A stretch of DNA of 64,000 nucleotides from an uncultured Gemmiger sp. (GTDB taxonomy: Bacteria; Bacillota; Clostridia; Oscillospirales; Ruminococcaceae). Positions within the stretch are counted from its first letter, which is position 1. Each line of letters opens with the position of its first letter. The DNA lies in contig CALXHR010000007.1 in the NCBI GenBank assembly GCA_944388175.1, positions 17,947 to 81,946 of the forward strand, written 5' to 3'. The position numbers and the translations under genes are program-made. This document shows positions 1-64,000 of this stretch, piece by piece. The notes under the pieces were generated by a model that worked only from the letters and a program-made list of their open reading frames with translations, did not search any database and was not told the origin of the DNA.

Positions 1-631
1 ACAGCAGCGCCGCGGCGCCCCAGTACGCCACCTGCCACACAATGCCCAGCAGCGTGCGCGGCAGGTAGGCCAAAAACAGCAGCACGGCGTTGCGCATAAT
101 GCCCACAAAGCCCATGTTCAGCAGCGCCACCTGGGCCAGCACATACTGCCCCAGGCCCAAAATGCACAGCACGCCCAGCAGCAGCGCAACGCCGACGGCG
201 GCGTTATCTTCCAGCACAAGGTGGGTGGCCACGAACGCCTGCATGCCCAGCAGCACGCCGCCCACAGCGCCCGGCGCCAGCGCGGGTTTGAGGTTGGCTT
301 TCCAGGCGCGGCGGTAGGTCGCCCACCAGAAGCCGGGTTCGTCGCGCAGGCTGCGCAGGATGGTATCATACAGCCCGCACAGCTGCGGCGCGGCGATCAT
401 ACCGCCCAGCACGCCGGCGATCAGCAGCGGCAGCAGGGCGTGCGTTGCGATGGAGAACCACACCCCGATGACAAACGGCAGCGCGCTGATGAGCGCCAGC
501 AGCCCGGCGCGGAAAAAGTCCCACATATCGCGGCCCAGCACCTCCAACAGGCGGCGCGCGCCTTTTTTGCGCGGCGCGTCGGGCGATACGCCCGGGCCCG
601 GGCGGTCATAATTGAAGTTAAACAGTCCCAT
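1..631 (-). CDS. Membrane protein, possibly YesL/DUF624-like, 3' part cut by window edge
   Basis: About 210 residues are visible; the C-terminus lies outside the window. The start ATG follows an AAGGAGAG ribosome-binding site. The N-terminus is polar, with a short arginine/lysine-rich stretch. Then come hydrophobic segments at about residues 42-62, 68-85, 125-145 and 150-170, and another at the truncated end, with a charged loop between the second and third. This arrangement, with a conserved-looking WWATYRRAWKANLKPAL loop, recalls the YesL/DUF624 group of small multipass proteins, often found near sugar transporters, but the match is by general pattern only. It overlaps the end of the upstream methyltransferase gene by 14 bases, so the two are probably co-transcribed. 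The substrate or role is unknown. Confidence 0.75.
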   Translation of the reverse strand, partial: MGLFNFNYDRPGPGVSPDAPRKKGARRLLEVLGRDMWDFFRAGLLALISALPFVIGVWFSIATHALLPLLIAGVLGGMIAAPQLCGLYDTILRSLRDEPGFWWATYRRAWKANLKPALAPGAVGGVLLGMQAFVATHLVLEDNAAVGVALLLGVLCILGLGQYVLAQVALLNMGFVGIMRNAVLLFLAYLPRTLLGIVWQVAYWGAAALL

Positions 632-1328
632 GTTCGTTCTCTCCTTTTCGGTTTCCATAGCGGGCGGCCCCGGCTTCCACCAGCAGGTCGGGTTCCAGTT
701 TCAGGCCGGGGCGGCGGCCTTTTTGCGCTTCCACCACAAACAGCCATGGCACGCTGCCGGGGCGCTGGCGGGCAAAGGCCAGGCGTTTGGGTTCCAGCCG
801 GGCGGCGCGCAGCGTGCACAGCACCTCGGCCAGCTGGTCGGGGCGGTGGCACAGCGCAAAGCGCCCGCCCTCGCGCAGCGCGCGGGCAGCCGCGCCCACG
901 GCGTCGGCCAGCGTGCAGGTGTCGGTGTGGCGGGCGGCGGCGCGCACGGGGTCGGGGCTGCGCGGCCCGGCCGCAAAATACGGCGGGTTGCACGCGGCAA
1001 AGTCATACCGGCCCTGCTGCGGCCCGGCGCGGCAAAACGTCCGCACGTCGGCGCACAGCGGTTCTATATGCTCCGCGCCGTTTTGCCGCACGGCCGCAGC
1101 GCACAGCGCGCTGGCCGCGGGGTCCCGCTCCACCGCCGTGCAGGGGCCGCGGTGCCCGGCGTCGTGCCAGCACAGCGCCACGATGCCGCACCCGCTGCAC
1201 AGGTCCAGCGCGCGTTCGTCCCGCCGGGGGCGGGCAAAGCGCGCCAGCAGCAGCGCGTCAGTGCCAAAGGCCGCGCCGGGGGCCGTCAGCACGCGGGTGC
1301 CGTAGTCCAGAATTTCGGTGCGCGTCAC
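618..1328 (-). CDS. SAM-dependent methyltransferase, TrmN6/YfiC-like
   Basis: A 236-residue class I methyltransferase. Motif I reads DLCSGCGIVAL near residue 42. The catalytic motif NPPYF near residue 114 is the (N/D)PPY signature of enzymes that methylate an exocyclic amino nitrogen on nucleic acid. Size and the N-terminal LTAPGAAFGTDALLLA motif match the tRNA1(Val) adenine-37 N6-methyltransferase (TrmN6) family; such proteins often keep the GTDA motif that pairs with SAM binding. The start is GTG and overlaps the stop of the Nudix gene (GTGA), which implies translational coupling. The RNA target is inferred from family resemblance, not shown. Another N6-adenine methyltransferase specificity is possible. 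Confidence 0.85.
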   Translation of the reverse strand: MTRTEILDYGTRVLTAPGAAFGTDALLLARFARPRRDERALDLCSGCGIVALCWHDAGHRGPCTAVERDPAASALCAAAVRQNGAEHIEPLCADVRTFCRAGPQQGRYDFAACNPPYFAAGPRSPDPVRAAARHTDTCTLADAVGAAARALREGGRFALCHRPDQLAEVLCTLRAARLEPKRLAFARQRPGSVPWLFVVEAQKGRRPGLKLEPDLLVEAGAARYGNRKGENEHGTV

Positions 1329-1864
1329 GCCCGACCCCGCAGCAGCGCGTATTTCAGCAGCCCCACCTGCGTTTTGCTGTCGCGGATGGTGCCGTCCAGC
1401 ACCAGACCCAGCGCTTTTTCAAACGGCATCTTGACGACGTCCAAAAACTCGTCGTCGTCGAGGTGCTGGCCCACGGGGTGCAGCCCGGTGGCCGCCCAGA
1501 TGTAGATGCGCTCGCTGTCGTAGCCGACGGTGGCGTACAGCACGCCGAGGTCGGTGAAGTGGTCGGCGGTCAGGCCGCATTCCTCGCTCAGTTCGCGTTT
1601 GGCGGCTTCAAAAGGGTCCTCGCCAGCTTCCAGCTTGCCGGCCGGCAGCTCCCAGATTTCCTCGCCCAGCGCGTAGCGGAACTGGCGGACCATGTAGACG
1701 TTGCCCTCATCGTCGACGGGCAAAATGCACGCCCCGCCGTGGTGGTGGACGATCTCGCGGTAGGCGGTATCGCCGTTTTCCAGGCGGACGGTGTCCAGCG
1801 TGACGCGGATGACGTGGCCGTTGAAGATCTCTTTGCTTTCCAGCGTGGTCTCGATATGCGGCAT
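1325..1864 (-). CDS. Nudix hydrolase, ADP-ribose pyrophosphatase type
   Basis: The protein has 179 residues, the usual size for NudF-type ADP-ribose pyrophosphatases, which hydrolyse ADP-ribose to AMP and ribose 5-phosphate. A perfect Nudix box (G-x5-E-x7-REx2EExG) starts at GKLEAGEDPFEAAKRELSEE, about residue 77. The preceding IWELPAGKLEAGE wording is typical of the ADP-ribose subgroup. The ATG start follows AAAAGGAGTG. A TACAAT -10 element lies on the minus strand at 1906-1911, so this is the first gene of a three-gene unit with the methyltransferase and the membrane protein. Exact substrate choice within the family cannot be read from the motif alone. Confidence 0.9.
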   Translation of the reverse strand: MPHIETTLESKEIFNGHVIRVTLDTVRLENGDTAYREIVHHHGGACILPVDDEGNVYMVRQFRYALGEEIWELPAGKLEAGEDPFEAAKRELSEECGLTADHFTDLGVLYATVGYDSERIYIWAATGLHPVGQHLDDDEFLDVVKMPFEKALGLVLDGTIRDSKTQVGLLKYALLRGRA

Positions 1865-1964
1865 GGTGCAGCACTCCTTTTATAAAATAGGGGTCCTGCC
1901 CCCTATTGTACCGCAGCCGCGGGCGGGAATCAACCGCCTTGCGGCGGGAATTTTGCCCGGCATG

Positions 1965-2001
1965 CCAAAGCGGGGCCCGCACAAGGCAGACCCCGCTTTG
2001 G
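1965..2001. terminator. Palindromic hairpin downstream of phoU
   Basis: CCAAAGCGGGG and CCCCGCTTTGG form an 11-bp stem around a 15-base loop between the convergently ending phoU side and the nudix promoter. There is no clean U-tract on the minus strand, so it may act as a weak terminator or 3' stabiliser of the pst mRNA. Confidence 0.45.
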
Positions 2002-2139
2002 TTGGTATAGGAAAATAAGGGAATGGTACAGGAAGTAGCGGCGCGCGGTTTTGGCCGGCACAGCGGGCAGCCGCTGCCGTTTGGGCGCAGCTTTTTCAAA
2101 CTCGTCTCCATCGGCGGACATGCGCCGCTTTGCGCCAGT

Positions 2140-2826
2140 TTACACGATCTTGCGCGATTTATGCACGCCGGTCTTGAGGAACTCGACCCATTCGGCCACG
2201 TTGACGGCGTGGTCGCCCAGGCGCTCGAGATATTTGCAGATCATGAACAGATCCAGCGCGGTCTCGGCGTCGGCCGGGTTCGCCGCAATGTACTGGGCGA
2301 TTTCGGCGCTGATCTTGCGGAACATCGCGTCGCAGTCGTCGTCTTTGGCGATGACCTGCGCGGCCATCGAAAGGTCGACCTGCACATAGGCGCCGATGGC
2401 GTCCTTGACCATCTTCAACGCGATGCCGCCCATCTTGTCGAGGTCGTCCATCACGCCGACGCTGCGCGCGCCCTCCGGGTGCAGGTGCAGCGTGATCTCG
2501 GCGATATCGCTCGCCTGGTCGGCGATGCGCTCGATATCGGTGACCATTTTCAGCGCGGTGGAAACTTTGCGCAGGTCGCCGGCCACCGGCTGCTGGCGCA
2601 AAAACAGCGTCAGGCAGCGGTGCTCAATCTCATGTTCGCTGGCGTCGATCTCGCTGTCGCGGGCAATGACGCTGCGCGCCAGTTCGATATCGCCGTTGCG
2701 CAGCGCGGTCATGGCGCTTTCGATCGCGTTGCCGGCCGCGTGGCCCATGCGGGCCAGCATGGTGTCCAGTTCCAGCAGTTCCGAGTCGTAGACCTTGCGG
2801 CTGCTGTACGGCATAGCCATAGCCAT
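2140..2826 (-). CDS. phoU: Phosphate signalling protein PhoU
   Basis: A 228-residue protein made of two repeated helical bundles, the normal PhoU size. Each half carries the acidic PhoU metal-binding pattern (ERIADQASDIAE near residue 107 and YLERLGDHAVNVAEW near 202). PhoU links the PstSCAB transporter to the PhoR kinase and represses the pho regulon when phosphate is plentiful. The ATG start sits 10 bases after AAAGGAGG; two further in-frame ATG codons follow at once (MAMAMP), so initiation could be slightly internal. It is the last gene of the pst operon, 20 bases after pstB. A second PhoU-like domain exists as the C-terminal part of the Na/Pi cotransporter at 6.9-8.7 kb. Confidence 0.97.
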   Translation of the reverse strand: MAMAMPYSSRKVYDSELLELDTMLARMGHAAGNAIESAMTALRNGDIELARSVIARDSEIDASEHEIEHRCLTLFLRQQPVAGDLRKVSTALKMVTDIERIADQASDIAEITLHLHPEGARSVGVMDDLDKMGGIALKMVKDAIGAYVQVDLSMAAQVIAKDDDCDAMFRKISAEIAQYIAANPADAETALDLFMICKYLERLGDHAVNVAEWVEFLKTGVHKSRKIV

Positions 2827-2846
2827 AGGGGGTTACCTCCTTTGCA

Positions 2847-3599
2847 TCAGCCGAAACGGCCGGAAATGTAATCTTCGGTGCGCTTGTCGACGGGGGTCGA
2901 GAACACCTGTTCCGTCGGGCCCATCTCGACCAGTTCGCCCAGCAAAAAGAACGCCGTCTTGTCCGAGATACGCGCCGCCTGCTGCATGTTGTGGGTGACC
3001 ATGATGATGGTGTAGTTCTGCTTGAGCTCCATGGCCAGTTCCTCGACCTTGGAGGTCGAGATCGGGTCCAGCGCCGAGGTCGGCTCGTCCATGAGCAGGA
3101 CCTCCGGCTCGACAGCGAGGGCGCGCGCAATGCACAGGCGCTGCTGCTGCCCGCCGGACATGCCCAGCGCGCTCTTGTTCAGGCGGTCCTTGACTTCGTC
3201 CCAGATGGCCGCGCCGCGCAGGCTTTTTTCGACGATCTCGTCAAGCTGGGCCTTGCTGCGGATGCCGTGGGTGCGCGGGCCGTAGGCGATGTTGTCATAA
3301 ATAGACATCGGGAAGGGGTTGGGTTTCTGGAACACCATGCCCACGCGCTTGCGCAGCACGTTGACGTCCATTTTGTCTTTGTAGATATCGACGCCGTCCA
3401 GCAGGATATCGCCCGAGATGCGGCACCCCTCGACGAGGTCGTTCATGCGGTTCAGGCTTTTAAGGAACGTCGACTTGCCGCAGCCCGAAGGCCCGATGAA
3501 GGCGGTGATCTCTTTTTCCGGGATGGCGATGTTGACGCTTTTGAGCGCATGGAAACTGCCATAGTACAGGTCCATGTTCTTGACTTCAAATTTATTCAC
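2847..3599 (-). CDS. pstB: Phosphate ABC transporter ATP-binding protein PstB
   Basis: ATPase of the high-affinity phosphate importer. It has Walker A (GPSGCGKS), the Q-loop in [14 protein letters not shown], which is characteristic of PstB, the signature [17 protein letters not shown], Walker B with [11 protein letters not shown] and the switch histidine in VTHNM. I chose the GTG start at 3599 (MNKFEVKNM), 8 bases after AGAGGGG, giving 250 residues. An in-frame ATG at 3623 overlaps the pstA stop codon and would add eight residues but has no ribosome-binding site. It sits between pstA and phoU in the pstSCAB-phoU operon and works as a dimer under the PstA/PstC channel. Confidence 0.97.
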
Positions 3600-3619
3600 G
3601 GTACTACCCCTCTGTTGTA

Positions 3620-4534
3620 TCATTTCTTGGCCAGTTTGCCGGCGATAAAGCTGGACAGGCAGTTGATGCCCAACACCAGCACCAGCAGCACGACGGCGGT
3701 GCCGTAGGTGGCGTCGACGTGCAGCCCCTCGTTGGAGAGCAGGTACATGTGCACGGCCAGCGTGCGGGTGGAGCTGAAAACGCTCTCGGGGATTTTGGCC
3801 ACCGAGCTGGCGGTGTAGATCAGCGCGGCGGTCTCGCCCACGATGCGGCCCGTGGCCAGGATGACGCCGGACAGAATGCCCGGCATGGCGCTGGGCAGCA
3901 CAATGGTAAACACCGTGCGCAGCTTGCCCGCGCCCAGGCCAAAGCTGCCCTCGCGGTACGAGTCGGGCACGGCGATGAGGGCTTCCTCCGTCGTGCGCAT
4001 GATGACGGGCAGCACCATGATGGCCAGCGTGAACGCGCCGGCGATGAGGCTGTACCCCCAGTGCAGCTGGGTGACGAAGAACAGCATACCGAACAGACCG
4101 TACACGATGGAGGGGATGCCCTGCAGCGTCTCGGTGGTGACGCGCACCAGCCGCACGAGCTTATTGCCGCGTTTGGCGTACTCGACCAGCCAGATGGCGG
4201 CAAAGATGCCCAGCGGCGTGGCGATGACCAGCGCGAACGCCGTCATGAGCACGGTGTTGATGAGCGCCGGCACCAGCGAGACATTCTCGGAGTTATATTC
4301 CCACTCAAACAGGCTGGGTTTGAGGTTGGGGATACCCATGACGAGGATATACCCGATGAGGAACAGCAGCACCGCGGCGGTAAGCCCGGCGGCGATGCGC
4401 ACAAGCCAGCGCAGCACGCCGGCCTGCACCCGCGCCGCTTTGCGGTTGCGGTTGCCCGCGGGGAACACCATCTGCGCGCGGGCCTTGCCCACGCTGGCGG
4501 CTTTCTGGCCGCCGGCGGCCGTGATTTCAGGCAT
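3620..4534 (-). CDS. pstA: Phosphate ABC transporter permease PstA
   Basis: A 304-residue membrane permease with six predicted transmembrane segments after a basic, probably cytoplasmic N-terminus of about 40 residues. The binding-protein-dependent permease loop that docks on PstB appears as the [20 protein letters not shown] region (about residue 195), with the expected EA-like contact GLGAGK. Together with PstC it forms the membrane channel for inorganic phosphate. Its ATG start lies inside the end of pstC (8-base overlap), so the two permeases are translationally coupled and made in equal amounts. Confidence 0.96.
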
Positions 4535-5429
4535 GGTTGCCGCCCCCTTTCACAAGGCTGAAGCAGAGGTTGATGAGCAGGATGAAAACGAACAGCACAA
4601 CGCCGGTGGCGATGAGCGCTTCGCGGTGGAGGTCGGCGGCGTAGCCCATCTCGATGACGATGTTGGAGGTCATCGTGCGCAGGCCCTGGAACAGCCCCTG
4701 CGGCATCCAGGTCTGGTTGCCGGCGACCATGACGACGGCCATCGTCTCGCCGATGGCGCGGCCGATGCCCAGGATAATAGCCGACAGCACGCCGGACTTG
4801 GCGGCCGGCAGCACGGCAAAGAACACGCTGCGCTCATGCGTGGCGCCCAGCGCCAGGCTGCCCTCGTAATAGCTGGAAGGCACGGCGTCCAGGCTGGTCT
4901 TGCTGACCGTGATGATGGTGGGCAAAATCATGATGCCCAGCAGCAGCGCGGCGGTGAACAAACTCATGCCTTTGCCGCCCCGCACGCCCAGCACATGGCG
5001 GAAAAAGTCCGACTTGACCATGGCCTGCACGGCGGGCACCATGACGACCATGCCAAAGAAGCCGTAGACAACCGACGGGATGCCGGCCAGCAACTGCACG
5101 GCGGGCAGCATGACTTTGTTGACGGCCGGGCTGGCAAAGCGCGACATATAAATGGCCGTCAGCAACCCGATGGGCACGCCGACGAGGATGGCCCCGGCCG
5201 TGACATAGATGGAGCCCAGGATCATGGGCAGGATGCCGTAGATATCGTTGCCGGGTTTCCAGGTATCGCCGAGCAGGAAGTTGAGGGGCCCGATCTCAAA
5301 GATGGTGGGCACGCCGTTGGCGAACAAAAAGATGCAGATCAGCGCCACAGCCAGGATGGAGATGCAGGCGCAGGCTGTGAACACGCCCTGCATGACCGCT
5401 TCGCGGGTCTTGCCGGATCTCGTTTTCAT
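4527..5429 (-). CDS. pstC: Phosphate ABC transporter permease PstC
   Basis: A 300-residue permease with about six membrane helices, partner of PstA. The conserved cytoplasmic coupling loop is YYEGSLALGATHERSVFFAV. I placed the start at MKTRSGKTREAV. The same frame is open upstream to 5495, but that part crosses two hairpins behind pstS and is unlikely to be translated. AAGGAG lies 14 bases before the chosen ATG, an unusually long gap; a GTG at the intervening codon (position 5444) is an alternative. It follows pstS after a hairpin region, consistent with less permease than binding protein being made. Confidence 0.93.
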   Translation of the reverse strand: MKTRSGKTREAVMQGVFTACACISILAVALICIFLFANGVPTIFEIGPLNFLLGDTWKPGNDIYGILPMILGSIYVTAGAILVGVPIGLLTAIYMSRFASPAVNKVMLPAVQLLAGIPSVVYGFFGMVVMVPAVQAMVKSDFFRHVLGVRGGKGMSLFTAALLLGIMILPTIITVSKTSLDAVPSSYYEGSLALGATHERSVFFAVLPAAKSGVLSAIILGIGRAIGETMAVVMVAGNQTWMPQGLFQGLRTMTSNIVIEMGYAADLHREALIATGVVLFVFILLINLCFSLVKGGGNHA

Positions 5430-5470
5430 ATTTCCTATACACACTCCTTGGGGGTAAGAGAAAAGAGGGT

Positions 5471-5493
5471 GCGGCGGGCATTGCACCCGCCGC
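5471..5493. terminator. Second hairpin in the pstS-pstC gap
   Basis: TGCGGCGGG and CCCGCCGCA form a nearly perfect 9-bp stem immediately before pstC. It could stabilise the 3' end of the pstS message or hide the pstC start region. Confidence 0.4.
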
Positions 5494-5537
5494 AAAAAGC
5501 GGCTGTCGCCGCCGGGTGGGGCGCAACAGCCGTTTTT
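5494..5537 (-). terminator. Leaky terminator/attenuator between pstS and pstC
   Basis: On the minus strand CGGCTGT pairs with ACAGCCG, extended by GCGCC/GGCG, and is followed by GCTTTTT. Position just after pstS suits partial termination, the usual way to make more PstS than permease. A second GC-rich hairpin follows at 5471-5493. Confidence 0.7.
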
Positions 5538-5549
5538 GTGCGATGGGGG

Positions 5550-6518
5550 TTACTGCAGTTCGGACCAGGCCAGGGTCTCGCCGGTGTAGATGCTCTTGAT
5601 CTGCTCGACGCTCAGGTCGTTGATGGAGTTGGCGGGGTTGACGACGACCGCGATGCCGTCCATGGCCAGCACGGTGGCGGTAGCGCCCTCGGCGGTCTCG
5701 GTGTCCTTGAGTTCACGGCTGGCCATGCCGATGTTGTAGGTGCCGTCCAGCGCGCCGGTCACACCGGTGGTGGAGTCGGTGGTCAGCAGCTCGATGGTGA
5801 CGTTGGGGTTGACCTCGGCGTAGGCTTCGATCAGCTTTTCCATCAGCGGGCTGACGGAGGAGGAACCGCCGACCGTCAGGCTGCCGCTGGGCTGGGTGGA
5901 GGTGTACTCGGCGCCTTCGCCGCCAATGTAGCCTTCCTCGGTGGCCAGGGCCTGGCCGTCAGCGCTCATGCAGAAGCCGATGAAGTCGATGGCGGCTTCG
6001 TCGGTGGGCTCGCCGTTGGTGACGATGTTGAACGGACGGGCCAGCGTGTAAGTACCATCGGCCACCGTCTCGGCAGAAGGCGCAACGCCGCCGACGGTCA
6101 CAGCCTTGACAGAATCATCGAGAGAGCCCAGGCTGATGTAGCCGATGGCGGTCTCGTCGTTGGCGACGGCGGTCATCACGCCGTTGGTGCTGCTCTGGAT
6201 GGCAGCGGCCTGGGTGGTGTTGTCGCCGTTGTCGTCCTCAACGCCGGTCAGCTCAATGAACGCGCCGCGCGTGCCGGAGCCGTCCTCGCGGGAAATGACG
6301 GTGATGTCCTGGTCCAGGTCAAAGTCGCCGGCGGCGGCTTCTTCAGCGGGGGCCTCCTCGGCCGGGGCTTCCTCGGAAGCGGCTTCGCTGGTGGAAGCGG
6401 CTTCGGTGGAGGTGCTCTCGGCAGCAGCGCTCTCGGTGGAAGCGGTGTTGCCGCAGGCGGCCAGGCTCAGCGCCATGGCGGCGGCCAGGACAGAAGCAAT
6501 AACAGACTTGCGTTTCAT
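5550..6518 (-). CDS. pstS: Phosphate-binding lipoprotein PstS
   Basis: A 322-residue periplasmic-type binding protein anchored as a lipoprotein. The signal peptide (MKRKSVIASVLAAAMALSL) ends in the lipobox LAAC with Cys22. An acidic, Glu/Ala/Ser-rich spacer follows at residues 28-70. The mature part has two phosphate-binding repeats, seen in SREDGSGTRGAF (about 76) and SGSLTVGGSSSVSPLMEK (about 213), which carry the Ser/Thr/Arg contacts of PstS proteins. It captures phosphate for PstCAB. It is the first gene of the operon and faces a regulatory region with several TTTACC-type repeats, so strong induction by PhoB/PhoR on phosphate starvation is likely. Confidence 0.95.
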   Translation of the reverse strand: MKRKSVIASVLAAAMALSLAACGNTASTESAAAESTSTEAASTSEAASEEAPAEEAPAEEAAAGDFDLDQDITVISREDGSGTRGAFIELTGVEDDNGDNTTQAAAIQSSTNGVMTAVANDETAIGYISLGSLDDSVKAVTVGGVAPSAETVADGTYTLARPFNIVTNGEPTDEAAIDFIGFCMSADGQALATEEGYIGGEGAEYTSTQPSGSLTVGGSSSVSPLMEKLIEAYAEVNPNVTIELLTTDSTTGVTGALDGTYNIGMASRELKDTETAEGATATVLAMDGIAVVVNPANSINDLSVEQIKSIYTGETLAWSELQ

Positions 6519-6601
6519 AACTCTTTCTTCTCCCTTTTACCCAAATCTTCAGGTTTTGGTTTGGTGGTTTTGCCCCCGGGGTTTTGCCCGGGAACGCATC
6601 C

Positions 6602-6718
6602 ATTGTACCGCGGGGCGCGGGCGGTATCGACCATGGCGCGGTACAATTTTGGTAAAAAACGTGCAAACCGCGCGCGCCGTTTGCAAAGAAACGGTAAAAT
6701 GGGTAAAGAAACGGCAAA
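6602..6718 (-). promoter_or_regulatory. pstS promoter with phased Pho-box repeats
   Basis: Reading the minus strand, TTTGCC (6713-6718), TTTACC (6702-6707), TTTACC (6693-6698), TTTGCA (6682-6687), TTTGCA (6662-6667), TTTACC (6651-6656) and TGTACC (about 6640-6645) recur, many exactly 11 bases apart. A TACAAT -10 element is at 6602-6607 with no good -35. The spacing pattern fits PhoB/PhoP direct repeats and activator-dependent transcription. Confidence 0.65.
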
Positions 6719-6761
6719 CCGCGCCGCCCCACACCGGGCAGACGCCGGGGTTCGGGGCCGT

Positions 6762-6828
6762 TTTACACAAATTTTACACAACCTTTACCGTTCCCTGCTG
6801 GCGCGGCGCGGGGGCGATACCTTATAAT
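6762..6828 (+). promoter_or_regulatory. Na/Pi cotransporter promoter with three 11-bp Pho-box repeats
   Basis: TTTACA, TTTACA and TTTACC begin at 6762, 6773 and 6784, exactly 11 bases apart, the spacing of PhoB/PhoP half-sites. A TATAAT -10 element lies at 6823-6828 with no recognisable -35, as expected for a promoter that needs an activator. The gap of 33 bases between the last repeat and the -10 matches the gap on the divergent pstS side. Confidence 0.7.
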
Positions 6829-6891
6829 GGGGGATGGTATAGGGCGCGGCACGGCCGCGCGATTTGGAAAAATCAAAATAAGAGAGAATGG

Positions 6892-8694
6892 ATGGTCATT
6901 GGTATGAGTATCTTCAATATCTTTGTCCTTCTGGGCGGCCTGGCCATGTTTTTGTACGGCATGGACGTTATGGGCAAAAGCCTGGAGCAAACGGCGGGCG
7001 GCCGCCTGCAGGTCATTTTGAGCAAGATGACCTCCTCCCCCCTGCGCGGGCTGCTGCTGGGCCTGGCGGTCACGGCCGTCATCCAGTCCAGCTCGGCCAC
7101 CACCGTCATGGTGGTGGGCTTCGTCAACTCCGGCCTGATGGACCTGTACCAGACGGTCGGCGTCATCATGGGCGCCAACATCGGTACCACCGTCACCGCC
7201 TGGCTGCTGAGCCTGACCGGCCTGCAGGGCGACAGCTTTGTGATCCAGATGCTCAGCCCCAACGCCTGGGCCCCGCTGCTGGGCTTTGCCGGCATCGCCC
7301 TGTTCATGTTCGGCAGAGAGAAGCAGAAGAACGTCGGCCAGATTTTCCTGGGCTTTGCCATCCTGATGACCGGCATGAACCTGATGAGCGACGCCACCGC
7401 CCCGCTGGCCGACGCGCCCTGGTTTGCCGATTTGTTCCTGGCGTTCACCAACCCCGTGCTGGGCGTGCTGGTGGGCGCGGTGCTCACCGGCATCATCCAG
7501 TCCAGCTCGGCTTCCGTCGGCATCCTGCAGGCGCTGTCGATGTCCACGGGCGCGGTCTCGATGGCGGCGGCCATGCCCATCATCATGGGCCAGAACATCG
7601 GCACCACGGTCACGGCGCTCATCGCGTCGGCCGGCGCCAACAAGAATGCCCGCCGCACGGCGTTTATCCACCTGTACTTCAACATCATCGGCACCGTTGT
7701 GTTCCTGACCGGGTTCTACGCCCTCAACGCGGTGTTCGACTTCCCGTTCTACCATGACCAGGCCAACACCTTCAACATCGCCGTCGTGCACACGGTGTTC
7801 AACCTCGTCACGACGCTGATCCTGCTGCCGTTCAGCAAGCAGCTGGTCAAGCTGGCCATCCTGACGGTGCCCGACGCCAAAGAGCCCGAGCAGACCACCC
7901 TGCTGGACCAGCGCCTGCTCTCGACCCCGGCGGTCGCGGTCAACCGCGCGATGCTGGTGGGCGGCGATATGGCCGAGGTCTGCCGCACGGCGCTGCTGCA
8001 GGCAATGTCCACCACCCGCAAGTGGGACGACGCCATTGCCGCCGAAGTGCGCCGCAAAGAGGATGCCGTCGACCACTACGAGGACGTGCTGGGCACCTAC
8101 CTCGTGCAGCTGTCCGGCCGCCCCTTGAGCACCGAGGACAACCGCACCATCAACACGCTGCTGCACACCATCAACGATTTTGAGCGTATCTCGGACCATT
8201 CCGTCAACCTGCTGGAAGCCGCCGAGGAGATCCGCGACAAAAACATCCGTTTCAGCGACGCCGCCCTGGGCGACCTGGGCGTGCTGGAATCCGCCGTGCA
8301 GGATATCGTCAACCGCACGGTGGACGCCTTCCAGAACCATGACTGCTACGCCGCCGGCAAGATCGAGCCGATGGAGGAGGTCATCGACAGCCTCGTGCGC
8401 GAGGTCAAGACCCGCCACATCGCCCGCCTGCAGGCCGGCATCTGCACCATCGAGTACGGTTTCGTGCTCGACGACCTGCTGACCGCCTACGAGCGCATCG
8501 CCGACCACTGCTCCAACATTGCGGTGGCGATGATCGAGGTGGCCGAGGATAAATTTGACACCCACGAGTACCTCAACAACGTCAAGAGCGGCAGCCTGAA
8601 ATTTGAGCAGCGGTACGAGAAATACCGCGGCCGCTACACTTTCCCCGAGGAACCCGTCGCGCAGCCCGCCGCGGCCCCGGCCGCCCCGCAGTAA
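6892..8694 (+). CDS. nptA: Na+/phosphate cotransporter with C-terminal PhoU domain
   Basis: A 600-residue protein. The N-terminal half holds two inverted Na/Pi-cotransporter repeats, each with the family signature: VIQSSSATTVMVV near residue 63 and IIQSSSASVGILQ near residue 202. GANIGTTVTAWL and GQNIGTTVTALI follow each signature, and about eight membrane helices are expected. From about residue 345 to 570 there is a soluble helical PhoU-like domain. It should import or balance phosphate using sodium. I chose ATG 6892, six bases after AAGAGAG; ATG 6904 is an alternative. Divergent from pstS and just upstream of the PhoB/PhoR pair, it looks like a second phosphate uptake route under the same control. 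Confidence 0.95.
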   Translation: MVIGMSIFNIFVLLGGLAMFLYGMDVMGKSLEQTAGGRLQVILSKMTSSPLRGLLLGLAVTAVIQSSSATTVMVVGFVNSGLMDLYQTVGVIMGANIGTTVTAWLLSLTGLQGDSFVIQMLSPNAWAPLLGFAGIALFMFGREKQKNVGQIFLGFAILMTGMNLMSDATAPLADAPWFADLFLAFTNPVLGVLVGAVLTGIIQSSSASVGILQALSMSTGAVSMAAAMPIIMGQNIGTTVTALIASAGANKNARRTAFIHLYFNIIGTVVFLTGFYALNAVFDFPFYHDQANTFNIAVVHTVFNLVTTLILLPFSKQLVKLAILTVPDAKEPEQTTLLDQRLLSTPAVAVNRAMLVGGDMAEVCRTALLQAMSTTRKWDDAIAAEVRRKEDAVDHYEDVLGTYLVQLSGRPLSTEDNRTINTLLHTINDFERISDHSVNLLEAAEEIRDKNIRFSDAALGDLGVLESAVQDIVNRTVDAFQNHDCYAAGKIEPMEEVIDSLVREVKTRHIARLQAGICTIEYGFVLDDLLTAYERIADHCSNIAVAMIEVAEDKFDTHEYLNNVKSGSLKFEQRYEKYRGRYTFPEEPVAQPAAAPAAPQ

Positions 8695-8737
8695 GCCCGG
8701 CTGCCGGCCGGCCCCTCCCCACAAAGGAGTTTGCACC

Positions 8738-9430
8738 ATGATTTATATTGTCGAGGACGACGCCAGCATCCGCGAACTGGAACAGTACGCCCTGCAGACC
8801 AACGGCTACCAGGCTGCCGGCTGCGAGGACGGCGCCAGTTTTTGGGCGGCGCTGCGCGCCGGTATGCCGGAGCTGGTCATTTTGGACGTCATGCTGCCTG
8901 ATGAGGACGGCTACCAGATTTTGGCCAAACTGCGCGCCGACCCCGAGACCCGCGCCGTGCCGGTTATTATGGTCACGGCCAAAACCAGCGAGATCGACGT
9001 CGTCAAGGGCCTGGACCACGGCGCCGACGACTACCTGTGCAAGCCCTTTGGCATTATGGAGTTTATTTCCCGTGTGAAAGCGGTATTGCGCCGCACAGCT
9101 TCGGCCGCGCCGGCCCCCGCGCCGCAGACGCTGGCGTTCGGCGGCATTGTGCTGGACGATATGGCGCGCACGGTGCGCGCCGACGGCGCGCCGGTGGAAC
9201 TGACCTTTAAAGAGTACGCGCTGCTGCACCTGTTTTTGGAACACCCCGAGGAAGTGCTGGCGCGCGAACGCATCATGAAAGAAGTGTGGGACACCGACGA
9301 CCTGCTGGAATCCCGCACCATCGACATGCACGTGCGCACGCTGCGCCAGAAACTGGGCGCCGCGGGCGAAGCGATCCGCACTGTGCGCAAGGTGGGCTAC
9401 AAGCTCAGCATGGAGGGCGCCGATGAGTGA
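8738..9430 (+). CDS. phoB: OmpR/PhoB-family response regulator
   Basis: A 230-residue DNA-binding response regulator. The receiver domain (1-118) has the acidic pocket EDD at residues 6-8, phospho-acceptor Asp near 50 in VILDVMLP, the Thr in MVTAKT and the Lys in CKPFG. The C-terminal winged helix (about 128-228) ends in TVRKVGYKLS, typical of the OmpR/PhoB class. The ATG follows AAAGGAG. It overlaps the sensor kinase gene by 8 bases and directly follows the phosphate cotransporter, so the assignment to the phosphate-starvation regulator (PhoB in Gram-negative, PhoP in Firmicute naming) rests on context plus the Pho-type repeats upstream of pstS and nptA. Confidence 0.93.
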   Translation: MIYIVEDDASIRELEQYALQTNGYQAAGCEDGASFWAALRAGMPELVILDVMLPDEDGYQILAKLRADPETRAVPVIMVTAKTSEIDVVKGLDHGADDYLCKPFGIMEFISRVKAVLRRTASAAPAPAPQTLAFGGIVLDDMARTVRADGAPVELTFKEYALLHLFLEHPEEVLARERIMKEVWDTDDLLESRTIDMHVRTLRQKLGAAGEAIRTVRKVGYKLSMEGADE

Positions 9431-10820
9431 CGACGAGCGCCGCGCTGCCCGCCCCCGAAGCATGGCGCGGCTGTACCGCCGGGCGCTGATTCTGGTGGGG
9501 GCGCTGTGCGTGGCCGTCACGCTGGCCGCCGCCACGGCGCTGTTCCAGCGCGGCTACGCCGAGCGCGTGGACGATACCCTGCAGCGGCTGTGCACCGCGC
9601 TGGCCGCCGGGTACGAAGCCCGCGGCACTGGCGACCCCGCCGACCTGGCCACACTGCTGCCCGACACGCGGCTGCGCTGCACGCTGGTCGACGCCGGCGG
9701 CGACGTCCTGTACGACAACCAGACCGACGCGGCACTGCCCAACCACGCCGACCGCCCCGAGATTGCCGCCGCGCTGCAAAACGGCAGTGGTTCTGCCACG
9801 CGCGAGAGCGAGACGATGGACCGCGAAACCCACTACGTCGCCCGGCGGGTGGAGACGCCCGCCGGCGTGCAGGTGCTGCGCGTGGCGCAGGACGTCGACA
9901 CCATCTGGGGGTTGAGCGCCGACACGCTGCCGCTGTTGCTGGGCGCGGCGGTGCTGATTTTGGCCGGGGCGGCGCTGCTCTCGGCCTGGCTGACGCGGCG
10001 GCTGGTGCGGCCCATCGACCGCCTGGCCGAACACCTAGACACCATCGAGGCCGACGTGCCGTATGAGGAACTGATCCCCCTGGCGCGCACCGTGCAGACC
10101 GACCGCAAACTGCGCGAGGACAACGAGACGATGCGCCGCGAGTTCACGGCCAACGTCAGCCACGAACTCAAAACCCCGCTGACGAGCATCTCCGGCTACG
10201 CCGAACTCATTGAGAGCGGCATGGCCAAACCCGACGACGTGCCCGCTTTTGCGGCGCGCATCCATAAGGAAGCCCGGCGCATGATTGCGCTGGTCAGCGA
10301 TATTTTGCAGCTCAGCGAACTGGACAGCACCCAGGCGGCCCGCCGCCACGGCGCCCCGCCCGAGCAGAGCCCCGTGCCGCTGGACGCGCTGGTCAAAGAG
10401 GTTGCGCAGACGATGACCGTCAACGCGCGCAAAGCCTACGTCACGCTGCAATACCGCGCGCAGCCCGCCACCGTGCAGGGCAGCCGCGACCAGCTAGTGG
10501 AACTGGCCACCAACTTGTGCGACAACGCCATCCGCTACAACCGCCCCGGCGGCCATGTGGACCTGCGCTGCGGCCTGGCCGCCGACGGCAGCCCCTACCT
10601 GGAAGTGCAGGACAACGGCATCGGCATCCCGCAGGACAGCCAGGCCCGCGTGTTTGAACGGTTCTACCGCGTGGACAAAAGCCGCTCCAAAGCCACGGGC
10701 GGCACCGGCCTGGGGCTGGCCATCGTCAAGCACATCGCGCTGCTGCACGGCGCGCGCATCGACCTGCAAAGCCAGGTCGGCACCGGCACCACCGTCACCG
10801 TCACCTTCCCCAAAGCATAA
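9423..10820 (+). CDS. phoR: Sensor histidine kinase PhoR
   Basis: A 465-residue membrane sensor kinase. Helix 1 is at about residues 20-42, an extracytoplasmic sensor region at about 43-168, helix 2 at about 169-191, then a short HAMP-like linker. The HisKA motif FTANVSHELKTPLTS carries the phosphorylated His near residue 246. The ATPase domain has the N box (NLCDNAIRYN, about 362), G1 (DNGIGI, about 397), F box (FERFYRVDKSRS) and G2 (GGTGLGL, about 425). It phosphorylates the response regulator encoded just upstream, with which it overlaps by 8 bases. In Pho systems this kinase is held off by PhoU and the Pst transporter, all encoded in this neighbourhood. The gene ends at a clear terminator. 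Confidence 0.94.
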   Translation: MSDDERRAARPRSMARLYRRALILVGALCVAVTLAAATALFQRGYAERVDDTLQRLCTALAAGYEARGTGDPADLATLLPDTRLRCTLVDAGGDVLYDNQTDAALPNHADRPEIAAALQNGSGSATRESETMDRETHYVARRVETPAGVQVLRVAQDVDTIWGLSADTLPLLLGAAVLILAGAALLSAWLTRRLVRPIDRLAEHLDTIEADVPYEELIPLARTVQTDRKLREDNETMRREFTANVSHELKTPLTSISGYAELIESGMAKPDDVPAFAARIHKEARRMIALVSDILQLSELDSTQAARRHGAPPEQSPVPLDALVKEVAQTMTVNARKAYVTLQYRAQPATVQGSRDQLVELATNLCDNAIRYNRPGGHVDLRCGLAADGSPYLEVQDNGIGIPQDSQARVFERFYRVDKSRSKATGGTGLGLAIVKHIALLHGARIDLQSQVGTGTTVTVTFPKA

Positions 10821-10826
10821 CGCCCT

Positions 10827-10857
10827 CCCCGGCCGCATTGGCAGCCGGGGCGTTTTT
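10827..10857 (+). terminator. Terminator after phoR
   Basis: CCCCGGC and GCCGGGG form a stem around a 10-base loop, followed by CGTTTTTG. This closes the nptA-phoB-phoR transcription unit. Confidence 0.85.
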
Positions 10858-10982
10858 GCGCTTATTCGTCGGGCAACACCCTTTTACCCATCTTCAAAAT
10901 AGAACGTTTTATCGTTAAACCTATGAAAGCCCCGCCGCAAAATTGTAGATTTTGTGAACAAACATTGCATGAAATGTAAACA

Positions 10983-11009
10983 TTAGCACTCTATGCTTGA
11001 CAGTGCTAA
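10983..11009. promoter_or_regulatory. CIRCE operator (HrcA binding site)
   Basis: TTAGCACTC, nine bases, then CAGTGCTAA matches the CIRCE consensus TTAGCACTC-N9-GAGTGCTAA with one mismatch. It overlaps the -35 element of the hsp20 promoter, so HrcA bound here should block RNA polymerase. CIRCE normally controls groESL and dnaK operons. Confidence 0.9.
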
Positions 11010-11025
11010 TTCGGCGTGCTATACT
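10997..11025 (+). promoter_or_regulatory. Sigma-A promoter of hsp20
   Basis: Consensus TTGACA (10997-11002), a 17-base spacer, and TATACT (11020-11025). The -35 lies inside the right part of the CIRCE element. The 5' untranslated region is about 105 bases. Confidence 0.88.
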
Positions 11026-11138
11026 AAAGACGTTCCAAGAGGGAAAGGCCCCGCAAACCCCTTTCCCAACGGAAAAGGCAAACTCAAAAGTCAACGCCGG
11101 GCGCGCCCCGGCCGCTGCACAACTAGGAGGAATGACTT

Positions 11139-11606
11139 ATGATGATGGTGCCTTATTTCCATGATGCTTTGCTGGACGATTGGTTCCATGAGGATTGGGA
11201 CCGCGCGTTTGACCGTGCGTTCCGCGATATGAGCCCGCGCCAGGTATTTGGCAAGCGCAGCGCGAACGTGATGAAAACCGACGTGCGGGAGACCGACGCC
11301 GGGTATGAAGTGTTCATTGACCTGCCCGGCTTCAAGAAAGAGGACGTCAAACTGGACCTGAACAACGGGTACCTGACGATCACGGCCAACCGCGACGGCA
11401 GCCATGACGAGAAGGACCAGAACGGCCGCTACATCCGGCAGGAGCGCTACACCGGCAGCTGCGCGCGCAGCTTCTATGTCGGCGAGGAACTCAAGCCCGA
11501 GGACGTCAAGGCCCGGTTTGAGAACGGCATCCTGGCGCTGACGCTGCCCAAGGCGCAGCCCCAGCCGCTGCCCGAAAAACAGCCCACCCAGATCGAGATC
11601 CTGTAA
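11139..11606 (+). CDS. Hsp20 / small heat-shock protein
   Basis: A 155-residue alpha-crystallin family chaperone that binds unfolding proteins and prevents their aggregation. The alpha-crystallin domain spans about residues 42-140, with the typical DLPGFKKEDVKLDLNNG stretch and the FENGILALTLPK end motif. The C-terminus carries the IEIL (I-x-I/V type) anchor that drives oligomer formation. The start ATG follows TAGGAGG; two more ATG codons come right after it (MMMVPY). The gene is alone between terminators and has its own strong promoter with a CIRCE site, so heat-shock control by HrcA is expected. Confidence 0.95.
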   Translation: MMMVPYFHDALLDDWFHEDWDRAFDRAFRDMSPRQVFGKRSANVMKTDVRETDAGYEVFIDLPGFKKEDVKLDLNNGYLTITANRDGSHDEKDQNGRYIRQERYTGSCARSFYVGEELKPEDVKARFENGILALTLPKAQPQPLPEKQPTQIEIL

Positions 11607-11626
11607 AACGAACCCATACGCCGCAG

Positions 11627-11655
11627 GCGCGGGGCCGCAAGGCCCCGCGCCTTTT
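11627..11655 (+). terminator. Terminator after hsp20
   Basis: GGCGCGGGGCC, a GCAA tetraloop, GGCCCCGCGCC, then TTTT: a textbook intrinsic terminator. Confidence 0.9.
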
Positions 11656-11786
11656 GCTGTGTGGGGCGGCGGCGCGGCGGACCGCGAAAAAATTTACATC
11701 TGTTTTGCCGGAACTTGTGGTATAATGTCAGCAAATCCCCTTTTTTATCCATCGGGGCGGCTGCCGCCCCTGTGAGGAGGTACGCC

Positions 11787-14249
11787 ATGAAACGATTGCT
11801 TGCCCTGCTGCCCGTGCTGGTCTTTTGCCTGCTGTGCGCCCCCGCGGTGTTTGCAGAAAGCGTGAATTATCTGGACGAAACCGGCCAGCAACACACCGTG
11901 GACGCCACGGCCGTGACGAAAGACGATCCCCAATGGGCCGACGGCTGGTACGTCGCCCAGGGCGCCGTGACCCTGCCCGGCCGCGTCGCCGTGATCGGCG
12001 ACGTACACCTGATTTTGGCGGATGGCGCCAACCTGACCGCCCTCGGCGGCATCCAAGTGGAGGGCGGCAACGCCCTGACGGTCTACGCCCAGTCTGCCGG
12101 GGACGCCATGGGCGCGCTGACGGCCAACAGCACCAACGGCAACGCCGGCATCGGCGGCAACCAGGGCAGCACCACCGACTCCGGGGCGGTCACGGTCAAC
12201 GGCGGCCGCGTGACGGCCAAAGGTTCCCTCGGTGGCGCGGGCATCGGCACAGGCCAGGGCGGCACCGGCAGCGTCGGGGCCATCACGGTCAACGGCGGCG
12301 TTGTGGAGGGCACCGGCGCCCTCGGCGGCGCGGGCCTCGGCAGCGGTGAAGGCTGTATCGGCGATGTCGGCGCGATCACAATCCACGACGGCACCGTCAC
12401 AGCCACCGGCGCCCTCGGTGGCGCGGGTATCGGCAGCGGCGCCGGCGCGTCCGGCAGCGCCGGGATCATCACGATCACCGGCGGCACTGTGACGGCCACC
12501 GGCAACACCGGCGGCGCAGGCATCGGCAACGCCAGCAACCGCGCAGGCAGTGCAACCGTGACCATTACCGGCGGCACGGTAACAGCCACCGGCAACGGCG
12601 GCACGGGCATCGACGCCGGCAGCAAGACGGTGACCATCTCCGGCGGTATGGTGACGGCCAACGGCAGCAGCGACGGTTACGGCATCCGCAGCAAACTGGC
12701 CACCGGCGCAAACGGCAACGCCGTTATTTTTGCCAGCAGTTTCCTGTATACCAGCGGGCAAGACGGCTGGCGCGGCCTGATTTTTGACGGCCAGCAAGGC
12801 GCGGTTTACGGCAGCAGCTTTGCGCTGGCGCAAAACCTCACAATCCCCCAGGACTATACCCTGACCCTCGGCGACGGCCAGACGCTGACCGTCCCTGCCG
12901 CCGTGACGCTGACCAACAACGGCACGATCGCTGTGGACGGCGGCACGCTGGCTGGCAATGTGGCCGGCAACCCGCCGGTGTACAAAGCCACCGGCATCAC
13001 GCTGGACACGGCCAAACTGGCCCTGTTTGCGGGCGACAGCGCAGCGCTGACCGCCACCGTGGAACCTGCAAACGCCACCGATAAAACCGTGACGTGGGCC
13101 AGCGGCGACGAGGGCATCGCCACCGTGACGCCCGATGCAACCGACCCCGCCAAAGCCACGGTCACCGCCATCGCCACCGGCGAGACGGCCATTACCGCCA
13201 CCACCGCCGACGGCCGCTTTGCCGATATCTGCACCGTGACGGTCACCGCCAAAGTCTACGCCCTGCAGGCCGACGCCCCAACACTGGACTTCGGCAGCGC
13301 ATACACCGGGTACACCCAACCCGCGGCCAGGACCGTGACGCTGACCAACACCGGCAACCAGCCCCTGACCGTCGGCCTGCCGGCGGCCGCGTCGTACACC
13401 GTCACGGGCGGCCAGGGCTTTGCCAATGGCCAGGCCGCCATTGCCACCGGCGAGACAGCGGCCTTTGCCGTGCAGCCCAAGGCGGGCCTGAACGCCGGCA
13501 CCTACCACGAAACGCTGACCGTAACCGGCACCGGCGACGCCAAGGCCACCGTGGCCCTGGCCTTTACCGTGCAGCCGGCGCCGACGCCTTCCCCGACGCC
13601 GACCCCGACACCCACACCGACGCCTACACCCACACCGACGCCGAGCCCCAAGCCTACCCCGACCCCGGCGTCCAAACCGGCGGCGACTTCCACCCCGGCC
13701 CCCACGGCCACGCCCACCCCCACCCCGCTGGAGCAGCACACGCTGCACTTTAACACCATGGGCGGCCTGGCGCTGAACGACGTCGTGCGCGGCCTGGGCG
13801 CGCCGGTGGAACTGTGGCCCTACACCCCGGTGCGCACCGGGTATGTGTTCCAGGGCTGGTATAAGGACGAAGCCCTGACCCAGCCGGTCAGCCGCATTGT
13901 GCTGGTGGACGACACCACCGTGTACGCCAAATGGGCGGTCGACCCAGCGGCCCAGGCCGCGGGCAGCGGTAGCGGTTCGGGTGCGGGCGGCGGCACCGGC
14001 AGCCACAGCGGCGGCAGCGCGGGCGGCAAAGCCACGCCCACCCCGCAACCCAGCCCCACGCCGACGCCTACGCCCACCCCCACACCGACGCCGACCCCCA
14101 CGCCGGAACCGACCGCGACCCCCACGGCCACCCCGGCCCCCGAGAAAAAGACGGGCGGCGGGTTCCCGGTGGTGCCGGTCGCCGTAGGCGGCATCCTGGT
14201 CGCCGCCGCAGCGGCGGCAGGCGCGTTCCTGCTGCGCCGCAAGCGCTGA
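11787..14249 (+). CDS. Large secreted surface protein with beta-helix, BIG2, InlB-type and Thr-Pro repeat regions
   Basis: An 820-residue cell-surface protein. The signal peptide is residues 1-23 ([20 protein letters not shown]). Residues about 110-300 are 5-6 glycine-rich repeats of the pattern GGAGIG...[12 protein letters not shown], suggesting a parallel beta-helix. A BIG2-like Ig domain (about 398-490) has the phrase [13 protein letters not shown] second beta-sandwich follows (about 492-595). Then come a Thr-Pro repeat linker (about 596-650), an InlB B-repeat-like domain with [14 protein letters not shown] (about 650-720), a Ser/Gly linker and a second Thr-Pro stretch (about 745-788). A single C-terminal helix ends in RRKR. 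There is no LPXTG motif, so it is probably held by the membrane helix. Likely an adhesin or wall-associated protein; the ligand is unknown. The start follows GTGAGGAGG, and a TATAAT box lies at about 11721. Confidence 0.85.
13570..13735 (+). repeat. Thr-Pro codon repeat tract
   Basis: Tandem ACN-CCN codons, mostly ACGCCGACC/CACACCGAC variants, encode the first Thr-Pro linker of the surface protein. A second tract lies at 14035-14140. Such low-complexity tracts can change length by slippage and recombination with each other. Confidence 0.8.
14035..14140 (+). repeat. Second Thr-Pro codon repeat tract
   Basis: A run of Thr-Pro codons (with GluPro and AlaThr variants) encoding the membrane-proximal stalk of the surface protein; similar in sequence to the tract at 13570-13735. 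Confidence 0.8.
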
Positions 14250-14298
14250 ACCTTATAAGCACCGCCCCCGCGCCTTGTGGCGCGGGGGCTTTTGCGTG
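14210..14298 (+). repeat. 89-bp perfect direct repeat, copy 1
   Basis: Covers the last 13 codons of the surface protein gene, its stop codon and its terminator. The same 89 bases occur again at 16739-16827, offset by 2529 bases, with no mismatch seen. Sequence diverges at once on both sides. Confidence 0.92.
14264..14294 (+). terminator. Terminator after surface protein gene
   Basis: GCCCCCGCGCC, loop TTGT, GGCGCGGGGGC, then TTTT. It is part of the 89-bp duplicated segment. Confidence 0.9.
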
Positions 14299-14459
14299 CG
14301 CCCCCAAAGCCAAAACGGCCGCGCGCCAAAAAAGCAGCGATAAATCGCCCGATTTGGCGCGTTTCCACGCAGCGCGGAACGTTTCTTCCCGGCGTTCCTT
14401 GCCAATCCACGCTGCGGGGTGTATGCTGGATACCGAAAAAACGCAAGGAGGCACGACGG

Positions 14460-16739
14460 ATGGATGCAAAAAAGATCGGCGCGTTTATCGCGGCAGCCCG
14501 GCGCGCCCACGGCCTGACCCAGCAGCAGCTGGCGGAACAGCTGGGGGTGACCAACCGCGCCGTCAGCAAATGGGAGACTGGTCAGGGGCTGCCGGACATC
14601 GCCCTGCTGCCCGCCCTGGCGGCGGCCCTGGACACAACAACGGACGAACTGCTGGCCGGTGCCCCGGCGCAGACCGTCTGCGCGCCGGAACCCGACGGGG
14701 TGGACGGCGACATCCTGGCGCACCTGCCCGGCCGGCGTCTCACCCGCCGGGAGCTGGACGCGGCGCTCTTGGTTTGCCGCGCGCTGCCCGGCCAGCGCAC
14801 GGCCCGGCTGCTGTTGACGGCGGCGGGGCTGGCGGCGGCCGGGTTTGGGGTACGCGGGGCGCTGCAGGCGTTTTTTGACGGCAGCCCCACCCCGCTGCCC
14901 GTCTTTGTGCTGCTGGTGTTGGGGGTGTTGCTGTTGGCCGAAGCCACCCTCAGCCCCCTGCTGGCGGCCCGACTGCGGCGCGATCTCGGCCGCCAGGCAG
15001 GCGGCACAGTGTATGCCGACCGTTTTTGCAGCCCGGCCGGGGGGCAGCGGCCGCTTGCGCAGCTGGCGCGGGTGCAGCGCTTCCCGGGGCATACAGTGCT
15101 GGTATGGCATGCCGCCCCTGCGCCGTGTGCCGCCGTCGTCCCCGATGACGCCTGCACCGTTCCGCCGCAGGAACTGGCCCGCTGCCTGCAAAACGCCGCC
15201 CCCGCCGCGTATGCCGCCCGGCCCGCACACACGCCGCGCCTGCTCCGTCCGGCACTGGCGCTGACACTTACGCTGGCGGCACTGGCATTGGCGGCATTGG
15301 CGTTGGCGCCGTCGTTGGGGTTTGCGGGCAGCATCTCCCCCACCGGCACGCTGCTGCGCCTGCGCCGCGACCGCGAGACCGGCGTCGTCACCGACATGCA
15401 CAGCGGCCAGACTTTTGCCTACCCGGCCGTGGGGCGGTTGAAAAAGCAGTGGCTGACCAGCGACTGCTGCGCCATCACCTACCAGACCACCGACGGCACC
15501 ACCCACGTCCACCTGGCCGCCTACGGCGACCGCGGCGGCGGTGGCTACTACTATGTAGAGCCGCTGCTGCAAGGCGCCTGGCGGCAGTATGAAAGCGCGA
15601 CCGAGCCGGGGCTGGTACTGCGCAAGGAGCCCGGCCGCGAGGAGATCTTTGTGCAAAACAGCCTGCTGACCACCGATTACCGCCAGGCCTATACCGACAG
15701 CGTGCAGTTCGGCACGCTGGGCATCGCCCTGTGCGACGCCGACGGCCTGCCCCGCTGGACCGTCGTGCTGGGCAAAGACTATGACGCCAGCAACGGCGTG
15801 GACCCCTACGGCTCGCTCATCCTCTGCCCGGTGTCGATGGAGCCGACCGAGGCGGTCACGCTGCATTATTACAGCCCCGAAAAACAGCAGCAGGACAAAG
15901 ACGCCGCGCAGCCGCAGTCGACCCCCGCCCCCGCCCCGGCGCAGAGCGCCCCGGACGCGGCCGCGTTTTCGCAGCCGGTCGACTGCGCGGTGCGCGCCGA
16001 CGGCGTCTATTTCACCTGGGACGGCGGCGCGACCTGCAGCCGCGCAGTGGACGGCACGGCGGGCGTCGCCGGCAAAGAGGATCTGGAACCGTACCTGCAA
16101 ACCGAAAACGCCGCGGCGTTTTTGACGGTGCAGCGCGTCAAAGACACGCAGCAGGTCTGGCTGCACCTGACCCGCGACCGCGGCGCGAACTGGCAGCACA
16201 CCCCGCTGGCAACGTGGGAGGGCGTGCAGGACGTCGCCCGGCGCAGCCTGGGCTTTCTGGACGACAGTTTTGGCTGGTACGCCCTGTGTACCGGGTGGTC
16301 GATGGGCACCGGCCGGGGCGCCGCCCTGGGCACGACCCGCGACGGCGGCGTCACCTGGCAGGCCTGCGCCATCCCCGGCGAGAGCTCGTCCCGGCTGCTG
16401 AGCGGGGTGGTGTTCTGTGACCCCCAGACCGCCGCAGCCACCCTTTGCGACCAGAACGAAGCCGGTTGGCCCGACGTCTACATCACCCAAGACGGCGCCG
16501 CCACCTGGCAGCGCGCCGCCATGCCGTGGGACGACGAAACGCTGACCGACGCCGCCCGGCGCGAGTGCTTGGCTGCGCAGGACCTGTACAGTCTGGACCA
16601 TGTGTGCGCGCTGCAAAACGCCGACGGGGTCTGGCTGCTGACGCTGGCCGCCGATCCCGACGGCGGGCGCGAAGTTGTGTTCGCAGCCGACGACCCGGCA
16701 GGGCCCTGGACGCTGCAAACGGTGCACGGCGCGGACTGA
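14460..16739 (+). CDS. Transmembrane XRE-family regulator with extracytoplasmic Asp-box (BNR-like) domain
   Basis: A 759-residue protein with an unusual domain order. Residues 1-65 are a Cro/C1 (XRE) helix-turn-helix with TQQQLAEQLGVTNRAVSKWE. Two hydrophobic helices lie at about 118-138 and 145-168 and a third at about 262-285. The remaining 470 residues are predicted outside the membrane, split by a Gln/Pro/Ala linker near 483-500. The C-terminal third has at least four Asp-box-like motifs (TWDGGATCS, TRDRGANWQ, TRDGGVTWQ, TQDGAATWQ), the mark of BNR/sialidase-type beta-propeller blades. It may sense a surface ligand and signal to bound DNA, but it lacks visible sialidase catalytic features. 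The ATG follows AAGGAGG by 8 bases. The stop codon lies at the edge of the second 89-bp repeat. Confidence 0.85.
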   Translation: MDAKKIGAFIAAARRAHGLTQQQLAEQLGVTNRAVSKWETGQGLPDIALLPALAAALDTTTDELLAGAPAQTVCAPEPDGVDGDILAHLPGRRLTRRELDAALLVCRALPGQRTARLLLTAAGLAAAGFGVRGALQAFFDGSPTPLPVFVLLVLGVLLLAEATLSPLLAARLRRDLGRQAGGTVYADRFCSPAGGQRPLAQLARVQRFPGHTVLVWHAAPAPCAAVVPDDACTVPPQELARCLQNAAPAAYAARPAHTPRLLRPALALTLTLAALALAALALAPSLGFAGSISPTGTLLRLRRDRETGVVTDMHSGQTFAYPAVGRLKKQWLTSDCCAITYQTTDGTTHVHLAAYGDRGGGGYYYVEPLLQGAWRQYESATEPGLVLRKEPGREEIFVQNSLLTTDYRQAYTDSVQFGTLGIALCDADGLPRWTVVLGKDYDASNGVDPYGSLILCPVSMEPTEAVTLHYYSPEKQQQDKDAAQPQSTPAPAPAQSAPDAAAFSQPVDCAVRADGVYFTWDGGATCSRAVDGTAGVAGKEDLEPYLQTENAAAFLTVQRVKDTQQVWLHLTRDRGANWQHTPLATWEGVQDVARRSLGFLDDSFGWYALCTGWSMGTGRGAALGTTRDGGVTWQACAIPGESSSRLLSGVVFCDPQTAAATLCDQNEAGWPDVYITQDGAATWQRAAMPWDDETLTDAARRECLAAQDLYSLDHVCALQNADGVWLLTLAADPDGGREVVFAADDPAGPWTLQTVHGAD

Positions 16740-16827
16740 GCGGCGGCAGGCGCGTTCCTGCTGCGCCGCAAGCGCTGAACCTTATAAGCACCGCCCCCGC
16801 GCCTTGTGGCGCGGGGGCTTTTGCGTG
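16739..16827 (+). repeat. 89-bp perfect direct repeat, copy 2
   Basis: Second copy of 14210-14298. Here it begins at the last base of the XRE/Asp-box gene stop codon, so the copied surface-protein codons are untranslated and only the terminator is of use. Confidence 0.92.
16793..16823 (+). terminator. Duplicated terminator after the XRE/Asp-box gene
   Basis: Identical to the hairpin at 14264-14294 and carried on the 89-bp repeat; it now ends transcripts of the transmembrane regulator gene. Confidence 0.88.
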
Positions 16828-16834
16828 GATACGC

Positions 16835-16881
16835 AAAACCGCCAGAAGTACATCCATGGGATGCTGCTTCCGGCGGCTTTT
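16835..16881. terminator. Bidirectional hairpin between convergent regulator genes
   Basis: An extended imperfect palindrome (ACCGCCAGAAGTACATCC, CATG loop, GGATGCTGCTTCCGGCGG) with A/T-runs on both sides, placed between the transmembrane regulator and the small XRE gene. On the minus strand the hairpin is followed by TTTTGC. Confidence 0.8.
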
Positions 16882-17193
16882 TTACATTTTGTCAATCAAA
16901 GCAAACACTACGGCTTGTTGCTCTTCGCTCAATCTCGACCATCGTTCCAGGAGTTTCCGTTGCGAATCCGTCAGAGAAACCGGTTCGTCTTTTTCTGCAA
17001 ACAGCTCGGAAAGCGTAATGCCGAAAGCCATGCAGATTTTTTCCAAAGACGGAATCGTAGGAACCATATTCTTGCGGTACCACGAGGAGATCGTAGACTG
17101 CGGCAAACCAGAGCGTTCTGCAAGCTGATACTCTGTCCAGCCCCGCTCCTCCCGATACGCGGTTATGGCAGAGAGAATATCTTTCACCTGCAT
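16882..17193 (-). CDS. Small XRE-family transcriptional regulator
   Basis: A 103-residue Cro/C1-type repressor. Helix-turn-helix at about residues 20-60 (YQLAERSGLPQSTISSWYRK), followed by a helical C-terminal tail (about 70-103) that probably dimerises. Base composition is clearly lower in GC than in the neighbours, as is the upstream DNA, which suggests acquisition from elsewhere. The start ATG follows AAAGGGG. Two perfect copies of GTATACTTTT, 40 bases apart (17221-17230 and 17261-17270), cover its own promoter region and may be its operators. Its targets are not known; the divergent leader and arginine decarboxylase genes are the closest candidates. Confidence 0.88.
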   Translation of the reverse strand: MQVKDILSAITAYREERGWTEYQLAERSGLPQSTISSWYRKNMVPTIPSLEKICMAFGITLSELFAEKDEPVSLTDSQRKLLERWSRLSEEQQAVVFALIDKM

Positions 17194-17219
17194 CGCCCCT
17201 TTGCTTGTGTCTTTCGTAA

Positions 17220-17270
17220 AGTATACTTTTGTTCGTCGTTGCCTTTTAATAATTTTAGTCGTATACTTTT
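17220..17270 (-). promoter_or_regulatory. Promoter and candidate operators of the small XRE gene
   Basis: GTATACTTTT occurs at 17221-17230 and again at 17261-17270. On the minus strand the first copy contains a TATACT -10 element (17220-17225). The two identical sites 40 bases apart around a promoter suggest autoregulation. Confidence 0.55.
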
Positions 17271-17325
17271 AACGATATATACAAGTAACAGAGGGGATAT
17301 GTACCGTGGGGCAGAAGCGTTGTTT

Positions 17326-17362
17326 CTTTGATGGTAGGGCGGGCGTTCACACCCGCCGAAGC
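17326..17362. repeat. Half unit of the dispersed TGTAGGGCGGG palindromic repeat
   Basis: GGTAGGGCGGGCGTTCACACCCGCCGAA closely resembles one hairpin of the repeat modules at 32.7, 39.9 and 63.98 kb. It lies between the small XRE gene and the leader RNA promoter. Confidence 0.6.
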
Positions 17363-17447
17363 GCTGTGCGCTTGCACCTTCCCCGGCCAAAAATCAAGGG
17401 GCCGCCGCGCGTGCACAACGCGGCCGAAACCACCAAAAATTTTTATT

Positions 17448-17477
17448 TGACATTTCCCCCCTGCTGTGATACGATAC
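17448..17477 (+). promoter_or_regulatory. Strong promoter of the pre-speA leader RNA
   Basis: TTGACA, 17 bases, TACGAT. It sits in an AT-rich stretch about 400 bases before the arginine decarboxylase start and has no protein gene directly behind it. Confidence 0.65.
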
Positions 17478-17841
17478 AGCCATATTTGAAAGACGAATCG
17501 AAACAGGAGTTTTTCAAAGCAATTTACCCAGGACTCCCCCCCTGCGGGGTCAAGGCCATACGGACAGCCGGGTCCACTGCCGCGCGGCAACTTGGGTTGC
17601 CTTATTGATTGAGTTAAAAGCTCAAATTTTATAAGTTGGTTCCTTTATAACCAGAAATTGCGTGCCTGCCACGCAGACTTGTGAAACGGTCAATAAGAGT
17701 AGTAAAAGTAGAATTGCTATATAGACTCTGGACACGATCCGCCTTGCTTTTGCCCGCCCGGCCCCTGTGGGGGCGCTGCGCGGGGCCCCTGTATGCATTG
17801 CGAACGCAAGCCTGCCTGTACGGCGGCTTGCGTTTTTTGTT
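17478..17841 (+). ncRNA. Candidate structured leader or small RNA ending in a terminator before speA
   Basis: About 360 bases with its own promoter and an intrinsic terminator at the end. Several local hairpins can be drawn: TTTGAAA/TTTCAAA, GGAC/GTCC, GGCAAC/GTTGCC, TTGAG/CTCAA, TGGTT/AACCA and TGCGTG/CACGCA. I find no open frame with a ribosome-binding site. It does not match the riboswitch, 6S, SRP, RNase P or tmRNA motifs I know. It could be a cis-acting attenuator of arginine decarboxylase or a free-standing small RNA. Confidence 0.45.
17803..17841 (+). terminator. Intrinsic terminator directly upstream of speA
   Basis: AACGCAAGCC and GGCTTGCGTT make a perfect 10-bp stem with a 12-base loop, followed by TTTTTTGTTT. 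It ends only 34 bases before the arginine decarboxylase start, so transcripts from upstream must read through it to express the operon. Confidence 0.85.
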
Positions 17842-17874
17842 TGGCGGGGCCACACCGAAGGGATGTGCAAAACC

Positions 17875-19341
17875 ATGAACGCAAACGAACGCCGCACCCG
17901 GCTGGACCAGCGGCGCGCGCCGATCCATGAAGCGCTGGAAAATTTCCGCCGCATGCGGGTGGTGCCGTTTGACGTGCCGGGCCACAAACACGGCCGCGGC
18001 AACCCCGAACTGACGGCCTTTTTGGGCCAGCAGTGCGTGGGGGTGGACGTCAACAGCATGAAACCGCTGGACAACCTCTGCCACCCGGTCTCGGTCATCC
18101 GCGAAGCGGAGGAACTGGCCGCCGACGCCTTTGGCGCGGCGCACGCCTTTTTGATGGTGGGCGGCACCACCAGCTCGGTACAAAGCATGGTGCTGGCCGC
18201 CTGCAAACGCGGGGATGAGATCATCCTGCCGCGCAACGTCCACCGCAGCGTGCTCAACGCGCTGGTGCTGTGCGGCGCGGTGCCGGTGTACGTCAACCCC
18301 GAGGTTGACCGCCGCCTGGGCATCAGCCTGGGCATGCGGCGCGAACAGGTGGCCAAAGCCATTGCCGAGCACCCCCGCGCCGTGGCGGTGCTTGTGAACA
18401 ACCCCACCTACTACGGCATCTGCAGCGACCTGCGCGCCATTGTGCGCATGGCGCACGACGCCGGCATGCTGTGCCTGGCCGACGAAGCTCACGGCACCCA
18501 CTTTTACTTTGGCGGCGGGCTGCCGGTCTCGGCCATGGAGGCCGGGGCCGATATGGCCGCGGTCTCGATGCACAAAAGCGGCGGCAGCCTGACGCAGTCC
18601 AGCCTGCTGCTGACCGGCCCCAACGTCCACGCCGGGTATGTGCGGCAGATCATCAACCTGACGCAGACGACCTCCGGCAGTTACCTGCTGATGTCCAGCC
18701 TGGATATTTCCCGCCGCAACCTGGCGCTGCGCGGGCGGCAGGTGTTCCACCAGGTGGCCGATATGGCCGAGTACGCGCGCGAGGAGATCAACGCCGTGGG
18801 CGGGTACTATGCCTTTGGCAAAGAACTGTGCAACGGCGACTCCATCTTTGACTTTGACACCACCAAGCTCAGCGTCCACACGCTGGACATTGGCCTGGCG
18901 GGCATCGAGGTCTACGATATCTTGCGCGACGAGTACGATATCCAGATCGAGTTCGGGGATATCGGCAACATTTTGGCCTACCTCTCGATGGGCGACCGCC
19001 CGCAGGAGCTGGAGCGCCTGGTCAGCGCCCTGGCCGAGATCAAGCGCCGCTACCGCACCGACGGCGCGGGCCTGCTCAGCCAGGAGTACATCGACCCCGA
19101 GGTCGTCGCCAGCCCGCAGCAGGCGTTCTACGCCGAAAAAGTCAGCCTGCCGCTGCGCCAGACCGAAGGGCGCGTGTGCAGCGAGTTCGTCATGTGCTAC
19201 CCGCCGGGCATCCCCATCCTGGCCCCGGGCGAGCGCATCACCGCCGAAATCCTCGATTATATCGAGTACGCCAAGGCCAAGGGCTGCAGCATGACCGGCC
19301 CCGAGGACCCCGATATCCTGCACCTGAACGTACTGGCGTGA
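17875..19341 (+). CDS. speA: Arginine decarboxylase-type PLP enzyme (Orn/Lys/Arg decarboxylase family)
   Basis: A 488-residue fold-type I PLP enzyme of the short, Bacillus SpeA-like Orn/Lys/Arg decarboxylase family. The N-terminal VPFDVPGHKHGRG is a family hallmark. GGTTSSVQSM binds the cofactor phosphate, DEAHGTHFYFG (about 203) carries the PLP-ring aspartate and SMHKSGGSLTQ (Lys about 234) forms the Schiff base. A C-terminal domain follows from about 390. Arginine is the likeliest substrate because an agmatinase-type enzyme is encoded two genes on; lysine or ornithine cannot be excluded. The ATG at 17875 lies 11 bases after GAAGGGA. First gene of the polyamine block. Confidence 0.88.
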   Translation: MNANERRTRLDQRRAPIHEALENFRRMRVVPFDVPGHKHGRGNPELTAFLGQQCVGVDVNSMKPLDNLCHPVSVIREAEELAADAFGAAHAFLMVGGTTSSVQSMVLAACKRGDEIILPRNVHRSVLNALVLCGAVPVYVNPEVDRRLGISLGMRREQVAKAIAEHPRAVAVLVNNPTYYGICSDLRAIVRMAHDAGMLCLADEAHGTHFYFGGGLPVSAMEAGADMAAVSMHKSGGSLTQSSLLLTGPNVHAGYVRQIINLTQTTSGSYLLMSSLDISRRNLALRGRQVFHQVADMAEYAREEINAVGGYYAFGKELCNGDSIFDFDTTKLSVHTLDIGLAGIEVYDILRDEYDIQIEFGDIGNILAYLSMGDRPQELERLVSALAEIKRRYRTDGAGLLSQEYIDPEVVASPQQAFYAEKVSLPLRQTEGRVCSEFVMCYPPGIPILAPGERITAEILDYIEYAKAKGCSMTGPEDPDILHLNVLA

Positions 19342-19699
19342 TGCCGCGTCTCAAAGAGGGCAACGCTCGCCTACGGCGGTGCCTAAGGCTCGTGTTTCCC
19401 CCTTTGGATCACGGGTTGCGGTGCCCGCATCGCGCAGCGCGCCTTGGGACGGCGCTTGCGCTCTGCGACCGCGTCCCCTGCTCCGCCTCGCTGCATCCGC
19501 CGCAGGCGGCGCTCGGCTCCGCAGCCCCTTCGACAAAATTTCACCCAAAACCGCGCACTCGGCCGCGAGGGCCTCGCACACAATTTTGGGCGAAATTTCC
19601 CTGTATGTGTCCCCGCCGTCGGCGCATGTCCGCCGCCGGGGACGGATTTGAAATGGCCCGCGGGAACGGACCGTTTTGCGAAAAACAGGAGGGCTTTTT
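19342..19699 (+). other. Intergenic region between speA and speE with a long inverted repeat
   Basis: No gene is seen. The DNA contains AAATTTCACCCAAAA (19536-19550) and TTTTGGGCGAAATTT (19584-19598), 15-base arms with one G-T pair around a GC-rich 33-base loop. No typical U-tract follows. It may be an RNA processing or stability structure, or a REP-like element. The speE ribosome-binding site CAGGAGGG closes the region. Confidence 0.6.
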
Positions 19700-20557
19700 A
19701 TGGAAATGTGGTTTTCGGAGTTTCACACCCCCGACGTCAAGCACAGCATCCGCGTGAACCGGCAGCTGTACAGCAAACAGAGCGAGTACCAGCGCATCGA
19801 CATCTTTGAAACGCCGGAGTTTGGCCGCGTGCTGACGCTGGACGGCAACGTCATGCTGACCGAGCGCGACGAGTTCATCTACGACGAGATGATTACCCAC
19901 GTGCCGATGTCGGTGCACCGCCAGGCCAAGGACATTCTGGTCATCGGCGCGGGCGACGGCGGCGTTGTGCGCGAACTGACGCGCTACGACCGCGTCGAGC
20001 GCGTCGACCTTGTCGAGATGGACCCCCAGGTCGTCGAAGCCTGCCGCGCCTACCTGCCCGGCAACGCCTGCCGCATGGACGACCGCCGCGTGCATATCTA
20101 TTTTGAGAACGCGCTCAAATTCATCCGCCGGTGCGAGGACGCGTACGACCTCATCATCGTCGATTCCTCCGACCCGTTCGGCCCGTCCGAAGGGTTGTTC
20201 ACGCGGGAATTTTACGGCAACTGCTTCAACGCCCTGCGCGCCGACGGCATCATGGTCAACCAGCAGGGCAGCCCCTTTTATGCCGAGGACGCCAGCGCCA
20301 TGCAGCGCAGCCACAAGCGCATTGCCAGCACCTTCCCCATCAGCCGGGTGTACCAGGCACACATCCCCACCTTTGCGGCGGGGTACTGGCTGTTTGGCTT
20401 TGCCAGCAAGAAATACCACCCCATCGACGACCTGGACGCCGCGGCGTGGAACGCGCTGAACCTGCGCACGCGCTACTACACCACGCGGCTGCACGTGGGC
20501 GCGTTTTACCTGCCCGCCTTTTTGGAAGAGATGCTGCGCGAAGTGGAGGACCGCTGA
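19700..20557 (+). CDS. speE: Spermidine synthase homologue (SpeE)
   Basis: A 285-residue polyamine aminopropyltransferase. It carries the nucleotide-binding motif VIGAGDGGVVREL near residue 81, the acidic LVEMDPQVVE (about 108) and the family hallmark DSSDPFGPSEGLF (about 154). An N-terminal beta-barrel-like region, WFSEFHTPDVKHSIRV, is typical of SpeE. The known reaction moves the aminopropyl group from decarboxylated SAM to putrescine. No speD (SAM decarboxylase) is encoded nearby, so the donor must come from elsewhere in the genome or the substrate differs. The ATG follows CAGGAGGG by 8 bases. The stop codon overlaps the next start (TGATG). Confidence 0.93.
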   Translation: MEMWFSEFHTPDVKHSIRVNRQLYSKQSEYQRIDIFETPEFGRVLTLDGNVMLTERDEFIYDEMITHVPMSVHRQAKDILVIGAGDGGVVRELTRYDRVERVDLVEMDPQVVEACRAYLPGNACRMDDRRVHIYFENALKFIRRCEDAYDLIIVDSSDPFGPSEGLFTREFYGNCFNALRADGIMVNQQGSPFYAEDASAMQRSHKRIASTFPISRVYQAHIPTFAAGYWLFGFASKKYHPIDDLDAAAWNALNLRTRYYTTRLHVGAFYLPAFLEEMLREVEDR

Positions 20558-21426
20558 TGCTGCCACGCAATGTAGAAAATTTCATTGGCTGCGACAGCGG
20601 CTACCGCGCCGCGCAGGTGGTGCTGTACGGCGCGCCGTTTGACTCCACCACCAGCTACCGCCCCGGCGCGCGGTTCGGCCCGGCGGCCATCCGGCACGAG
20701 AGCTACGGCCTTGAGACCTACAGCCCCTACCAGGACGCCGACCTGACCGACTGCGCCGTGTTTGACAGCGGCGACCTGGAACTGTGCTTTGGCAGCAGCG
20801 AGAGCGCGCTGGTCGATATCGAATCCCGCGCGGCGGAAATTTTGCGCGACGGCAAGTTCCCGCTGCTGCTGGGGGGCGAGCACCTCGTCACGCTGGGGGC
20901 GGTGCGCGCCGTGGCCGCCCGCTGGCCGGAGCTGCACATTGTCCACTTTGACGCCCACGCCGATCTGCGCGACGACTACCTGGGCGCCAAGCTCAGCCAC
21001 GCCTGCGTGCTGCGCCGCTGCCACGACCTGCTGGGCGACGGGCGCATCCACCAGTTCTGCATCCGCAGCGGCGACCGCGCGGAGTTTGCGTTCGCCGCCG
21101 CCCACACCGACCTGCACCGGTTTGATTTCAGCGGCCTGCCCGCGCTGACCCAGTGGCTGCGCGAAACGCAGGTGCCGGTGTACCTGACCGTCGACCTCGA
21201 CTGCCTGGACCCGGCGGTGTTCCCCGGCACCGGCACGCCGGAAGCCGGGGGCGTCAGCTTCCCGCAGCTGCTGGAAGCCATCCGCACCGTGGCGCAGGCG
21301 CGCCTGGTGGGCGCCGACCTCAACGAGCTGGCCCCCATGCTGGACGCCAGCGGGGCGTCGACCGCGACGGCCTGCAAAGTCCTGCGTGAGCTGCTGCTGG
21401 CCATCTGCCACCGCCGCCCGGCCTGA
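20557..21426 (+). CDS. speB: Agmatinase-type ureohydrolase (SpeB)
   Basis: A 289-residue arginase/agmatinase family enzyme that hydrolyses a guanidino group to urea. All manganese-binding motifs are visible: GGEHLVT (about 107), FDAHADLRDDY (about 130), and TVDLDCLDP with TGTPEAGG (about 209-230). SHACVLRR (about 147) sits where agmatinases have SHGxxxRR. It should convert agmatine from the upstream decarboxylase into putrescine. An alternative, given the downstream dehydrogenase and decarboxylase, is action on aminopropylagmatine to give spermidine directly. Its start overlaps the speE stop by one base, so it is translationally coupled. Confidence 0.93.
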   Translation: MLPRNVENFIGCDSGYRAAQVVLYGAPFDSTTSYRPGARFGPAAIRHESYGLETYSPYQDADLTDCAVFDSGDLELCFGSSESALVDIESRAAEILRDGKFPLLLGGEHLVTLGAVRAVAARWPELHIVHFDAHADLRDDYLGAKLSHACVLRRCHDLLGDGRIHQFCIRSGDRAEFAFAAAHTDLHRFDFSGLPALTQWLRETQVPVYLTVDLDCLDPAVFPGTGTPEAGGVSFPQLLEAIRTVAQARLVGADLNELAPMLDASGASTATACKVLRELLLAICHRRPA

Positions 21427-21433
21427 AACGCCG

Positions 21434-21462
21434 TTGCCACCGCGCCCCGCGTGTGGTATAAT
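21434..21462 (+). promoter_or_regulatory. Promoter of the cobalamin-riboswitch transcript
   Basis: TTGCCA, a 17-base spacer, and TATAAT (21457-21462) just after the speB stop codon. It gives the B12 uptake genes a start of transcription independent of the polyamine operon. Confidence 0.75.
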
Positions 21463-21489
21463 CAGCGGGTCAAAAACCGATACGCTCTT

Positions 21490-21640
21490 TGTTCCCAGCC
21501 GCGGGGGCGGCCGGCCTGGCCGGACGCCCACCGGGGAAGCAGGGTGAAAGCCCCTCACAGTCCCGCTACTGTTACAGTCAGATCGCCGGGCGGCCGGGAA
21601 GTACGTCCCCACGAGAGATGGGGAAGGGTACGCGCGCAAA
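21490..21640 (+). ncRNA. Cobalamin riboswitch
   Basis: The conserved core is visible: GGGGAAGCAGGGTGAAAGCC, then CACAGTCCCGCTACTGT at about 21557-21574, and a 3' half with GCCGGGAAG. These match the cobalamin riboswitch consensus (GGGAA..GGTGAAA..CC...CCCGCTACTGT). A GC-rich hairpin (GGCCCCCGCGGC/GCCGCAGGGGCC) with a downstream CCCTTTTACC follows and probably forms the off-state structure. Exact ends are approximate. Confidence 0.9.
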
Positions 21641-21642
21641 GT

Positions 21643-21692
21643 TGGCCCCCGCGGCATGGCCGCAGGGGCCGGCGGGCCACCCTTTTACCGTT
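21643..21692 (+). terminator. Expression platform hairpin of the cobalamin riboswitch
   Basis: GGCCCCCGCGGC, loop ATG, GCCGCAGGGGCC, followed some ten bases later by CCCTTTTACCGTTTTG. The hairpin is strong but the T-tract is not directly adjacent, so sequestration or imperfect termination are both possible. Confidence 0.55.
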
Positions 21693-21772
21693 TTGAAAAG
21701 GGCGGGTCCGTTTTTGCGCCGACTTTTCCACCGGCCGGTCCCCCGGCCCCACCTGCAAAGGAGCGTATCACC

Positions 21773-22177
21773 ATGCAAAACCAGACCCATAACCGCAAAA
21801 TCCTGTGGGCCGTCGTGGCCCTCGTCGTCGCCGTCGCGGCGGCGGCCGCCCTGTACTTTGCCTTTGGCCCCCAAGGCGCGGCCGGGCAAAAGACCATCAC
21901 CGTCGACGTCGTACAGCTCGACGGAGCCGAGACCGTGCACACCATCACCACCGAAGCCGAGTTCCTGCGCGGCGCGCTGGAACAGGAGGGTATCATCGCC
22001 GGCGAGGAGAGCGATTACGGCCTGTTTGTGACCACCGTCGACGGCGTGACCGCCGACGACAGCCTGGAACAGTGGTGGTGCTTTACCAAAGGCGGCGAGA
22101 GCCTGGCCACCGGCGTGGACAGCACCCCCATTGCCGACGGCGACACGTTTGAGATCACCCTGACCGAGGGGTATTGA
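21773..22177 (+). CDS. Membrane-anchored DUF4430 (transcobalamin C-terminal-like) protein, probable cobamide binding
   Basis: A 134-residue protein with one N-terminal membrane helix (about residues 9-31) and an outer domain of about 95 residues. The pattern, a beta-rich fold with DYGLFVTTVDGVTAD, then QWWCFTKGGE and GVDSTPIADGDTFEITL, is that of DUF4430, the small domain related to the C-terminal part of transcobalamin. The cobalamin riboswitch directly upstream makes B12 or cobamide capture the likely role. The start follows CAAAGGAGCG. It overlaps the next gene by one base (TGATG), which points to a joint function with the ECF component. Confidence 0.85.
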   Translation: MQNQTHNRKILWAVVALVVAVAAAAALYFAFGPQGAAGQKTITVDVVQLDGAETVHTITTEAEFLRGALEQEGIIAGEESDYGLFVTTVDGVTADDSLEQWWCFTKGGESLATGVDSTPIADGDTFEITLTEGY

Positions 22178-22680
22178 TGCGCCGCGCCGCCACGCTGCGC
22201 ATGGTACAGGCCGGGCTGATGGGCGCGCTGCTGTTCGTCTGCAAAGAGACGCTGGCCCCGCTGCCCGGCGAGCCGGTCACGCCGCTGATTATCCTCTACG
22301 CGCTGGAGTTCCCGACCGCCGCGCCGTGGGCCATCGCGGTGTTTGTGGCGCTGCAGTTCGTGCTGTACGGCTTTGGGCTGTGGAGCTGGATGTACCTGTA
22401 CATCTGGTACCTGCTGTACGCGCTGGCGCGCCGTCTGCGCGGCATGGACAGCGCCCCCGGCTGGGCGGCCGTGGCGGGGGCGTACGGGCTGGCGTTCGGC
22501 GCGCTGTGCGCGCCGGTGTACCTGTTCACGTCCGGCCCCGGCGGGGCGCTGGCCTGGTGGGTCGCCGGGCTGCCCACCGACATCGTGCACTGCCTGGGCA
22601 ATTTCGTCATCACCCTGCTTGCGTACCGGCCGCTGCGGCGCGCGCTGCGCCGCGTTGCCGGCAAAACCGGAAAATGGTAA
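22177..22680 (+). CDS. ECF transporter S component, probably for cobalamin
   Basis: A 167-residue, very hydrophobic protein with about five to six membrane helices. Size, the N-terminal basic start followed by ALMGALLFVCKETLA, and the helix pattern fit the substrate-binding S component of energy-coupling-factor importers. No EcfA or EcfT gene is nearby, so it would share a module encoded elsewhere (group II arrangement). The substrate is inferred from the cobalamin riboswitch and the coupled DUF4430 gene; the protein sequence alone does not prove it. It starts with ATG in a TGATG overlap with the upstream stop. Confidence 0.82.
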   Translation: MRRAATLRMVQAGLMGALLFVCKETLAPLPGEPVTPLIILYALEFPTAAPWAIAVFVALQFVLYGFGLWSWMYLYIWYLLYALARRLRGMDSAPGWAAVAGAYGLAFGALCAPVYLFTSGPGGALAWWVAGLPTDIVHCLGNFVITLLAYRPLRRALRRVAGKTGKW

Positions 22681-22739
22681 AAAATTAGGGTCCCCCGGGG
22701 CGCACCCCCGGCCCACCTGCAAAAAAAGGAGCGTTCGTT

Positions 22740-23999
22740 ATGAGCAAAGTTCTCGTCATCGGCTGCGGCGGCGTGGCCAGCGTCGCCATCCACAAATGCT
22801 GCCAGGCCAGCGAAGTGTTTACCGAGCTGTGCATCGCCAGCCGCACCAAGTCCAAATGCGACGCGCTGGCGGCCAAGCTGGCCCCCACCACCAAAACCAA
22901 ACTCACCACCGCGCAGGTCGACGCCGACGACGTGGACCAGCTCATCGCCCTCATCAAGGGGTACGGGCCGGACCTTGTCATGAACATTGCCCTGCCCTAC
23001 CAGGACCTGACGATCATGGACGCCTGCCTGGCGTGCGGCGTCAACTACATGGACACCGCCAACTACGAGCCGGAAAACACTGACGACCCCGCCTGGCGCG
23101 CCGTGTACGAGAAACGCTGCAAAGAGGAAGGTTTTTCGGCCTACTTTGACTATTCCTGGCAGTGGGCGTACAAGAAAAAGTTCGAGGATGCCGGCCTGAC
23201 GGCGCTGCTGGGCTGCGGGTTTGACCCCGGCGTGACCCAGGCGTACTGCGCCTACGCCGCCAAGCATGAGTTCGACACCATCGACACCATCGACATTTTG
23301 GACTGCAACGGCGGCGACCACGGCTACGCCTTTGCCACCAACTTCAACCCCGAGATCAACCTGCGCGAAGTCAGCGCCCCCGGCAGCTATATGCAAAACG
23401 GCCGCTGGGTCGAGGTCCCGGCCATGAGCATCAAGCGCGAGTACGACTTTGACCAGGTCGGCCGCAAGGATATGTACCTGCTCCACCATGAGGAGATCGA
23501 GTCGCTGGGCAAAAACTTCCCCGGCGTCAAGCGCATCCGCTTCTTTATGACGTTCGGGCAGAGCTACCTCGACCACATGCGCTGCCTGGAGGACGTCGGC
23601 ATGCTGTCCACCACGCCCATCGAGTACAACGGCCAGCAGATCGTGCCCATCCAGTTCCTCAAAGCGCTGCTGCCGGACCCCGCCAGCCTGGGCCCGCGCA
23701 CCAAGGGCAAGACCAACATCGGCTGCATCTTTACCGGCACCAAGGACGGCCAGCCCAAGACCTGGTACATCTATAACGTCTGCGACCACGAAGCCTGCTA
23801 CCGCGAGGTCGGCAGCCAGGCTATCAGCTACACTACCGGCGTGCCGGCCATGTGTGGCGCGCTGATGCTGCTGACCGGGAAATGGAACCAGCCCGGCGTC
23901 TATACCGTTGAGGAGTTCGACCCCGACCCGTTCCTGGACGCGCTGGACCAGTACGGCCTGCCGCGCAGCGTCAACGCCGCCCCGGCGCTGGTGGACTGA
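22740..23999 (+). CDS. Carboxy(nor)spermidine dehydrogenase, saccharopine dehydrogenase family
   Basis: A 419-residue NAD(P)-dependent enzyme. The Rossmann motif VLVIGCGGVASVAIHKC is at the N-terminus, CNGGDHGYAF near 190 and the family ending ELxxFDPDPFLDAL-like at the C-terminus. It belongs to the saccharopine dehydrogenase-like group that makes carboxyspermidine or carboxynorspermidine by reductive condensation of aspartate semialdehyde with putrescine or diaminopropane. The decarboxylase that acts next is encoded directly downstream with a one-base overlap. The start ATG follows AAAAAAGGAGCG. There is no clear terminator after the B12 gene, so read-through from the riboswitch transcript is possible. 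Confidence 0.93.
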   Translation: MSKVLVIGCGGVASVAIHKCCQASEVFTELCIASRTKSKCDALAAKLAPTTKTKLTTAQVDADDVDQLIALIKGYGPDLVMNIALPYQDLTIMDACLACGVNYMDTANYEPENTDDPAWRAVYEKRCKEEGFSAYFDYSWQWAYKKKFEDAGLTALLGCGFDPGVTQAYCAYAAKHEFDTIDTIDILDCNGGDHGYAFATNFNPEINLREVSAPGSYMQNGRWVEVPAMSIKREYDFDQVGRKDMYLLHHEEIESLGKNFPGVKRIRFFMTFGQSYLDHMRCLEDVGMLSTTPIEYNGQQIVPIQFLKALLPDPASLGPRTKGKTNIGCIFTGTKDGQPKTWYIYNVCDHEACYREVGSQAISYTTGVPAMCGALMLLTGKWNQPGVYTVEEFDPDPFLDALDQYGLPRSVNAAPALVD

Positions 24000-25207
24000 T
24001 GCCCGCGCCCGACACCCGCGCGCCGTTTGCGGCGCTGGGGGGCGTGCTGCCGCCGACGCTGGCCGCCCTGCCCACACCCTGCTACCTGCTGGACGAGGGC
24101 GCGCTGGCCCGCAACGCCGAAGTTCTGGGCGCGCTGGCGCAGCGCACCGGCTGCAAGGTGCTGCTGGCGCAAAAAGCCTTCAGCAACTACGACCTCTACC
24201 CGCTGCTGGCCCCGCACCTGGCGGGCACCGAAGCCAGCGGCCTGTATGAGGCGCGCCTGGGCGCCGAGGAGATGCCCGGCAAGGAGGTCCACGTCTTTTG
24301 CGCGGCCTACCGCGCCGACGAAATGCCGGAACTGCTGCGCTGGGCCGACCACATCGTGTTCAACTCGCCGGCGCAGCTGGCGGCGTTTGGCCCGGCGGCC
24401 CAAGCCGCGGGCAAAAGCGTGGGCCTGCGCATAAACCCCGAGTGCTCGACGCAAAAGGGCCACGCCCTCTACGACCCCTGCGCCCCCGGCAGCCGCCTGG
24501 GCACCACCCGCGCCCAGTGGGACGCCGCGCTGGCGGCGAACCCCGCCCTGCCGGACCTGCTGGACGGGCTGCACTTCCACACCCTGTGCGAGCAGGACGC
24601 CGACGCGCTGGCCGTGACGCTGGACGCCGTGGCCGAAACCTTCGGCGACCTGCTGCCGCGGATGCAGTGGCTCAACCTGGGCGGCGGGCACCACATCACC
24701 CGCCCCGGCTACGACCTGGCGCTGCTGGAACGCTGCATCGCCCGCGCGCAGCGCGCCTGGGGCGTGCAGGTCTACCTGGAACCGGGCGAAGCCTGCGCCC
24801 TCAACGCCGGGTACCTGCTGGCGCGCGTGCTGGACGTCGTACAAAACGGCGATACCACCATTGCCATTTTGGACGCCAGCGCGGCCTGCCACATGCCCGA
24901 TGTGCTGGAAATGCCCTACCGCCCGCCGTTGCTGGGCGCGAGCGAACCCGGCGAAAAACCGTACACCGTGCGCCTGGCCGGGCCAACCTGCCTGGCGGGG
25001 GACGTCATCGGCGACTACAGCTTTGCCGCGCCACCCGCTGTGGGCGATTTGCTGGCGTTTGGCGATATGGCCATCTACACCACCTGCAAAAACAACACTT
25101 TCAACGGTATGCCGCTGCCCGCCATCTGGGCGCGGGATGCCGCGGGCAGCTGCCGCGAACTGGTGCGGTTCGGCTACGCCGACTTCAAGCGCCGCCTGGG
25201 CAGCTGA
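23999..25207 (+). CDS. nspC: Carboxy(nor)spermidine decarboxylase NspC
   Basis: A 402-residue fold-type III (alanine-racemase-like barrel) PLP decarboxylase. The Schiff-base lysine is in LLAQKAFSNYD (about 59), and TEASGLYEARLG follows. HFHTLCEQ (about 190) and GGGHHITRPGYD (about 228) line the cofactor pocket. EPGEACALNAGY binds phosphate and DASAACHMPDV carries the other active-site Cys. It decarboxylates carboxyspermidine/carboxynorspermidine to the free triamine. The start overlaps the dehydrogenase stop (TGATG), so product channelling or equal expression is likely. Last gene of the polyamine block; a terminator follows. Confidence 0.95.
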   Translation: MPAPDTRAPFAALGGVLPPTLAALPTPCYLLDEGALARNAEVLGALAQRTGCKVLLAQKAFSNYDLYPLLAPHLAGTEASGLYEARLGAEEMPGKEVHVFCAAYRADEMPELLRWADHIVFNSPAQLAAFGPAAQAAGKSVGLRINPECSTQKGHALYDPCAPGSRLGTTRAQWDAALAANPALPDLLDGLHFHTLCEQDADALAVTLDAVAETFGDLLPRMQWLNLGGGHHITRPGYDLALLERCIARAQRAWGVQVYLEPGEACALNAGYLLARVLDVVQNGDTTIAILDASAACHMPDVLEMPYRPPLLGASEPGEKPYTVRLAGPTCLAGDVIGDYSFAAPPAVGDLLAFGDMAIYTTCKNNTFNGMPLPAIWARDAAGSCRELVRFGYADFKRRLGS

Positions 25208-25231
25208 CGCCCTGCCTTTTTGCCCAAAACC

Positions 25232-25275
25232 AGACGCCGGGCCTTGTGCACTATGCACAGGGCCCGGCGTTTGCC
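25232..25275 (+). terminator. Terminator after nspC
   Basis: ACGCCGGGCC, with an inner TGTGCA-TGCACA helix, closes with GGGCCCGGCGT followed by TTGCC. Strong hairpin with a short T-tract. Confidence 0.75.
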
Positions 25276-25296
25276 TGCGCTGCGGGCCGCGGCCGC

Positions 25297-25325
25297 TTAA
25301 CACCGCGCGCCAAACGTGGTATACT
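25297..25325 (+). promoter_or_regulatory. Promoter of the MATE exporter gene
   Basis: TTAACA (25297-25302), 17-base spacer, TATACT (25320-25325). The start codon is 35 bases downstream. Confidence 0.75.
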
Positions 25326-25359
25326 GGGGAAAACCAACCACAGAAAGGGGCATACCGGT

Positions 25360-26772
25360 ATGGCACAGGGGGCGCCGCACACACACGGCGGCGGGCAGGT
25401 GGATTTTTCCCGCGGGGACGTGCGCCGCAGCGTGCTGGGCGTGGCCGCGCCGATGCTGGTGGCGCAGCTGCTCAACCTGCTGTACAACATCGTCGACCGC
25501 ATCTATATTGGCAAAATCCCCGGCGAGGGCACGGCCGCGCTGGCCGGGCTGGGGGTCTGCTTCCCGCTCATCACGCTGGTCACGGCGTTCACCAACCTGT
25601 TCGGCGTCGGCGGCGCGCCGCTGTGCGCCATCGCCCGCGGCCGGCAGGACCGCGAGGGCGCGGCCGGCATCATGACCAACGCCGCGTTCATGCTGGTGGC
25701 GTGCGGCGTGGCGCTGACGGCGCTGGGCCTTGTTTGGCAGCGCCCGCTGCTGTACCTGTTCGGCGCCAGCGACGCCACCTTTGCCTATGCGTCGGACTAC
25801 CTGACCCTCTACCTGCTGGGCACCGTGTTCGTCATGGTGTCGCTGGGGCTCAACCCCTATATCAACAGCCAGGGCTTTGCGCGCACCGGCATGCTGACGG
25901 TGCTGCTGGGCGCGGTGGCCAACATCGTGCTGGACCCCATCTTTATCTACGCCCTGGGTATGGGCGTGCGCGGCGCGGCGCTGGCCACCATTTTGTCGCA
26001 GGGGCTTTCGGCGTTGTGGGTGGTGCGGTTCCTCACCGGCCCCGACGCCGAGTTCCGCCTGCAACTGCGCGGTTTCCGGCCGGATTTTTCCTGCATCGGG
26101 CGCATCACGGCGCTGGGGGCTTCCAGCTTTGTGATGGCCTTTACCGACAGCCTGGTGCAGATGGCCTGCAACACCACGCTGCGCACCTTTGGGGGCGATC
26201 TGTACATCAGCGTCATGACGGTCATCAACTCGGTGCGGCAGATTGCCCAGACGCCGGTCATGGCGCTGTCCGACGGCGCGTCGCCGGCCATCAGCTACAA
26301 CTACGGCGCGCGCAACGTGCCCCGCGTGCGGCAGGCCATCCGCTTTATGACGCAGCTGGGCTTTGGGTACACGGCGCTGATCTGGGCGGCGGTGTCGCTG
26401 TTCCCGGCGGCGTTCATCGGCATCTTCAACCACGAGCCCGCGCTGCTGGCGGCGGCGATCCCGTCGCTGCACATCTACTTTTTCGGCTTTGTGATGATGG
26501 CGTTCCAGTTCAGCGGGCAGGGCGTCTTTAAATCGCTGGGCAAGGCGCGGCAGGCGATCTTTTTCTCGCTGCTGCGCAAGGCGTTCATCGTCGTGCCGCT
26601 CACGCTGACGCTGCCGCACGTGGCGGGCCTGGGCGTCAACGGCGTCTTTTTGGCGGAACCGATCTCCAACTGCGTGGGCGGGCTGGCCTGCTACCTGACG
26701 ATGCGCCACACCGTCGGACCGGAGCTGGCCCGCATGGAAGCGGACGCCGCCGCACAGGGGGTGCGCGCATGA
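25360..26772 (+). CDS. MATE family efflux transporter
   Basis: A 470-residue protein with about twelve membrane helices in two halves, the standard MATE size. The first helix region LLNLLYNIVDRIYIGKIPGEG and the later MALSDGASPAISYNYGARN (about residue 300) are characteristic of the Na+- or H+-driven MATE exporters, in particular the Firmicute DinF/MepA-like branch. It likely exports cationic drugs or metabolites; the substrate cannot be told. The ATG follows GAAAGGGG by 9 bases. It overlaps the next gene by 4 bases (ATGA). Confidence 0.93.
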   Translation: MAQGAPHTHGGGQVDFSRGDVRRSVLGVAAPMLVAQLLNLLYNIVDRIYIGKIPGEGTAALAGLGVCFPLITLVTAFTNLFGVGGAPLCAIARGRQDREGAAGIMTNAAFMLVACGVALTALGLVWQRPLLYLFGASDATFAYASDYLTLYLLGTVFVMVSLGLNPYINSQGFARTGMLTVLLGAVANIVLDPIFIYALGMGVRGAALATILSQGLSALWVVRFLTGPDAEFRLQLRGFRPDFSCIGRITALGASSFVMAFTDSLVQMACNTTLRTFGGDLYISVMTVINSVRQIAQTPVMALSDGASPAISYNYGARNVPRVRQAIRFMTQLGFGYTALIWAAVSLFPAAFIGIFNHEPALLAAAIPSLHIYFFGFVMMAFQFSGQGVFKSLGKARQAIFFSLLRKAFIVVPLTLTLPHVAGLGVNGVFLAEPISNCVGGLACYLTMRHTVGPELARMEADAAAQGVRA

Positions 26773-27293
26773 CGCCGCTGGCCGTCCGCCCGGCCGTGCC
26801 GGGCGACCTCGACGCGCTGGCCGGCATCTACTGCGCCGCCCGCGCTTTCATGGCGGCTTCCGGCAACCCGCGCCAGTGGGGCGCCACCCACCCGCCGCTT
26901 TCGCAGCTGGCCGGGGACATTGCGCGCGGGCAGCTGTATGCGCTGTGCGACGGCGCGCGGCCCTGCGCGGCCTTTGCGCTGGTGCCCGGGCCCGACCCGG
27001 CCTATGCGCAGATTGAGGGCGGGGCCTGGCGCAGCGACGCGCCCTATGCGGTCGTCCACCGGCTGGCATCCGACGGCAGCCGCCGCGGCGTGTTTGCCGC
27101 CGCGCTGGCTTTTTGCGCCGCGCAATGCCCCCACCTGCGCATCGACACCCACGCCGACAACCGCGTCATGCAGCATCTTGTCACCCGCGCAGGGTTCCAA
27201 TATTGCGGCGTCATCTACGTGCGGGACGCCGGGGCCCCCAGCCCGCGCCTGGCCTATGAGCGGCTGCCCGGCGAAGAGCTGGTACGGAAATAA
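26769..27293 (+). CDS. GNAT family N-acetyltransferase
   Basis: A 174-residue protein with the GNAT outline. The N-terminal strand-helix LAVRPAVPGDLDALAGIYCAA comes first. VHRLASDGSRRGVFAAAL (about residue 98) takes the place of the acetyl-CoA pyrophosphate loop, and the end segment HADNRVMQHLVTRAGFQYCG is typical of GNAT proteins acting on small molecules or peptide N-termini. The substrate is unknown. It is coupled to the MATE gene by a 4-base ATGA overlap, which could mean modification and export of the same compound, but this is only inference. Confidence 0.88.
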   Translation: MTPLAVRPAVPGDLDALAGIYCAARAFMAASGNPRQWGATHPPLSQLAGDIARGQLYALCDGARPCAAFALVPGPDPAYAQIEGGAWRSDAPYAVVHRLASDGSRRGVFAAALAFCAAQCPHLRIDTHADNRVMQHLVTRAGFQYCGVIYVRDAGAPSPRLAYERLPGEELVRK

Positions 27294-27341
27294 TTTTTCT
27301 GCTGTTTGTCATTTTCGCCAAAAAGAGCAACAAAAATGTAG

Positions 27342-27376
27342 TGAACACGCCACTTGCCATGGCGTGTTTTCTCTTT
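27342..27376. terminator. Bidirectional-looking terminator after GNAT gene
   Basis: GAACACGCCA, loop CTTGCC, TGGCGTGTTTTCTCTTTT forms a 9-bp stem with a T-rich tail. A TATACT-like box for the next gene follows at about 27377. Confidence 0.75.
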
Positions 27377-27443
27377 TATACTTATGGTAGATGGAAAATT
27401 TTTTCGCTCGCGGCAAAACTGCCGCCGGGGAAAGGGGCACGCA

Positions 27444-28292
27444 ATGGCTACCGGCGATTTTTGGGAACTGCTGCGTTCCCGCTACAATGAACTGACGCGC
27501 TCGGGCCGGCGGGTGGCCGACTACCTGGCCCAGCACGGGGAGGAAGCGCAATACCTTTCGATCTCGGCGCTGGGGGCGGCCTGCGGCGTGGCCGAAGCCA
27601 CGATTTTCCGCTTTTGCCGGGCGCTGGGCTTTGCCGGGTACAATGAGATGAAAATCGCCCTGGCGCGCGCCAACGCGGCCCCCGGCGCGGCGTTCCGCTA
27701 TGAACTGCAACCCGGCACCGACACCGCCACGCTGTGCACCCACGCCAGCGCCGTGGCGCTGGAAGCGATCCACGGCACGCGCGCCGTGCTGGACCCCGCC
27801 GCCGTGGACGAAGCCGCCGCGCTGCTGCAAAACGCGCGGCAGGTCTACTGTTTTGGCCAGGGCGGCAGCCAGCTGCTGGCCAACGATATCTGGGCGCGGT
27901 TTGCTTCGGTCTCCAACAAATTCCACACGGCGGGCGACAGCCACATGCAGACGATCTGCGCCAGCCTGATGGGCCCGGGGGACGTGGTATTGTATGTGTC
28001 GTACTCCGGCTCAACCCGCGACATGATGGAGACGCTGCACATTGCCAAAAATAACGGCGTATCCGTCATTTTGTTCACGCACAACGCCGGTTCACCCGGC
28101 GCGGCGCTGGCCGACGTGGTGCTTTTGTGCGGCGCGCCCGAAAGCCCGCTGGACAGCGCCAGCATTGCGGCCAAGATCGCCGTGCTGTTTGCCGCCGAAG
28201 TGTTGGAGATGCGTTTTACCCTCGATAACCGTGACGAAGCCGCCCGCGCGCGCGAACGCACGCGCCGCGCGCTGGACGGTAAGCACCTGTAA
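27444..28292 (+). CDS. MurR/RpiR family transcriptional regulator
   Basis: A 282-residue regulator with an N-terminal helix-turn-helix (about residues 1-78; LSISALGAACGVAEATIFRFCRALGF) and a C-terminal SIS domain (about 110-260). The sugar-phosphate site appears as FGQGGSQLLAND and YVSYSGSTRDMMETLHIAK. Members usually sense a phosphosugar and repress genes for amino sugar or pentose use. No obvious target gene is adjacent, so it may act at a distance. The start ATG follows GGGGAAAGGGG. Gene alone between terminators. Confidence 0.92.
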   Translation: MATGDFWELLRSRYNELTRSGRRVADYLAQHGEEAQYLSISALGAACGVAEATIFRFCRALGFAGYNEMKIALARANAAPGAAFRYELQPGTDTATLCTHASAVALEAIHGTRAVLDPAAVDEAAALLQNARQVYCFGQGGSQLLANDIWARFASVSNKFHTAGDSHMQTICASLMGPGDVVLYVSYSGSTRDMMETLHIAKNNGVSVILFTHNAGSPGAALADVVLLCGAPESPLDSASIAAKIAVLFAAEVLEMRFTLDNRDEAARARERTRRALDGKHL

Positions 28293-28308
28293 GTGCCCTG
28301 CCCCCCAG

Positions 28309-28352
28309 CAAACGCCCCCGCCGCCCGTTCCCGGGCGGCGGGGGCGTTTGCC
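28309..28352. terminator. Bidirectional terminator between rpiR-type gene and uvrA paralogue
   Basis: AAACGCCCCCGCCGCCCG and CGGGCGGCGGGGGCGTTT form an 18-bp stem around a TTCC-type loop, with A and T runs at the two ends, between convergent genes. Confidence 0.85.
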
Positions 28353-28363
28353 ATAACAGCCGT

Positions 28364-30844
28364 TTACCGCAAAAAGCGGCCGGTGACGCTTTGGGGCGCG
28401 GCAGCGACTTCCTCCGGCGTGCCGGCGGCCACAATGCGCCCGCCCGCCGCGCCGCCGCCGGGGCCCATGTCGAGAATCCAGTCGGCGCTGCGGATGACGT
28501 CGAGGTCGTGCTCGATAACGACGACGGTGGCCCCGGCGTCCAGCAGTGTCTGGAACACGCCCAACAGCACACGCACGTCCAGCGGGTGCAGGCCGATGGT
28601 CGGCTCGTCAAACACAAAGACGGTATCGCCCTGGCCGCGGCCCATCTCGCTGGCGAGTTTCAGGCGCTGCGCTTCCCCGCCCGAAAGGCTGGGTGTCGCT
28701 TCGCCCAGCGTCAGGTAGCCCAGCCCCAGGCGGTCCAGCACTTCCAGGCGCTGGCGCACCAGCTTCATATCGCGGCAGGCGTCCAGCGCGCGGTGCACGT
28801 CCATGGCCATCAGCGCGGGCAGCGGCCACACCGGCCCGCCCTTGGGCCCGGCGCAGACCTGCGCGGCTTCCCGCGCATAGCGCGCGCCGCGGCAGTCCGG
28901 GCAGGGGATGTCGACGTCGGGCAAAAACTGCACGTCGAGGCTGATAACGCCGGTGCCGTCGCAGGTGGGGCAGCGCAGCCGCCCCGTGTTGTAAGAGAAA
29001 TCCCCCGCTTTGTAGCCGAGCTCTTTGGCGCGGGGCTGGCGGGCGTAAATTTTGCGCAGTTCGTCGTGCACGCCGGCGTAGGTGGCCACGGTGGAGCGCA
29101 CATTGATGCCGATGGGCGTGGCGTCGATGAGCTTGACGCGCGCGATGCCCGGCGCATCGACGCTGTGCACGTGCGCGGGCAGTGGCTGCCCGGCCGCGGC
29201 GGCCTGCAAAGCGGGCACGAGACTTTCCAGAATCAACGTCGTCTTGCCGGACCCCGACACCCCCGTGACGACGGTCAGCCGCCCTTTGGGCAGCGCGGCG
29301 TCCAGCGGCTGCACGGTGTGGATGGCCCCGGTCGCCAGGCGGATCATCCCTTGCGCGAACACCTCCTGCCGCGGGCAGCGCGGGCGCAGCGGCGCGGCGG
29401 TACCCGGCGCCAAAAACGGCCCGATGCGCGACGCCGGGTTTTGGGCCAGCGCCGCCGGGGACCCCTGCGCAAGGACGGTGCCGCCGTCCGCGCCCGCGCC
29501 GGGGCCCAGCTCGACGATCTGGTCGGCGTGGGCCAGCACCTGGGTGTCGTGGTCCACCAGCAGCACGGTGTTGCCGTCGGCCACCAGGTCGTCCATGACG
29601 GCGGTCAGCCCCTTGAGGTTGGCCGGGTGCAGGCCGATGGACGGCTCGTCCAATACGTACAGCACGCCGGTGGTGCGGTTGCGCACGGCGCGGGCCAGCT
29701 GCATGCGCTGGCGCTCGCCGGTGGAAAGCGTCGACGCTGCGCGGTCCAGCGCCAGGTAGCCCAGCCCCAGGTCCAGCAGGCGCGCGGCCGCCCCGGCAAA
29801 CGCCGCGCAGATGCTCTGCGCCAGGGGGCGCATCTCGGCCGGCAGGGTGTCCGGCACGCCGGCAACCCAGGCGTTCAGTTCTTCCAGCGTCATGCGGCAG
29901 GCTTCGTCCAGGCCGATGCCCCGCACCAGCGGCGCGCGGGCCGCCGCGCACAGCCGGGTGCCGCCGCAGTCGGGGCAGGGGTCCTCGCGCAGAAACTTCT
30001 CCACCCGTTTCATGCCTTTTTCGTCCTTGACTTTGGCCAGGGCGTTTTCCACCGTGTGCACGGCGCTGTAGTAAGTAAAGTCCAGCTCGGCAAAATCGTC
30101 GGAGTTTTTGGCGCGGTACAAAATGTGTTTTTTGACGGCCGGGCCGTCGTAGACGATCTCCTTTTCGGCGTCGGTCAGCTCGCAAAACGGCACGTCGGTG
30201 CGCACGCCCATGGCGCGGCAGACGTCCACCATCAGCGACCACATCAGCGTGTTCCACGGCGCGACGGCCCCCTGCTCAATGGTCAGAGTTTCGTCCGGCA
30301 CCAGCGTGGCGCGGTCCACCGTGCGCACGATGCCGGTGCCGCCGCAGCTGCGGCAGGCGCCCTGACTGTTGAAGGCCAGTTCCTCGGCGCTGGGGGCGTA
30401 AAAGTGCGCACCGCAGGTGGGGCAGACGAGTTCCTGCCCGGCGGCCACGGCCAGCGTGGGGGCCAGGTAGTGCCCGTCGGGGCAGCGGTGGCTGGCAACG
30501 CGGCTGTACAGCAGCCGCAGGCTGTTCAGCAGCTCGGTCCCGGTGCCGAAGGTGCTGCGGATGCCCGGCACGCCGGGGCGCTGGTGCAGCGCCAGCGCGG
30601 CCGGCACATAGCGCACGGCGTCGACGTCGGCGCGCGCGGCCTGCGTCATGCGCCGCCGCGTGTAGGTGGACAGTGATTCCAGGTACCGGCGCGAACCCTC
30701 GGCGTACAAAACGCCGAGCGCCAGCGACGACTTGCCCGACCCCGACACCCCGGCCACGCCGACGATGCCGTGCAGCGGGATGTCGACGTCGATGTTTTTT
30801 AGGTTGTGTACGCGCGCGCCGCGTACCTCAATGGCGTCCGCCAT
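28364..30844 (-). CDS. UvrA-like ABC ATPase (UvrA2-type excinuclease paralogue)
   Basis: An 826-residue double ABC ATPase of the UvrA family. Each half has Walker A (GVSGSGKSS near residue 32; GVSGSGKTT near 520), a signature (LSTGERQRMQLARA and LSGGEAQRLKLASE) and Walker B (YVLDEPSIGLHP and FVFDEPTIGLHP). Zinc modules are CPTCGAH with CRSCGGTG and CPDCGGTR, and CPTCDGTG with CPDCRGAR. True UvrA is about 940 residues. This shorter form fits the UvrA2/drug-resistance type class, which lacks or reduces the UvrB-binding region. It may assist DNA repair or tolerate DNA-binding drugs. A minus-strand TATAAT box lies at 30883-30888. Confidence 0.92.
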   Translation of the reverse strand: MADAIEVRGARVHNLKNIDVDIPLHGIVGVAGVSGSGKSSLALGVLYAEGSRRYLESLSTYTRRRMTQAARADVDAVRYVPAALALHQRPGVPGIRSTFGTGTELLNSLRLLYSRVASHRCPDGHYLAPTLAVAAGQELVCPTCGAHFYAPSAEELAFNSQGACRSCGGTGIVRTVDRATLVPDETLTIEQGAVAPWNTLMWSLMVDVCRAMGVRTDVPFCELTDAEKEIVYDGPAVKKHILYRAKNSDDFAELDFTYYSAVHTVENALAKVKDEKGMKRVEKFLREDPCPDCGGTRLCAAARAPLVRGIGLDEACRMTLEELNAWVAGVPDTLPAEMRPLAQSICAAFAGAAARLLDLGLGYLALDRAASTLSTGERQRMQLARAVRNRTTGVLYVLDEPSIGLHPANLKGLTAVMDDLVADGNTVLLVDHDTQVLAHADQIVELGPGAGADGGTVLAQGSPAALAQNPASRIGPFLAPGTAAPLRPRCPRQEVFAQGMIRLATGAIHTVQPLDAALPKGRLTVVTGVSGSGKTTLILESLVPALQAAAAGQPLPAHVHSVDAPGIARVKLIDATPIGINVRSTVATYAGVHDELRKIYARQPRAKELGYKAGDFSYNTGRLRCPTCDGTGVISLDVQFLPDVDIPCPDCRGARYAREAAQVCAGPKGGPVWPLPALMAMDVHRALDACRDMKLVRQRLEVLDRLGLGYLTLGEATPSLSGGEAQRLKLASEMGRGQGDTVFVFDEPTIGLHPLDVRVLLGVFQTLLDAGATVVVIEHDLDVIRSADWILDMGPGGGAAGGRIVAAGTPEEVAAAPQSVTGRFLR

Positions 30845-30928
30845 GGAGCGTTCCCCCTTTTTGGTTTGTAACGTTTGGTTTTATTATACCATCTGCGGCG
30901 CAGCCCGCAACCCCCGGCAAAAAAGGCG

Positions 30929-30957
30929 TTGCGCCCCGCGCCGCAGTGTGCTATCGT
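30929..30957 (+). promoter_or_regulatory. Promoter of the esterase gene
   Basis: TTGCGC (30929-30934), 17 bases, TATCGT (30952-30957), about 35 bases before the esterase start. Divergent from the uvrA paralogue promoter. Confidence 0.5.
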
Positions 30958-30991
30958 GTATACAAACGCACAGAAAGAGGTGTCTTTCCCC

Positions 30992-31822
30992 ATGGCATTG
31001 CTGCAAGTCAACTATGTTTCCCGCGCGCTGATGCGCACCGTGACGCTTCACGTCGTGCTGCCGGTGGACAAGTTCGCGTCGGAGCACGCGCCCTACCGCC
31101 CGGCGCGCGCCTTCCCCACGCTGTACCTGCTGCACGGGCTGCTGGGCAACTACACCGACTGGGTCACCGGCACCCGCGTGCAGCGCTGGGCCGAGGCGCG
31201 CGACCTGGCCGTCGTCATGCCCAGCGGCGACAACCGTTTCTACGTCGACCAGCCCGGCACCCACGACCTGTACGGCGAGTTTATCGGCCGCGAACTGGTC
31301 GAGATCACCCGCCGCATGTTCCCGCTGTCCCCCCGGCGGGAGGATACGTTCATCGGGGGGCTTTCGATGGGCGGGTACGGCGCGCTGCGCAACGGGTTAA
31401 AGTACCACGATACCTTTGGGGCGGTGGCGGCGCTTTCCACGGCCAACATCGTCGCGCGCATGGACCGTTTTACCGACGGCGCGCCCAATTTCAACAAACG
31501 CACCGCCTACCTGGAAGGGCTGTTCGGCCCGCGCACGGGCATCCCCGGCAGCGACGCCGACCTGGCGGCGCTGGCGCGCAAGCTGCGCGGCCTGCCCGAC
31601 GAACAGCCCCGCATCTACCTGGCGTGCGGCGATGCCGACGACCTGCTGGACCTGAACGTGCAGCTGCGCGACGAACTGCGCGCCGACGGCTTTGCCGTGA
31701 CCTGGCGGCAGGCCCCCGGCGGGCATGAGTGGGATTTCTGGGACAGCCAGATCCGCCAGGTCATCGACTGGCTGCCGCTGGACGGCGGCGAAAGTGGTAT
31801 CAACAGCGGGCATATCCGCTGA
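30992..31822 (+). CDS. Alpha/beta-hydrolase, esterase D/tributyrin esterase-like
   Basis: A 276-residue alpha/beta-hydrolase of the putative esterase (EstA/S-formylglutathione hydrolase-like) family. The oxyanion region LYLLHGLLGNYTDW (about residue 47) precedes the nucleophile elbow GGLSMGGYGALR with Ser near 118. The acid is probably in the ACGDADDLLD segment (about 212) and the His in PGGHEWDFW (about 247). It should hydrolyse short acyl or aryl esters in the cytoplasm; no signal peptide is seen. The start ATG follows AAAGAGGTG. The gene is monocistronic as far as can be seen. Confidence 0.9.
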   Translation: MALLQVNYVSRALMRTVTLHVVLPVDKFASEHAPYRPARAFPTLYLLHGLLGNYTDWVTGTRVQRWAEARDLAVVMPSGDNRFYVDQPGTHDLYGEFIGRELVEITRRMFPLSPRREDTFIGGLSMGGYGALRNGLKYHDTFGAVAALSTANIVARMDRFTDGAPNFNKRTAYLEGLFGPRTGIPGSDADLAALARKLRGLPDEQPRIYLACGDADDLLDLNVQLRDELRADGFAVTWRQAPGGHEWDFWDSQIRQVIDWLPLDGGESGINSGHIR

Positions 31823-31829
31823 CGCCCGG

Positions 31830-31858
31830 TTTACGCCGCGCCCCGCGCGTGCTATACT
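31830..31858 (+). promoter_or_regulatory. Promoter of the flavodoxin gene
   Basis: TTTACG (31830-31835), 17-base spacer, TATACT (31853-31858). The transcript would have a leader of about 240 bases before flavodoxin. Confidence 0.7.
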
Positions 31859-31865
31859 AAGGGGG

Positions 31866-32108
31866 TACCGGAGCCATCCCCAGCACGGTCTTATTCTGCG
31901 AAAAATCAACGTCTGCTGCGTTATCGAAGCCTGGCAATGCACCATATCCCTGCGGTTTTGCGCCCTGCATCCGTTGCTTTTCAGCGAATTTTCCAGCGCT
32001 TTTGATGGATCAGATACCCCGTGGACAAGCGGCCCCCGCGCCGCCCCCTGCCGCCCGGCCCCCGTGCCGGGTGTGCGGTTTTTGCTTTTGGGAAAGGAGT
32101 TGTACCCT
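31866..32108 (+). other. Long leader of the flavodoxin gene
   Basis: About 240 bases between promoter and start codon. The central 31880-32010 part is less GC-rich than its surroundings and has no coding frame that I can support. Near the end CCCGGC/GCCGGG makes a hairpin followed by TGTGCGGTTTTTGCTTTT (about 32057-32094), similar to a terminator, directly before the GGAAAGGAG ribosome-binding site. This could be an attenuator; no known riboswitch motif was recognised. Confidence 0.4.
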
Positions 32109-32582
32109 ATGGCACACAATATTTTGATCGCGTATTTTTCCGCCAGCGGCGTGACGGCCCACGCCGCGCAGGCCATGGCCGACGCCGTCGGCGCCGATTT
32201 GTTTGAGATCCGCCCGCAGCAGCCCTACACCGCCGCCGACCTCGACTGGCGCAACAAGCAGAGCCGCAGCTCGCGCGAGATGACCGACCCCGACGCCCGC
32301 CCGGCGATGGCCGCGCCCGCGCCCGACCTGGCGGGGTACGACACGGTGTTCGTCGGGTTCCCCATCTGGTGGGGCGTCGAGCCGCGCGTGGTGGATACCT
32401 TTTTGGAAAGTTGCGACTTTACCGGCAAAACGCTGATCCCCTTTGCGACGTCGGGCGGCAGCGGCATGCCCTACGCGCAGAACCACCTGCAGACGACCTA
32501 CCCCACCCTGCCCTGGCGCACGGGCGCGCGCGTCGGCATCGACGACGCCGCCGCCTGGGCGCAGCGCGCGCTGCAGGGGTGA
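32109..32582 (+). CDS. Flavodoxin
   Basis: A 157-residue flavodoxin-like FMN protein. The phosphate-binding loop is FSASGVTAHAA (about residue 9), near the usual T/SxTGxT; the isoalloxazine-stacking region is VGFPIWWGVEPRVVDTFLE (about 79). The ending PFATSGGSGMPYAQ is typical of the short flavodoxins of gut Firmicutes annotated as flavodoxin/NAD(P)H-dependent oxidoreductase. It likely carries electrons between low-potential donors and reductases. The ATG follows GGAAAGGAG. A long leader separates it from its promoter. Confidence 0.9.
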   Translation: MAHNILIAYFSASGVTAHAAQAMADAVGADLFEIRPQQPYTAADLDWRNKQSRSSREMTDPDARPAMAAPAPDLAGYDTVFVGFPIWWGVEPRVVDTFLESCDFTGKTLIPFATSGGSGMPYAQNHLQTTYPTLPWRTGARVGIDDAAAWAQRALQG

Positions 32583-32670
32583 CGGAACCACCCCGCCAAA
32601 ACCAAACCTGCCGTCCGTGAAACGGTACGGGGATTGCCTGTTCACGGTTTGCATGACGTTTATCTTGCAT

Positions 32671-32754
32671 TGTAGGGCGGGGTCTTGACCCCGCCGCACA
32701 TTATAAATTTTTTGAAAAATCGTTGGTTCGGCGGGCGTGAACGCCCGCCCTACA
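32671..32754. repeat. Palindromic element with TGTAGGGCGGG inverted ends, unit 1
   Basis: About 84 bases bounded by TGTAGGGCGGG and CCCGCCCTACA. Inside, two hairpins (GCGGGGTCTTGACCCCGC and GGCGGGCGTGAACGCCCGCC) flank an AT-rich centre. Close copies lie at 39823-39905 and from 63924 to the window end. Confidence 0.85.
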
Positions 32755-33012
32755 AACCGGCGGGAACGGGCAATTTTCCCACAAACCCCGCACGGCCGTT
32801 CACCCCTGCCGGGCGGCATCTATGCCGCCCCTACAAATAAAGGTACCACGTACACGAACCAAAAAACGTTGCCCCGTGGCAAACGGCCACGGGCCGCATG
32901 CATGCCGCCCCTACGAACCTACCGGGAACGGCAGGTAAACGGGCAAGGCAGATGCCCGCCGCAAACCGGCACGGCGGGGTCAAGACCCTGCCCTACATTC
33001 CACATTATCGGT
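32755..33012. repeat. Mosaic of short palindromic repeat modules
   Basis: No gene. It holds GGGCGGCATCTATGCCGCCC (about 32816) and GGGCCGCATGCATGCCGCCC (about 32893), each next to CTAC, linkers such as AACGGGCAAGGCAG, and an inverted half unit GGCGGGGTCAAGACCCTGCC (about 32973). The same modules recur at 39.2-39.9, 45.6-46.0 and 63.8-64 kb. Confidence 0.8.
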
Positions 33013-33019
33013 AAACGCA

Positions 33020-33062
33020 ATCGCCCCCGGGGCGGCCGCACGGCCGCCCCGGGGGCGTGGTT
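33020..33062. terminator. Large hairpin downstream of nitroreductase
   Basis: CGCCCCCGGGGCGGCCG and CGGCCGCCCCGGGGGCG pair over 17 bases with a short CA loop. On the minus strand it ends the xfp-nitroreductase transcript. Confidence 0.75.
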
Positions 33063-33075
33063 TTGCTGTGGGGTT

Positions 33076-33588
33076 TTACAGGTAGCGCACCGTTTCGGCC
33101 AGCGGTTTGCGCTGGCTGTGGGGCGGCAGCGGGCCGGCGTCCGGCGCGGCGTAGCCCAGGTCCAGCAGCATCAGCACCTGCTCGTTTGCCGGCAGGGCAA
33201 AGGCTTTGGCAGCTTCGGCCGGGTCAAAGCGGTTGAGCCAGCAGCTGTCCACACCGGCGTTGCAGGCGGCCAGCATCATGTGGGTGGCCACAATGGCCGC
33301 ATCCTCGATGCCGGAATCGCGGCCCCCGCCGGGATACTGGTAGACGTTCTCGCTGTCAAAGGCCACCAGCAGCACGGTGGGCGCGCCGTAGCGGCAGGGC
33401 GTCAGCGCATCGATTTTGGCCAGACCTTCAGGCGACTGCACGACGTAAATTTTCTGCTCCTGCAGATTTTTGGCCGTGGGGGCCAGACGTCCGGCTTCCA
33501 GAATGGCCTGCAGGGCGGCAGGATCCACCGGGCGGCCGTCATACTTTTTGCAGGCGTAGCGGCGGGCGACGACATCGGTAAATTCCAT
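33076..33588 (-). CDS. Nitroreductase family protein
   Basis: A 170-residue FMN-dependent nitroreductase-like protein. The N-terminal FTDVVARRYACKKYDGRPVD with the RRYxxKKY pattern binds FMN phosphate. GRLAPTAKNLQEQKIYVV continues the family motif, and the GIEDAAIVATHMMLAACNAGVDSCWL segment is typical. It probably reduces quinones, nitro or flavin compounds with NAD(P)H; the natural substrate is unknown. It follows the phosphoketolase gene after 27 bases on the same strand and has its own GGAAAGGAG site. Confidence 0.92.
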   Translation of the reverse strand: MEFTDVVARRYACKKYDGRPVDPAALQAILEAGRLAPTAKNLQEQKIYVVQSPEGLAKIDALTPCRYGAPTVLLVAFDSENVYQYPGGGRDSGIEDAAIVATHMMLAACNAGVDSCWLNRFDPAEAAKAFALPANEQVLMLLDLGYAAPDAGPLPPHSQRKPLAETVRYL

Positions 33589-33615
33589 GGTCAGCGCTCC
33601 TTTCCCCCCAAAAAA

Positions 33616-35982
33616 TCAGGCGTTGGGCAGGTGCCATTTCCAGTCCAAAATCTCGGGCAGGTCCTGGCCCACTTCGTGGATGTACTGCTTGTGCGCGACG
33701 AGTTTGTCGTTCATCTGCTGGATCAGGTACGCCCCGCGGTTGCCCAGCTGCGGCAGGTGCTGGATGGCGTCCTTGACGAGGTGGAAGCGGTCGATCTCGT
33801 TCTGCACGCGCATGTCAAACGGCGTCGTGATGGTGCCCTCCTCGCGGTAGCCGTGCACGCTCAAATTGCGGTTGGCGCGCTCATACGTCAATTCGTGGAT
33901 CAGCGTCGGGTAGCCGTGGAAGGCGAAGATGATCGGCTTATCTTTCGTAAACAGCGCGTCGTAGTCGGCGTCCGAAAGCCCGTGCGGGTGCTGGGTGTGG
34001 GGTTCCAGCTTCATGAGGTCGACGACGTTGACGACGCGGACTTTGAGCTCCGGCAAGGCGTCGCGCAAAATGGTCACAGCGGCCAGCGTTTCCAGCGTCG
34101 GGGTGTCGCCGCAGCAGGCCATGACGACGTCGGGTTCGGCGTTCTGGTCGCTGGAGGCCCAGTCCCAGATGCCGACGCCCTGCGTGCAGTGCTTGACGGC
34201 CTGTTCCATCGTGAGCCACTGCGGGCGCGGGTGCTTGCTGGTGACCAGGACGTTGACATAGTCGCGGCTGCGGATGCAGTGGTCAAAGCAGGAGAGCAGG
34301 CAGTTGGTATCCGGCGGCAGGTAGAGCCGCACGACGTCGGCCTTTTTGTTGGCGATGTGGTCGAGGAAGCCGGGGTCCTGGTGGGTGAAACCGTTGTGGT
34401 CCTGCTGCCAGACGTTACTGGACAGCACCAGGTTCAAACTGGCGATGCTCTGCCGCCAGGGCAGCTGGTTGCAGACTTTGAGCCACTTGGCGTGCTGCGC
34501 GACCATGGAATCGACCACGCGGATAAAACTCTCGTAGCTGGCAAAGAAACCGTGGCGGCCGGTGAGCAGGTAGCCCTCGAGCCAGCCCTCGCACAGATGC
34601 TCGGACAGCATGCTGTCCATGATGCGGCCGTCGCGGGCCAGGAACTCGTCGCCGGGCACGGTGGTGGAGTTCCAGTCGCGGTTGGTCGCCTCAAAGCATT
34701 TGTACAGCCGGTTGGACATCGTCTCGTCGGGGCCAAAGATGCGGAAGTTCTTGGCGTCGGCGTTGAGTTTGAGCACGTCGCGGATGTAGCCGCCGAGCTC
34801 GATCATATCCTGCTTTTCGACGCTGCCGGGGAACGGGATATCCACCGCGTAGTCCTTAAAATCCGGCGTGCGCAGGTCGCGCAGCAGCTTGCCGCCGTTG
34901 GCGTGCGGGTTGGCCGCAATGCGGCGGTCGCCCACGGGGGCCAGCGCCTGCAACTCGGGGATCAGCGTGCCGTGCTCGTCAAACAGTTCCTCGGGCTTAT
35001 AGCTGCGCAGCCATTCCTCCAGCTGGGCAAGGTGTTCCTCCTGGTTGGGGGTGCCGACGGTCAGGTCGATGGGCACCTGGTGCGCGCGGAACGTGCCCTC
35101 GATGGGTTTGCCGTCCACCACTTTCGGCCCGGTCCAGCCCTTGGGCGTGCGCAGCACGATCATCGGCCACTGGATGTGGCCGAGGTCCTCGCCCGCGCGG
35201 GCGCGGCGCTGGATGTCGTGGATCTCCTCAATGACAGCGTCCAGCGTCTCGGCCATCTTCTCGTGCATCGGCAGCGGGTCGTCGCCCTCGACGAAATAGG
35301 GCTTCCACGAGCAGCCGAGGAAGAAGTGTTCGAGTTCCTCGTGCGTCATGCGGCCAAAGACCGTGGGGTTGCTGATTTTGTACCCGTTCAGGTGCAAAAT
35401 CGGCAGCACGGCACCGTCGCCCACCGGGTTCAGGAACTTGTTGCTCTGCCAGCTGGTGGCCAGCGGACCGGTCTCGGCTTCGCCGTCGCCGACGGTGACA
35501 GCGGCGATGAGGTCGGGGTTATCGAACACCGCGCCGAACGCGTGCGCGATGGAATAGCCCAGCTCGCCACCCTCGTTGATGGAGCCCGGCGTCTCGGGCG
35601 CGACGTGGGACGAGATGCCGCCGGGGAAGCTGAATTGCTTGAACAGGCGTTTCATGCCCTCCTCGTCGCGGGAAATATTCGGGTAGACTTCGCTGTAGGT
35701 ACCGTCGAGGTAGGCGTTGGCGACAAAGAAGTTGCCGCCGTGCCCCGGGCCGGAGATCAGGATCATATCCTGGTCATACTTTTTGATGGCACGGTTTAAG
35801 TGCACGTAGACGAAGTTCTGCCCCGGCACGGTGCCCCAGTGGCCGACGATCTTCTTTTTGACGTCGTCGCGGGTCAGCGGGCGGCGCAGCAGCGGGTTGT
35901 CCAGCAGGTACAGCTGGCCCGCGGCCAGGTAGTTGGACGCCCGCCAGTAGGCGTCCAGGCGCTGCAGTTCGGTTTTTTCCAT
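33616..35982 (-). CDS. xfp: Xylulose-5-phosphate/fructose-6-phosphate phosphoketolase
   Basis: A 788-residue thiamine-diphosphate enzyme, the usual phosphoketolase length. Family signatures are visible: [19 protein letters not shown] (about residue 76), [19 protein letters not shown] (about 124), [14 protein letters not shown] (about 165, cofactor and Mg binding) and the [13 protein letters not shown] catalytic stretch (about 530). It splits xylulose 5-phosphate (and often fructose 6-phosphate) with phosphate into acetyl phosphate and glyceraldehyde 3-phosphate. It follows the FGGY kinase and isomerase genes on the same strand, closing a pentose route that yields acetate and ATP. The ATG follows CAAAGGAG. 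Confidence 0.97.
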
Positions 35983-36023
35983 AGCGTTGTGTACTCCTTT
36001 GTATAAGCGTATCCGGCTCTGCC

Positions 36024-37616
36024 TTACAGCAGGGCCTCGGCGGCGGCGCGCTGCGCCGGCAGCAACCGGCGGTAGCGGGCCAAAAATTGGTCAAACCCGG
36101 CGGCGTCGGCCGCATCGGGCGGCAGCGTGGTGCTTTCGGCCCCGGCAAACACGGCGTCCAGCCAGCTTTCCAGCGGTTCGCCGGTAGCTTCGGCGGCATA
36201 GGCGGCCAGCAGGGCCATGCCCCAGGGGCCGCCCTCGCCGGCGGCCGCGCGCACCGTGACCGGCACGCCCAGCGCCCCGGCCAGCAGTTTTTGCCCCACG
36301 CCCGGCACTTTAAACAGCCCGCCGTGGCCCACCAGGCGGTCCAGGCGCACGCCCTCGCCCTGCAACAGCAGGTCCATGCCGGTGCGCAGCGCCGCCATGG
36401 CGGCGTACAGGCTGGCGCGCGCCAGGTTGGGCAGCGTCAGCGCGGCGTCGGGGCGGCGCGCCAGCAGCGGGCAGCCGGCGTCCAGGCCCAGCACCGGCTC
36501 GCCGGCGTAGCAGTTGTAGCTGACCAGCCCGCCCGCGTCCGGCGCGCCGGCCAGCGCCTGGCGGTAAAACAGCGCGTAGGCTTCGTCGCGGGTCAGCGGC
36601 CGGCCGGCGGCTTCGGCCATCTGGCCCAGCAGGGCCACCCAGGCGTCCAGGTCGCTGGTGCAGGTGTTCACATGCACCATGGCCACCGGGCGGCCGGTGG
36701 GCGTGGCGACCAGGTCCAGTTCGGGGTGGACGGCGCGCAGCGGGTGTTCCAGCACCACCATGGCAAACACGCTGGTGCCGGCGCTGACGTTGCCGGTGCG
36801 CGCCGCCACGCTGCCGGTGGCGGCCATGCCGGTGCCGGCGTCGCCCTCGGGCGGGCACAGCGGCGCGCCGGGCTGCAGCGTGCCGGTGGGGTCCAGCAGC
36901 CGCGCGCCCTGCGGCGTCAGCGTGCCGGCGGGCGCGCCCGCCGGCAGCACGCGGGGCAAAATCTCCCGCAGGCACAGCGGCGCGCCGTGTTCCGCCAACA
37001 GCGCCTGCGCCGTTTGCAGGCGGGCGGCGTCATAATCGCCGGTGGCGGGGTCAATGGGGAACACGCCCGACGCTTCGCCCACGCCCAGCACGGTTTCGCC
37101 GGTGAGCTGCCAGTGGATATACCCGGCCAGCGTCGTCAAAAAGGCGATGCGGGGGACGTGTTCCTCGCCGTCCAGCACCGCCTGGTACAGGTGGGCGATG
37201 CTCCACCGCTGGGGGATGTTGAACCCCAGCGCCGCGGTCAGCGCGGCGGCCGCCGCCCCGGTGCGGGTGTTGCGCCAGGTGCGGAACGCCGCCAGCTGGC
37301 GGCCGGCTGCGTCAAAGGGCAGGTAGCCGTGCATCATGCCGGATACCCCCAGCGCGCCCACGCGCGCCAGCGGCACGCCGTAACGCGCCTGCACGTCGGC
37401 GGCCAGGGCGGCAAAGGCGGCCTGCACCCCGGCCCAGGCGTCGGGCAGGGCGTAGGTCCACCAGCCGTTTTCCAGCCGGTTCTGCCAGGTAAAGTCGCCG
37501 CTGGCAATGGGCGCGTGGTCGGGGCCGGTCAGCACCGCTTTGATGCGGGTGGAGCCGAGTTCAATGCCCAGCGCCGTATGCCCGGCGCGGATGGCTTCGG
37601 CAATGTGTTCACACAT
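36024..37616 (-). CDS. FGGY-family carbohydrate kinase
   Basis: A 530-residue sugar kinase. The N-terminal phosphate loop is [13 protein letters not shown] (about residue 17), [13 protein letters not shown] (about 92) binds sugar, and [13 protein letters not shown] (about 275) plus [21 protein letters not shown] (about 427) belong to the ATPase core. The group phosphorylates ketoses; next to an L-fucose/L-arabinose isomerase-family gene (15 bases apart), a pentulose or deoxyhexulose such as L-ribulose, D-ribulose or L-fuculose is likely. The downstream phosphoketolase favours a pentulose. The ATG follows AAAGGAGGGGG. It is clearly distinct from the XylB kinase at 40.6-42.1 kb. Confidence 0.92.
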
Positions 37617-37631
37617 CGGCGGCCCCCTCCT

Positions 37632-39119
37632 TTACGCCCAGGGGTTTTCGGTCGGGTAGGGCAGGGCCTTGGGCTGGTTGTAGGCGATATCGCCGATGCC
37701 CAGGTACTTGAACACCTCGAACAGTACCTTGCCGTAATGGCCGAAGGCCACGGCGCCATGGTGCGGGTAGCGTTTCTGCACCAGAACGTGACGGTAGAAG
37801 CGGCCCATCTCCTTGATGGCGAAGATACCGATGCCGCCAAAGGAGCGGGTAGCCACCGGCAACACCTCGCCCTCGGCGATATAGGAGCGCAGGTTGCCCT
37901 CGCTGTCGCACTGCAGGCGGTAGAATGTGATCTCGGACGGGGCAATGTCGCCTTCCAGCGTGCCGCGGGTGAAGTCGGGGTCGCTGCCGGCGGGTTCCAG
38001 CAGGCGATGCTGGATCAGCTGGTACTTGACGGCACGGTCGGCGCACAGCTTGCAGGCCGGCGTGTTGCCGCAGTGGAAGCCCATGAAGGTATCGGTGAGG
38101 GTATAGGGGAACTTGCCGGCGATCTGGTCGTTGTACAGGCTGGCGGGCACGCTGTTGTTAATGTCCAGCAGCGTCACGGTATCGCCGGAGACGCACATGC
38201 CGATGTACTCCGAGAGCGCGCCGTAGATATCGACTTCGCACGCGACGGGGATACCGCGGGACACCAGGCGGGAGTTGACATAGCACGGTTCAAACCCGAA
38301 CTGGCTGGGGAACGCCGGCCAGCATTTGTCGGCAAAGGCTACGTACTGGCGGCTGCCCTTGTGGGCTTCGGCCCAGTCCAGCAGCGTCAGCTCAAACTGC
38401 GCCATGCGGGCCAGCAGGTCGGGGTAGTAGTGCCCCTCGCCCATTTCGGCGGCCATGTCGGCGCAGACGTCGGGGATGCGGGGGTCGTCGGCGTGCTCTT
38501 TGTAGGCGACAAGCAGGTCGAGTTCGCTGTTTTCCTCGACCTCGACGCCGAGCTCATACAGCCCCTTGATGGGCGCGTTGCAGGCAAAGAAATCCTGCGG
38601 GCGGGGGCCAAAGGTGATGATCTTGAGGTTCTGCACGCCGAGCACCGCGCGGGCGATGGGCACGAACTCGGCCATTTTGTCGGCCAGTTCCTCGGCCGTG
38701 CCGACGGGGTATTCGGGGATATAGCCCTTGAGGTGGCGCATGCCGAGATTGTACGAGCAGTTGAGCATGCCGCAGTAGGCGTCGCCGCGGCCGTTGATGA
38801 GGTCGCCGTCGCCCTCGGCCGCCGCCACGAACATGCAGGGGCCGGCAAAGTGTTTGGCGATGAGGGTCTCGGGCGTTTCGGGGCCGAAGTTGCCCAAAAA
38901 CACCGTCAGGGCGTTGCAGCCGGCGGTCTTGACTTCCTCCACCGCGGCGAGCATGTCTTTCTCGTTTTCGACGGTGGTCTGCGCTTCAAACACGTCGAGA
39001 CCTTTGGCCTTGCAGGCGGCGACGATGGCCGCGCGGCGGGCCTGGGAGAGCGTGATGGGGAAGCAGTCGCGGCTGACCGCCACGATACCGAGCTTGACTT
39101 GCGGGATGTTTTGCAGCAT
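37632..39119 (-). CDS. L-fucose/L-arabinose isomerase family protein
   Basis: A 495-residue enzyme of the FucI/AraA superfamily, which interconvert aldoses and ketoses with a divalent metal. Family traits are the N-terminal VKLGIVAVSRDCFPITL, LTVFLGNFGPETPE (about 90), ACEVDIYGALSEYIG (about 292), the DINN motif (about 312) and the C-terminal GHCGN-type element FMGFHCGNTPA (about 337) that supplies metal ligands. L-arabinose, L-fucose, D-arabinose or a related sugar are all possible. With the adjacent kinase, the AraD at 59.8 kb and phosphoketolase, an arabinose-type pentose is favoured. The start ATG follows CAGGAGG. The long upstream region is filled with repeats. Confidence 0.92.
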   Translation of the reverse strand: MLQNIPQVKLGIVAVSRDCFPITLSQARRAAIVAACKAKGLDVFEAQTTVENEKDMLAAVEEVKTAGCNALTVFLGNFGPETPETLIAKHFAGPCMFVAAAEGDGDLINGRGDAYCGMLNCSYNLGMRHLKGYIPEYPVGTAEELADKMAEFVPIARAVLGVQNLKIITFGPRPQDFFACNAPIKGLYELGVEVEENSELDLLVAYKEHADDPRIPDVCADMAAEMGEGHYYPDLLARMAQFELTLLDWAEAHKGSRQYVAFADKCWPAFPSQFGFEPCYVNSRLVSRGIPVACEVDIYGALSEYIGMCVSGDTVTLLDINNSVPASLYNDQIAGKFPYTLTDTFMGFHCGNTPACKLCADRAVKYQLIQHRLLEPAGSDPDFTRGTLEGDIAPSEITFYRLQCDSEGNLRSYIAEGEVLPVATRSFGGIGIFAIKEMGRFYRHVLVQKRYPHHGAVAFGHYGKVLFEVFKYLGIGDIAYNQPKALPYPTENPWA

Positions 39120-39258
39120 GGGAAATACCTCCTGTTTGTTGTTTGGTTGTATCGTTGTGTTTTACTGTCTACGGCAAACGCCCGGCTTACCTGTTCACCT
39201 GCCATTCCCGGGCGGTTTGTAGGGGTTTGCCCCGGTTGGCCTGTTGTTTGCCTTGCTC
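39120..39258 (-). promoter_or_regulatory. Upstream region of the isomerase gene
   Basis: The 5' leader of the isomerase-kinase-phosphoketolase unit; an AT-rich stretch (39125-39175) precedes the start on the minus strand. I see no consensus promoter with certainty. TTTGTAGGGG repeat half modules begin at about 39219. Confidence 0.35.
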
Positions 39259-39905
39259 TGTAGGGCGGGGTCTTGACCCCGCCGCGTCCGGTTGCCTTAT
39301 GAGAACGTTTTTGGATAACGTTGCTGCTCCCGGCCCGGCTCTACAAGATTTGGTTTCTTCTCTTGCCATTCCCCCTTCCTTTTTGTCCGGCCAAAAAGGA
39401 AGCGAAAAAGCCGCCGCTAGTTCCGAGGCGCGGGGCACGGCCAAAGGGGCCTGCGGGCCCCTTTGGAAACCCCGGGGCTCTGCGGGGGTCGCCCGAGACG
39501 GTTTGCGTTCCTCACAAGGCAAAGGCTCTCTGTTACAATACCGTTTCTTTCCTGCCGGTACGGCTCATCCGGGCTCCCGTTCTAAAACCCCGCCCGCGTT
39601 CGCAGGCGGGCCGGTCTGCGGCAAACGCCTGCTTTACACATTTACCTACCGTCTCCGGCCGGTTTGTAGGGGCCGCATGCATGCGGCCCGTGACCGTCTG
39701 CCTTATGGTAACGTTTTTGGTTCGTGTACGCGGTACCCTTATTTGTAGGGGCGGCATACATGCCGCCCGGCAGGGGTGTGCCCCACGCGGGGTTTGCGGT
39801 TGGTTGCCCGTTTCCGCCGCTCTGTAGGGCGGGGTCTTGACCCCGCCGCACATTAAAAATTTTCAAAACCAATAATGTTCGGCGGGCATTCACGCCCGCC
39901 CTACA
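39259..39905. repeat. Intergenic repeat cluster 2 (mosaic of palindromic modules)
   Basis: No gene. It contains a half unit (TGTAGGGCGGGGTCTTGACC at 39259) and the module GGGGCCGCATGCATGCGGCCC (about 39668). GGGGCGGCATACATGCCGCCC follows (about 39748), and a complete TGTAGGGCGGG-bounded unit lies at 39823-39905. Between them lie a TTTTTGTCCGGCCAAAAAGG palindrome (about 39390) and a GGGGCC/GGCCCC hairpin near 39440-39465. The layout and linkers resemble clusters 1, 3 and 4. Confidence 0.82.
39823..39905. repeat. Palindromic element with TGTAGGGCGGG inverted ends, unit 2
   Basis: Bounded by TGTAGGGCGGG and CCCGCCCTACA, with the same two-hairpin interior and AT-rich centre as 32671-32754. The centres differ in sequence while the hairpins are kept. 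Confidence 0.85.
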
Positions 39906-39960
39906 GGGCAGAGCAAACAATCTGCAAACCATGCCCCGTCTTCGCCGCCCGGTTTCCTGT

Positions 39961-40602
39961 TTACAGGCTGCCGGCAATGTCCAGGTTCTCCCCCGTCAGC
40001 ACGGCCGCTGCGCCCTGCGCGGCTTCGGGGGCGTCGGGGTGAGCCAGCAGCCACTTGTTGCAGCCCCACAGGTACGCGTCCTCGTCGGCGCGGGGCGCAA
40101 TGTCCGGCTTGGGGCCGTTGGTGCCGGCAGGCAGCGCCACCAGCACGCGGAAACTGCCGTCTTTCGTTGCCTGGCAGGGCGCGTAGTGCAGCGTGGTGGC
40201 GTACACCTCCACCAGCGTGCCGGCCGGCACCTTAAACGCCCGCACCTTGGCGGTGTCCAGCTTGCCGTCCACGATCTCCTCACGCCGGGCCAGCAGCAGG
40301 ATGAAATCCTCGTTGGCGAGGTTATACTCGCTGTCGCGGTGGTATTCCAGGCAGTTGAGTCTGGTGTTGCGGCCGTTGCACCAGCCCAGCTGGCAGGGCA
40401 TGCCGCCGAACAGATGCTCGCTGACCTGCACGGCGGCGGGCAGTTCCTGCAGCGTTTCGTCCTGCGGGCAGTAGGCGGTGCCGGCGTCGGGCAGCGGGGT
40501 GGCCGCCAGCGCGGGCAGAATTTCCGCCTTGGCGTCCTCCAGCCCCGTAACCACATGGCCGTAGGCCGCGAACGCGGGGTCAAAAACCGATTCGATCTTC
40601 AT
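39961..40602 (-). CDS. DUF4867-like protein, possible pentose isomerase/epimerase accessory
   Basis: A 213-residue soluble protein starting at MKIESVFDPAFAAYGHVV. It has cupin-like features: CLEYHRDSEYNLANEDFILLL (about 110) with His, Glu and Asp, followed by FKVPAGTLVEVYATTLHYAPC with another His. I read it as the DUF4867 family, often found with xylulose kinase genes in gut Firmicutes; a role as lyxose/pentose isomerase is possible but not shown. The start follows AAAGGAG at about 12 bases. It begins one base after the xylulokinase stop, so the two are co-transcribed. Confidence 0.75.
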   Translation of the reverse strand: MKIESVFDPAFAAYGHVVTGLEDAKAEILPALAATPLPDAGTAYCPQDETLQELPAAVQVSEHLFGGMPCQLGWCNGRNTRLNCLEYHRDSEYNLANEDFILLLARREEIVDGKLDTAKVRAFKVPAGTLVEVYATTLHYAPCQATKDGSFRVLVALPAGTNGPKPDIAPRADEDAYLWGCNKWLLAHPDAPEAAQGAAAVLTGENLDIAGSL

Positions 40603-40603
40603 C

Positions 40604-42088
40604 TCACACAGCTCCTTTCGCAAGGTTGGCAAACAGGGTCTTGCAGGCGGGGTAAATCTGCCTGAACTCGGCGTAGCGCGCATTGTACAGCGCGGTCAGC
40701 GCCGGGTCGGGTTCCACGGTTTCTTTCACGTGCAGCATGTTGCGGGCCAGGTCCTGCACCGGCTGCTGGCCGCAAGCCGCCATGGCCAGCAGCGCCGCGC
40801 CGTAGCCGGGGCCCTGCTCGGTCGCCGGCAGGTCCAGCGGCAGCCCCAGCACGTTGGCCAAAATGGTGCGCCACAACGGCGATTTGCTGCCGCCGCCGCA
40901 CAGCGTCGAGCGCGGGATCGCCAGCCCCAGACTGCGCGCAACCTCGACGCTGTCACGCAGCGCAAAGGCGACGCCCTCCAGCATGGCCTGGGTCATATCG
41001 GCGCGGGTCGAATCCATCGTCATGCCGGTAAAGGTGGCGCGGGCGTTGGTGTCGTTGATGGGGCTGCGCTCGCCCATCAGGTAGGGCAGGTAGAACACAT
41101 GGTTGCGGCCCAGGGCTTCGGGCTTGATCTCGGCCTGGGCGGCGGCATAGTCGCCGTCGTGCAAAATATCCTCCATCCACCACTTGTTGCAGGACGCCGC
41201 CGAGAGCATGCACCCCATCAGGTGGAACCCGCCGTCGGCGTGCGCAAAGGCGTGCAGCGCGTTGTGCGGGTCGACGCGGAAGGTATCGGACGAGATGAAC
41301 ACCGTGCCCGACGTGCCCAGGGAAATGTTGCACCGCCCTTCGCCCACGGTGCCGGTGCCGATGGCTGCGGCGGCGTTGTCGCCCGCGCCCGCACAGACCG
41401 TGACGCTTTGCGGCAGGCCCAGCGCCGCGGCAGCGCCCGCCGTCAGCGTGCCGACAGGAGCATAACTCTCAAACAATTTTGGCATCTGCGCTTCGGTCAG
41501 GCCGCACAGGGCCAGCATCTCACCGCTCCAGCGCTTGTGCGCGACGTCCAGCAGCAGCATGCCCGACGCGTCGGAGTAATCGGTCGCGTGCACGCCGGTC
41601 AGCTGGTAGACAAGGTAGTCCTTGGGCAGCATGACTTTGGCGATGCGGGCGAACCGCTCCGGCTCGTGGGTGCGCATCCACAGCAGTTTGGGCGCGGTGA
41701 ACCCGGCGAACGCGATGTTGCCGGTCCAGGCGCTGAGCTTTTCGCGCCCGATGGTGCCGTTCAAAAACGCCACTTCCTCGGCCGTGCGGCCGTCGTTCCA
41801 CAGGATTGCCGGGCGCAGCACGGCGTCGTGCTCGTCCAGCGCCACCAGCCCGTGCATCTGCCCGCCGACGCCGATGCCCGCCACCTGCGCTGCGTCAAAG
41901 CCGGCCAGCAGTTCCGGCACACCGGTAAGGCAGGCCTGCCACCAGTGGGCGGGGTCCTGCTCGCTCCAGCCCGGATGCGGGAAGGCGAGCGGGTATTCTT
42001 TTGTCACGGTGTTGCGCACGCTGCCGTCCCCATCCACCAGCAAAAACTTGCAGGCCGAAGTCCCGAGGTCGATGCCGATATACAACAC
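40604..42088 (-). CDS. xylB: Xylulokinase
   Basis: A 494-residue FGGY kinase that phosphorylates D-xylulose to xylulose 5-phosphate, the substrate of the phosphoketolase in the same region. Signs are YIGIDLGTSACKFLLVD at the N-terminus, GVGGQMHGLVALD (about 74), ILWNDGRT (about 94), ISLGTSGTVFIS (about 255) and FYLPYLMGERSPINDTNARA (about 325), the last typical of XylB, and GGGSKSPLWRTILANV (about 400). The start is best placed at GTG 42088, 8 bases after AGGAGG; a GTG three codons upstream overlaps the ribosome-binding site. A minus-strand TATACT box is at 42124-42129. The AraC-type gene upstream is the likely regulator. Confidence 0.94.
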   Translation of the reverse strand: MLYIGIDLGTSACKFLLVDGDGSVRNTVTKEYPLAFPHPGWSEQDPAHWWQACLTGVPELLAGFDAAQVAGIGVGGQMHGLVALDEHDAVLRPAILWNDGRTAEEVAFLNGTIGREKLSAWTGNIAFAGFTAPKLLWMRTHEPERFARIAKVMLPKDYLVYQLTGVHATDYSDASGMLLLDVAHKRWSGEMLALCGLTEAQMPKLFESYAPVGTLTAGAAAALGLPQSVTVCAGAGDNAAAAIGTGTVGEGRCNISLGTSGTVFISSDTFRVDPHNALHAFAHADGGFHLMGCMLSAASCNKWWMEDILHDGDYAAAQAEIKPEALGRNHVFYLPYLMGERSPINDTNARATFTGMTMDSTRADMTQAMLEGVAFALRDSVEVARSLGLAIPRSTLCGGGSKSPLWRTILANVLGLPLDLPATEQGPGYGAALLAMAACGQQPVQDLARNMLHVKETVEPDPALTALYNARYAEFRQIYPACKTLFANLAKGAV

Positions 42089-42246
42089 TACAGCCACCTC
42101 CTGATACGGTTATTCTTGCCCCCAGTATAGCACACGCGGGCGGGGGTTTCCTTGCCAAAGTGGCTTTTTCGATTAGACGAATTTGCTGTTTTGTGTGGTT
42201 TCAGCATTTTGCCGGTTTTGTGCCGCCGGCTTTGTGCGTTTTGCCA

Positions 42247-42291
42247 AAACGCCCGCCGGGCGGCCCCTGCGGCGGGGCGGCACGGCGGGCG
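42247..42291 (-). terminator. Terminator after the AraC-type regulator
   Basis: On the minus strand CGCCCGCCG pairs with CGGCGGGCG around an inner GC-rich hairpin, then TTTTGGC. It separates the regulator from the xylB transcript. Confidence 0.85.
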
Positions 42292-42317
42292 TTGCAAAAA
42301 TATCACTTTATATCGCG

Positions 42318-43274
42318 CTATTTTTCGACATCCAGGCCGGGCAGCTGCGCCCGGCACCGTTCCAGCAGCTGTAAACTTTGCGCGCGGGTGTAGAACTGTT
42401 CCAGCGAGTGGACGCTGTGGTGGATATGCGTTTCTTCGGGCGCGGGGGGTTGGCGGCGGCGGTATTCCTCCGGCGTCATGCCGAAGCGTTTTTGGAACGC
42501 GCGGGAAAAATAGCGGTAGTCCGAAAACCCGGACGCCGCGTAGACGTCCACCAGCCGGGCGCGCCCGGCGGCGATCTGTTTGCAGGCGGCGTAAAAGCGC
42601 ACGGTGTCGACATAGTCCTGGAAACTCTGCCCCAGCGCCGCGCGCGCAAAGTGCGACGCATACCCCAGCGAGAGCCCCTCGGCCTGCGCAAAGTCCGAAA
42701 GGTTGACTTTGTGGGTGTAGTTTTCGTCCACATAGCGCATCAGGCGCAGCGCACGGTCGTTGCGGCGCTGCTGGCCGGCCAGTTCCCCGCCCGAGAGCAG
42801 CTGGTGGGGCATGCCTTCCACCAGCGCGCCCAGCAGCAGGCAGGCGCAGCCGGCGCAGGTCAGTTCATAGCCGGGGCGCTGTTCCAGGTAGCTTTGCGCC
42901 AGGCGCAGCAGCGTCTGCACCAGCGCATGGTACGCGCCGCGCGGCAGCACGCGGCCCGGGCAGGGCTGCGCAAAGCGCAGCCGCCCCAGCGCCGGGTAGG
43001 CGTACGCCGCCAGTTCGGGCGCGATCTGCACGCACAAAAAGGTGCAGCCGTCCCCCACGGCGCGGAACGCATGCAGCTGCCCGGGGTGGAACAGCACCAT
43101 CTCGCCGGGGGCGGCCTGCAGGCGCGTCTGCTCAATGCGCACGTCCAGCGTGCCCGCCGCCAGCCAGATCAGTTCCAGTTCGCGGTGGATATGCGGCGTG
43201 CGGTAGTGCACGGTGTCAAAAAACACGCGCAGGCCGTTGATCTGCGGGTGTTCTACGATCTCGATCTCACGCAT
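42318..43274 (-). CDS. AraC family transcriptional regulator
   Basis: A 318-residue regulator. The N-terminal cupin (about residues 15-100; HIHRELELIWLAAGTLDVRI and FHPGQLHAF) probably binds a sugar. The C-terminal double helix-turn-helix (about 185-285) includes VNLSDFAQAEGLSLGYASHF and ends with the AraC signature VDVYAASGFSDYRYFSRAFQ. It lies upstream of xylB on the same strand with a terminator between, so control of the pentose genes is a reasonable inference. The ATG follows AAAGGGG. A -10-like TACAAT box lies at 43312-43317 on the minus strand. Confidence 0.92.
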   Translation of the reverse strand: MREIEIVEHPQINGLRVFFDTVHYRTPHIHRELELIWLAAGTLDVRIEQTRLQAAPGEMVLFHPGQLHAFRAVGDGCTFLCVQIAPELAAYAYPALGRLRFAQPCPGRVLPRGAYHALVQTLLRLAQSYLEQRPGYELTCAGCACLLLGALVEGMPHQLLSGGELAGQQRRNDRALRLMRYVDENYTHKVNLSDFAQAEGLSLGYASHFARAALGQSFQDYVDTVRFYAACKQIAAGRARLVDVYAASGFSDYRYFSRAFQKRFGMTPEEYRRRQPPAPEETHIHHSVHSLEQFYTRAQSLQLLERCRAQLPGLDVEK

Positions 43275-43496
43275 GGGCGCGCCCCTTTCCCCGCGTTGCG
43301 GGTTTTATACCATTGTACCGCAGGGCGGGGGCGGCGCGCAATGCACAGCGGCGGATTTTTTCTGTTTTGCACAGGGGGAAACGGGCGGCAAACGCCGCGC
43401 GCCACCTTGCCGCCGCCGCGGCTTTGTGGTATCATAAGGGCAACGCGGCGGCGTGGCCCTGCGCGCCGCCGACCAACCAAAAGAAGGTGCTTTGTA

Positions 43497-44036
43497 ATGT
43501 CTGACCCGCAACTGCTTTTGCCCCGCCGGCTGCTGGCGGCGGGCTGCGCGCTGGGCGTCGCCGCCAGCGTGGCGCTGCCGTGGTTCCCGCTCAGCTGCGC
43601 GCTGTATGCGCTGGCCGCCGCCGGGTTCGGCGCCGGCGCGTTTCTGGCGCGCGCCGACCATGAGAATTTCGGCATCGTGTGGAAAGCCGCCATCCCCGCC
43701 GTGCTCATCGAGCTGGCGGGCGCGCTGCTGACCCAGTACGACCTGACGCTGCTGACGACGCTGATGACGGCCATTTTCTTCTACTTCCTCATCACCTACA
43801 GCGTCAACGCGCTGGCGGCCGTGTTCCACCTCAAACCCGGGGCCGACCCGCGCCGCCCGCCGCGCGCCGCCATGCAGTTTGAGGTTGCGGCCAGCCTGTT
43901 TGCGCTGGCGCGCCTGCTGTCCGACATGTGGCCGTCGCTGCACACCATCACCGACACCGTGGCCATGGCGGCCATGGCCATCGGCTTTGCGCTGGTGCTG
44001 CAGTTCGTGCTCAAACTCAAACAGCCGCAAGACTGA
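43497..44036 (+). CDS. Integral membrane protein of unknown function
   Basis: A 179-residue protein with about five membrane helices: two near residues 10-55, two near 60-105 and a C-terminal pair near 125-170. The loop after helix four is Pro/Arg-rich (KPGADPRRPPRAA). No enzymatic motif is visible and I do not recognise the family. A TATCAT-type -10 box lies just before, and AAGAAGG precedes the ATG at a suitable distance. It is followed after 21 bases by manA, so the two may share a transcript, but no functional link is apparent. Confidence 0.75.
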   Translation: MSDPQLLLPRRLLAAGCALGVAASVALPWFPLSCALYALAAAGFGAGAFLARADHENFGIVWKAAIPAVLIELAGALLTQYDLTLLTTLMTAIFFYFLITYSVNALAAVFHLKPGADPRRPPRAAMQFEVAASLFALARLLSDMWPSLHTITDTVAMAAMAIGFALVLQFVLKLKQPQD

Positions 44037-44057
44037 TTTTGTAAGGAGGTTACCACC

Positions 44058-44978
44058 ATGTCCATCCTGAAACTGCGCCCCGCCTGCAAAGACTACCTGT
44101 GGGGCGGCGACCGCCTGCGCACCGATTTCGGCGTTGAGAGCGACCTGCACCCCCTGGCCGAAGCCTGGGTGCTGTCCTGCCACCCGGACGGGCCTTCCAC
44201 CATCGTCAACGGCCCCTACGCCGGCAGGACGCTGGCCGACTACATCGCCGCCGAGGGCAAAGGCGTGCTGGGCAGCGACTGCGCACCGTTCGCGGATTTC
44301 CCCATCCTGACCAAGCTCATCGACGCCAAGGGCAACCTGTCCATCCAGGTGCACCCGTCGGACGAGTACGCCCTCGCGCATGAGCACCAGTACGGCAAGA
44401 CCGAGATGTGGTACATCGTCGACTGCGAGCCGGGCGCCTTCCTCTACTACGGCTTCGACCACGCCATCAGCAAGGAGGAGTTCGCCCGCCGCATCCAGGA
44501 CAACACGCTGACCGAAGTCCTCAACGCCGCGCCGGTACACAAGGGCGACGTGTTCTTTATCCCCTCCGGCACGCTGCACGCCATCTGCCAGGGCATCGTG
44601 ATTGCCGAGATCCAGCAGAACTCCAACGTCACCTACCGCGTCTACGACTACGGCCGCGTCGGCGCCGACGGCAAGCCCCGCGCGCTGCACATCGACCAGG
44701 CGCTGGCCGTGACCGACTGCACCCCGCCGCAAAAGCAGGATTTCGGCCCCCACCTGGGCCAGTGCAAATACTTTACCGTCGACCTGCACAACGGCGATTT
44801 TGCCGAGGACGCCGACGCCCGCAGCTTTGTCTCGCTGCTGGTGGTGGACGGCGCCGGTACCGTGACCGCGGGCGGCGAGACGCTGGCCGTCCAAAAGGGC
44901 GACAGCCTGTTTATCCCGGCCGGCACCGGGGCCATCGCCGTTAAGGGCGACCTGACCACGCTGGCCACGCGCGTATAA
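44058..44978 (+). CDS. manA: Mannose-6-phosphate isomerase, class I
   Basis: A 306-residue zinc-dependent cupin enzyme of the short Bacillus-type ManA group, interconverting mannose 6-phosphate and fructose 6-phosphate. Metal and substrate residues are in LSIQVHPSDEYALAHEHQYG (about residue 95), KTEMWYIVD and PSGTLHAICQGIVIAEIQQNS (about 173). The N-terminal DYLWGGDRLRTDFG is also typical. It can feed mannose into glycolysis or supply mannose units for surface glycans such as those of the 51-59 kb region. The ATG follows AAGGAGG. A strong terminator follows. Confidence 0.96.
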   Translation: MSILKLRPACKDYLWGGDRLRTDFGVESDLHPLAEAWVLSCHPDGPSTIVNGPYAGRTLADYIAAEGKGVLGSDCAPFADFPILTKLIDAKGNLSIQVHPSDEYALAHEHQYGKTEMWYIVDCEPGAFLYYGFDHAISKEEFARRIQDNTLTEVLNAAPVHKGDVFFIPSGTLHAICQGIVIAEIQQNSNVTYRVYDYGRVGADGKPRALHIDQALAVTDCTPPQKQDFGPHLGQCKYFTVDLHNGDFAEDADARSFVSLLVVDGAGTVTAGGETLAVQKGDSLFIPAGTGAIAVKGDLTTLATRV

Positions 44979-45008
44979 TCGCCTGCCGCCCGCCCTGCGG
45001 CGGCAGCA

Positions 45009-45044
45009 ACCGCCCGGCAGAATCTTTCTGCCGGGCGGTTTTGT
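45009..45044 (+). terminator. Terminator after manA
   Basis: AACCGCCCGGCAGAA, loop TCT, TTCTGCCGGGCGGTTTTG: a 14-bp stem with a T-tract. Confidence 0.9.
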
Positions 45045-45232
45045 TCACAGTCTGTATACTTTTGGGCGGGTTTTCCGCGGTGTAGAGGGGTTCTCCACGT
45101 TGAAACTGTGGAAAACCCGGTGGAATCCGTGGAAAATCCGTCTGTTTTTGCCGCTGCGCAGTGCAAAACGCCCCCGCGCGCCGCAGCGGGGCGCCCACGG
45201 CGGCGCGCCGGGCTGCCGCCGCGCCGCGCAGC
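45045..45232. other. Intergenic region with DnaA-box-like 9-mers
   Basis: Upstream of the SCIFF promoter. Read on the minus strand it holds TTTTCCACA (45107-45115) and TTTTCCACG (45128-45136), each one or two bases off the DnaA box TTATCCACA. Related GGAGAAC and ATTCCACC segments lie nearby. No gene is seen. The rest is GC-rich palindromic sequence. Confidence 0.45.
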
Positions 45233-45261
45233 TTGACAAGGCCGGGGCTTGCGTGTACAAT
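45233..45261 (+). promoter_or_regulatory. Promoter of the SCIFF precursor gene
   Basis: Perfect TTGACA (45233-45238), a 17-base spacer and TACAAT (45256-45261), about 39 bases before the start codon. It implies strong constitutive expression of the peptide. Confidence 0.85.
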
Positions 45262-45299
45262 AAGAACATACCATTATGTGCAAAGGAGTGACTGTTGAT

Positions 45300-45446
45300 A
45301 TGAAGCACATTCAGACCCTTGAGACCCGCGACATGATCGAGAGCCTGCGCAACGGCGGCTGCGGCGAGTGCCAGACCTCCTGCCAGAGCGCCTGCAAGAC
45401 CAGCTGCGGCATTGCCAACCAGCCCTGCGAGAAAGCGGAGCAGTAA
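45300..45446 (+). CDS. scfA: SCIFF ranthipeptide precursor (six cysteines in forty-five residues)
   Basis: A 48-residue peptide that is easily missed because of its size. It starts MKHIQTLETRDMIE and its second half is CGECQTSCQSACKTSCG followed by IANQPCE, holding six cysteines at about positions 21, 24, 28, 32, 36 and 43. This is the hallmark of the SCIFF family, conserved across Clostridia. A radical SAM maturase links the cysteines by thioether bonds to other residues, giving a ranthipeptide. The start follows CAAAGGAGTG, with a TTGACA/TACAAT promoter. The maturase is encoded downstream but is separated here by about 600 bases of repeats. Confidence 0.95.
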   Translation: MKHIQTLETRDMIESLRNGGCGECQTSCQSACKTSCGIANQPCEKAEQ

Positions 45447-45570
45447 GGTTTTTACGCTGGCCAACGTGCCGGGCAGCCCGTGCGGCGCCCGGCCTTTTTT
45501 ATCGCCCGCCGGGCGGCAGGTTTTGCGCGGCCGCGGGCGGGTGCCTTATAACAACGGTTTTGGGTTGCGG
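45447..45570 (+). other. 3' region of scfA with a GC-rich hairpin
   Basis: After the SCIFF stop codon GCCGGGC/GCCCGGC hairpins with TTTTTTATC follow (45471-45503), which should terminate the scfA transcript. The rest leads into repeat cluster 3. Confidence 0.6.
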
Positions 45571-45587
45571 CGGCGTTTGGTCCGTGC

Positions 45588-45965
45588 GTAGGGGCGGCCT
45601 ATATGCCGCCCGCCGAAACGGTGCCCGCGCCGTCCGTCCCCCGGGCTTGCCGGTTGTTCCCCTTGCATTGTAGGGGCCGCATGCATGCGGCCCGCCGAAA
45701 CGGTGCGGTACTGCCTGTCTATGGTTGGTATGGCGTATACCCCGCGTGATGGTACACCCCTGCCAGGCGGCATATAGGCCGCCCCTACAAACACCCGGTA
45801 TCGCGTCTATGACACCGGGGACGGGGGATGACGGAAGGTTTACGGGCCGCATGCATGCGGCCCCTACAGACCGTCCGGGAATGGCAGGCAAACGGGCAAG
45901 GCAGGCGTTTGCCGCAGACTGCCCGCGGCGGGGGTAAGGCCCGCCCTGCAGAGCAGGGCATACGG
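45588..45965. repeat. Intergenic repeat cluster 3 (between scfA and scfB)
   Basis: No gene. Modules are GGGGCGGCCTATATGCCGCCC (about 45590), GGGGCCGCATGCATGCGGCCC (about 45672), their inverted forms near 45770 and 45843, and the linkers AAACGGGCAAGGCAGGCG and CAATTTCCTCGCAAACCCCGC. The order mirrors clusters 1 and 2. It separates two genes that are normally adjacent. Confidence 0.82.
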
Positions 45966-46045
45966 GCAATTTCCTCGCAAACCCCGCGCGGCACCATCCT
46001 GTTCGTGTATTCTTTCTTTATTTTTCATTTTCCAAGGAGCCATCC

Positions 46046-47500
46046 ATGATCCACCAATACAAACTGGGCGGGTACAACATCGTGCTGGACGTGTTCAGCG
46101 GCAGCGTGCACGCCGTCGACGACGTTGCCTACGACGCCATCGCGCTGCTGGACGCCGGCCATACCCGCGCCGAGACCGCCGCCGCCCTGGCCGGGCGGTA
46201 CGCCGCCCGGCCCGAAGTCACCCCCGCCGATATTGAGGAATGCCTTGACGACATCGACGAACTGACCCAGGCCGGCAAGCTGTTTGCGCCCGACGCCTAC
46301 GCCGGCCACGCGTTCGACTTTAAAAACCGGTCCAACGTCGTCAAGGCGCTGTGCCTGCATGTGGCGCACACCTGCAACCTCAACTGCAGCTACTGCTTTG
46401 CGGCGCAGGGCAAGTTCCACGGCGAGGCCGCCCTGATGAGCTTTGAGACCGGCAAGCGCGCGCTGGATTTCCTGGTCGAGCATTCGGGCACGCGCCGCAA
46501 CCTGGAAGTGGACTTTTTCGGCGGCGAACCGCTGATGAACTTCGAGGTCTGCAAGCAGCTGGTGGCCTATGCGCGCAGCATCGAGAAAGCGGCCGGCAAA
46601 AACTTCCGCTTTACGCTGACGACCAACGGCATCGGCCTTACCGACGAGGTCATTGAATGGGCCAACCAGGAGTGCTACAACGTCGTGCTCTCGCTCGACG
46701 GCCGCAAGGAGGTCAACGACCGGTTCCGCGTCGACCTGGCCGGCCACGGCAGCTATGACCGCATCGTGCCCAAGTTCCAGAAACTCGTCAAAGCGCGCGG
46801 CGGCAAGGGCTACTACATGCGCGGCACCTTTACGCACCACAACGTCGATTTTACCAACGATTTGTTCCACATGGCCGACGATTTGGGCTTTACCGAACTT
46901 TCGATGGAACCGGTGGTCGCCCCGCCGGACTCGCCCGAAGCGCTGACCGAGGCCGACCTGCCCAAGCTGTTTGACCAGTACGAACTGCTGGCCCACGATA
47001 TGCTGCGCCGCCAAAAGGCCGGCCGGCCCATCACGTTCTACCATTACATTCTGGACCTCAAGCACGGGCCGTGCATCTACAAGCGCATCTCGGGCTGCGG
47101 GTCCGGCACCGAGTATATGGCCGTGACTCCCTGGGGCGATTTGTACCCCTGCCACCAGTTTGTGGGCGACCCCGCCTACAAGCTGGGCGACGTGTGGCAC
47201 GGCGTGACCAACGCCGCGCTGCGCGACGAGTTCAAGCTGTGCAACGTCTACGCCCGCCCCGCCTGCCAGGACTGCTGGGCGCGGCTGTACTGCGCGGGCG
47301 GCTGCGCGGCCAACGCGCTGCACGCCACCGGCGATATCCACGGCGTGTATGAGTACGGCTGCAAGGTGTTCCGCAAACGCATCGAGTGCGCGGTGATGCT
47401 GCAGGTCGCCCAGCGGCTGGACCCCGAACTGGCCCGCCACGCCGTGCAGTACGAGAGCGACTGCGACGGCTGCGGCGAGACCCGCGACGGCTGCGAATGA
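46046..47500 (+). CDS. scfB: Radical SAM thioether maturase of SCIFF (ranthipeptide maturase)
   Basis: A 484-residue radical SAM enzyme. An N-terminal peptide-binding (RRE-like) region comes first (about 1-95), then the iron-sulfur motif CNLNCSYC (CxxxCxxC, about residue 110), and FFGGEPLMN (about 155) for SAM. The C-terminal SPASM domain binds two more clusters, with cysteines in GPCIYKRISGCGSG, LYPCHQF, CQDCWARLYCAGGC and CKVF, plus a terminal CDGCGETRDGC. It forms thioether bonds on the SCIFF peptide. The ATG follows CCAAGGAG. Its own promoter has to lie in or after the repeat cluster, since a hairpin ends the scfA transcript. Confidence 0.96.
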   Translation: MIHQYKLGGYNIVLDVFSGSVHAVDDVAYDAIALLDAGHTRAETAAALAGRYAARPEVTPADIEECLDDIDELTQAGKLFAPDAYAGHAFDFKNRSNVVKALCLHVAHTCNLNCSYCFAAQGKFHGEAALMSFETGKRALDFLVEHSGTRRNLEVDFFGGEPLMNFEVCKQLVAYARSIEKAAGKNFRFTLTTNGIGLTDEVIEWANQECYNVVLSLDGRKEVNDRFRVDLAGHGSYDRIVPKFQKLVKARGGKGYYMRGTFTHHNVDFTNDLFHMADDLGFTELSMEPVVAPPDSPEALTEADLPKLFDQYELLAHDMLRRQKAGRPITFYHYILDLKHGPCIYKRISGCGSGTEYMAVTPWGDLYPCHQFVGDPAYKLGDVWHGVTNAALRDEFKLCNVYARPACQDCWARLYCAGGCAANALHATGDIHGVYEYGCKVFRKRIECAVMLQVAQRLDPELARHAVQYESDCDGCGETRDGCE

Positions 47501-47515
47501 CCGCTATACAAAGCC

Positions 47516-47548
47516 AAGGCCGCCCGGCGTAAGCCGGGCGGCCTTGTT
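47516..47548. terminator. Bidirectional terminator between scfB and the D-LDH gene
   Basis: AAGGCCGCCCGGC, loop GTAA, GCCGGGCGGCCTT followed by GTTCTG: a 13-bp stem between convergent genes. Confidence 0.88.
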
Positions 47549-47576
47549 CTGTGCTTTTCCGGGGCGGTGCGCGCTT

Positions 47577-48572
47577 TCAGGCTTTGACCTCGTTGGGCAG
47601 CGGCTCGCCGCGGGCGAACGCGCGGGCGTTCTCCATGGTGGTGATGGCGATGCTTTGCAGCGCCGTGCGGGTAAAAAACGCCTGGTGGCTGGTGACGACG
47701 ACGTTGGGGAAGCTGAGCAGCACGGGTACGACCTCGTTTTGCAGCACGTCGTCCGAAAAATCCTCAAACACCTGGCCGTCCTCGTCCTCATACACGTCAA
47801 GGCCGACGCCCGCAAACTTGCGCGCGCGCAGCGCGTCGATGAGCGCGCCGGTGTCGATGAGCGCGCCGCGGCTGGTGTTGACCAGAATGGCGTCGTCGCG
47901 CATCAAAGCCAGCGTATCGGCGTTAATCAGGTGGCGGGTCTCGGCGGTCAGCGGGCAGTGCAGGCTGACAAGGTCGGCCGCGCGCAACAGTTCTTCCAGC
48001 CCGACATAGCGCACGATATCCGCCAGCGCGGGGTCGTGGTAGGCGTCGCAGGTCAGCACCGTCATGCCGTAGCCGTGGCAGATGCGCGCCATGGCCGCGC
48101 CGATGCGCCCGGTGCCCACAATGCCGGCGCAGCGGCCGTAGAGCGTATGGCCCAGCAGGCCGTCCAGCGCAAAGTTGTTGTTGCGCACCTTGATATACGC
48201 CTTGCAGATGCGGCGGTTGGCGGCCTGGGCCAGCGCCATGGCGTGTTCGGCTACGGCCTGCGGGCTGTAGCCCGGCACGCGCAGCACCGTGATGCCGCAC
48301 TGCGCGGCCGCCGCCAGGTCGACCTGGTTGAACCCGGCGCAGCGCAACAGCAGCAGCCGCACGCCCGCCGCGGCCAGCGCCCGCAGCACGGGGGCCGAGC
48401 CGTCGGCGTTGACAAAGGCGCAGACGGCCTCGCTCCCGGCCGCCAGCGGGGCGGTGTCGGCGTCGAGGTTGGCGGCCAGGAAACGGATGGTGCAGCCGTA
48501 GTCGGGGTCGGCGGCCAGCGGCTCAAAATACAGGCGGTCGTAGTCGCGGGTGCCGTAAAACGTGATCTTCAT
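47577..48572 (-). CDS. D-isomer-specific 2-hydroxyacid dehydrogenase, probable D-lactate dehydrogenase
   Basis: A 331-residue NAD-dependent dehydrogenase. NAD binding is at GIVGTGRIGAAMA (about residue 149), with the family signature HCPLTAETRHLINADTLALM (about 204). The catalytic Arg is in NTSRGALIDT (about 236), the Glu in DVYEDEDG (about 262) and the His in TSHQAFFT (about 297). The C-terminal SHQAF and the ending NEV match the D-lactate dehydrogenase (LdhA/VanH-like) branch. It would regenerate NAD by reducing pyruvate to D-lactate. The ATG follows AAAGGAC. It is monocistronic, with shared terminator downstream. Confidence 0.92.
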   Translation of the reverse strand: MKITFYGTRDYDRLYFEPLAADPDYGCTIRFLAANLDADTAPLAAGSEAVCAFVNADGSAPVLRALAAAGVRLLLLRCAGFNQVDLAAAAQCGITVLRVPGYSPQAVAEHAMALAQAANRRICKAYIKVRNNNFALDGLLGHTLYGRCAGIVGTGRIGAAMARICHGYGMTVLTCDAYHDPALADIVRYVGLEELLRAADLVSLHCPLTAETRHLINADTLALMRDDAILVNTSRGALIDTGALIDALRARKFAGVGLDVYEDEDGQVFEDFSDDVLQNEVVPVLLSFPNVVVTSHQAFFTRTALQSIAITTMENARAFARGEPLPNEVKA

Positions 48573-48636
48573 GGGCGGGGGTCCTTTCGCTGGTTTTTAA
48601 GGGAGTATGGCCCGCCAGGGCAGCCGGTATACAAAA

Positions 48637-48664
48637 GGCCCCTGCGCCGGGCGGCGCAGGGGCG
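48637..48664 (-). terminator. Terminator after the nfnAB operon
   Basis: On the minus strand CCCCTGCGCC, loop GCCC, GGCGCAGGGG then CCTTTTG. Confidence 0.88.
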
Positions 48665-48688
48665 GTTTGCTTTGTGTGCGGCGGGGCT

Positions 48689-50092
48689 TTACGCTTCGCC
48701 GTGTTTCTCCTTAATGGCTTTGTCGATGGCCTTGGCGGCTTCCTTGCCGGCGCCCATGGCCAAAATGACGGTGGCCGCGCCGGTGACGGCGTCGCCGCCG
48801 GCGTAGACCATCGGGCGGGTGGTCAGGCCGTCGGGGCCGTTGGTAATCAGGCAGCCGTGGCGGTCGGCGTCCAGCCCCGGTGTCGTCGAGCGGATCAGCG
48901 GGTTGGGGCTGGTGCCCAGCGCCATAATCATGGTGTCGACGTCAAGTTCAAACTCGCTGCCCGGCTTGACGACGGGGCGGCGGCGGCCGGATTCATCGGG
49001 CTCGCCCAGTTCCATCTCGACGCAGGTCATGCCGCGCACCCAGCCGTTCTCGTCGCCCAGCACCTCGACGGGGTTGGTCAGCGTCTTGAAGATGATGCCC
49101 TCCTCCTCGGCATGTTCGACTTCCTCTTTGCGGGCGGGCAGCTCGGCCATGCCGCGGCGGTAGACGATGTAGACGGTCTCGGCCCCCAGGCGCTTGGCGC
49201 AGCGCGCGGCGTCCATGGCGACGTTGCCGCCGCCGACGACGGCCACCGCCTTGGACTGCTGGATCGGCGTGCGGGCGTCGGGCCGGTAGGCTTTCATCAG
49301 GTTGACGCGGGTCAGGTACTCGTTGGCGGAGTAGACGCCGTTCAGGCTTTCGCCCGGGATGCCCATAAACCGCGGCAGGCCCGCGCCCGACGCGACGTAG
49401 ACGGCCTCGAAGCCGTAGTCGTTAAACAGTTCGTCGATGGTCAGCACTTTGCCGATGACCATGTTGCACTCGATATCGACGCCGAGCTCTTTCAGGCCCT
49501 CGATCTCATGCTGGACAATGTCCTTGGGCAGGCGGAACTCGGGGATGCCGTACATCAGCACGCCGCCGGCGACGTGCAGCGCTTCATACACGGTGACCTT
49601 GTAGCCCATCTTGGCCAGGTCACCGGCCACCGTCAGGCCCGAGGGGCCGGCCCCGATGACCGCCACCTTGTGGCCGTTGGGCGCGGGGGCCTGGGGTTTG
49701 GTGTGGACGTTTTCGCGGTACCAGTCGGCGACAAAGCGCTCCAGCCGGCCGATGCCGACGGGCTCGCCCTTGATGCCGCGGATGCATTTGCCCTCGCACT
49801 GGTTCTCCTGCGGGCAGACGCGGCCGCAGACGGCCGGCAGCGCGCTGGACTGGGCGATGACCTGGTACGCCTGCTCAAACTCGCCGTTGGCGACGTGGGC
49901 GATGAACCCGGGGATGTCGATGTCGACCGGGCAGCCCGAGCGGCAGGGGTGGTTTTTGCACTGCAGGCAGCGCTGCGCTTCGGTCACGGCCATCTCGGCG
50001 GTATAGCCCAGCGCGACCTCCTGGAAGTTTTTGTTGCGCACATTGGGTTCCTGGCTGGGCATGGGGCATTTTTTGGGGTCCATGTTCGGCAT
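48689..50092 (-). CDS. nfnB: NfnB: NADPH-binding subunit of NADH-dependent ferredoxin:NADP oxidoreductase (GltA-like)
   Basis: A 467-residue flavoprotein. The N-terminal iron-sulfur part has CLQCKNHPCRSGCP (about residue 43) and CGRVCPQENQCEGKC (about 90). FAD binding follows at VAVIGAGPSGLTVAGDL (about 142) and NADPH binding at VAVVGGGNVAMDAAR (about 282). The sequence resembles the small subunit of glutamate synthase, which is how such proteins are often named. Its partner immediately upstream is the ferredoxin-NADP reductase-like subunit, so the NfnAB complex (electron bifurcation between NADH, NADPH and ferredoxin) is the better call. The ATG at 50092 lies about 10 bases after AGGAGG. Confidence 0.92.
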   Translation of the reverse strand: MPNMDPKKCPMPSQEPNVRNKNFQEVALGYTAEMAVTEAQRCLQCKNHPCRSGCPVDIDIPGFIAHVANGEFEQAYQVIAQSSALPAVCGRVCPQENQCEGKCIRGIKGEPVGIGRLERFVADWYRENVHTKPQAPAPNGHKVAVIGAGPSGLTVAGDLAKMGYKVTVYEALHVAGGVLMYGIPEFRLPKDIVQHEIEGLKELGVDIECNMVIGKVLTIDELFNDYGFEAVYVASGAGLPRFMGIPGESLNGVYSANEYLTRVNLMKAYRPDARTPIQQSKAVAVVGGGNVAMDAARCAKRLGAETVYIVYRRGMAELPARKEEVEHAEEEGIIFKTLTNPVEVLGDENGWVRGMTCVEMELGEPDESGRRRPVVKPGSEFELDVDTMIMALGTSPNPLIRSTTPGLDADRHGCLITNGPDGLTTRPMVYAGGDAVTGAATVILAMGAGKEAAKAIDKAIKEKHGEA

Positions 50093-50093
50093 G

Positions 50094-50936
50094 TCACTGC
50101 ACCTCCTGTTTGAGCAGATTGCACGCGGCCTCGCGGGCGCGGGCCTCAAAGGGCTTGTACATCGTGCCGCGGTGCATGGCCTCGTCAAAATCAACCTCGA
50201 ACCCGTCAAAGTCGGGCCCGTCGACGCAGGCGAATTTGGTCTTGCCGCCCACGGTCAGGCGGCAGCCGCCGCACATGCCGGTGCCGTCCACCATGATGGG
50301 GTTCATCGACACGACGGTCTTGACGCCGTGGGGTTTGGTGGTCTTGACGACGAATTTCATCATAATCAGCGGGCCGATGGCAATGACTTCGTCAAAGTTG
50401 GCGCCCGCGGCGATTTTGGCTTCCAGCGGGGCGGTGACAACGCCTTTTTCGCCGTAGGAACCGTCGTCGGTGACCAGGATCAGTTCATCGCAGCAGGCGC
50501 GGAACTCCTCCTCCAGAATGACAAGGTCCTTGCTGCGGAAGCCGACGATGCCGGTGACTTTGGCGCCCTGCGCGTGCAGCGCCTGGGCCACGGGCAGCGC
50601 GATGGCGCAGCCCACGCCGCCGCCGACGACGCAGACGTTCTGCAGCCCCTCGATCTCGGTCGCTTTGCCCAAAGGCCCGACGAAGTCATGCACGGCTTCG
50701 CCCTCGCGCAGGGTATTCAGCTCCATGGTACCCGCGCCCACGACCTGGAAAATGATGGAGACGGTGCCCGCCACAGGGTCAAACCCCGCGATGGTCAGGG
50801 GGATGCGCTCGGAATCCTCTTTGGCGCGCACGATGATGAACTGGCCGGCCTTCGCCTTTTTGGCGATGAGCGGCGCGTGGACCCAAAGCTCGGTGACGGT
50901 GGGGTTGAGCTCCCGCCGTTTGGTGATGGTGAACAA
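50094..50936 (-). CDS. nfnA: NfnA: sulfide dehydrogenase/ferredoxin-NADP reductase-like subunit
   Basis: A 280-residue reductase subunit. An N-terminal FAD domain (about 1-98) includes RIPLTIAGFD, an NAD(H)-binding domain starts with CVVGGGVGCAIALPVAQAL (about 102), and a C-terminal 2Fe-2S site has cysteines in GTGMCGGCRLTV and KFACVDGP (about 224-242). This matches NfnA/SudB. Together with NfnB it couples NADPH, NAD and reduced ferredoxin. The start codon is TTG (50934-50936), 10 bases after AAAGGAG; the frame gives no better ATG. One base separates its stop from the nfnB start. Confidence 0.93.
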   Translation of the reverse strand: MFTITKRRELNPTVTELWVHAPLIAKKAKAGQFIIVRAKEDSERIPLTIAGFDPVAGTVSIIFQVVGAGTMELNTLREGEAVHDFVGPLGKATEIEGLQNVCVVGGGVGCAIALPVAQALHAQGAKVTGIVGFRSKDLVILEEEFRACCDELILVTDDGSYGEKGVVTAPLEAKIAAGANFDEVIAIGPLIMMKFVVKTTKPHGVKTVVSMNPIMVDGTGMCGGCRLTVGGKTKFACVDGPDFDGFEVDFDEAMHRGTMYKPFEARAREAACNLLKQEVQ

Positions 50937-51038
50937 GTCCGATCTCTCCTTTGCTGTAAAGTTGGCAATTTTATTGTACTGTATTTGCCGGGCCTTGTAA
51001 AGAAAAACGCGGCCCCGCGCCGGGCAAAAATTGCGGTT

Positions 51039-52814
51039 TTACCCCGCAAAGCGCAGCTGCGCGGGCGTGGGGTTGCGCCACAGCGTGTAGCCCGCCGGGC
51101 AGGCGATGCCGCTGGGCTGCAGCGCGGCGGTGTCCAGCGGCACGCCGTCGGCCGCCAGCACCCAATCGGCCGCCGTCAAGTCGGCATAGGGGCGGCCGGG
51201 GTACTCGGGGCCGGGGGTCTCGGCCGTCAAGTCCAGCACGCCGTCGTCCAGCAGGCCCCCGGCGGCCAGCGTCTCGTATTCGCACAGGTAGAGGTCGCGG
51301 TCAATGTAGGTGTCGATAAGCTGGCTGTCGCGCTCGCGCACGCCATACGGGATAAAGAGGATCTTGCCCTCGAGCGTATGCAGCGCGTCGTTCAGCGCGC
51401 TGGCCGCCTGCGCCGTCCCGGCGTCGACGCCGTAGGCCCAGTAGTTGATGCGCCACTCGCCCGCATAGCACAAAACGCACAGCGCCAGCGCGGCGCACGC
51501 CAGCGCGCGGCGCGCTTTGCGGCGCAGCAGCGCCCAGCCCAGCGCGGCGGCCCCGGCCACGATGGCCGCCCGCCACAAAAGCAGCCAGCCGTCAAACCCC
51601 AGCAGCGGCAGGCGGTCCAGCCGGTCGGCCACAAAGTCAAACCACTGCAAAAAGGTGTTGTCGCCCGCGCCGGGGCCGATATCGCGGCAGAGCACCAGGA
51701 ACCCTGCGCCCCACAGCGCCGTCAGCGCCGCCAGCAGGCGGCGGCGTGCCGGGGGCCAGGCTTCGTCCAGCGCGTCTAAGGTGACGAGCAGCAGCGGCAC
51801 CAGCAGCGGTTCCAGGTAGCGCATGTGCTGCCGGGGCGCGGGGGAACCCAGGTCCTCGCGCACCGTGATGCTCCACGCCACAACGCCGACGCCGATGCCC
51901 AGCGCCAGCAACAGCAGCAGCGGCAGCTGGGTGCGGCGCGGGTCGGCGCCGGGGCGCGGGCGGCGCAGCGCGCACAGCGGCGCCAGCACCGGGAACACCC
52001 CGAACGCCAGCAGCGTGAACAGTACGTCGCACACCAGCGCAAACGGCAAAAACGCCCACTGTTCGCCGGTCAGCCAGCCGGTCTGGTTGTAGGAGTTGCC
52101 CAGCCCCGCAAACAGCGTCAGCTTGCCCAGCGCAAAGCAGGCCGCAAAGCTGCCCAGCAGCGCGGCGACCGCGGCCAGCTCGCTGCGCCAGGCGCGGCGG
52201 TCGTTGTACACGACCCAAACGCGCAGCCCCGCCCAGGCAAGGAGGTAGTAGAGCGCGACCTCTTTGTTGAGGTAGAGCAGGTAACACCACACGCCCGCCG
52301 CCGCGCACCAGCCGATGCGCGCGCGCGGCGCGGCCTGCATGGCGCGCAGCAAAAAGTATACCTGCCAAAGCGAGAGCGGCAAGAACACCGTCTCGCTCAT
52401 AAACGTGGCGGCGGCGGCCATGGTGGGCAGCAGCGCCGTGACGCCCACCAGAAACGCCGTGCGGCGGCGGCTTTGCCCGGCCGCACGCGCCAGCGCATAC
52501 GCCGGGAACACCGCGCTGGACGCCCACGCGGCGTTCAGCCAGCCGATGGCCGTGATCTGCGCGGCGGTGGTTTTGCACGCCAGCGCCGGCAAAATGCACA
52601 GCGGGTACAGAATTTTCTGGTAGTCGCTGGGCATGTTGCGCACGCGCAGCCCGCGGCCCTGCCACAGGCTGCGGGCGATGTCGAGGTAGCGCACTTCGTC
52701 GCTGTAGACGGCCAGCTCCCGCGGGTAGGTGCTGAGCACCCCGTACACCGCCGTGCACACGGCAAACGCCAGCGCCACCCATACCCAGCCGTTGATTTTT
52801 CTGCGCGCCGCCAT
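51039..52814 (-). CDS. Multipass membrane glycosyltransferase, GT-C fold (GT39/ArnT-like)
   Basis: A 591-residue protein with about eleven to twelve membrane helices spread over residues 8-480 and a soluble C-terminal part (about 480-590). The first outer loop carries YSDEVRYLDIARSL (about residue 37), an acidic pair of the kind that is catalytic in GT-C enzymes using polyprenyl-phosphate sugars. It likely moves a sugar from a lipid carrier to a glycan or lipid at the outer face. Neighbouring GT2 and flippase genes support a surface-glycan role. I chose MAARRKING as the start, with AAAGGGGGCGG before it; an upstream in-frame ATG at 52874 overlaps promoter-like sequence. Confidence 0.85.
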   Translation of the reverse strand: MAARRKINGWVWVALAFAVCTAVYGVLSTYPRELAVYSDEVRYLDIARSLWQGRGLRVRNMPSDYQKILYPLCILPALACKTTAAQITAIGWLNAAWASSAVFPAYALARAAGQSRRRTAFLVGVTALLPTMAAAATFMSETVFLPLSLWQVYFLLRAMQAAPRARIGWCAAAGVWCYLLYLNKEVALYYLLAWAGLRVWVVYNDRRAWRSELAAVAALLGSFAACFALGKLTLFAGLGNSYNQTGWLTGEQWAFLPFALVCDVLFTLLAFGVFPVLAPLCALRRPRPGADPRRTQLPLLLLLALGIGVGVVAWSITVREDLGSPAPRQHMRYLEPLLVPLLLVTLDALDEAWPPARRRLLAALTALWGAGFLVLCRDIGPGAGDNTFLQWFDFVADRLDRLPLLGFDGWLLLWRAAIVAGAAALGWALLRRKARRALACAALALCVLCYAGEWRINYWAYGVDAGTAQAASALNDALHTLEGKILFIPYGVRERDSQLIDTYIDRDLYLCEYETLAAGGLLDDGVLDLTAETPGPEYPGRPYADLTAADWVLAADGVPLDTAALQPSGIACPAGYTLWRNPTPAQLRFAG

Positions 52815-52925
52815 GCGCCCGCCCCCTTTGGTTTTTCTGCCCCTTATTATACGGCAAAGGGCGGCGGGGTGCAAATGCCGGCGCAGTTTTTACAAAATTT
52901 TCGTGACAAGGCGGGGGGTGTTGTG

Positions 52926-52931
52926 GTATAC
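52926..52931 (+). promoter_or_regulatory. -10 element of the secreted/membrane protein gene at 53 kb
   Basis: TTGTGGTATACTGG contains an extended TATACT box. GTGACA 18 bases upstream is a weak -35. The TTGTGGTATA(A/C)T wording also occurs before the surface protein (11.7 kb), at 21.45 kb and at 61.9 kb. Confidence 0.5.
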
Positions 52932-52965
52932 TGGTACGGTTTAAAGGTTACAAAACGGAAACACT

Positions 52966-54162
52966 TTGTGGAGGTGTTTGACCACGGAATCCCGATCACA
53001 CCGCCGCGGGCGGCTGTTGTGGCTGCTGGGGCTGGTGCTGGCGCTGCTGGTATGGGCCGCGCCCCGCGCCGCTGCCGACGCCTACGACGATACGCTGGAC
53101 CGTCTGGCCCGCCTGCAGGACCTGGCCGAAAGCTACGCCGCCGAAAACGGCGGCGACCCCATTGTGCTGACGCTGTCCTACACCCGCACGGGGGACTACA
53201 ACACCCGCATCTGGCAGCTGACAGCCGGCGTGCGCGACCCGGAATTTGAAAACTACGTCGCCGCGCAGGACGCCGACCTGGCCGCTTTGCAGGGTATGAA
53301 CACCGTGACGCTGCCCACGGGCGAGGGCATCGACTTCGGCCACCTGCTGGCCTCGATGAACCTGGTATACAACGGCCTGCCCATTACCGGCAGCTGGGGC
53401 GGCGACTGCATGCAGCTGGCGCAGGCCTACTACGGCCAGGCCAGCGACGCCGCCGGCTACGCCGAAGCGATGCGCGCGACCTTTAATATCCCCGACGACG
53501 GTTCCACCAGCCTGTTTGGCGACCAGGACCTGCGCGCGGACCTGGATTCGGTGGTGGTGGGCTCGCAGCTGCGCGACGGCGACGACATTGCCGAAGCGCT
53601 GCGCACCTACTACGACGGCCTGACCGAGTATGACCGCGCCTACCGCTTTATTGCGCTGAGTTTTGGCACGGTAGATACCTCCGGCAGCGGCTTTGCCGAC
53701 ACGCTGTACAACGCGATGCTGCAGGACACCGGCATGCAGCTGCTGTTTTACATGAACAACATGTGGGCGCTGGACGGCTGGACGCTGGACGAAAACTACG
53801 CCCCCGCCGTGCGCGGCGCGTCGGACCTGCTGGCCGAGTACCTGGCCGGCGCGGTGAACGGCGAACATGTGCGCAGCGAAAGCGAAAACAGCCTGGTGGC
53901 CATGGGCACGCAGGCGCTGGCCGACGCGCTGAACGCCCTGGGCGACAGCGACGCGGCTTCGGCCGCGCTGGAAACAGCCGGGGATGCGGCGTCCAGCACG
54001 GCGTCCAGCACCAGCGACGTGCTGTCCGGCGCGACCCAGACGCTGCAGAGCCATTTTGACGTCAAGATTTTTGAGCTGTTTTTGCTGATTCTGGCGGCCA
54101 TCGCCACCTTTTTCCTGATTATGAGCTGCGCGCTGTTTGTATCGCACCGGCGCAGGCGGTAA
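52966..54162 (+). CDS. Exported single-anchor protein of unknown function
   Basis: About 398 residues. A basic N-terminus is followed by a signal or anchor helix (about residues 17-37, RLLWLLGLVLALLVWAA, then AAADA, a possible cleavage site). The outer part is acidic and mostly helical, with IDFGHLLASMNLVYNG (about 112) and GSWGGDCMQLAQAYYG (about 133), where His, Asp and Cys stand out. A Ser/Ala/Thr-rich stalk (about 325-360) leads to a C-terminal membrane helix (about 372-393) ending in SHRRRR. I do not recognise the family. The start is uncertain: no early ATG exists; TTG 52966 or TTG 52978 near GGAGGTG are the options. Confidence 0.75.
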   Translation: MWRCLTTESRSHRRGRLLWLLGLVLALLVWAAPRAAADAYDDTLDRLARLQDLAESYAAENGGDPIVLTLSYTRTGDYNTRIWQLTAGVRDPEFENYVAAQDADLAALQGMNTVTLPTGEGIDFGHLLASMNLVYNGLPITGSWGGDCMQLAQAYYGQASDAAGYAEAMRATFNIPDDGSTSLFGDQDLRADLDSVVVGSQLRDGDDIAEALRTYYDGLTEYDRAYRFIALSFGTVDTSGSGFADTLYNAMLQDTGMQLLFYMNNMWALDGWTLDENYAPAVRGASDLLAEYLAGAVNGEHVRSESENSLVAMGTQALADALNALGDSDAASAALETAGDAASSTASSTSDVLSGATQTLQSHFDVKIFELFLLILAAIATFFLIMSCALFVSHRRRR

Positions 54163-54286
54163 AACGGGCCCCGGCCCCGGGCAGCCCCGACGCTATCGTG
54201 AGAATGCTGCCCAACAAAAAACCGCCGCCGGGCTGCCCCCGGTGGCATTGCCATTGCTCCAACCGTATTTTCATCCCAAAAGAACA

Positions 54287-54322
54287 GCCGCCGGGCTTTG
54301 CCCGGCGGCTGCTTTTCTTTGG
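54287..54322. terminator. Bidirectional terminator before pepP
   Basis: ACAGCCGCCGGGC, loop TTT, GCCCGGCGGCTGCTTTTC: an 11-bp stem with T-tract on the plus strand and TTCTTTT on the minus strand, between convergent genes. Confidence 0.88.
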
Positions 54323-54338
54323 TAAGGCGGGGGTGCGT

Positions 54339-56126
54339 TTACCGGCCCAGCGGCGCGCACTTGGCGGCCAGCCAGGCTTTTTCCTCGTCGTTCAGGCGGG
54401 GAGCCAGCGTCTTGTACACCTCGGCGTGGTAGGCGTTGAGCCAGTCCAGCTGCACGCGGGAAAGCTCGTCCACCAGCACCGGCGCGGTGTCGATGGGCAC
54501 CACCGTCAGCGGGCGGAAGCCCAGCCAGCGGCCGTACTGGTTCTCGCCCAGGTCGACGCATTCGAGCTCGTTCTCGATGCGGATGCCGACGGTGTCGGTC
54601 TCGTAGATGCCGGGCTCGTCGGTGATGGTCATGCCGGGGCGGAACATGATCTCATTGCGCGGGCGCAGGCTCTGCGGGCCTTCGTGCACGCCGGAGATAA
54701 AGCCCACGCCGTGGCCGGTGCCACAGCGGTAGTTGATCTTGTGCGCCCACACCGGGCCGCGGGCGAAGGTATCCAGCGCAAAGCCGGTGCAGTAGTCCAA
54801 AAAGACGGCGCGCGCCATGTCGATGTGGCTTTGCAGCACCCAGGTGTACCAGCGGCGCTCGTCGTCGGTCAGCGGGCCGACGGGGTAGGTGCGGGTGATA
54901 TCGGTGGTGCCGCAGTCGTACTGGCCGCCGTTGTCCACCAGCAAAAAGCCGCGGCGCTCAATGACGCTGTCGGTGTCGTCCCCGGCATGGTAGTGCATCA
55001 TGGCGGCGTTGGGGCCCCAGGCCGCAATGGCGGGGAAACTGTCGTCAAAATAGCCGGGCTGCTCGGCGCGGCGCGCTTGCAGCATGCCCTCAATGTCGGT
55101 CTCGTGCAGCGTCCGGCCGGCGGCCAGCGCTTTCTCCAGGTCCATCTCAAAGCGGACCAGCGCCACGCCGTCGCGGATATGGCATTCGCGGATGTTCTGC
55201 AACTCGACCTCGTTCTTGACGCCCTTGCGCGCAAAAATCGGGTCGGCCCCGGGCAGCGTCTTGTGGGCGCACAGCGCGGTGTACAGGTCGTAGTTGGTGG
55301 CGGCTTCGTCCACCAGGAACACCTCGTCGGCGGGCAGCGCGGCCACGGCGGCGTTCAGCTCGCCGTAGGGGCGCACCGTCACGCCGTTTTCGGCCAGCGT
55401 GGCGGCGTCGGCGTCGTTCAGGCGGCCGGGGGCCAAAAACAGCGTGCAGGCGCTGCGCGTGACGAGCGCGAACGCCACGGCCAGCGGCGTGTTGGGGATA
55501 TCCCGCGCGCGCAGGTTGCACAGCCAGCCCACACAGTCCAGCCCGGTCACGGCCAGCGCGGTGGCCCCGGCTTCGGCCAGGTCGGCGCGCACCATCCCGA
55601 TGCGCTGGGCCGCCGTGGCGCCGGTCTGGGCGGGCGTCAGCAGCCAGCAGGCGGTATCGGGCAGAGCCGGGCGCTCGCCGGAAGCATCCCAGATCGGCCC
55701 CGCGACGTCACAGCTTTTCAGCGCCGCGCCGTTTTTGGCCAGCGTTTCAGCGTAGGCGCGCGCGGTCTTGGCCGGCACGCAGGCGCCGTCCAGCAGCAGC
55801 GTCTGGCCCGCGGTCAGGTGCGCGGCCAGGTACTCGGCCACGGTGGGCACCCCGGCCGAGCCGTCGTGCATGCACTCGATCTCGGTGCCGGCCAGCTGGC
55901 GGTCGGCCTGGACGTAAAAGCGGCCGTCGCACCACAGGGCCGAGCCCGCGCCGGTGACGACGAGGGTGGCGTTTTCGCCCGTAAAGCCGGAAAACCACGG
56001 CAGGGCGTTATAGTGGTCGGGCAGATATTCGCTGCAATGCGGGTCGCTGGTCATCAGCAGCACGGCGTCGCCGCCGGCGGCTTTGGCCGCGGCGCGCAGC
56101 GCAGCGATTTTTTCGTTGGTAGTCAA
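54339..56126 (-). CDS. Xaa-Pro aminopeptidase (aminopeptidase P family, M24B)
   Basis: A 595-residue enzyme with two N-terminal creatinase-like domains (about 1-300) and a C-terminal pita-bread peptidase domain. Metal ligands are visible: Asp in LLVDNGGQYDCGTTDITR (about 402 and 413), His in GTGHGVGFISGVHEGPQ (about 477), and Glu in TDEPGIYE and RIENELECV (about 510 and 523). It removes N-terminal residues in front of proline in cytoplasmic peptides. The length matches the long eukaryote-like AMPP form common in gut Firmicutes. The start codon is TTG, 11 bases after AAGGAGG. It is separate from the glycan genes by a small gap. Confidence 0.94.
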   Translation of the reverse strand: MTTNEKIAALRAAAKAAGGDAVLLMTSDPHCSEYLPDHYNALPWFSGFTGENATLVVTGAGSALWCDGRFYVQADRQLAGTEIECMHDGSAGVPTVAEYLAAHLTAGQTLLLDGACVPAKTARAYAETLAKNGAALKSCDVAGPIWDASGERPALPDTACWLLTPAQTGATAAQRIGMVRADLAEAGATALAVTGLDCVGWLCNLRARDIPNTPLAVAFALVTRSACTLFLAPGRLNDADAATLAENGVTVRPYGELNAAVAALPADEVFLVDEAATNYDLYTALCAHKTLPGADPIFARKGVKNEVELQNIRECHIRDGVALVRFEMDLEKALAAGRTLHETDIEGMLQARRAEQPGYFDDSFPAIAAWGPNAAMMHYHAGDDTDSVIERRGFLLVDNGGQYDCGTTDITRTYPVGPLTDDERRWYTWVLQSHIDMARAVFLDYCTGFALDTFARGPVWAHKINYRCGTGHGVGFISGVHEGPQSLRPRNEIMFRPGMTITDEPGIYETDTVGIRIENELECVDLGENQYGRWLGFRPLTVVPIDTAPVLVDELSRVQLDWLNAYHAEVYKTLAPRLNDEEKAWLAAKCAPLGR

Positions 56127-56209
56127 GGGAAACCCCCTCCTTTTTAAACAGTTCTCACGGCTTTATCATAGCACGTTCTGGCAAAAGGTCAAGGCGCGCC
56201 GGGGGCGGT

Positions 56210-57745
56210 TCAGCGCGCGCGCCGCCCCAGCAGGCTTTTGCCCCGCTGCACCACGCGCGCAAAGGCCGCGCTTTTGCCAAACACCAGCAGCAGGATGGCG
56301 TTGCACACGCAGACGCTTACCACCGCCTGCAGCACCAGGCCCGCCACGCCCGGCGCTGCCACAACCCGCAGCGCCGCCCGGCAGGCCAGCACGCACACGC
56401 CCAGCAGCGCCAGCGAAGCCGCATACCGCGCCGCATAGCGCCAGAACGGCTTTTGCAGCAGGCGGCTGTAGACGATGTAGCCTTCCACCGTTTCGCTGAT
56501 GAGCAGCCGGGTGATGACGGTGGCGATGTACACGCCGAACAGCCCGATCTTGAGCGCCAGCACGACGGACAGCGCCACGTTGGCGATGCCGGAGAGGAAG
56601 TACGGGTATTTCATCTCGTCAAACAGCCCGCAGGTGACGCGGAACGTGTAGACGGGGAAGTTCATGCCGCTGACATAGGCGATGAGCACCAGCGCCACCA
56701 CGATGCTGGTCTGCGTCTGGTAGGCCGTGCCGACCCACAACTCCACAAAGGGGTTCAGCAGCACGATCAGGCAGGTGCAGCACAGGCAGAAAATCCAGTA
56801 GACGATCAGGTACAGTTCCTCAAAAATGGCGCGCCGTTTTTCCAGGCTGGAATTGACGTTGAAATTGCCCATGCTGCCGGTAATGCCCGACAGCGTGCCC
56901 CACAAAATGCTGGAGACCGAGTTGATGACCAGCGTGTAGTTGGACACGATGCCCACTGAGGTCAGGCCCAGGATTTTGGCGATGACGATGTTGTCCGACC
57001 CGTTGCTGACGATGCCGGCGATCTTGGACAGCGCCAGCGCCTTGACGTCGCGGAAGATGCGGGCCTGTTCCGCGGGGGGCAGTTTTTCCCGCGCGGCGTC
57101 CTCCCGCAGCCAGGGGTAGGCTTTTTTGACGTACAGGCTCACCAGCACGTTGGTGCCCAGCGTGCAGGCCGCCTGCACCAGCAAAAAGCCGTAGTAGGAG
57201 CCAAACCCCGCCAGCACCGCCATCTGCAGCAGCAGCTGGGCAGCCTTGACGCCCTGCTGGATATACAGCACGACGTATTTTTTCTGATCTACCAGCAGGA
57301 TGGACTGCTTGTACGCCAGCAGGTAGGAACAGACGTTGTTGAACAGGAACAGCCAGAAAATCAGCTGGAAATTTTCGGGGATCTCCGGTTTTTCCGCCAC
57401 CAGATAGTCCAGAAAAAACGAGAGCGTGACCCCCACGACGGTGACCAGCAGCGCAATGCCGCGGTACGCCGTGCGGTACAGCCGCAGCAGCTGGCACAGT
57501 TTGGCGCGGTCGCCGGTTTTGGCGGGCTGGTACATCGCAAAGGAGAGCGCTTCCCCAATGCCGAGTTCCGCAAACGAAAGCACGGTCAGGATGTTGCTGA
57601 ACAGCCCGTTGATGCCCAGGTACTCGCTGCTGAGCACCTGCACAAAGACGCTGCGGGAAACAAAGCTCAACAGCAGCGCAAACCCCTGGCAGGCAAAGCC
57701 GGCCGCCACGTTGCGGGCGCTGTTTCTGGTTCTGGAATCGCTCAT
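56210..57745 (-). CDS. Polysaccharide/oligosaccharide flippase (Wzx-like, MOP superfamily)
   Basis: A 511-residue membrane protein with about 12-14 helices. The N-terminal VFVQVLSSEYLGINGLFSNILTVLSFAELGIGEAL block is typical of the MOP polysaccharide flippase family in Firmicutes. A central cytoplasmic loop precedes SKIAGIVSNGSDNIVIAKILGL. It should move lipid-linked sugar repeats across the membrane. The start is ATG 57745 behind GGAGAGG. The gene overlaps the upstream GT2 gene by 4 bases (ATGA), so sugar addition and export are probably coupled. Confidence 0.92.
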   Translation of the reverse strand: MSDSRTRNSARNVAAGFACQGFALLLSFVSRSVFVQVLSSEYLGINGLFSNILTVLSFAELGIGEALSFAMYQPAKTGDRAKLCQLLRLYRTAYRGIALLVTVVGVTLSFFLDYLVAEKPEIPENFQLIFWLFLFNNVCSYLLAYKQSILLVDQKKYVVLYIQQGVKAAQLLLQMAVLAGFGSYYGFLLVQAACTLGTNVLVSLYVKKAYPWLREDAAREKLPPAEQARIFRDVKALALSKIAGIVSNGSDNIVIAKILGLTSVGIVSNYTLVINSVSSILWGTLSGITGSMGNFNVNSSLEKRRAIFEELYLIVYWIFCLCCTCLIVLLNPFVELWVGTAYQTQTSIVVALVLIAYVSGMNFPVYTFRVTCGLFDEMKYPYFLSGIANVALSVVLALKIGLFGVYIATVITRLLISETVEGYIVYSRLLQKPFWRYAARYAASLALLGVCVLACRAALRVVAAPGVAGLVLQAVVSVCVCNAILLLVFGKSAAFARVVQRGKSLLGRRAR

Positions 57746-58737
57746 GGTGTCCTCTCCGTCCGGCTGCGGCGGGCGCGCCACAGGGCAATGCGGCGGTACA
57801 ACACCGGCGCCCTGTAATACAGCCCCAGCAGCAGTTTTCTGCGCGCGGGCAGGCTTTGGACCGCCCGGTAGGTGCGGCGATGGTCGGCCAGCATCTGCCG
57901 CGCCTGCGCCACACGCGCGGGGTCGACCTCCTGCGGGCTGACCAGCGCGCTGTTGTGCGCCAGCAGCGCCGCGCTCAGGCATTTGGCCAGGCAGGTGTCG
58001 GCGGCTTCGGGGCAGTGCGCGCGGGCATAGTCGTAATGCAGGCAGAACGCCCGGAAAATATCGCCGTATTTGCGGGGGTTATGCGCCCAGGAGGTACTCT
58101 CGGGGTTCATGCGGTAGTGGTAGAACGGCGCGGCCAAAAAACCCACCTCGCCCGCCGCGTGCAAAAACGGCTGCCAGGACATGGCCAGGTCCTCGTACTT
58201 CATCCCGGTGGGAAAGCGCACGGTTTCCCAGCAGCGGCGTCTGTACAGCGCTTTCCAGGGCTGGCCGCCGATCTCGTCCTTGAGCACGCGGACCATCACC
58301 TCCCGCGCCGGCTTGACGGTGCGGTCGGGGTATTCCAGAAAGCGGATTTCGCGGTCGTCGTGTTCGCGCTCGATGCGGGCCGTGCAGTACACGACGTCCA
58401 GGTCCTTTTCGGCGGCGAACGCCAGCATCGTCTCATACATCTGTGGTTCAATCCAGTCGTCGCTGTCCACAAAGGCGACCCAGGCCCCCGTGCAGCGGTC
58501 CAGCGCGGCGTTGCGCGCCGCGCCCTGGCCCTGGTTGGGCTGGTGCAGCACCCGGATGCGCGGGTCTTTTTGGGCCCAGGCGTCGCACAGGGCGGGGCAG
58601 TCGTCGGGCGAGCCGTCGTCCACCAGCCAGATTTCGAGGTCCGCGCAGGTCTGGGCGCACACCGACTGCACGCACTGCGCCAGGTACGCCTGCGCGCGGT
58701 ATACCGGGATGATGACGGAAATGGTCGCGTTGCGCAT
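57742..58737 (-). CDS. Glycosyltransferase family 2
   Basis: A 331-residue GT-A enzyme. The N-terminus ATISVIIPVYRAQAYLAQC is the standard GT2 opening. LEIWLVDDGSPDDCP (about 34), NQGQGAARNAALD (about 70) and the metal-binding DSDDW (about 90) follow. GMKYEDLAMSW (about 190) resembles the ED catalytic motif. It transfers an activated sugar to a cell-surface glycan intermediate; donor and acceptor are unknown. The chosen ATG (58737) follows AAAGGGG; a longer frame upstream is not supported. It is coupled to the flippase gene. Confidence 0.93.
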   Translation of the reverse strand: MRNATISVIIPVYRAQAYLAQCVQSVCAQTCADLEIWLVDDGSPDDCPALCDAWAQKDPRIRVLHQPNQGQGAARNAALDRCTGAWVAFVDSDDWIEPQMYETMLAFAAEKDLDVVYCTARIEREHDDREIRFLEYPDRTVKPAREVMVRVLKDEIGGQPWKALYRRRCWETVRFPTGMKYEDLAMSWQPFLHAAGEVGFLAAPFYHYRMNPESTSWAHNPRKYGDIFRAFCLHYDYARAHCPEAADTCLAKCLSAALLAHNSALVSPQEVDPARVAQARQMLADHRRTYRAVQSLPARRKLLLGLYYRAPVLYRRIALWRARRSRTERTP

Positions 58738-58841
58738 GGGTCGTAGTCCCCTTTCCCGGCCGCGGCGGGCCGTGCCCCAAAATACACTACCGGAATTATA
58801 ACACCCCTGCGCCCCAAACACAACCGCCGCCCCGTGGCGCA

Positions 58842-58872
58842 AAACAGCGCCCCGCCGGCGTGCGGCGGGGCG
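58842..58872 (-). terminator. Terminator after the second GT2 gene
   Basis: On the minus strand GCGCCCCGCCG and CGGCGGGGCGC pair around a short loop, followed by TGTTTTG. Confidence 0.85.
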
Positions 58873-58888
58873 CGGGGGCGTGCGGCGC

Positions 58889-59647
58889 TTACGGGGTCTG
58901 CGCCGGCACGTTGTCGTAATAATGCAGGATTTTCAGGCGGTAGAACACGGCCAGCGTGTCCCACACCATGCGGAAAATATCCCCCCAGTGGATGCGCCCG
59001 TTGGCGACGCGCTGGAACACCAGGTCGATGGGGGCCGAGGCGATCTTGCCGCCGTCCTTGTGGATCAGCGCCAGCACCTCGATATCAAACGCATAGCGCT
59101 TGACCAGCACCCGCTGCATCACGGGGCGGATGGTCTGCGCCCGGAACAGTTTCAGCCCGGTCTGGGTGTCGCGGGTATCCAGGTGGAACAGCACGCGCAG
59201 CAGCAGGTAATAACCGAAACTGTACACCCGCCGCACCCACGGGTAATCCACGTGGGAGTCGGGGTGCAGCTTGCTGCCGATGACGGCGTCGGCCCCCTCG
59301 CGCTGCAAAATGTCAATGAACCGGTCCAGCTGGGCCGGCGCAAGGTCCAGGTCCGCGTCGCAGAACGCGATGTAGTCGCCGCTGGCCGCGCCGGTGCCCA
59401 CGCGCAGCGCGTTGCCCTTGCCCTCGTTCTGTTCGCAGTTCACCGGCACAATGCGCGCGTCCTGCGCGGCGGCGCGGCAGATTTCCTGCCAGGTTTCGTC
59501 GCTGCTGCCATCGTTGACCGCCACCAGTTCCACCTGCTGCGCCAGCGGCTCGGTCTGGGCCAGCGCCGTGTGCAGGTTGTCAAAGATGCGTTGCCCCTCG
59601 TTGTACGCGGGCATCACCAGCGAGAGTTTTCCTTGTAAATATGCCAT
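58889..59647 (-). CDS. Glycosyltransferase family 2, dolichyl/polyprenyl-phosphate sugar synthase-like
   Basis: A 252-residue GT2 enzyme without the C-terminal membrane helices of longer forms. Motifs are LSLVMPAYNEGQRIFDNL, AVNDGSSDETW (about 44), NEGKGNALRVG (about 74), the metal-binding FCDADLDL (about 93) and DTQTGLKLFRAQ (about 158). This combination is that of enzymes that make polyprenyl-phosphate-linked sugars, the donors used by GT-C enzymes such as the one at 51-52.8 kb. A good minus-strand promoter (TTTACA-17-TATACT) precedes it. Confidence 0.92.
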   Translation of the reverse strand: MAYLQGKLSLVMPAYNEGQRIFDNLHTALAQTEPLAQQVELVAVNDGSSDETWQEICRAAAQDARIVPVNCEQNEGKGNALRVGTGAASGDYIAFCDADLDLAPAQLDRFIDILQREGADAVIGSKLHPDSHVDYPWVRRVYSFGYYLLLRVLFHLDTRDTQTGLKLFRAQTIRPVMQRVLVKRYAFDIEVLALIHKDGGKIASAPIDLVFQRVANGRIHWGDIFRMVWDTLAVFYRLKILHYYDNVPAQTP

Positions 59648-59710
59648 GGGTCGTCCTTTGCTTTGCGGCCGGCCGTTGCTTTGCCCCGCGGGGCGCCGGC
59701 TCCGCTTTCC

Positions 59711-59739
59711 AGTATAGCACCCGGCCGCCGCTTTGTAAA
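59711..59739 (-). promoter_or_regulatory. Promoter of the polyprenyl-sugar GT2 gene
   Basis: On the minus strand TTTACA, 17 bases, TATACT. It lies just behind the araD gene and about 65 bases before the GT2 start. Confidence 0.78.
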
Positions 59740-59759
59740 CCGGCGGCGCAGCGCGCTTT

Positions 59760-60455
59760 TCAGCCCTGGCCGTAGTAGGCGCCGGGGCCGTGTTTGCGGT
59801 GGTAGTGCTTGTCCTGCAGCGCCTGCGGCGCGGCGGGGGCGGCGGGGTCCAGCTGGTAGGTCAGCAGCGCCAGGCGGGCGACTTCTTCCAGCACCGAGGC
59901 GTGGTACACCGCCTGCGCCGCGTCGTCGCCCCAGGCAAACGGGCCGTGGCTGCGGCACAGGCAGCCGGGCACCGCCGCCGGGTCCAGCGCGCGGGCGGCA
60001 AAGGTTTCCACAATGGCTTTGCCGGTGTTGCCCTCGTAGTCCTCGTCCAGTTCCTGCGGCGTCAGCCAGCGCACGCAGGGCACCGGGCCGTAAAAGGTAT
60101 CGGCGTGGGTGGTGCCGTAGCAGGGCACTTCCCGCCCGGCCTGCGCCCAGGCCGTGGCGTAGGGGCTGTGGGTGTGCACGACGCCCCCGACCTCCGGGAA
60201 CGCGCGGTACAGCGCCAGATGGGTGCGCGTATCGCTGGAGGGGCGCAGCGTCCCCTCCACCTGGTTGCCGTCCAGGTCGACGACGACGAGCTGGTCCGGC
60301 GTCAGTTCGTCATACGAGACGCCCGACGGTTTGATGACCACCAGCCCCTGCGCGCGGTCGATGCCCGACGCATTGCCCCAGGTATGGAGCGCCAGCCCCA
60401 GGCGGGGCAGTTCACAGTTTGCCGCCCATACCTGGCGGCGCAGTTCTTCCAACAT
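59760..60455 (-). CDS. araD: L-ribulose-5-phosphate 4-epimerase
   Basis: A 231-residue class II aldolase/epimerase, the standard AraD size. Substrate and metal motifs are TWGNASGIDRAQGLVVIKPSG (about 25), VVHTHSPYATAWAQAG with the two zinc His (about 92), YGTTHADTFYGPVPC (about 113) and SHGPFAWG (about 168). The ending KHYHRKHGPGAYYGQ is the AraD C-terminus. It converts L-ribulose 5-phosphate to D-xylulose 5-phosphate, the phosphoketolase substrate. It is 17 kb away from the other pentose genes in this window. The ATG follows CAGGAGG. Confidence 0.96.
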   Translation of the reverse strand: MLEELRRQVWAANCELPRLGLALHTWGNASGIDRAQGLVVIKPSGVSYDELTPDQLVVVDLDGNQVEGTLRPSSDTRTHLALYRAFPEVGGVVHTHSPYATAWAQAGREVPCYGTTHADTFYGPVPCVRWLTPQELDEDYEGNTGKAIVETFAARALDPAAVPGCLCRSHGPFAWGDDAAQAVYHASVLEEVARLALLTYQLDPAAPAAPQALQDKHYHRKHGPGAYYGQG

Positions 60456-60483
60456 CGTCCGATTCCTCCTGTTTTTTACAGTG

Positions 60484-61788
60484 TCACAGTGTCACATCGC
60501 CCACGCGCATGTGGCCCGCCGTGTCGACGGCGTACACCGTGCATTTTCCGCCGCCTTCGGGTTCCAGGCGGATGCCGCCCTGCTCCGGCTGCACAAAGTG
60601 GAACGTGCGGTGCGCCGTGGTGGCGTGGGGCTGGCTGTCGGGCGTCGTCCAGGCCAGCACGCAGCCCTCCGCGCTGCAAAAGCCGTCGGGCAGCAGCTGG
60701 GGCTCGTTGTTGGCATACAGGCGGCAGATGCCCGGGGCTTCGCTGCCCATGGGGCGCACCCACACGCTGGCGCGGGTCTGCGCGGGGTAATTTTTGCGCG
60801 GGCGCATCAGCAGCGCGATGTTGTCCCACGCGACCAGGAAATCATCCAGGTCCAGCTCGGTCTCGGCGTCAAAGTCGCTGTCGGCGGCCCAGGGGTCGCA
60901 CAGCAGCGCCTTGGGCGTGCCGCCGGTCTGGCGGAAGCCCCGCACCGTCACGAACCGGCGCGCCGGCCAGCCGTTTTGCTGCTGGGCGGGGGTGCTTTGC
61001 AGCGCCACCAGCGCGCCGTAGCCGTGGCGTACCTCGTCGCGCAGCGTCGCCAGGCCGCACCAGCACACCCAGGCCGGGAACCCCCAGCACCCGGCCGCGG
61101 CGGCGGCAAAGTTCCAGTTGCGCACGTCGCCGCCGTCGTCGGCGCGCCAGTCCCGCAGGACCTGGGCGAACTCCTCCGGCAGCAGGTCGGCGCCCCAGCG
61201 GTTGGCCAGGCTGGCCAGGCCGATGGCCAGGTCCATCCAGGGCTGCAGCGCCGGTGCGCGGCGCGCCATCACGTAGGGCATCAGGTGCAGCGCGCGGTTG
61301 ATGGGCCGGCCGTGCGGCGGGATCTCCCCCACCGTGCGCACGCTGGCCCCCAGCAGCCACACCGCCGGGGTGGCTTTTTCGTCCTTGGTGTACAGGTAGA
61401 TGCGCAGCTGCGCCTGCACGGCGGTCTTGCTGTCCAGCCGCAGGCAGTCGGCGGTCAGGCACAGCGGCCCGCGCTGCAGCGGGGCGGGGCCTTCGCGGTG
61501 CAAAAAGGGGCTCCACTTGCCAAAGCCCACCCACGGCGTCCAGTTGCCGTCCACCAGCACGCGGGCCTGCGCTTCCACCGCCGTGCCGGGGGGCGATACG
61601 GCGTTCCAGCTCACGCGCAGCGCGTCAAACACCGGCATGGGCAGTGGCGCGCTGGTATAGCAGCCGTAGGGCACGTAGCTGCCCTGCACCAGGTCCAGCA
61701 CAATCGCCCCGCCGGCCACCGTCACATTGTCCAGTTCGCCGCGCATGAACGCTTCGGTATCGCGCAGCAGCAGGGTGTTTTTCTCCAT
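60484..61788 (-). CDS. C39-like papain-fold protein with apparently lost catalytic residues
   Basis: A 434-residue protein without a signal peptide. The N-terminal half (about 20-150) is a beta-rich region; the second half resembles the C39-like peptidase family of gut Firmicutes. The expected Cys motif (CSPTSLAMV-like) is replaced by LAIGLASLANRWG (about 188). The expected His (GHxVVVRGF-like) is replaced by ARRFVTVRGF (about 283), while the Asp part DPWAADSD (about 300) is kept. If the alignment is right it is a pseudopeptidase that binds peptides or glycans. It lies 28 bases before araD on the same strand, so they may be co-transcribed. Start behind GAGGAGA. Confidence 0.7.
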   Translation of the reverse strand: MEKNTLLLRDTEAFMRGELDNVTVAGGAIVLDLVQGSYVPYGCYTSAPLPMPVFDALRVSWNAVSPPGTAVEAQARVLVDGNWTPWVGFGKWSPFLHREGPAPLQRGPLCLTADCLRLDSKTAVQAQLRIYLYTKDEKATPAVWLLGASVRTVGEIPPHGRPINRALHLMPYVMARRAPALQPWMDLAIGLASLANRWGADLLPEEFAQVLRDWRADDGGDVRNWNFAAAAAGCWGFPAWVCWCGLATLRDEVRHGYGALVALQSTPAQQQNGWPARRFVTVRGFRQTGGTPKALLCDPWAADSDFDAETELDLDDFLVAWDNIALLMRPRKNYPAQTRASVWVRPMGSEAPGICRLYANNEPQLLPDGFCSAEGCVLAWTTPDSQPHATTAHRTFHFVQPEQGGIRLEPEGGGKCTVYAVDTAGHMRVGDVTL

Positions 61789-61952
61789 ACCGGCGCCGTC
61801 TCCTCTCTGTGCGCAGTCCGCGCAGTTTTCTTTGTACCCATGATACCGGTTTTGCCCCCGGTTTGCAAGCGCATGTTAAAATTCGTTTACACTTTCCTGC
61901 ACAGTTTGTGGTATAATAGCAAATATTCCGTACATCAAAGGAGAGAGCGCCC

Positions 61953-62717
61953 ATGGCCTGGGTCACCAAAAGCAGTGACGAAACCTACAACCCCGCGCCG
62001 CCCCCGCGCGAATACACCCAACAGGAGAAAGCCGCCAACTGGTGGCATTACCACAAGTTTGCCGTACTGGCGGCCGCCGCCGTGCTGGCGCTGGCAGGCT
62101 GGCTGATCCACGACGTTGTCACCCAGGTGGAACCGGACCTCAAGATCGCCTATGTGGGCCCGGTGAGCCTGCCCCTGGGCATGGGCGATGCCATCGAGGC
62201 CGCGCTGACCCCCTATTGCGAGGATTACAACGGCGACGGCGACGTGGTGGTAGAAGTTGCCGAGTACACGGTGGATTTTGAGGACGACCAGAACAGCGTG
62301 GACCCCTACAGCCAGATGGCCGGCATCACGCGGCTGACGACCGAGCTGGCACCCGAATACGGCACCTGCCTGTTTTTGCTGGCCGACCCGGAAGGTTTCC
62401 AGGAGTTTGCCAAGGTGCTGCAATACCCCGACGGCACGCTGCCGCCCGAGGACGAAGCCGGCGACTGGCGCCAGATGGTGCGCCGCTGGAGCGACTGCCC
62501 CGCCCTGACGGCGCTGGACCTGGGCGAATTTAACGGCGAGGACGCGCCCGGCGTGCTGTACTTTGGCTGCCGCGGCTTTACCCCCGACCTGGAGGTCCCG
62601 GCCAGCTACGAGCCCTCGATGCAGCTGTGGCAGACGCTGACGGCGGGCGCGCCCGCCCCCGCGCAGGACGCCGCCGCGGCCGACCCGGCCATGGCCGAGA
62701 CTGCGGCCGGGGCCTGA
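61953..62717 (+). CDS. Single-pass membrane protein of unknown function
   Basis: A 254-residue protein. A cytoplasmic N-terminus with YTQQEKAANWWHYHKF precedes one membrane helix (about residues 36-55, FAVLAAAAVLALAGWL). The remaining 200 residues are outside and acidic; YNGDGDVVVEV (about 93) looks like a calcium-binding DxDxDG-like loop. The C-terminus is Ala/Pro-rich and probably disordered. I do not recognise the family. A TATAAT box with TTGTGG before it lies about 40 bases upstream, and AAAGGAGAG precedes the ATG. A small basic gene may follow in the same transcript. Confidence 0.78.
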   Translation: MAWVTKSSDETYNPAPPPREYTQQEKAANWWHYHKFAVLAAAAVLALAGWLIHDVVTQVEPDLKIAYVGPVSLPLGMGDAIEAALTPYCEDYNGDGDVVVEVAEYTVDFEDDQNSVDPYSQMAGITRLTTELAPEYGTCLFLLADPEGFQEFAKVLQYPDGTLPPEDEAGDWRQMVRRWSDCPALTALDLGEFNGEDAPGVLYFGCRGFTPDLEVPASYEPSMQLWQTLTAGAPAPAQDAAAADPAMAETAAGA

Positions 62718-62720
62718 GCC

Positions 62721-62891
62721 GTGCGCGCCACGCCGCGGCTGTGGGCCTACCTGCGCCGCCGCGCCGCCCGCCGCCCCGCTCCGCGCGACCCGGCCCTGCC
62801 CGCCAACCCCTACCGCCGCCACTTTACCCGCGACCGCACCTTTGCCGAGCTGGCGCACCGCAGGCCGCCGAAAAAACCGCGCCAAGGGTAA
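62721..62891 (+). CDS. Possible small basic protein
   Basis: A 56-codon frame beginning with GTG three bases after the stop of the preceding gene. It encodes an Arg/Pro-rich peptide with PYRRHFTRDRTFAELAHRR in the middle. There is no clear ribosome-binding site, so it would depend on coupling. It ends before a strong hairpin. It might be real because the spacing and third-codon GC bias fit, but arginine-rich frames also arise by chance in this GC-rich DNA. Confidence 0.35.
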   Translation: MRATPRLWAYLRRRAARRPAPRDPALPANPYRRHFTRDRTFAELAHRRPPKKPRQG

Positions 62892-62925
62892 GCCTGCGCC
62901 TGCCCCGCACCTTTAAATTCATCCA

Positions 62926-62974
62926 AATCGCGCCCGCCGCCCGCCGTGTTTCGGCAGGTTTGGCGGGCGCGGTT
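62926..62974 (+). terminator. Terminator after the 62-kb genes
   Basis: CGCGCCCGCC and GGCGGGCGCG make a 10-bp stem around an inner loop with a further GCCG-type pairing, followed by GTTTTG. A TACAAT box for the next gene follows at once (62976-62981). Confidence 0.8.
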
Positions 62975-63026
62975 TTGTACAATGGGTCCCGCACTGATTT
63001 TTTGTACAGAAAGGGACCTTTTGCTT

Positions 63027-63686
63027 ATGCTGCAAACACTGGAACGCACCGTACTTTCCGCCGAACCCACCTGCGAGACCCGGCTGCTGGACGCCGGCGA
63101 TACGCCCGCGCTGCGGGCGTTTTGCGGCGCGGCGCTGCCGCTGCTGCCCGCACCCGGCCTGGGGCCCGCGCTGCACGGCGGGCGCCTTTTGGGGGACTTT
63201 GCCGGCGACGCCTTGCAGGCCGCGGCGGCGCTGCTGCCGTTGTTTGGCGACGACCCGCTGCCCGCGGCGCTGCGCGCGGCCGGGTTTGGGGCCGACGGCC
63301 AGGGCGCCGTGCTGACGCCGCCGCTGACGGCGGCACACTACACCCGGCTGCGGCAGTTTTTACATGCCGCGCTGCGGCTGGCCACCGCGCGCTGCGCAAG
63401 CTACCATGTGTGGGCCGTGCAGCTGCTGGACGGCGACCTGCCCGCCTGCGCCGACCTCTGCACGCAGTACCTGGCCGCCGGGCTGACGCTGCGCGCCGTG
63501 CTGCCCTACAGCGACGCGCAGCTGCTGGTGTTCTCGGCCCGGGGGCTGGCGCACTGGCGCGCGCCGCGGCGCTGCTGCCGCCTGGACGACCCCGCCCTGC
63601 CCCGCCTGCTGGAACGCGGCTGCGCGGCGGCGGATTTCCAGTGGGACGCCGGGGGCCTGGCGCTGGTGCTGCGCGACGACACCTGA
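63027..63686 (+). CDS. Hypothetical protein
   Basis: A 219-residue soluble protein of unknown function, starting MLQTLERTVLSAE. It is Leu/Ala-rich. Segments such as LLDAGDTPALRAFCGAALPL and TAAHYTRLRQFLHAALRLAT suggest alternating strands and helices, and several cysteines are scattered without a clear motif. AAAGGGA lies before the ATG and a TACAAT box before that, so it is probably a separate transcript. No membrane helix or signal peptide is visible. I found no family resemblance. Repeat cluster 4 begins downstream. Confidence 0.72.
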   Translation: MLQTLERTVLSAEPTCETRLLDAGDTPALRAFCGAALPLLPAPGLGPALHGGRLLGDFAGDALQAAAALLPLFGDDPLPAALRAAGFGADGQGAVLTPPLTAAHYTRLRQFLHAALRLATARCASYHVWAVQLLDGDLPACADLCTQYLAAGLTLRAVLPYSDAQLLVFSARGLAHWRAPRRCCRLDDPALPRLLERGCAAADFQWDAGGLALVLRDDT

Positions 63687-63837
63687 TTTTTGTTTGTTTT
63701 TTCCTCATGCAGAAAGCCGGGGCCCCGTTTGGGGCCCCGGCGGTTTGGTTTGCAGGGGAGTTTTGCGGTAACGAGAATGTTTTTGTGGCAAAGTCTGCGG
63801 CAGACGCCCGCCTTCCTCATTTGCCCGGCGTTCCCGG

Positions 63838-64000
63838 GCGGTTTGTAGGGGCCGCATATATGCGGCCCGGCAGGGGTGCGCCCCGCGCGGGGTTTGCGGG
63901 CACACTGCCCGTTTCCGCCGGTTTGTAGGGCGGGGCCTTGGCCCCGCCGCACATTGAAAAATTTTAAAAATTCATCGGTGCGGCGGGCGTGAACGCCCGC
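63838..64000. repeat. Intergenic repeat cluster 4, cut by the window end
   Basis: Begins with TTTGTAGGGG and GGGGCCGCATATATGCGGCCC (about 63848), the linker GGCAGGGGTGCGCCCCGCGCGGGG, then a TGTAGGGCGGG-bounded element from 63924 whose right end lies beyond the window. A further hairpin (GGGGCCCC type, about 63720-63740) precedes the cluster and probably terminates the hypothetical gene. Confidence 0.8.

Follow-up and report, generated by a model that had tools for sequence, protein, structure and literature searches.

A conserved leader RNA upstream of speA in an uncultured Gemmiger sp.: a candidate polyamine riboswitch

Organization of the locus

The sequence analysed (the window) is a 64 000-nucleotide stretch of an uncultured Gemmiger sp. 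contig; the leader with its promoter and terminator and the speA, speE and agmatinase genes lie on its + strand. A speA-type Orn/Lys/Arg decarboxylase gene, placed by its PF01276 match (E = 1.2e-65) and its start codon, occupies 17875–19341 and is the putative controlled gene. The next gene on the strand is speE, encoding spermidine synthase (19700–20557; TIGR00417 and NF002010 above cut-off), and an agmatinase gene with an approximate start lies at 20560–21426 (TIGR01230 above cut-off). The decarboxylase profile match fits an arginine- or a lysine-specific enzyme; arginine specificity is favoured because an agmatinase stands in the same gene row. Two routes to spermidine are adjacent within 19700–25207: the spermidine synthase on the one hand and a carboxy(nor)spermidine dehydrogenase (22740–23999) with the decarboxylase NspC (23999–25207) on the other, the latter two scoring just or well below the NCBIfam cut-offs. 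An AdoCbl-II riboswitch (RF01689, 52.3 bits) is found at 21517–21596 inside this polyamine gene region, between the agmatinase gene and a gene for a DUF4430 protein (21656–22177), and is preceded by a promoter-like TTGCCA-17-TATAAT element at 21434–21462.

Upstream of speA, a σ70-type promoter (17447–17475) was recognized in the sequence and by a consensus scan, which returned four sites in 6.5 kb against 1.0 expected from shuffled sequences. It consists of TTGACA (17447–17452), a 17-nt spacer and TACGAT (17470–17475), with ten of 12 consensus matches and a TG before the −10 element. An intrinsic terminator (17803–17838) follows, formed by a hairpin at 17803–17834 with a 10-bp stem, one bulged base and three more pairs (−21.6 kcal/mol) and by a U-run at 17833–17838; the promoter and terminator scan captures just part of this hairpin. 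The speA ATG at 17875 is located 36 nt past the U-run. The consensus scan gave no promoter-like site between the terminator and speA, so expression of the gene seems to need read-through. The window as a whole has a G+C content of 0.662, speA 0.656 and the upstream gene 0.702, whereas 17482–17740 reaches only 0.456; the AT-richness is shared by the intergenic DNA directly upstream of the leader (17194–17446; 0.49). A preliminary description of this DNA had proposed the promoter, a 10-bp terminator shortly before speA and a composition richer in A and T than that of the neighbours, and all three are borne out, the last with respect to both flanking genes; its further claim that the genes can be expressed only by read-through is consistent with the promoter scan. 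The folding energy of the leader (17482–17845) has a z-score of −2.13, three of 100 shuffles being equally good. Folding energy by itself is weak proof of a structured RNA; the case is carried by conservation.

RF02440 and the extent of the RNA

A cmscan search of 17200–18000 with E values up to 1 returned the Rfam family RF02440, 'Streptococcus sRNA SpF59 (ldcC RNA)', and nothing else. The match covers 17531–17583 and model positions 1–54, with a score of 55 bits against a gathering cut-off of 37.2 bits. The preliminary description had stated that no known riboswitch class fits and had suggested an Rfam search; its statement stands for annotated riboswitches, none of which was matched, but not for known families at large, since part of the leader is RF02440. 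Being partly in Rfam already, under a label that points to a decarboxylase gene, the RNA is not categorically new, and 'ldcC RNA' implies that the gene link had already been noticed by someone. The published SAM-I-variant spermidine riboswitch is described as lying at an overlapping set of genes (ldcC, speB and speE) and as being turned OFF in the same manner, through termination (PMC10853860). That the leader is a member of this class, or of another known one such as the T-box, is nevertheless extremely improbable, as the same search (E up to 1) gave neither a SAM-I nor a T-box covariance match.

The RF02440 model of 54 nt represents about a quarter of the RNA, which is approximately 240 nt long and comprises a closing stem P1, the Rfam-matched domain A and a second conserved domain B; P1, the hairpin P5 and domain B are all outside the model. 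RF02440 matches (E up to 0.001) were obtained in 41 of 391 genomes of the window's own class, which we take to be Clostridia, in 31 of 398 genomes of another class, probably Bacilli (centre G715), and in 18 of 398 genomes of a phylum-wide draw, which partly contains the same genomes as the class draws. Most loci were gathered by exact match to a 22-letter pattern within domain A, the scan of named genomes giving at least 118 loci. Among the matches listed are Clostridia, Paenibacillus, Bacillus, Neobacillus, Acidaminococcus, Phascolarctobacterium and one Spirochaetes bin, as well as high-GC chance matches from the pattern scan.

Structure of the leader

Domain A (17531–17583) was assigned from the 55-bit match and from pairing in the alignment. 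It contains P2 (17531–17535/17571–17575), the P3 hairpin (17536–17550) and P4 (17554–17556/17567–17569), with two-sided changes in one pair of P2, five of P3 and one of P4. The P5 hairpin, GGCAAC-UUGG-GUUGCC (17586–17601), has some two-sided changes in all six of its alignment pairs, and 83.4% of its cells are paired. Domain B (17602–17696), which is absent from Rfam, was defined by the alignment and by our covariance model R1. It is made up of P6 (17602–17609/17689–17696), P7 (17611–17623), P8 (17627–17637/17676–17686) and P8a (17638–17652), and is followed by a linker, GAGUAGUAAAAGUA (17697–17712), that is conserved in the aligned loci and stands ahead of the P1 3′ strand. P1 pairs the upstream flank with the downstream AUAUUUGC..GACUC region. 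Its 5′ strand (17497–17523) carries the segments AUCG, GGAGUUU and GCAAU and its 3′ strand (17713–17738) the segments AUUGC, AGACUCU and CGAU; the assignment draws on the window's own duplex, with a further check of the GCAAU and GGAGUUU pairs. Over 150 distinct loci the native P1 duplexes total −3384 kcal/mol, compared with −2548 kcal/mol when strands are swapped among all loci and −2789 kcal/mol when they are swapped within a gene class (s.d. 44 kcal/mol each), and none of 3000 swaps was as low as the native pairing.

Conservation of the aligned loci extends far past the RF02440 model. The core alignment of 29 chosen sequences has 46 invariant columns, a conservation that is partly built in: the search pattern in part dictates the CGGACAG..GCCG columns, and only rows with the domain B anchors at few mismatches were admitted. 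The proportion of paired cells in this alignment is 92.7%, against 86.2% in shuffles and 33–50% with slid partners, and two-sided changes occur in 20 of 47 pairs, against 11.3 (s.d. 1.7) in shuffles. The fold is aptamer-like and conserved with compensatory changes, of which a stricter tree-based null supports only three pairs (E < 0.05), each of them a canonical pair in P2 or P3. P6 and most of P8 are nearly invariant, which makes covariation uninformative for these helices. R1 scores 162.7 bits over 17531–17700, with the window itself being a row of the model, and finds 48 of the 391 genomes, namely 40 of the 41 found with RF02440 and eight more. Two pairings proposed by RNAalifold were set aside. 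One, a local hairpin of AGAGU with ACUCU at the 3′ end, ranks below P1, in which the same ACUCU pairs upstream; the pairing of GACC with a distant GGUC was ruled out, because a neighbouring pair covaries with a near GGGUC (UA/GC/CG).

The two domains are separable. Loci L225, L226 and L229 keep domain B, and L228 its first part, with domain A lost or degenerate (no RF02440 match in the first three), and L079 has domain A alone. In L036 (Holdemania massiliensis, 485–612, − strand) RF02440 scores 40.3 bits and R1 29.4 bits, and domain B is degenerate.

A leader-peptide attenuator was ruled out. Complete open reading frames of at least 30 codons are present in 96 of 175 loci, but no short frame is conserved and the spacing between the conserved blocks spreads over all three frames, in agreement with the earlier judgement that no open frame is credible.

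Association with polyamine genes

Downstream genes were detected by tblastn with four proteins drawn from the loci themselves. There were 177 kept loci; six end too early to show a gene, and merging of identical places left 161 distinct loci with enough sequence. A polyamine gene is downstream in all 161: speA in 51, the transport gene potA in 37, carboxyspermidine dehydrogenase in 37 and speD in 36. Profile searches back these gene names, the dehydrogenase scoring below NCBIfam's own cut-off. In the measured loci the gene match begins at most about 620 nt from the anchor, with medians of 231–390 nt by gene type; in L228 it is 447 nt away with 55% identity. In L123 a frame for a PII-like nitrogen regulator (named by eye) comes first, followed by potA 619 nt from the anchor, and in L003 two Gut-1 RNA matches on opposite strands (2776–2955) are found near a potA-type copy of the RNA. 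A further 17 loci, eight found by R1 only and nine additional RF02440 hits, are likewise all linked to a polyamine gene, although overlap of these 17 with the named records is possible; a weak RF02440 hit, G248, is not among the loci. The conservation ahead of speA homologues that the preliminary description had named as a check is thus present, and it extends to speD, potA and carboxyspermidine dehydrogenase; many Bacillota carry the RNA ahead of genes for polyamine synthesis or import.

A downstream-motif filter flagged 16 of the 118 pattern loci; L140 and L148 were retained by eye and 14 were set aside, in none of which did tblastn match any of the four polyamine proteins. Two of the 14, L036 and L079, do match RF02440, without a normal domain B, and no polyamine gene is present in the 583 and 231 nt of sequence available for them, respectively; L036 precedes an unrelated lipoprotein-like gene (judged by eye) with no polyamine link. 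The association is with genes of one pathway, L036 being the exception, and since these two loci combine the Rfam fragment and an abnormal domain B with the lack of a polyamine gene, the link seems to follow domain B above all.

Terminator and antiterminator

Of 155 distinct loci, 140 have a terminator between the RNA and the gene, compared with six of 148 length-matched stretches inside genes; the scan found none in the other 15. Six of the 161 gene-linked loci, which have no recognisable CUUGUGAA block, were left out of this count. The 5′ arm of the terminator is complementary to the strand around CUUGUG, which is the 3′ side of P8. In the window, an antiterminator 5′ strand (17673–17683) that overlaps the P8 3′ strand pairs with 17805–17815 in the terminator 5′ arm, the antiterminator 3′ strand, through ten pairs with one mismatch (−14.2 kcal/mol). 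With 59 nt as the target, CUUG falls inside the best duplex at 94 of 122 loci (27% for shuffled arms); another figure (CUU in 126 of 140 duplexes) was discarded because its target was just 22 nt. The energy gain over dinucleotide-shuffled arms is modest: the mean z is −1.1, and the native arm ranks among the best 5% at 33 of 122 loci.

Over 140 loci the mean antiterminator duplex energy is −11.93 kcal/mol for native and −10.09 kcal/mol for swapped arms, and none of 5000 permutations was as good, a test that is inflated by the relatedness of the loci. With 22 dissimilar representatives the values are −9.61 and −7.60 kcal/mol (again none of 5000). For 8260 pairs of near relatives the native arm was better in 6588 and worse in 1466. 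Within gene classes, where the sets are small, 74, 10 and 40 of 5000 permutations were as good for eight speA, eight speD and five potA representatives, respectively. The unconstrained fold of the window (−124.8) keeps P6, P7, P8, P8a and the terminator, with P1 and P2 absent; structures enforced on the window gave −119.2 kcal/mol for aptamer plus terminator and −110.8 kcal/mol for the antiterminator. As judged by complementarity, the expression platform is exclusive with the aptamer: P8 plus terminator and the antiterminator are predicted to be mutually exclusive, an arrangement with the apparent layout of a transcriptional OFF switch.

These results bear on the reading of the RNA as a free-standing trans-acting sRNA, as it is filed in Rfam (type 'Gene; sRNA'), with the terminator just ending the sRNA and speA a mere neighbour. 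The RNA has its own promoter and terminator, and pneumococcal papers, in the parts available, include F59/srn235/Spd_sr49 among sRNAs, one table having a lung entry. Yet a polyamine gene lies behind the RNA at every one of the 161 loci and of the further 17, the consensus scan gave no promoter-like site from the terminator to speA, and the match of the terminator 5′ arm to an aptamer strand would be needless in a free sRNA; a terminated leader would in any case show up as an sRNA. As the main reading it was rejected on the gene association, and we consider it improbable. The preliminary description had named a free-standing sRNA as its alternative; gene association and the matched terminator arm place it below a cis-acting leader.

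Proposed mechanism and ligand

A cis-acting transcription attenuator is well supported and very probably correct. The earlier proposal of an attenuator or a new riboswitch gains support from the conservation, from the terminator in 140 of 155 loci and from the complementary aptamer strand. We suggest that the leader of approximately 240 nt, with its terminator, controls the polyamine operon through premature transcription termination. The nascent RNA would fold into a multi-branched domain that is closed by P1 and contains domains A and B, with P8 of domain B using the strand around ACUUGUG. As long as this strand is kept in P8, the terminator would form and transcription would stop before speA (OFF). 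If P8 opens, the ACUUGUG strand could pair with the terminator 5′ arm to give the antiterminator, and speA and the genes behind it would be read (ON). Since P8 plus terminator would exclude the antiterminator, a ligand that holds P8 should lead to termination. A polyamine, most likely spermidine, would bind and stabilize the folded domain, giving an end-product OFF switch. What was computed here is the RNA with its conserved structure, its link to polyamine genes, the terminators and the complementarity behind the antiterminator; direct ligand binding, the identity of the ligand and the direction of switching we infer. Taken as a whole, this explanation, a cis-acting leader that acts as a spermidine-type polyamine riboswitch and is switched OFF by premature termination, is probably right.

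The anatomy of leader, terminator and antiterminator is silent on what stabilizes the aptamer. An RNA-binding regulator or antiterminator protein could read the attenuator, with no small molecule involved. Against this stands the multi-branched fold of approximately 240 nt with its long conserved blocks, as a simple protein site needs less. A small HTH_3 (Cro/CI-type) regulator gene on the − strand (16882–17193) is divergent from the leader. We regard a protein-read attenuator as rather unlikely; the RNA itself is likely to sense a polyamine directly.

Genomes were searched for spermidine synthase and carboxyspermidine dehydrogenase. Both enzymes are encoded in all 13 genomes in which the RNA precedes a biosynthetic gene (speA, speD or that of the dehydrogenase). 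In the 11 genomes tested with the RNA at potA (37 distinct potA loci), no carboxyspermidine dehydrogenase was found, and the only spermidine synthase matches were two weak, partial ones (E = 9.3e-6, above the cut-off, and 7.8e-4, below it); four of these genomes are less than 90% complete (61, 62, 83 and 89%). These cells probably import polyamine. As the potA-linked genomes tested have no convincing spermidine-making genes, the signal is likely to be an imported polyamine such as spermidine rather than arginine or agmatine. The preliminary description had proposed a polyamine, arginine or agmatine as the ligand; the polyamine is retained, and arginine and agmatine fit poorly with the same RNA preceding potA in 11 genomes. 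The PF01276 decarboxylase family has some match in ten of these 11 genomes, nine of them over the cut-off, so putrescine is a possible signal.

A riboswitch with another ligand (putrescine, agmatine, carboxyspermidine or arginine), or with an additional second signal, is possible but the less favoured reading. The enzymes encoded by speA, speD and the carboxyspermidine dehydrogenase gene act at different steps, the decarboxylase matches just mentioned would suit it, and the separable domains, with B kept wholly or partly in four loci and A alone in one, leave room for a second signal. However, precursors seem unlikely ligands given the potA-linked genomes, and the four gene types have spermidine as their common product. 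As a single ligand, spermidine is our best guess, with an even chance of being correct. We lean slightly towards a new, widespread class of polyamine (spermidine) riboswitch in which domain B is the polyamine-linked sensor, domain A an accessory or second sensor and F59 the terminated product.

Relation to published RNAs

Domain A of the leader is RF02440/SpF59 over the full model length; the Rfam entry differs in being a 54-nt sRNA gene, whereas the RNA described here is approximately 240 nt long with a terminator/antiterminator platform. By published coordinates, F59 of Streptococcus pneumoniae TIGR4 (869510–869591, + strand) lies between SP0915 and SP0916 (PMC3395615), directly before the latter, an arginine decarboxylase gene. 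A 2025 paper places F59 among putative sRNAs at 869478–869804 (PMC12323649), and SP_0916 is described as an arginine decarboxylase tied to capsule formation (PMC7531197). On deletion of potABCD, with polyamines reduced, qRT-PCR is reported to give a 16.9-fold increase for speA and a 14.4-fold increase for speE, and RNA-seq in the same study no differential expression of either gene (PMC8540371). The transport inhibitor AMXT 1501 is reported to raise three polyamine genes 1.4–1.7-fold and DFMO to lower two of the three 1.5-fold (PMC10887117). Of these reported changes, those by qRT-PCR and with AMXT 1501 are consistent with an OFF switch; the outcomes of RNA-seq and of DFMO treatment lend it no support.

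The SAM-I-variant spermidine riboswitch (Salvail et al., 2023; PMC10853860) is described as similar in its polyamine genes, in being OFF by premature termination and in an antiterminator that competes with an aptamer helix; its alignment has 13 representatives, compared with 161 distinct gene-linked loci here. The present RNA is predicted to work like that riboswitch but is no member of its class: it has no SAM-I match and another domain architecture, and the proposed riboswitch appears to be structurally unrelated. The odc1 and potE motifs (Brewer et al., 2021; PMC8632094) are also leader RNA candidates near polyamine genes; they are set apart by their descriptions, odc1 incorporating a uORF and potE being a weak riboswitch candidate. 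In the literature, mostly outside subscription papers and in the text available, we found no description of the RNA as a riboswitch, and no mention of it in the accessible parts of PMC11109978, PMC8632094, PMC6429828 and PMC6212727; PMC12211059 and PMC12826042 appear from their available text to concern unrelated subjects.

The RNA is a strong riboswitch candidate, with a clear platform, testable parts and coverage of both synthesis and import genes. A 54-nt Rfam entry can conceal most of an RNA. If the explanation is true, a pneumococcal 'sRNA' without an assigned role would become a leader that controls arginine decarboxylase.
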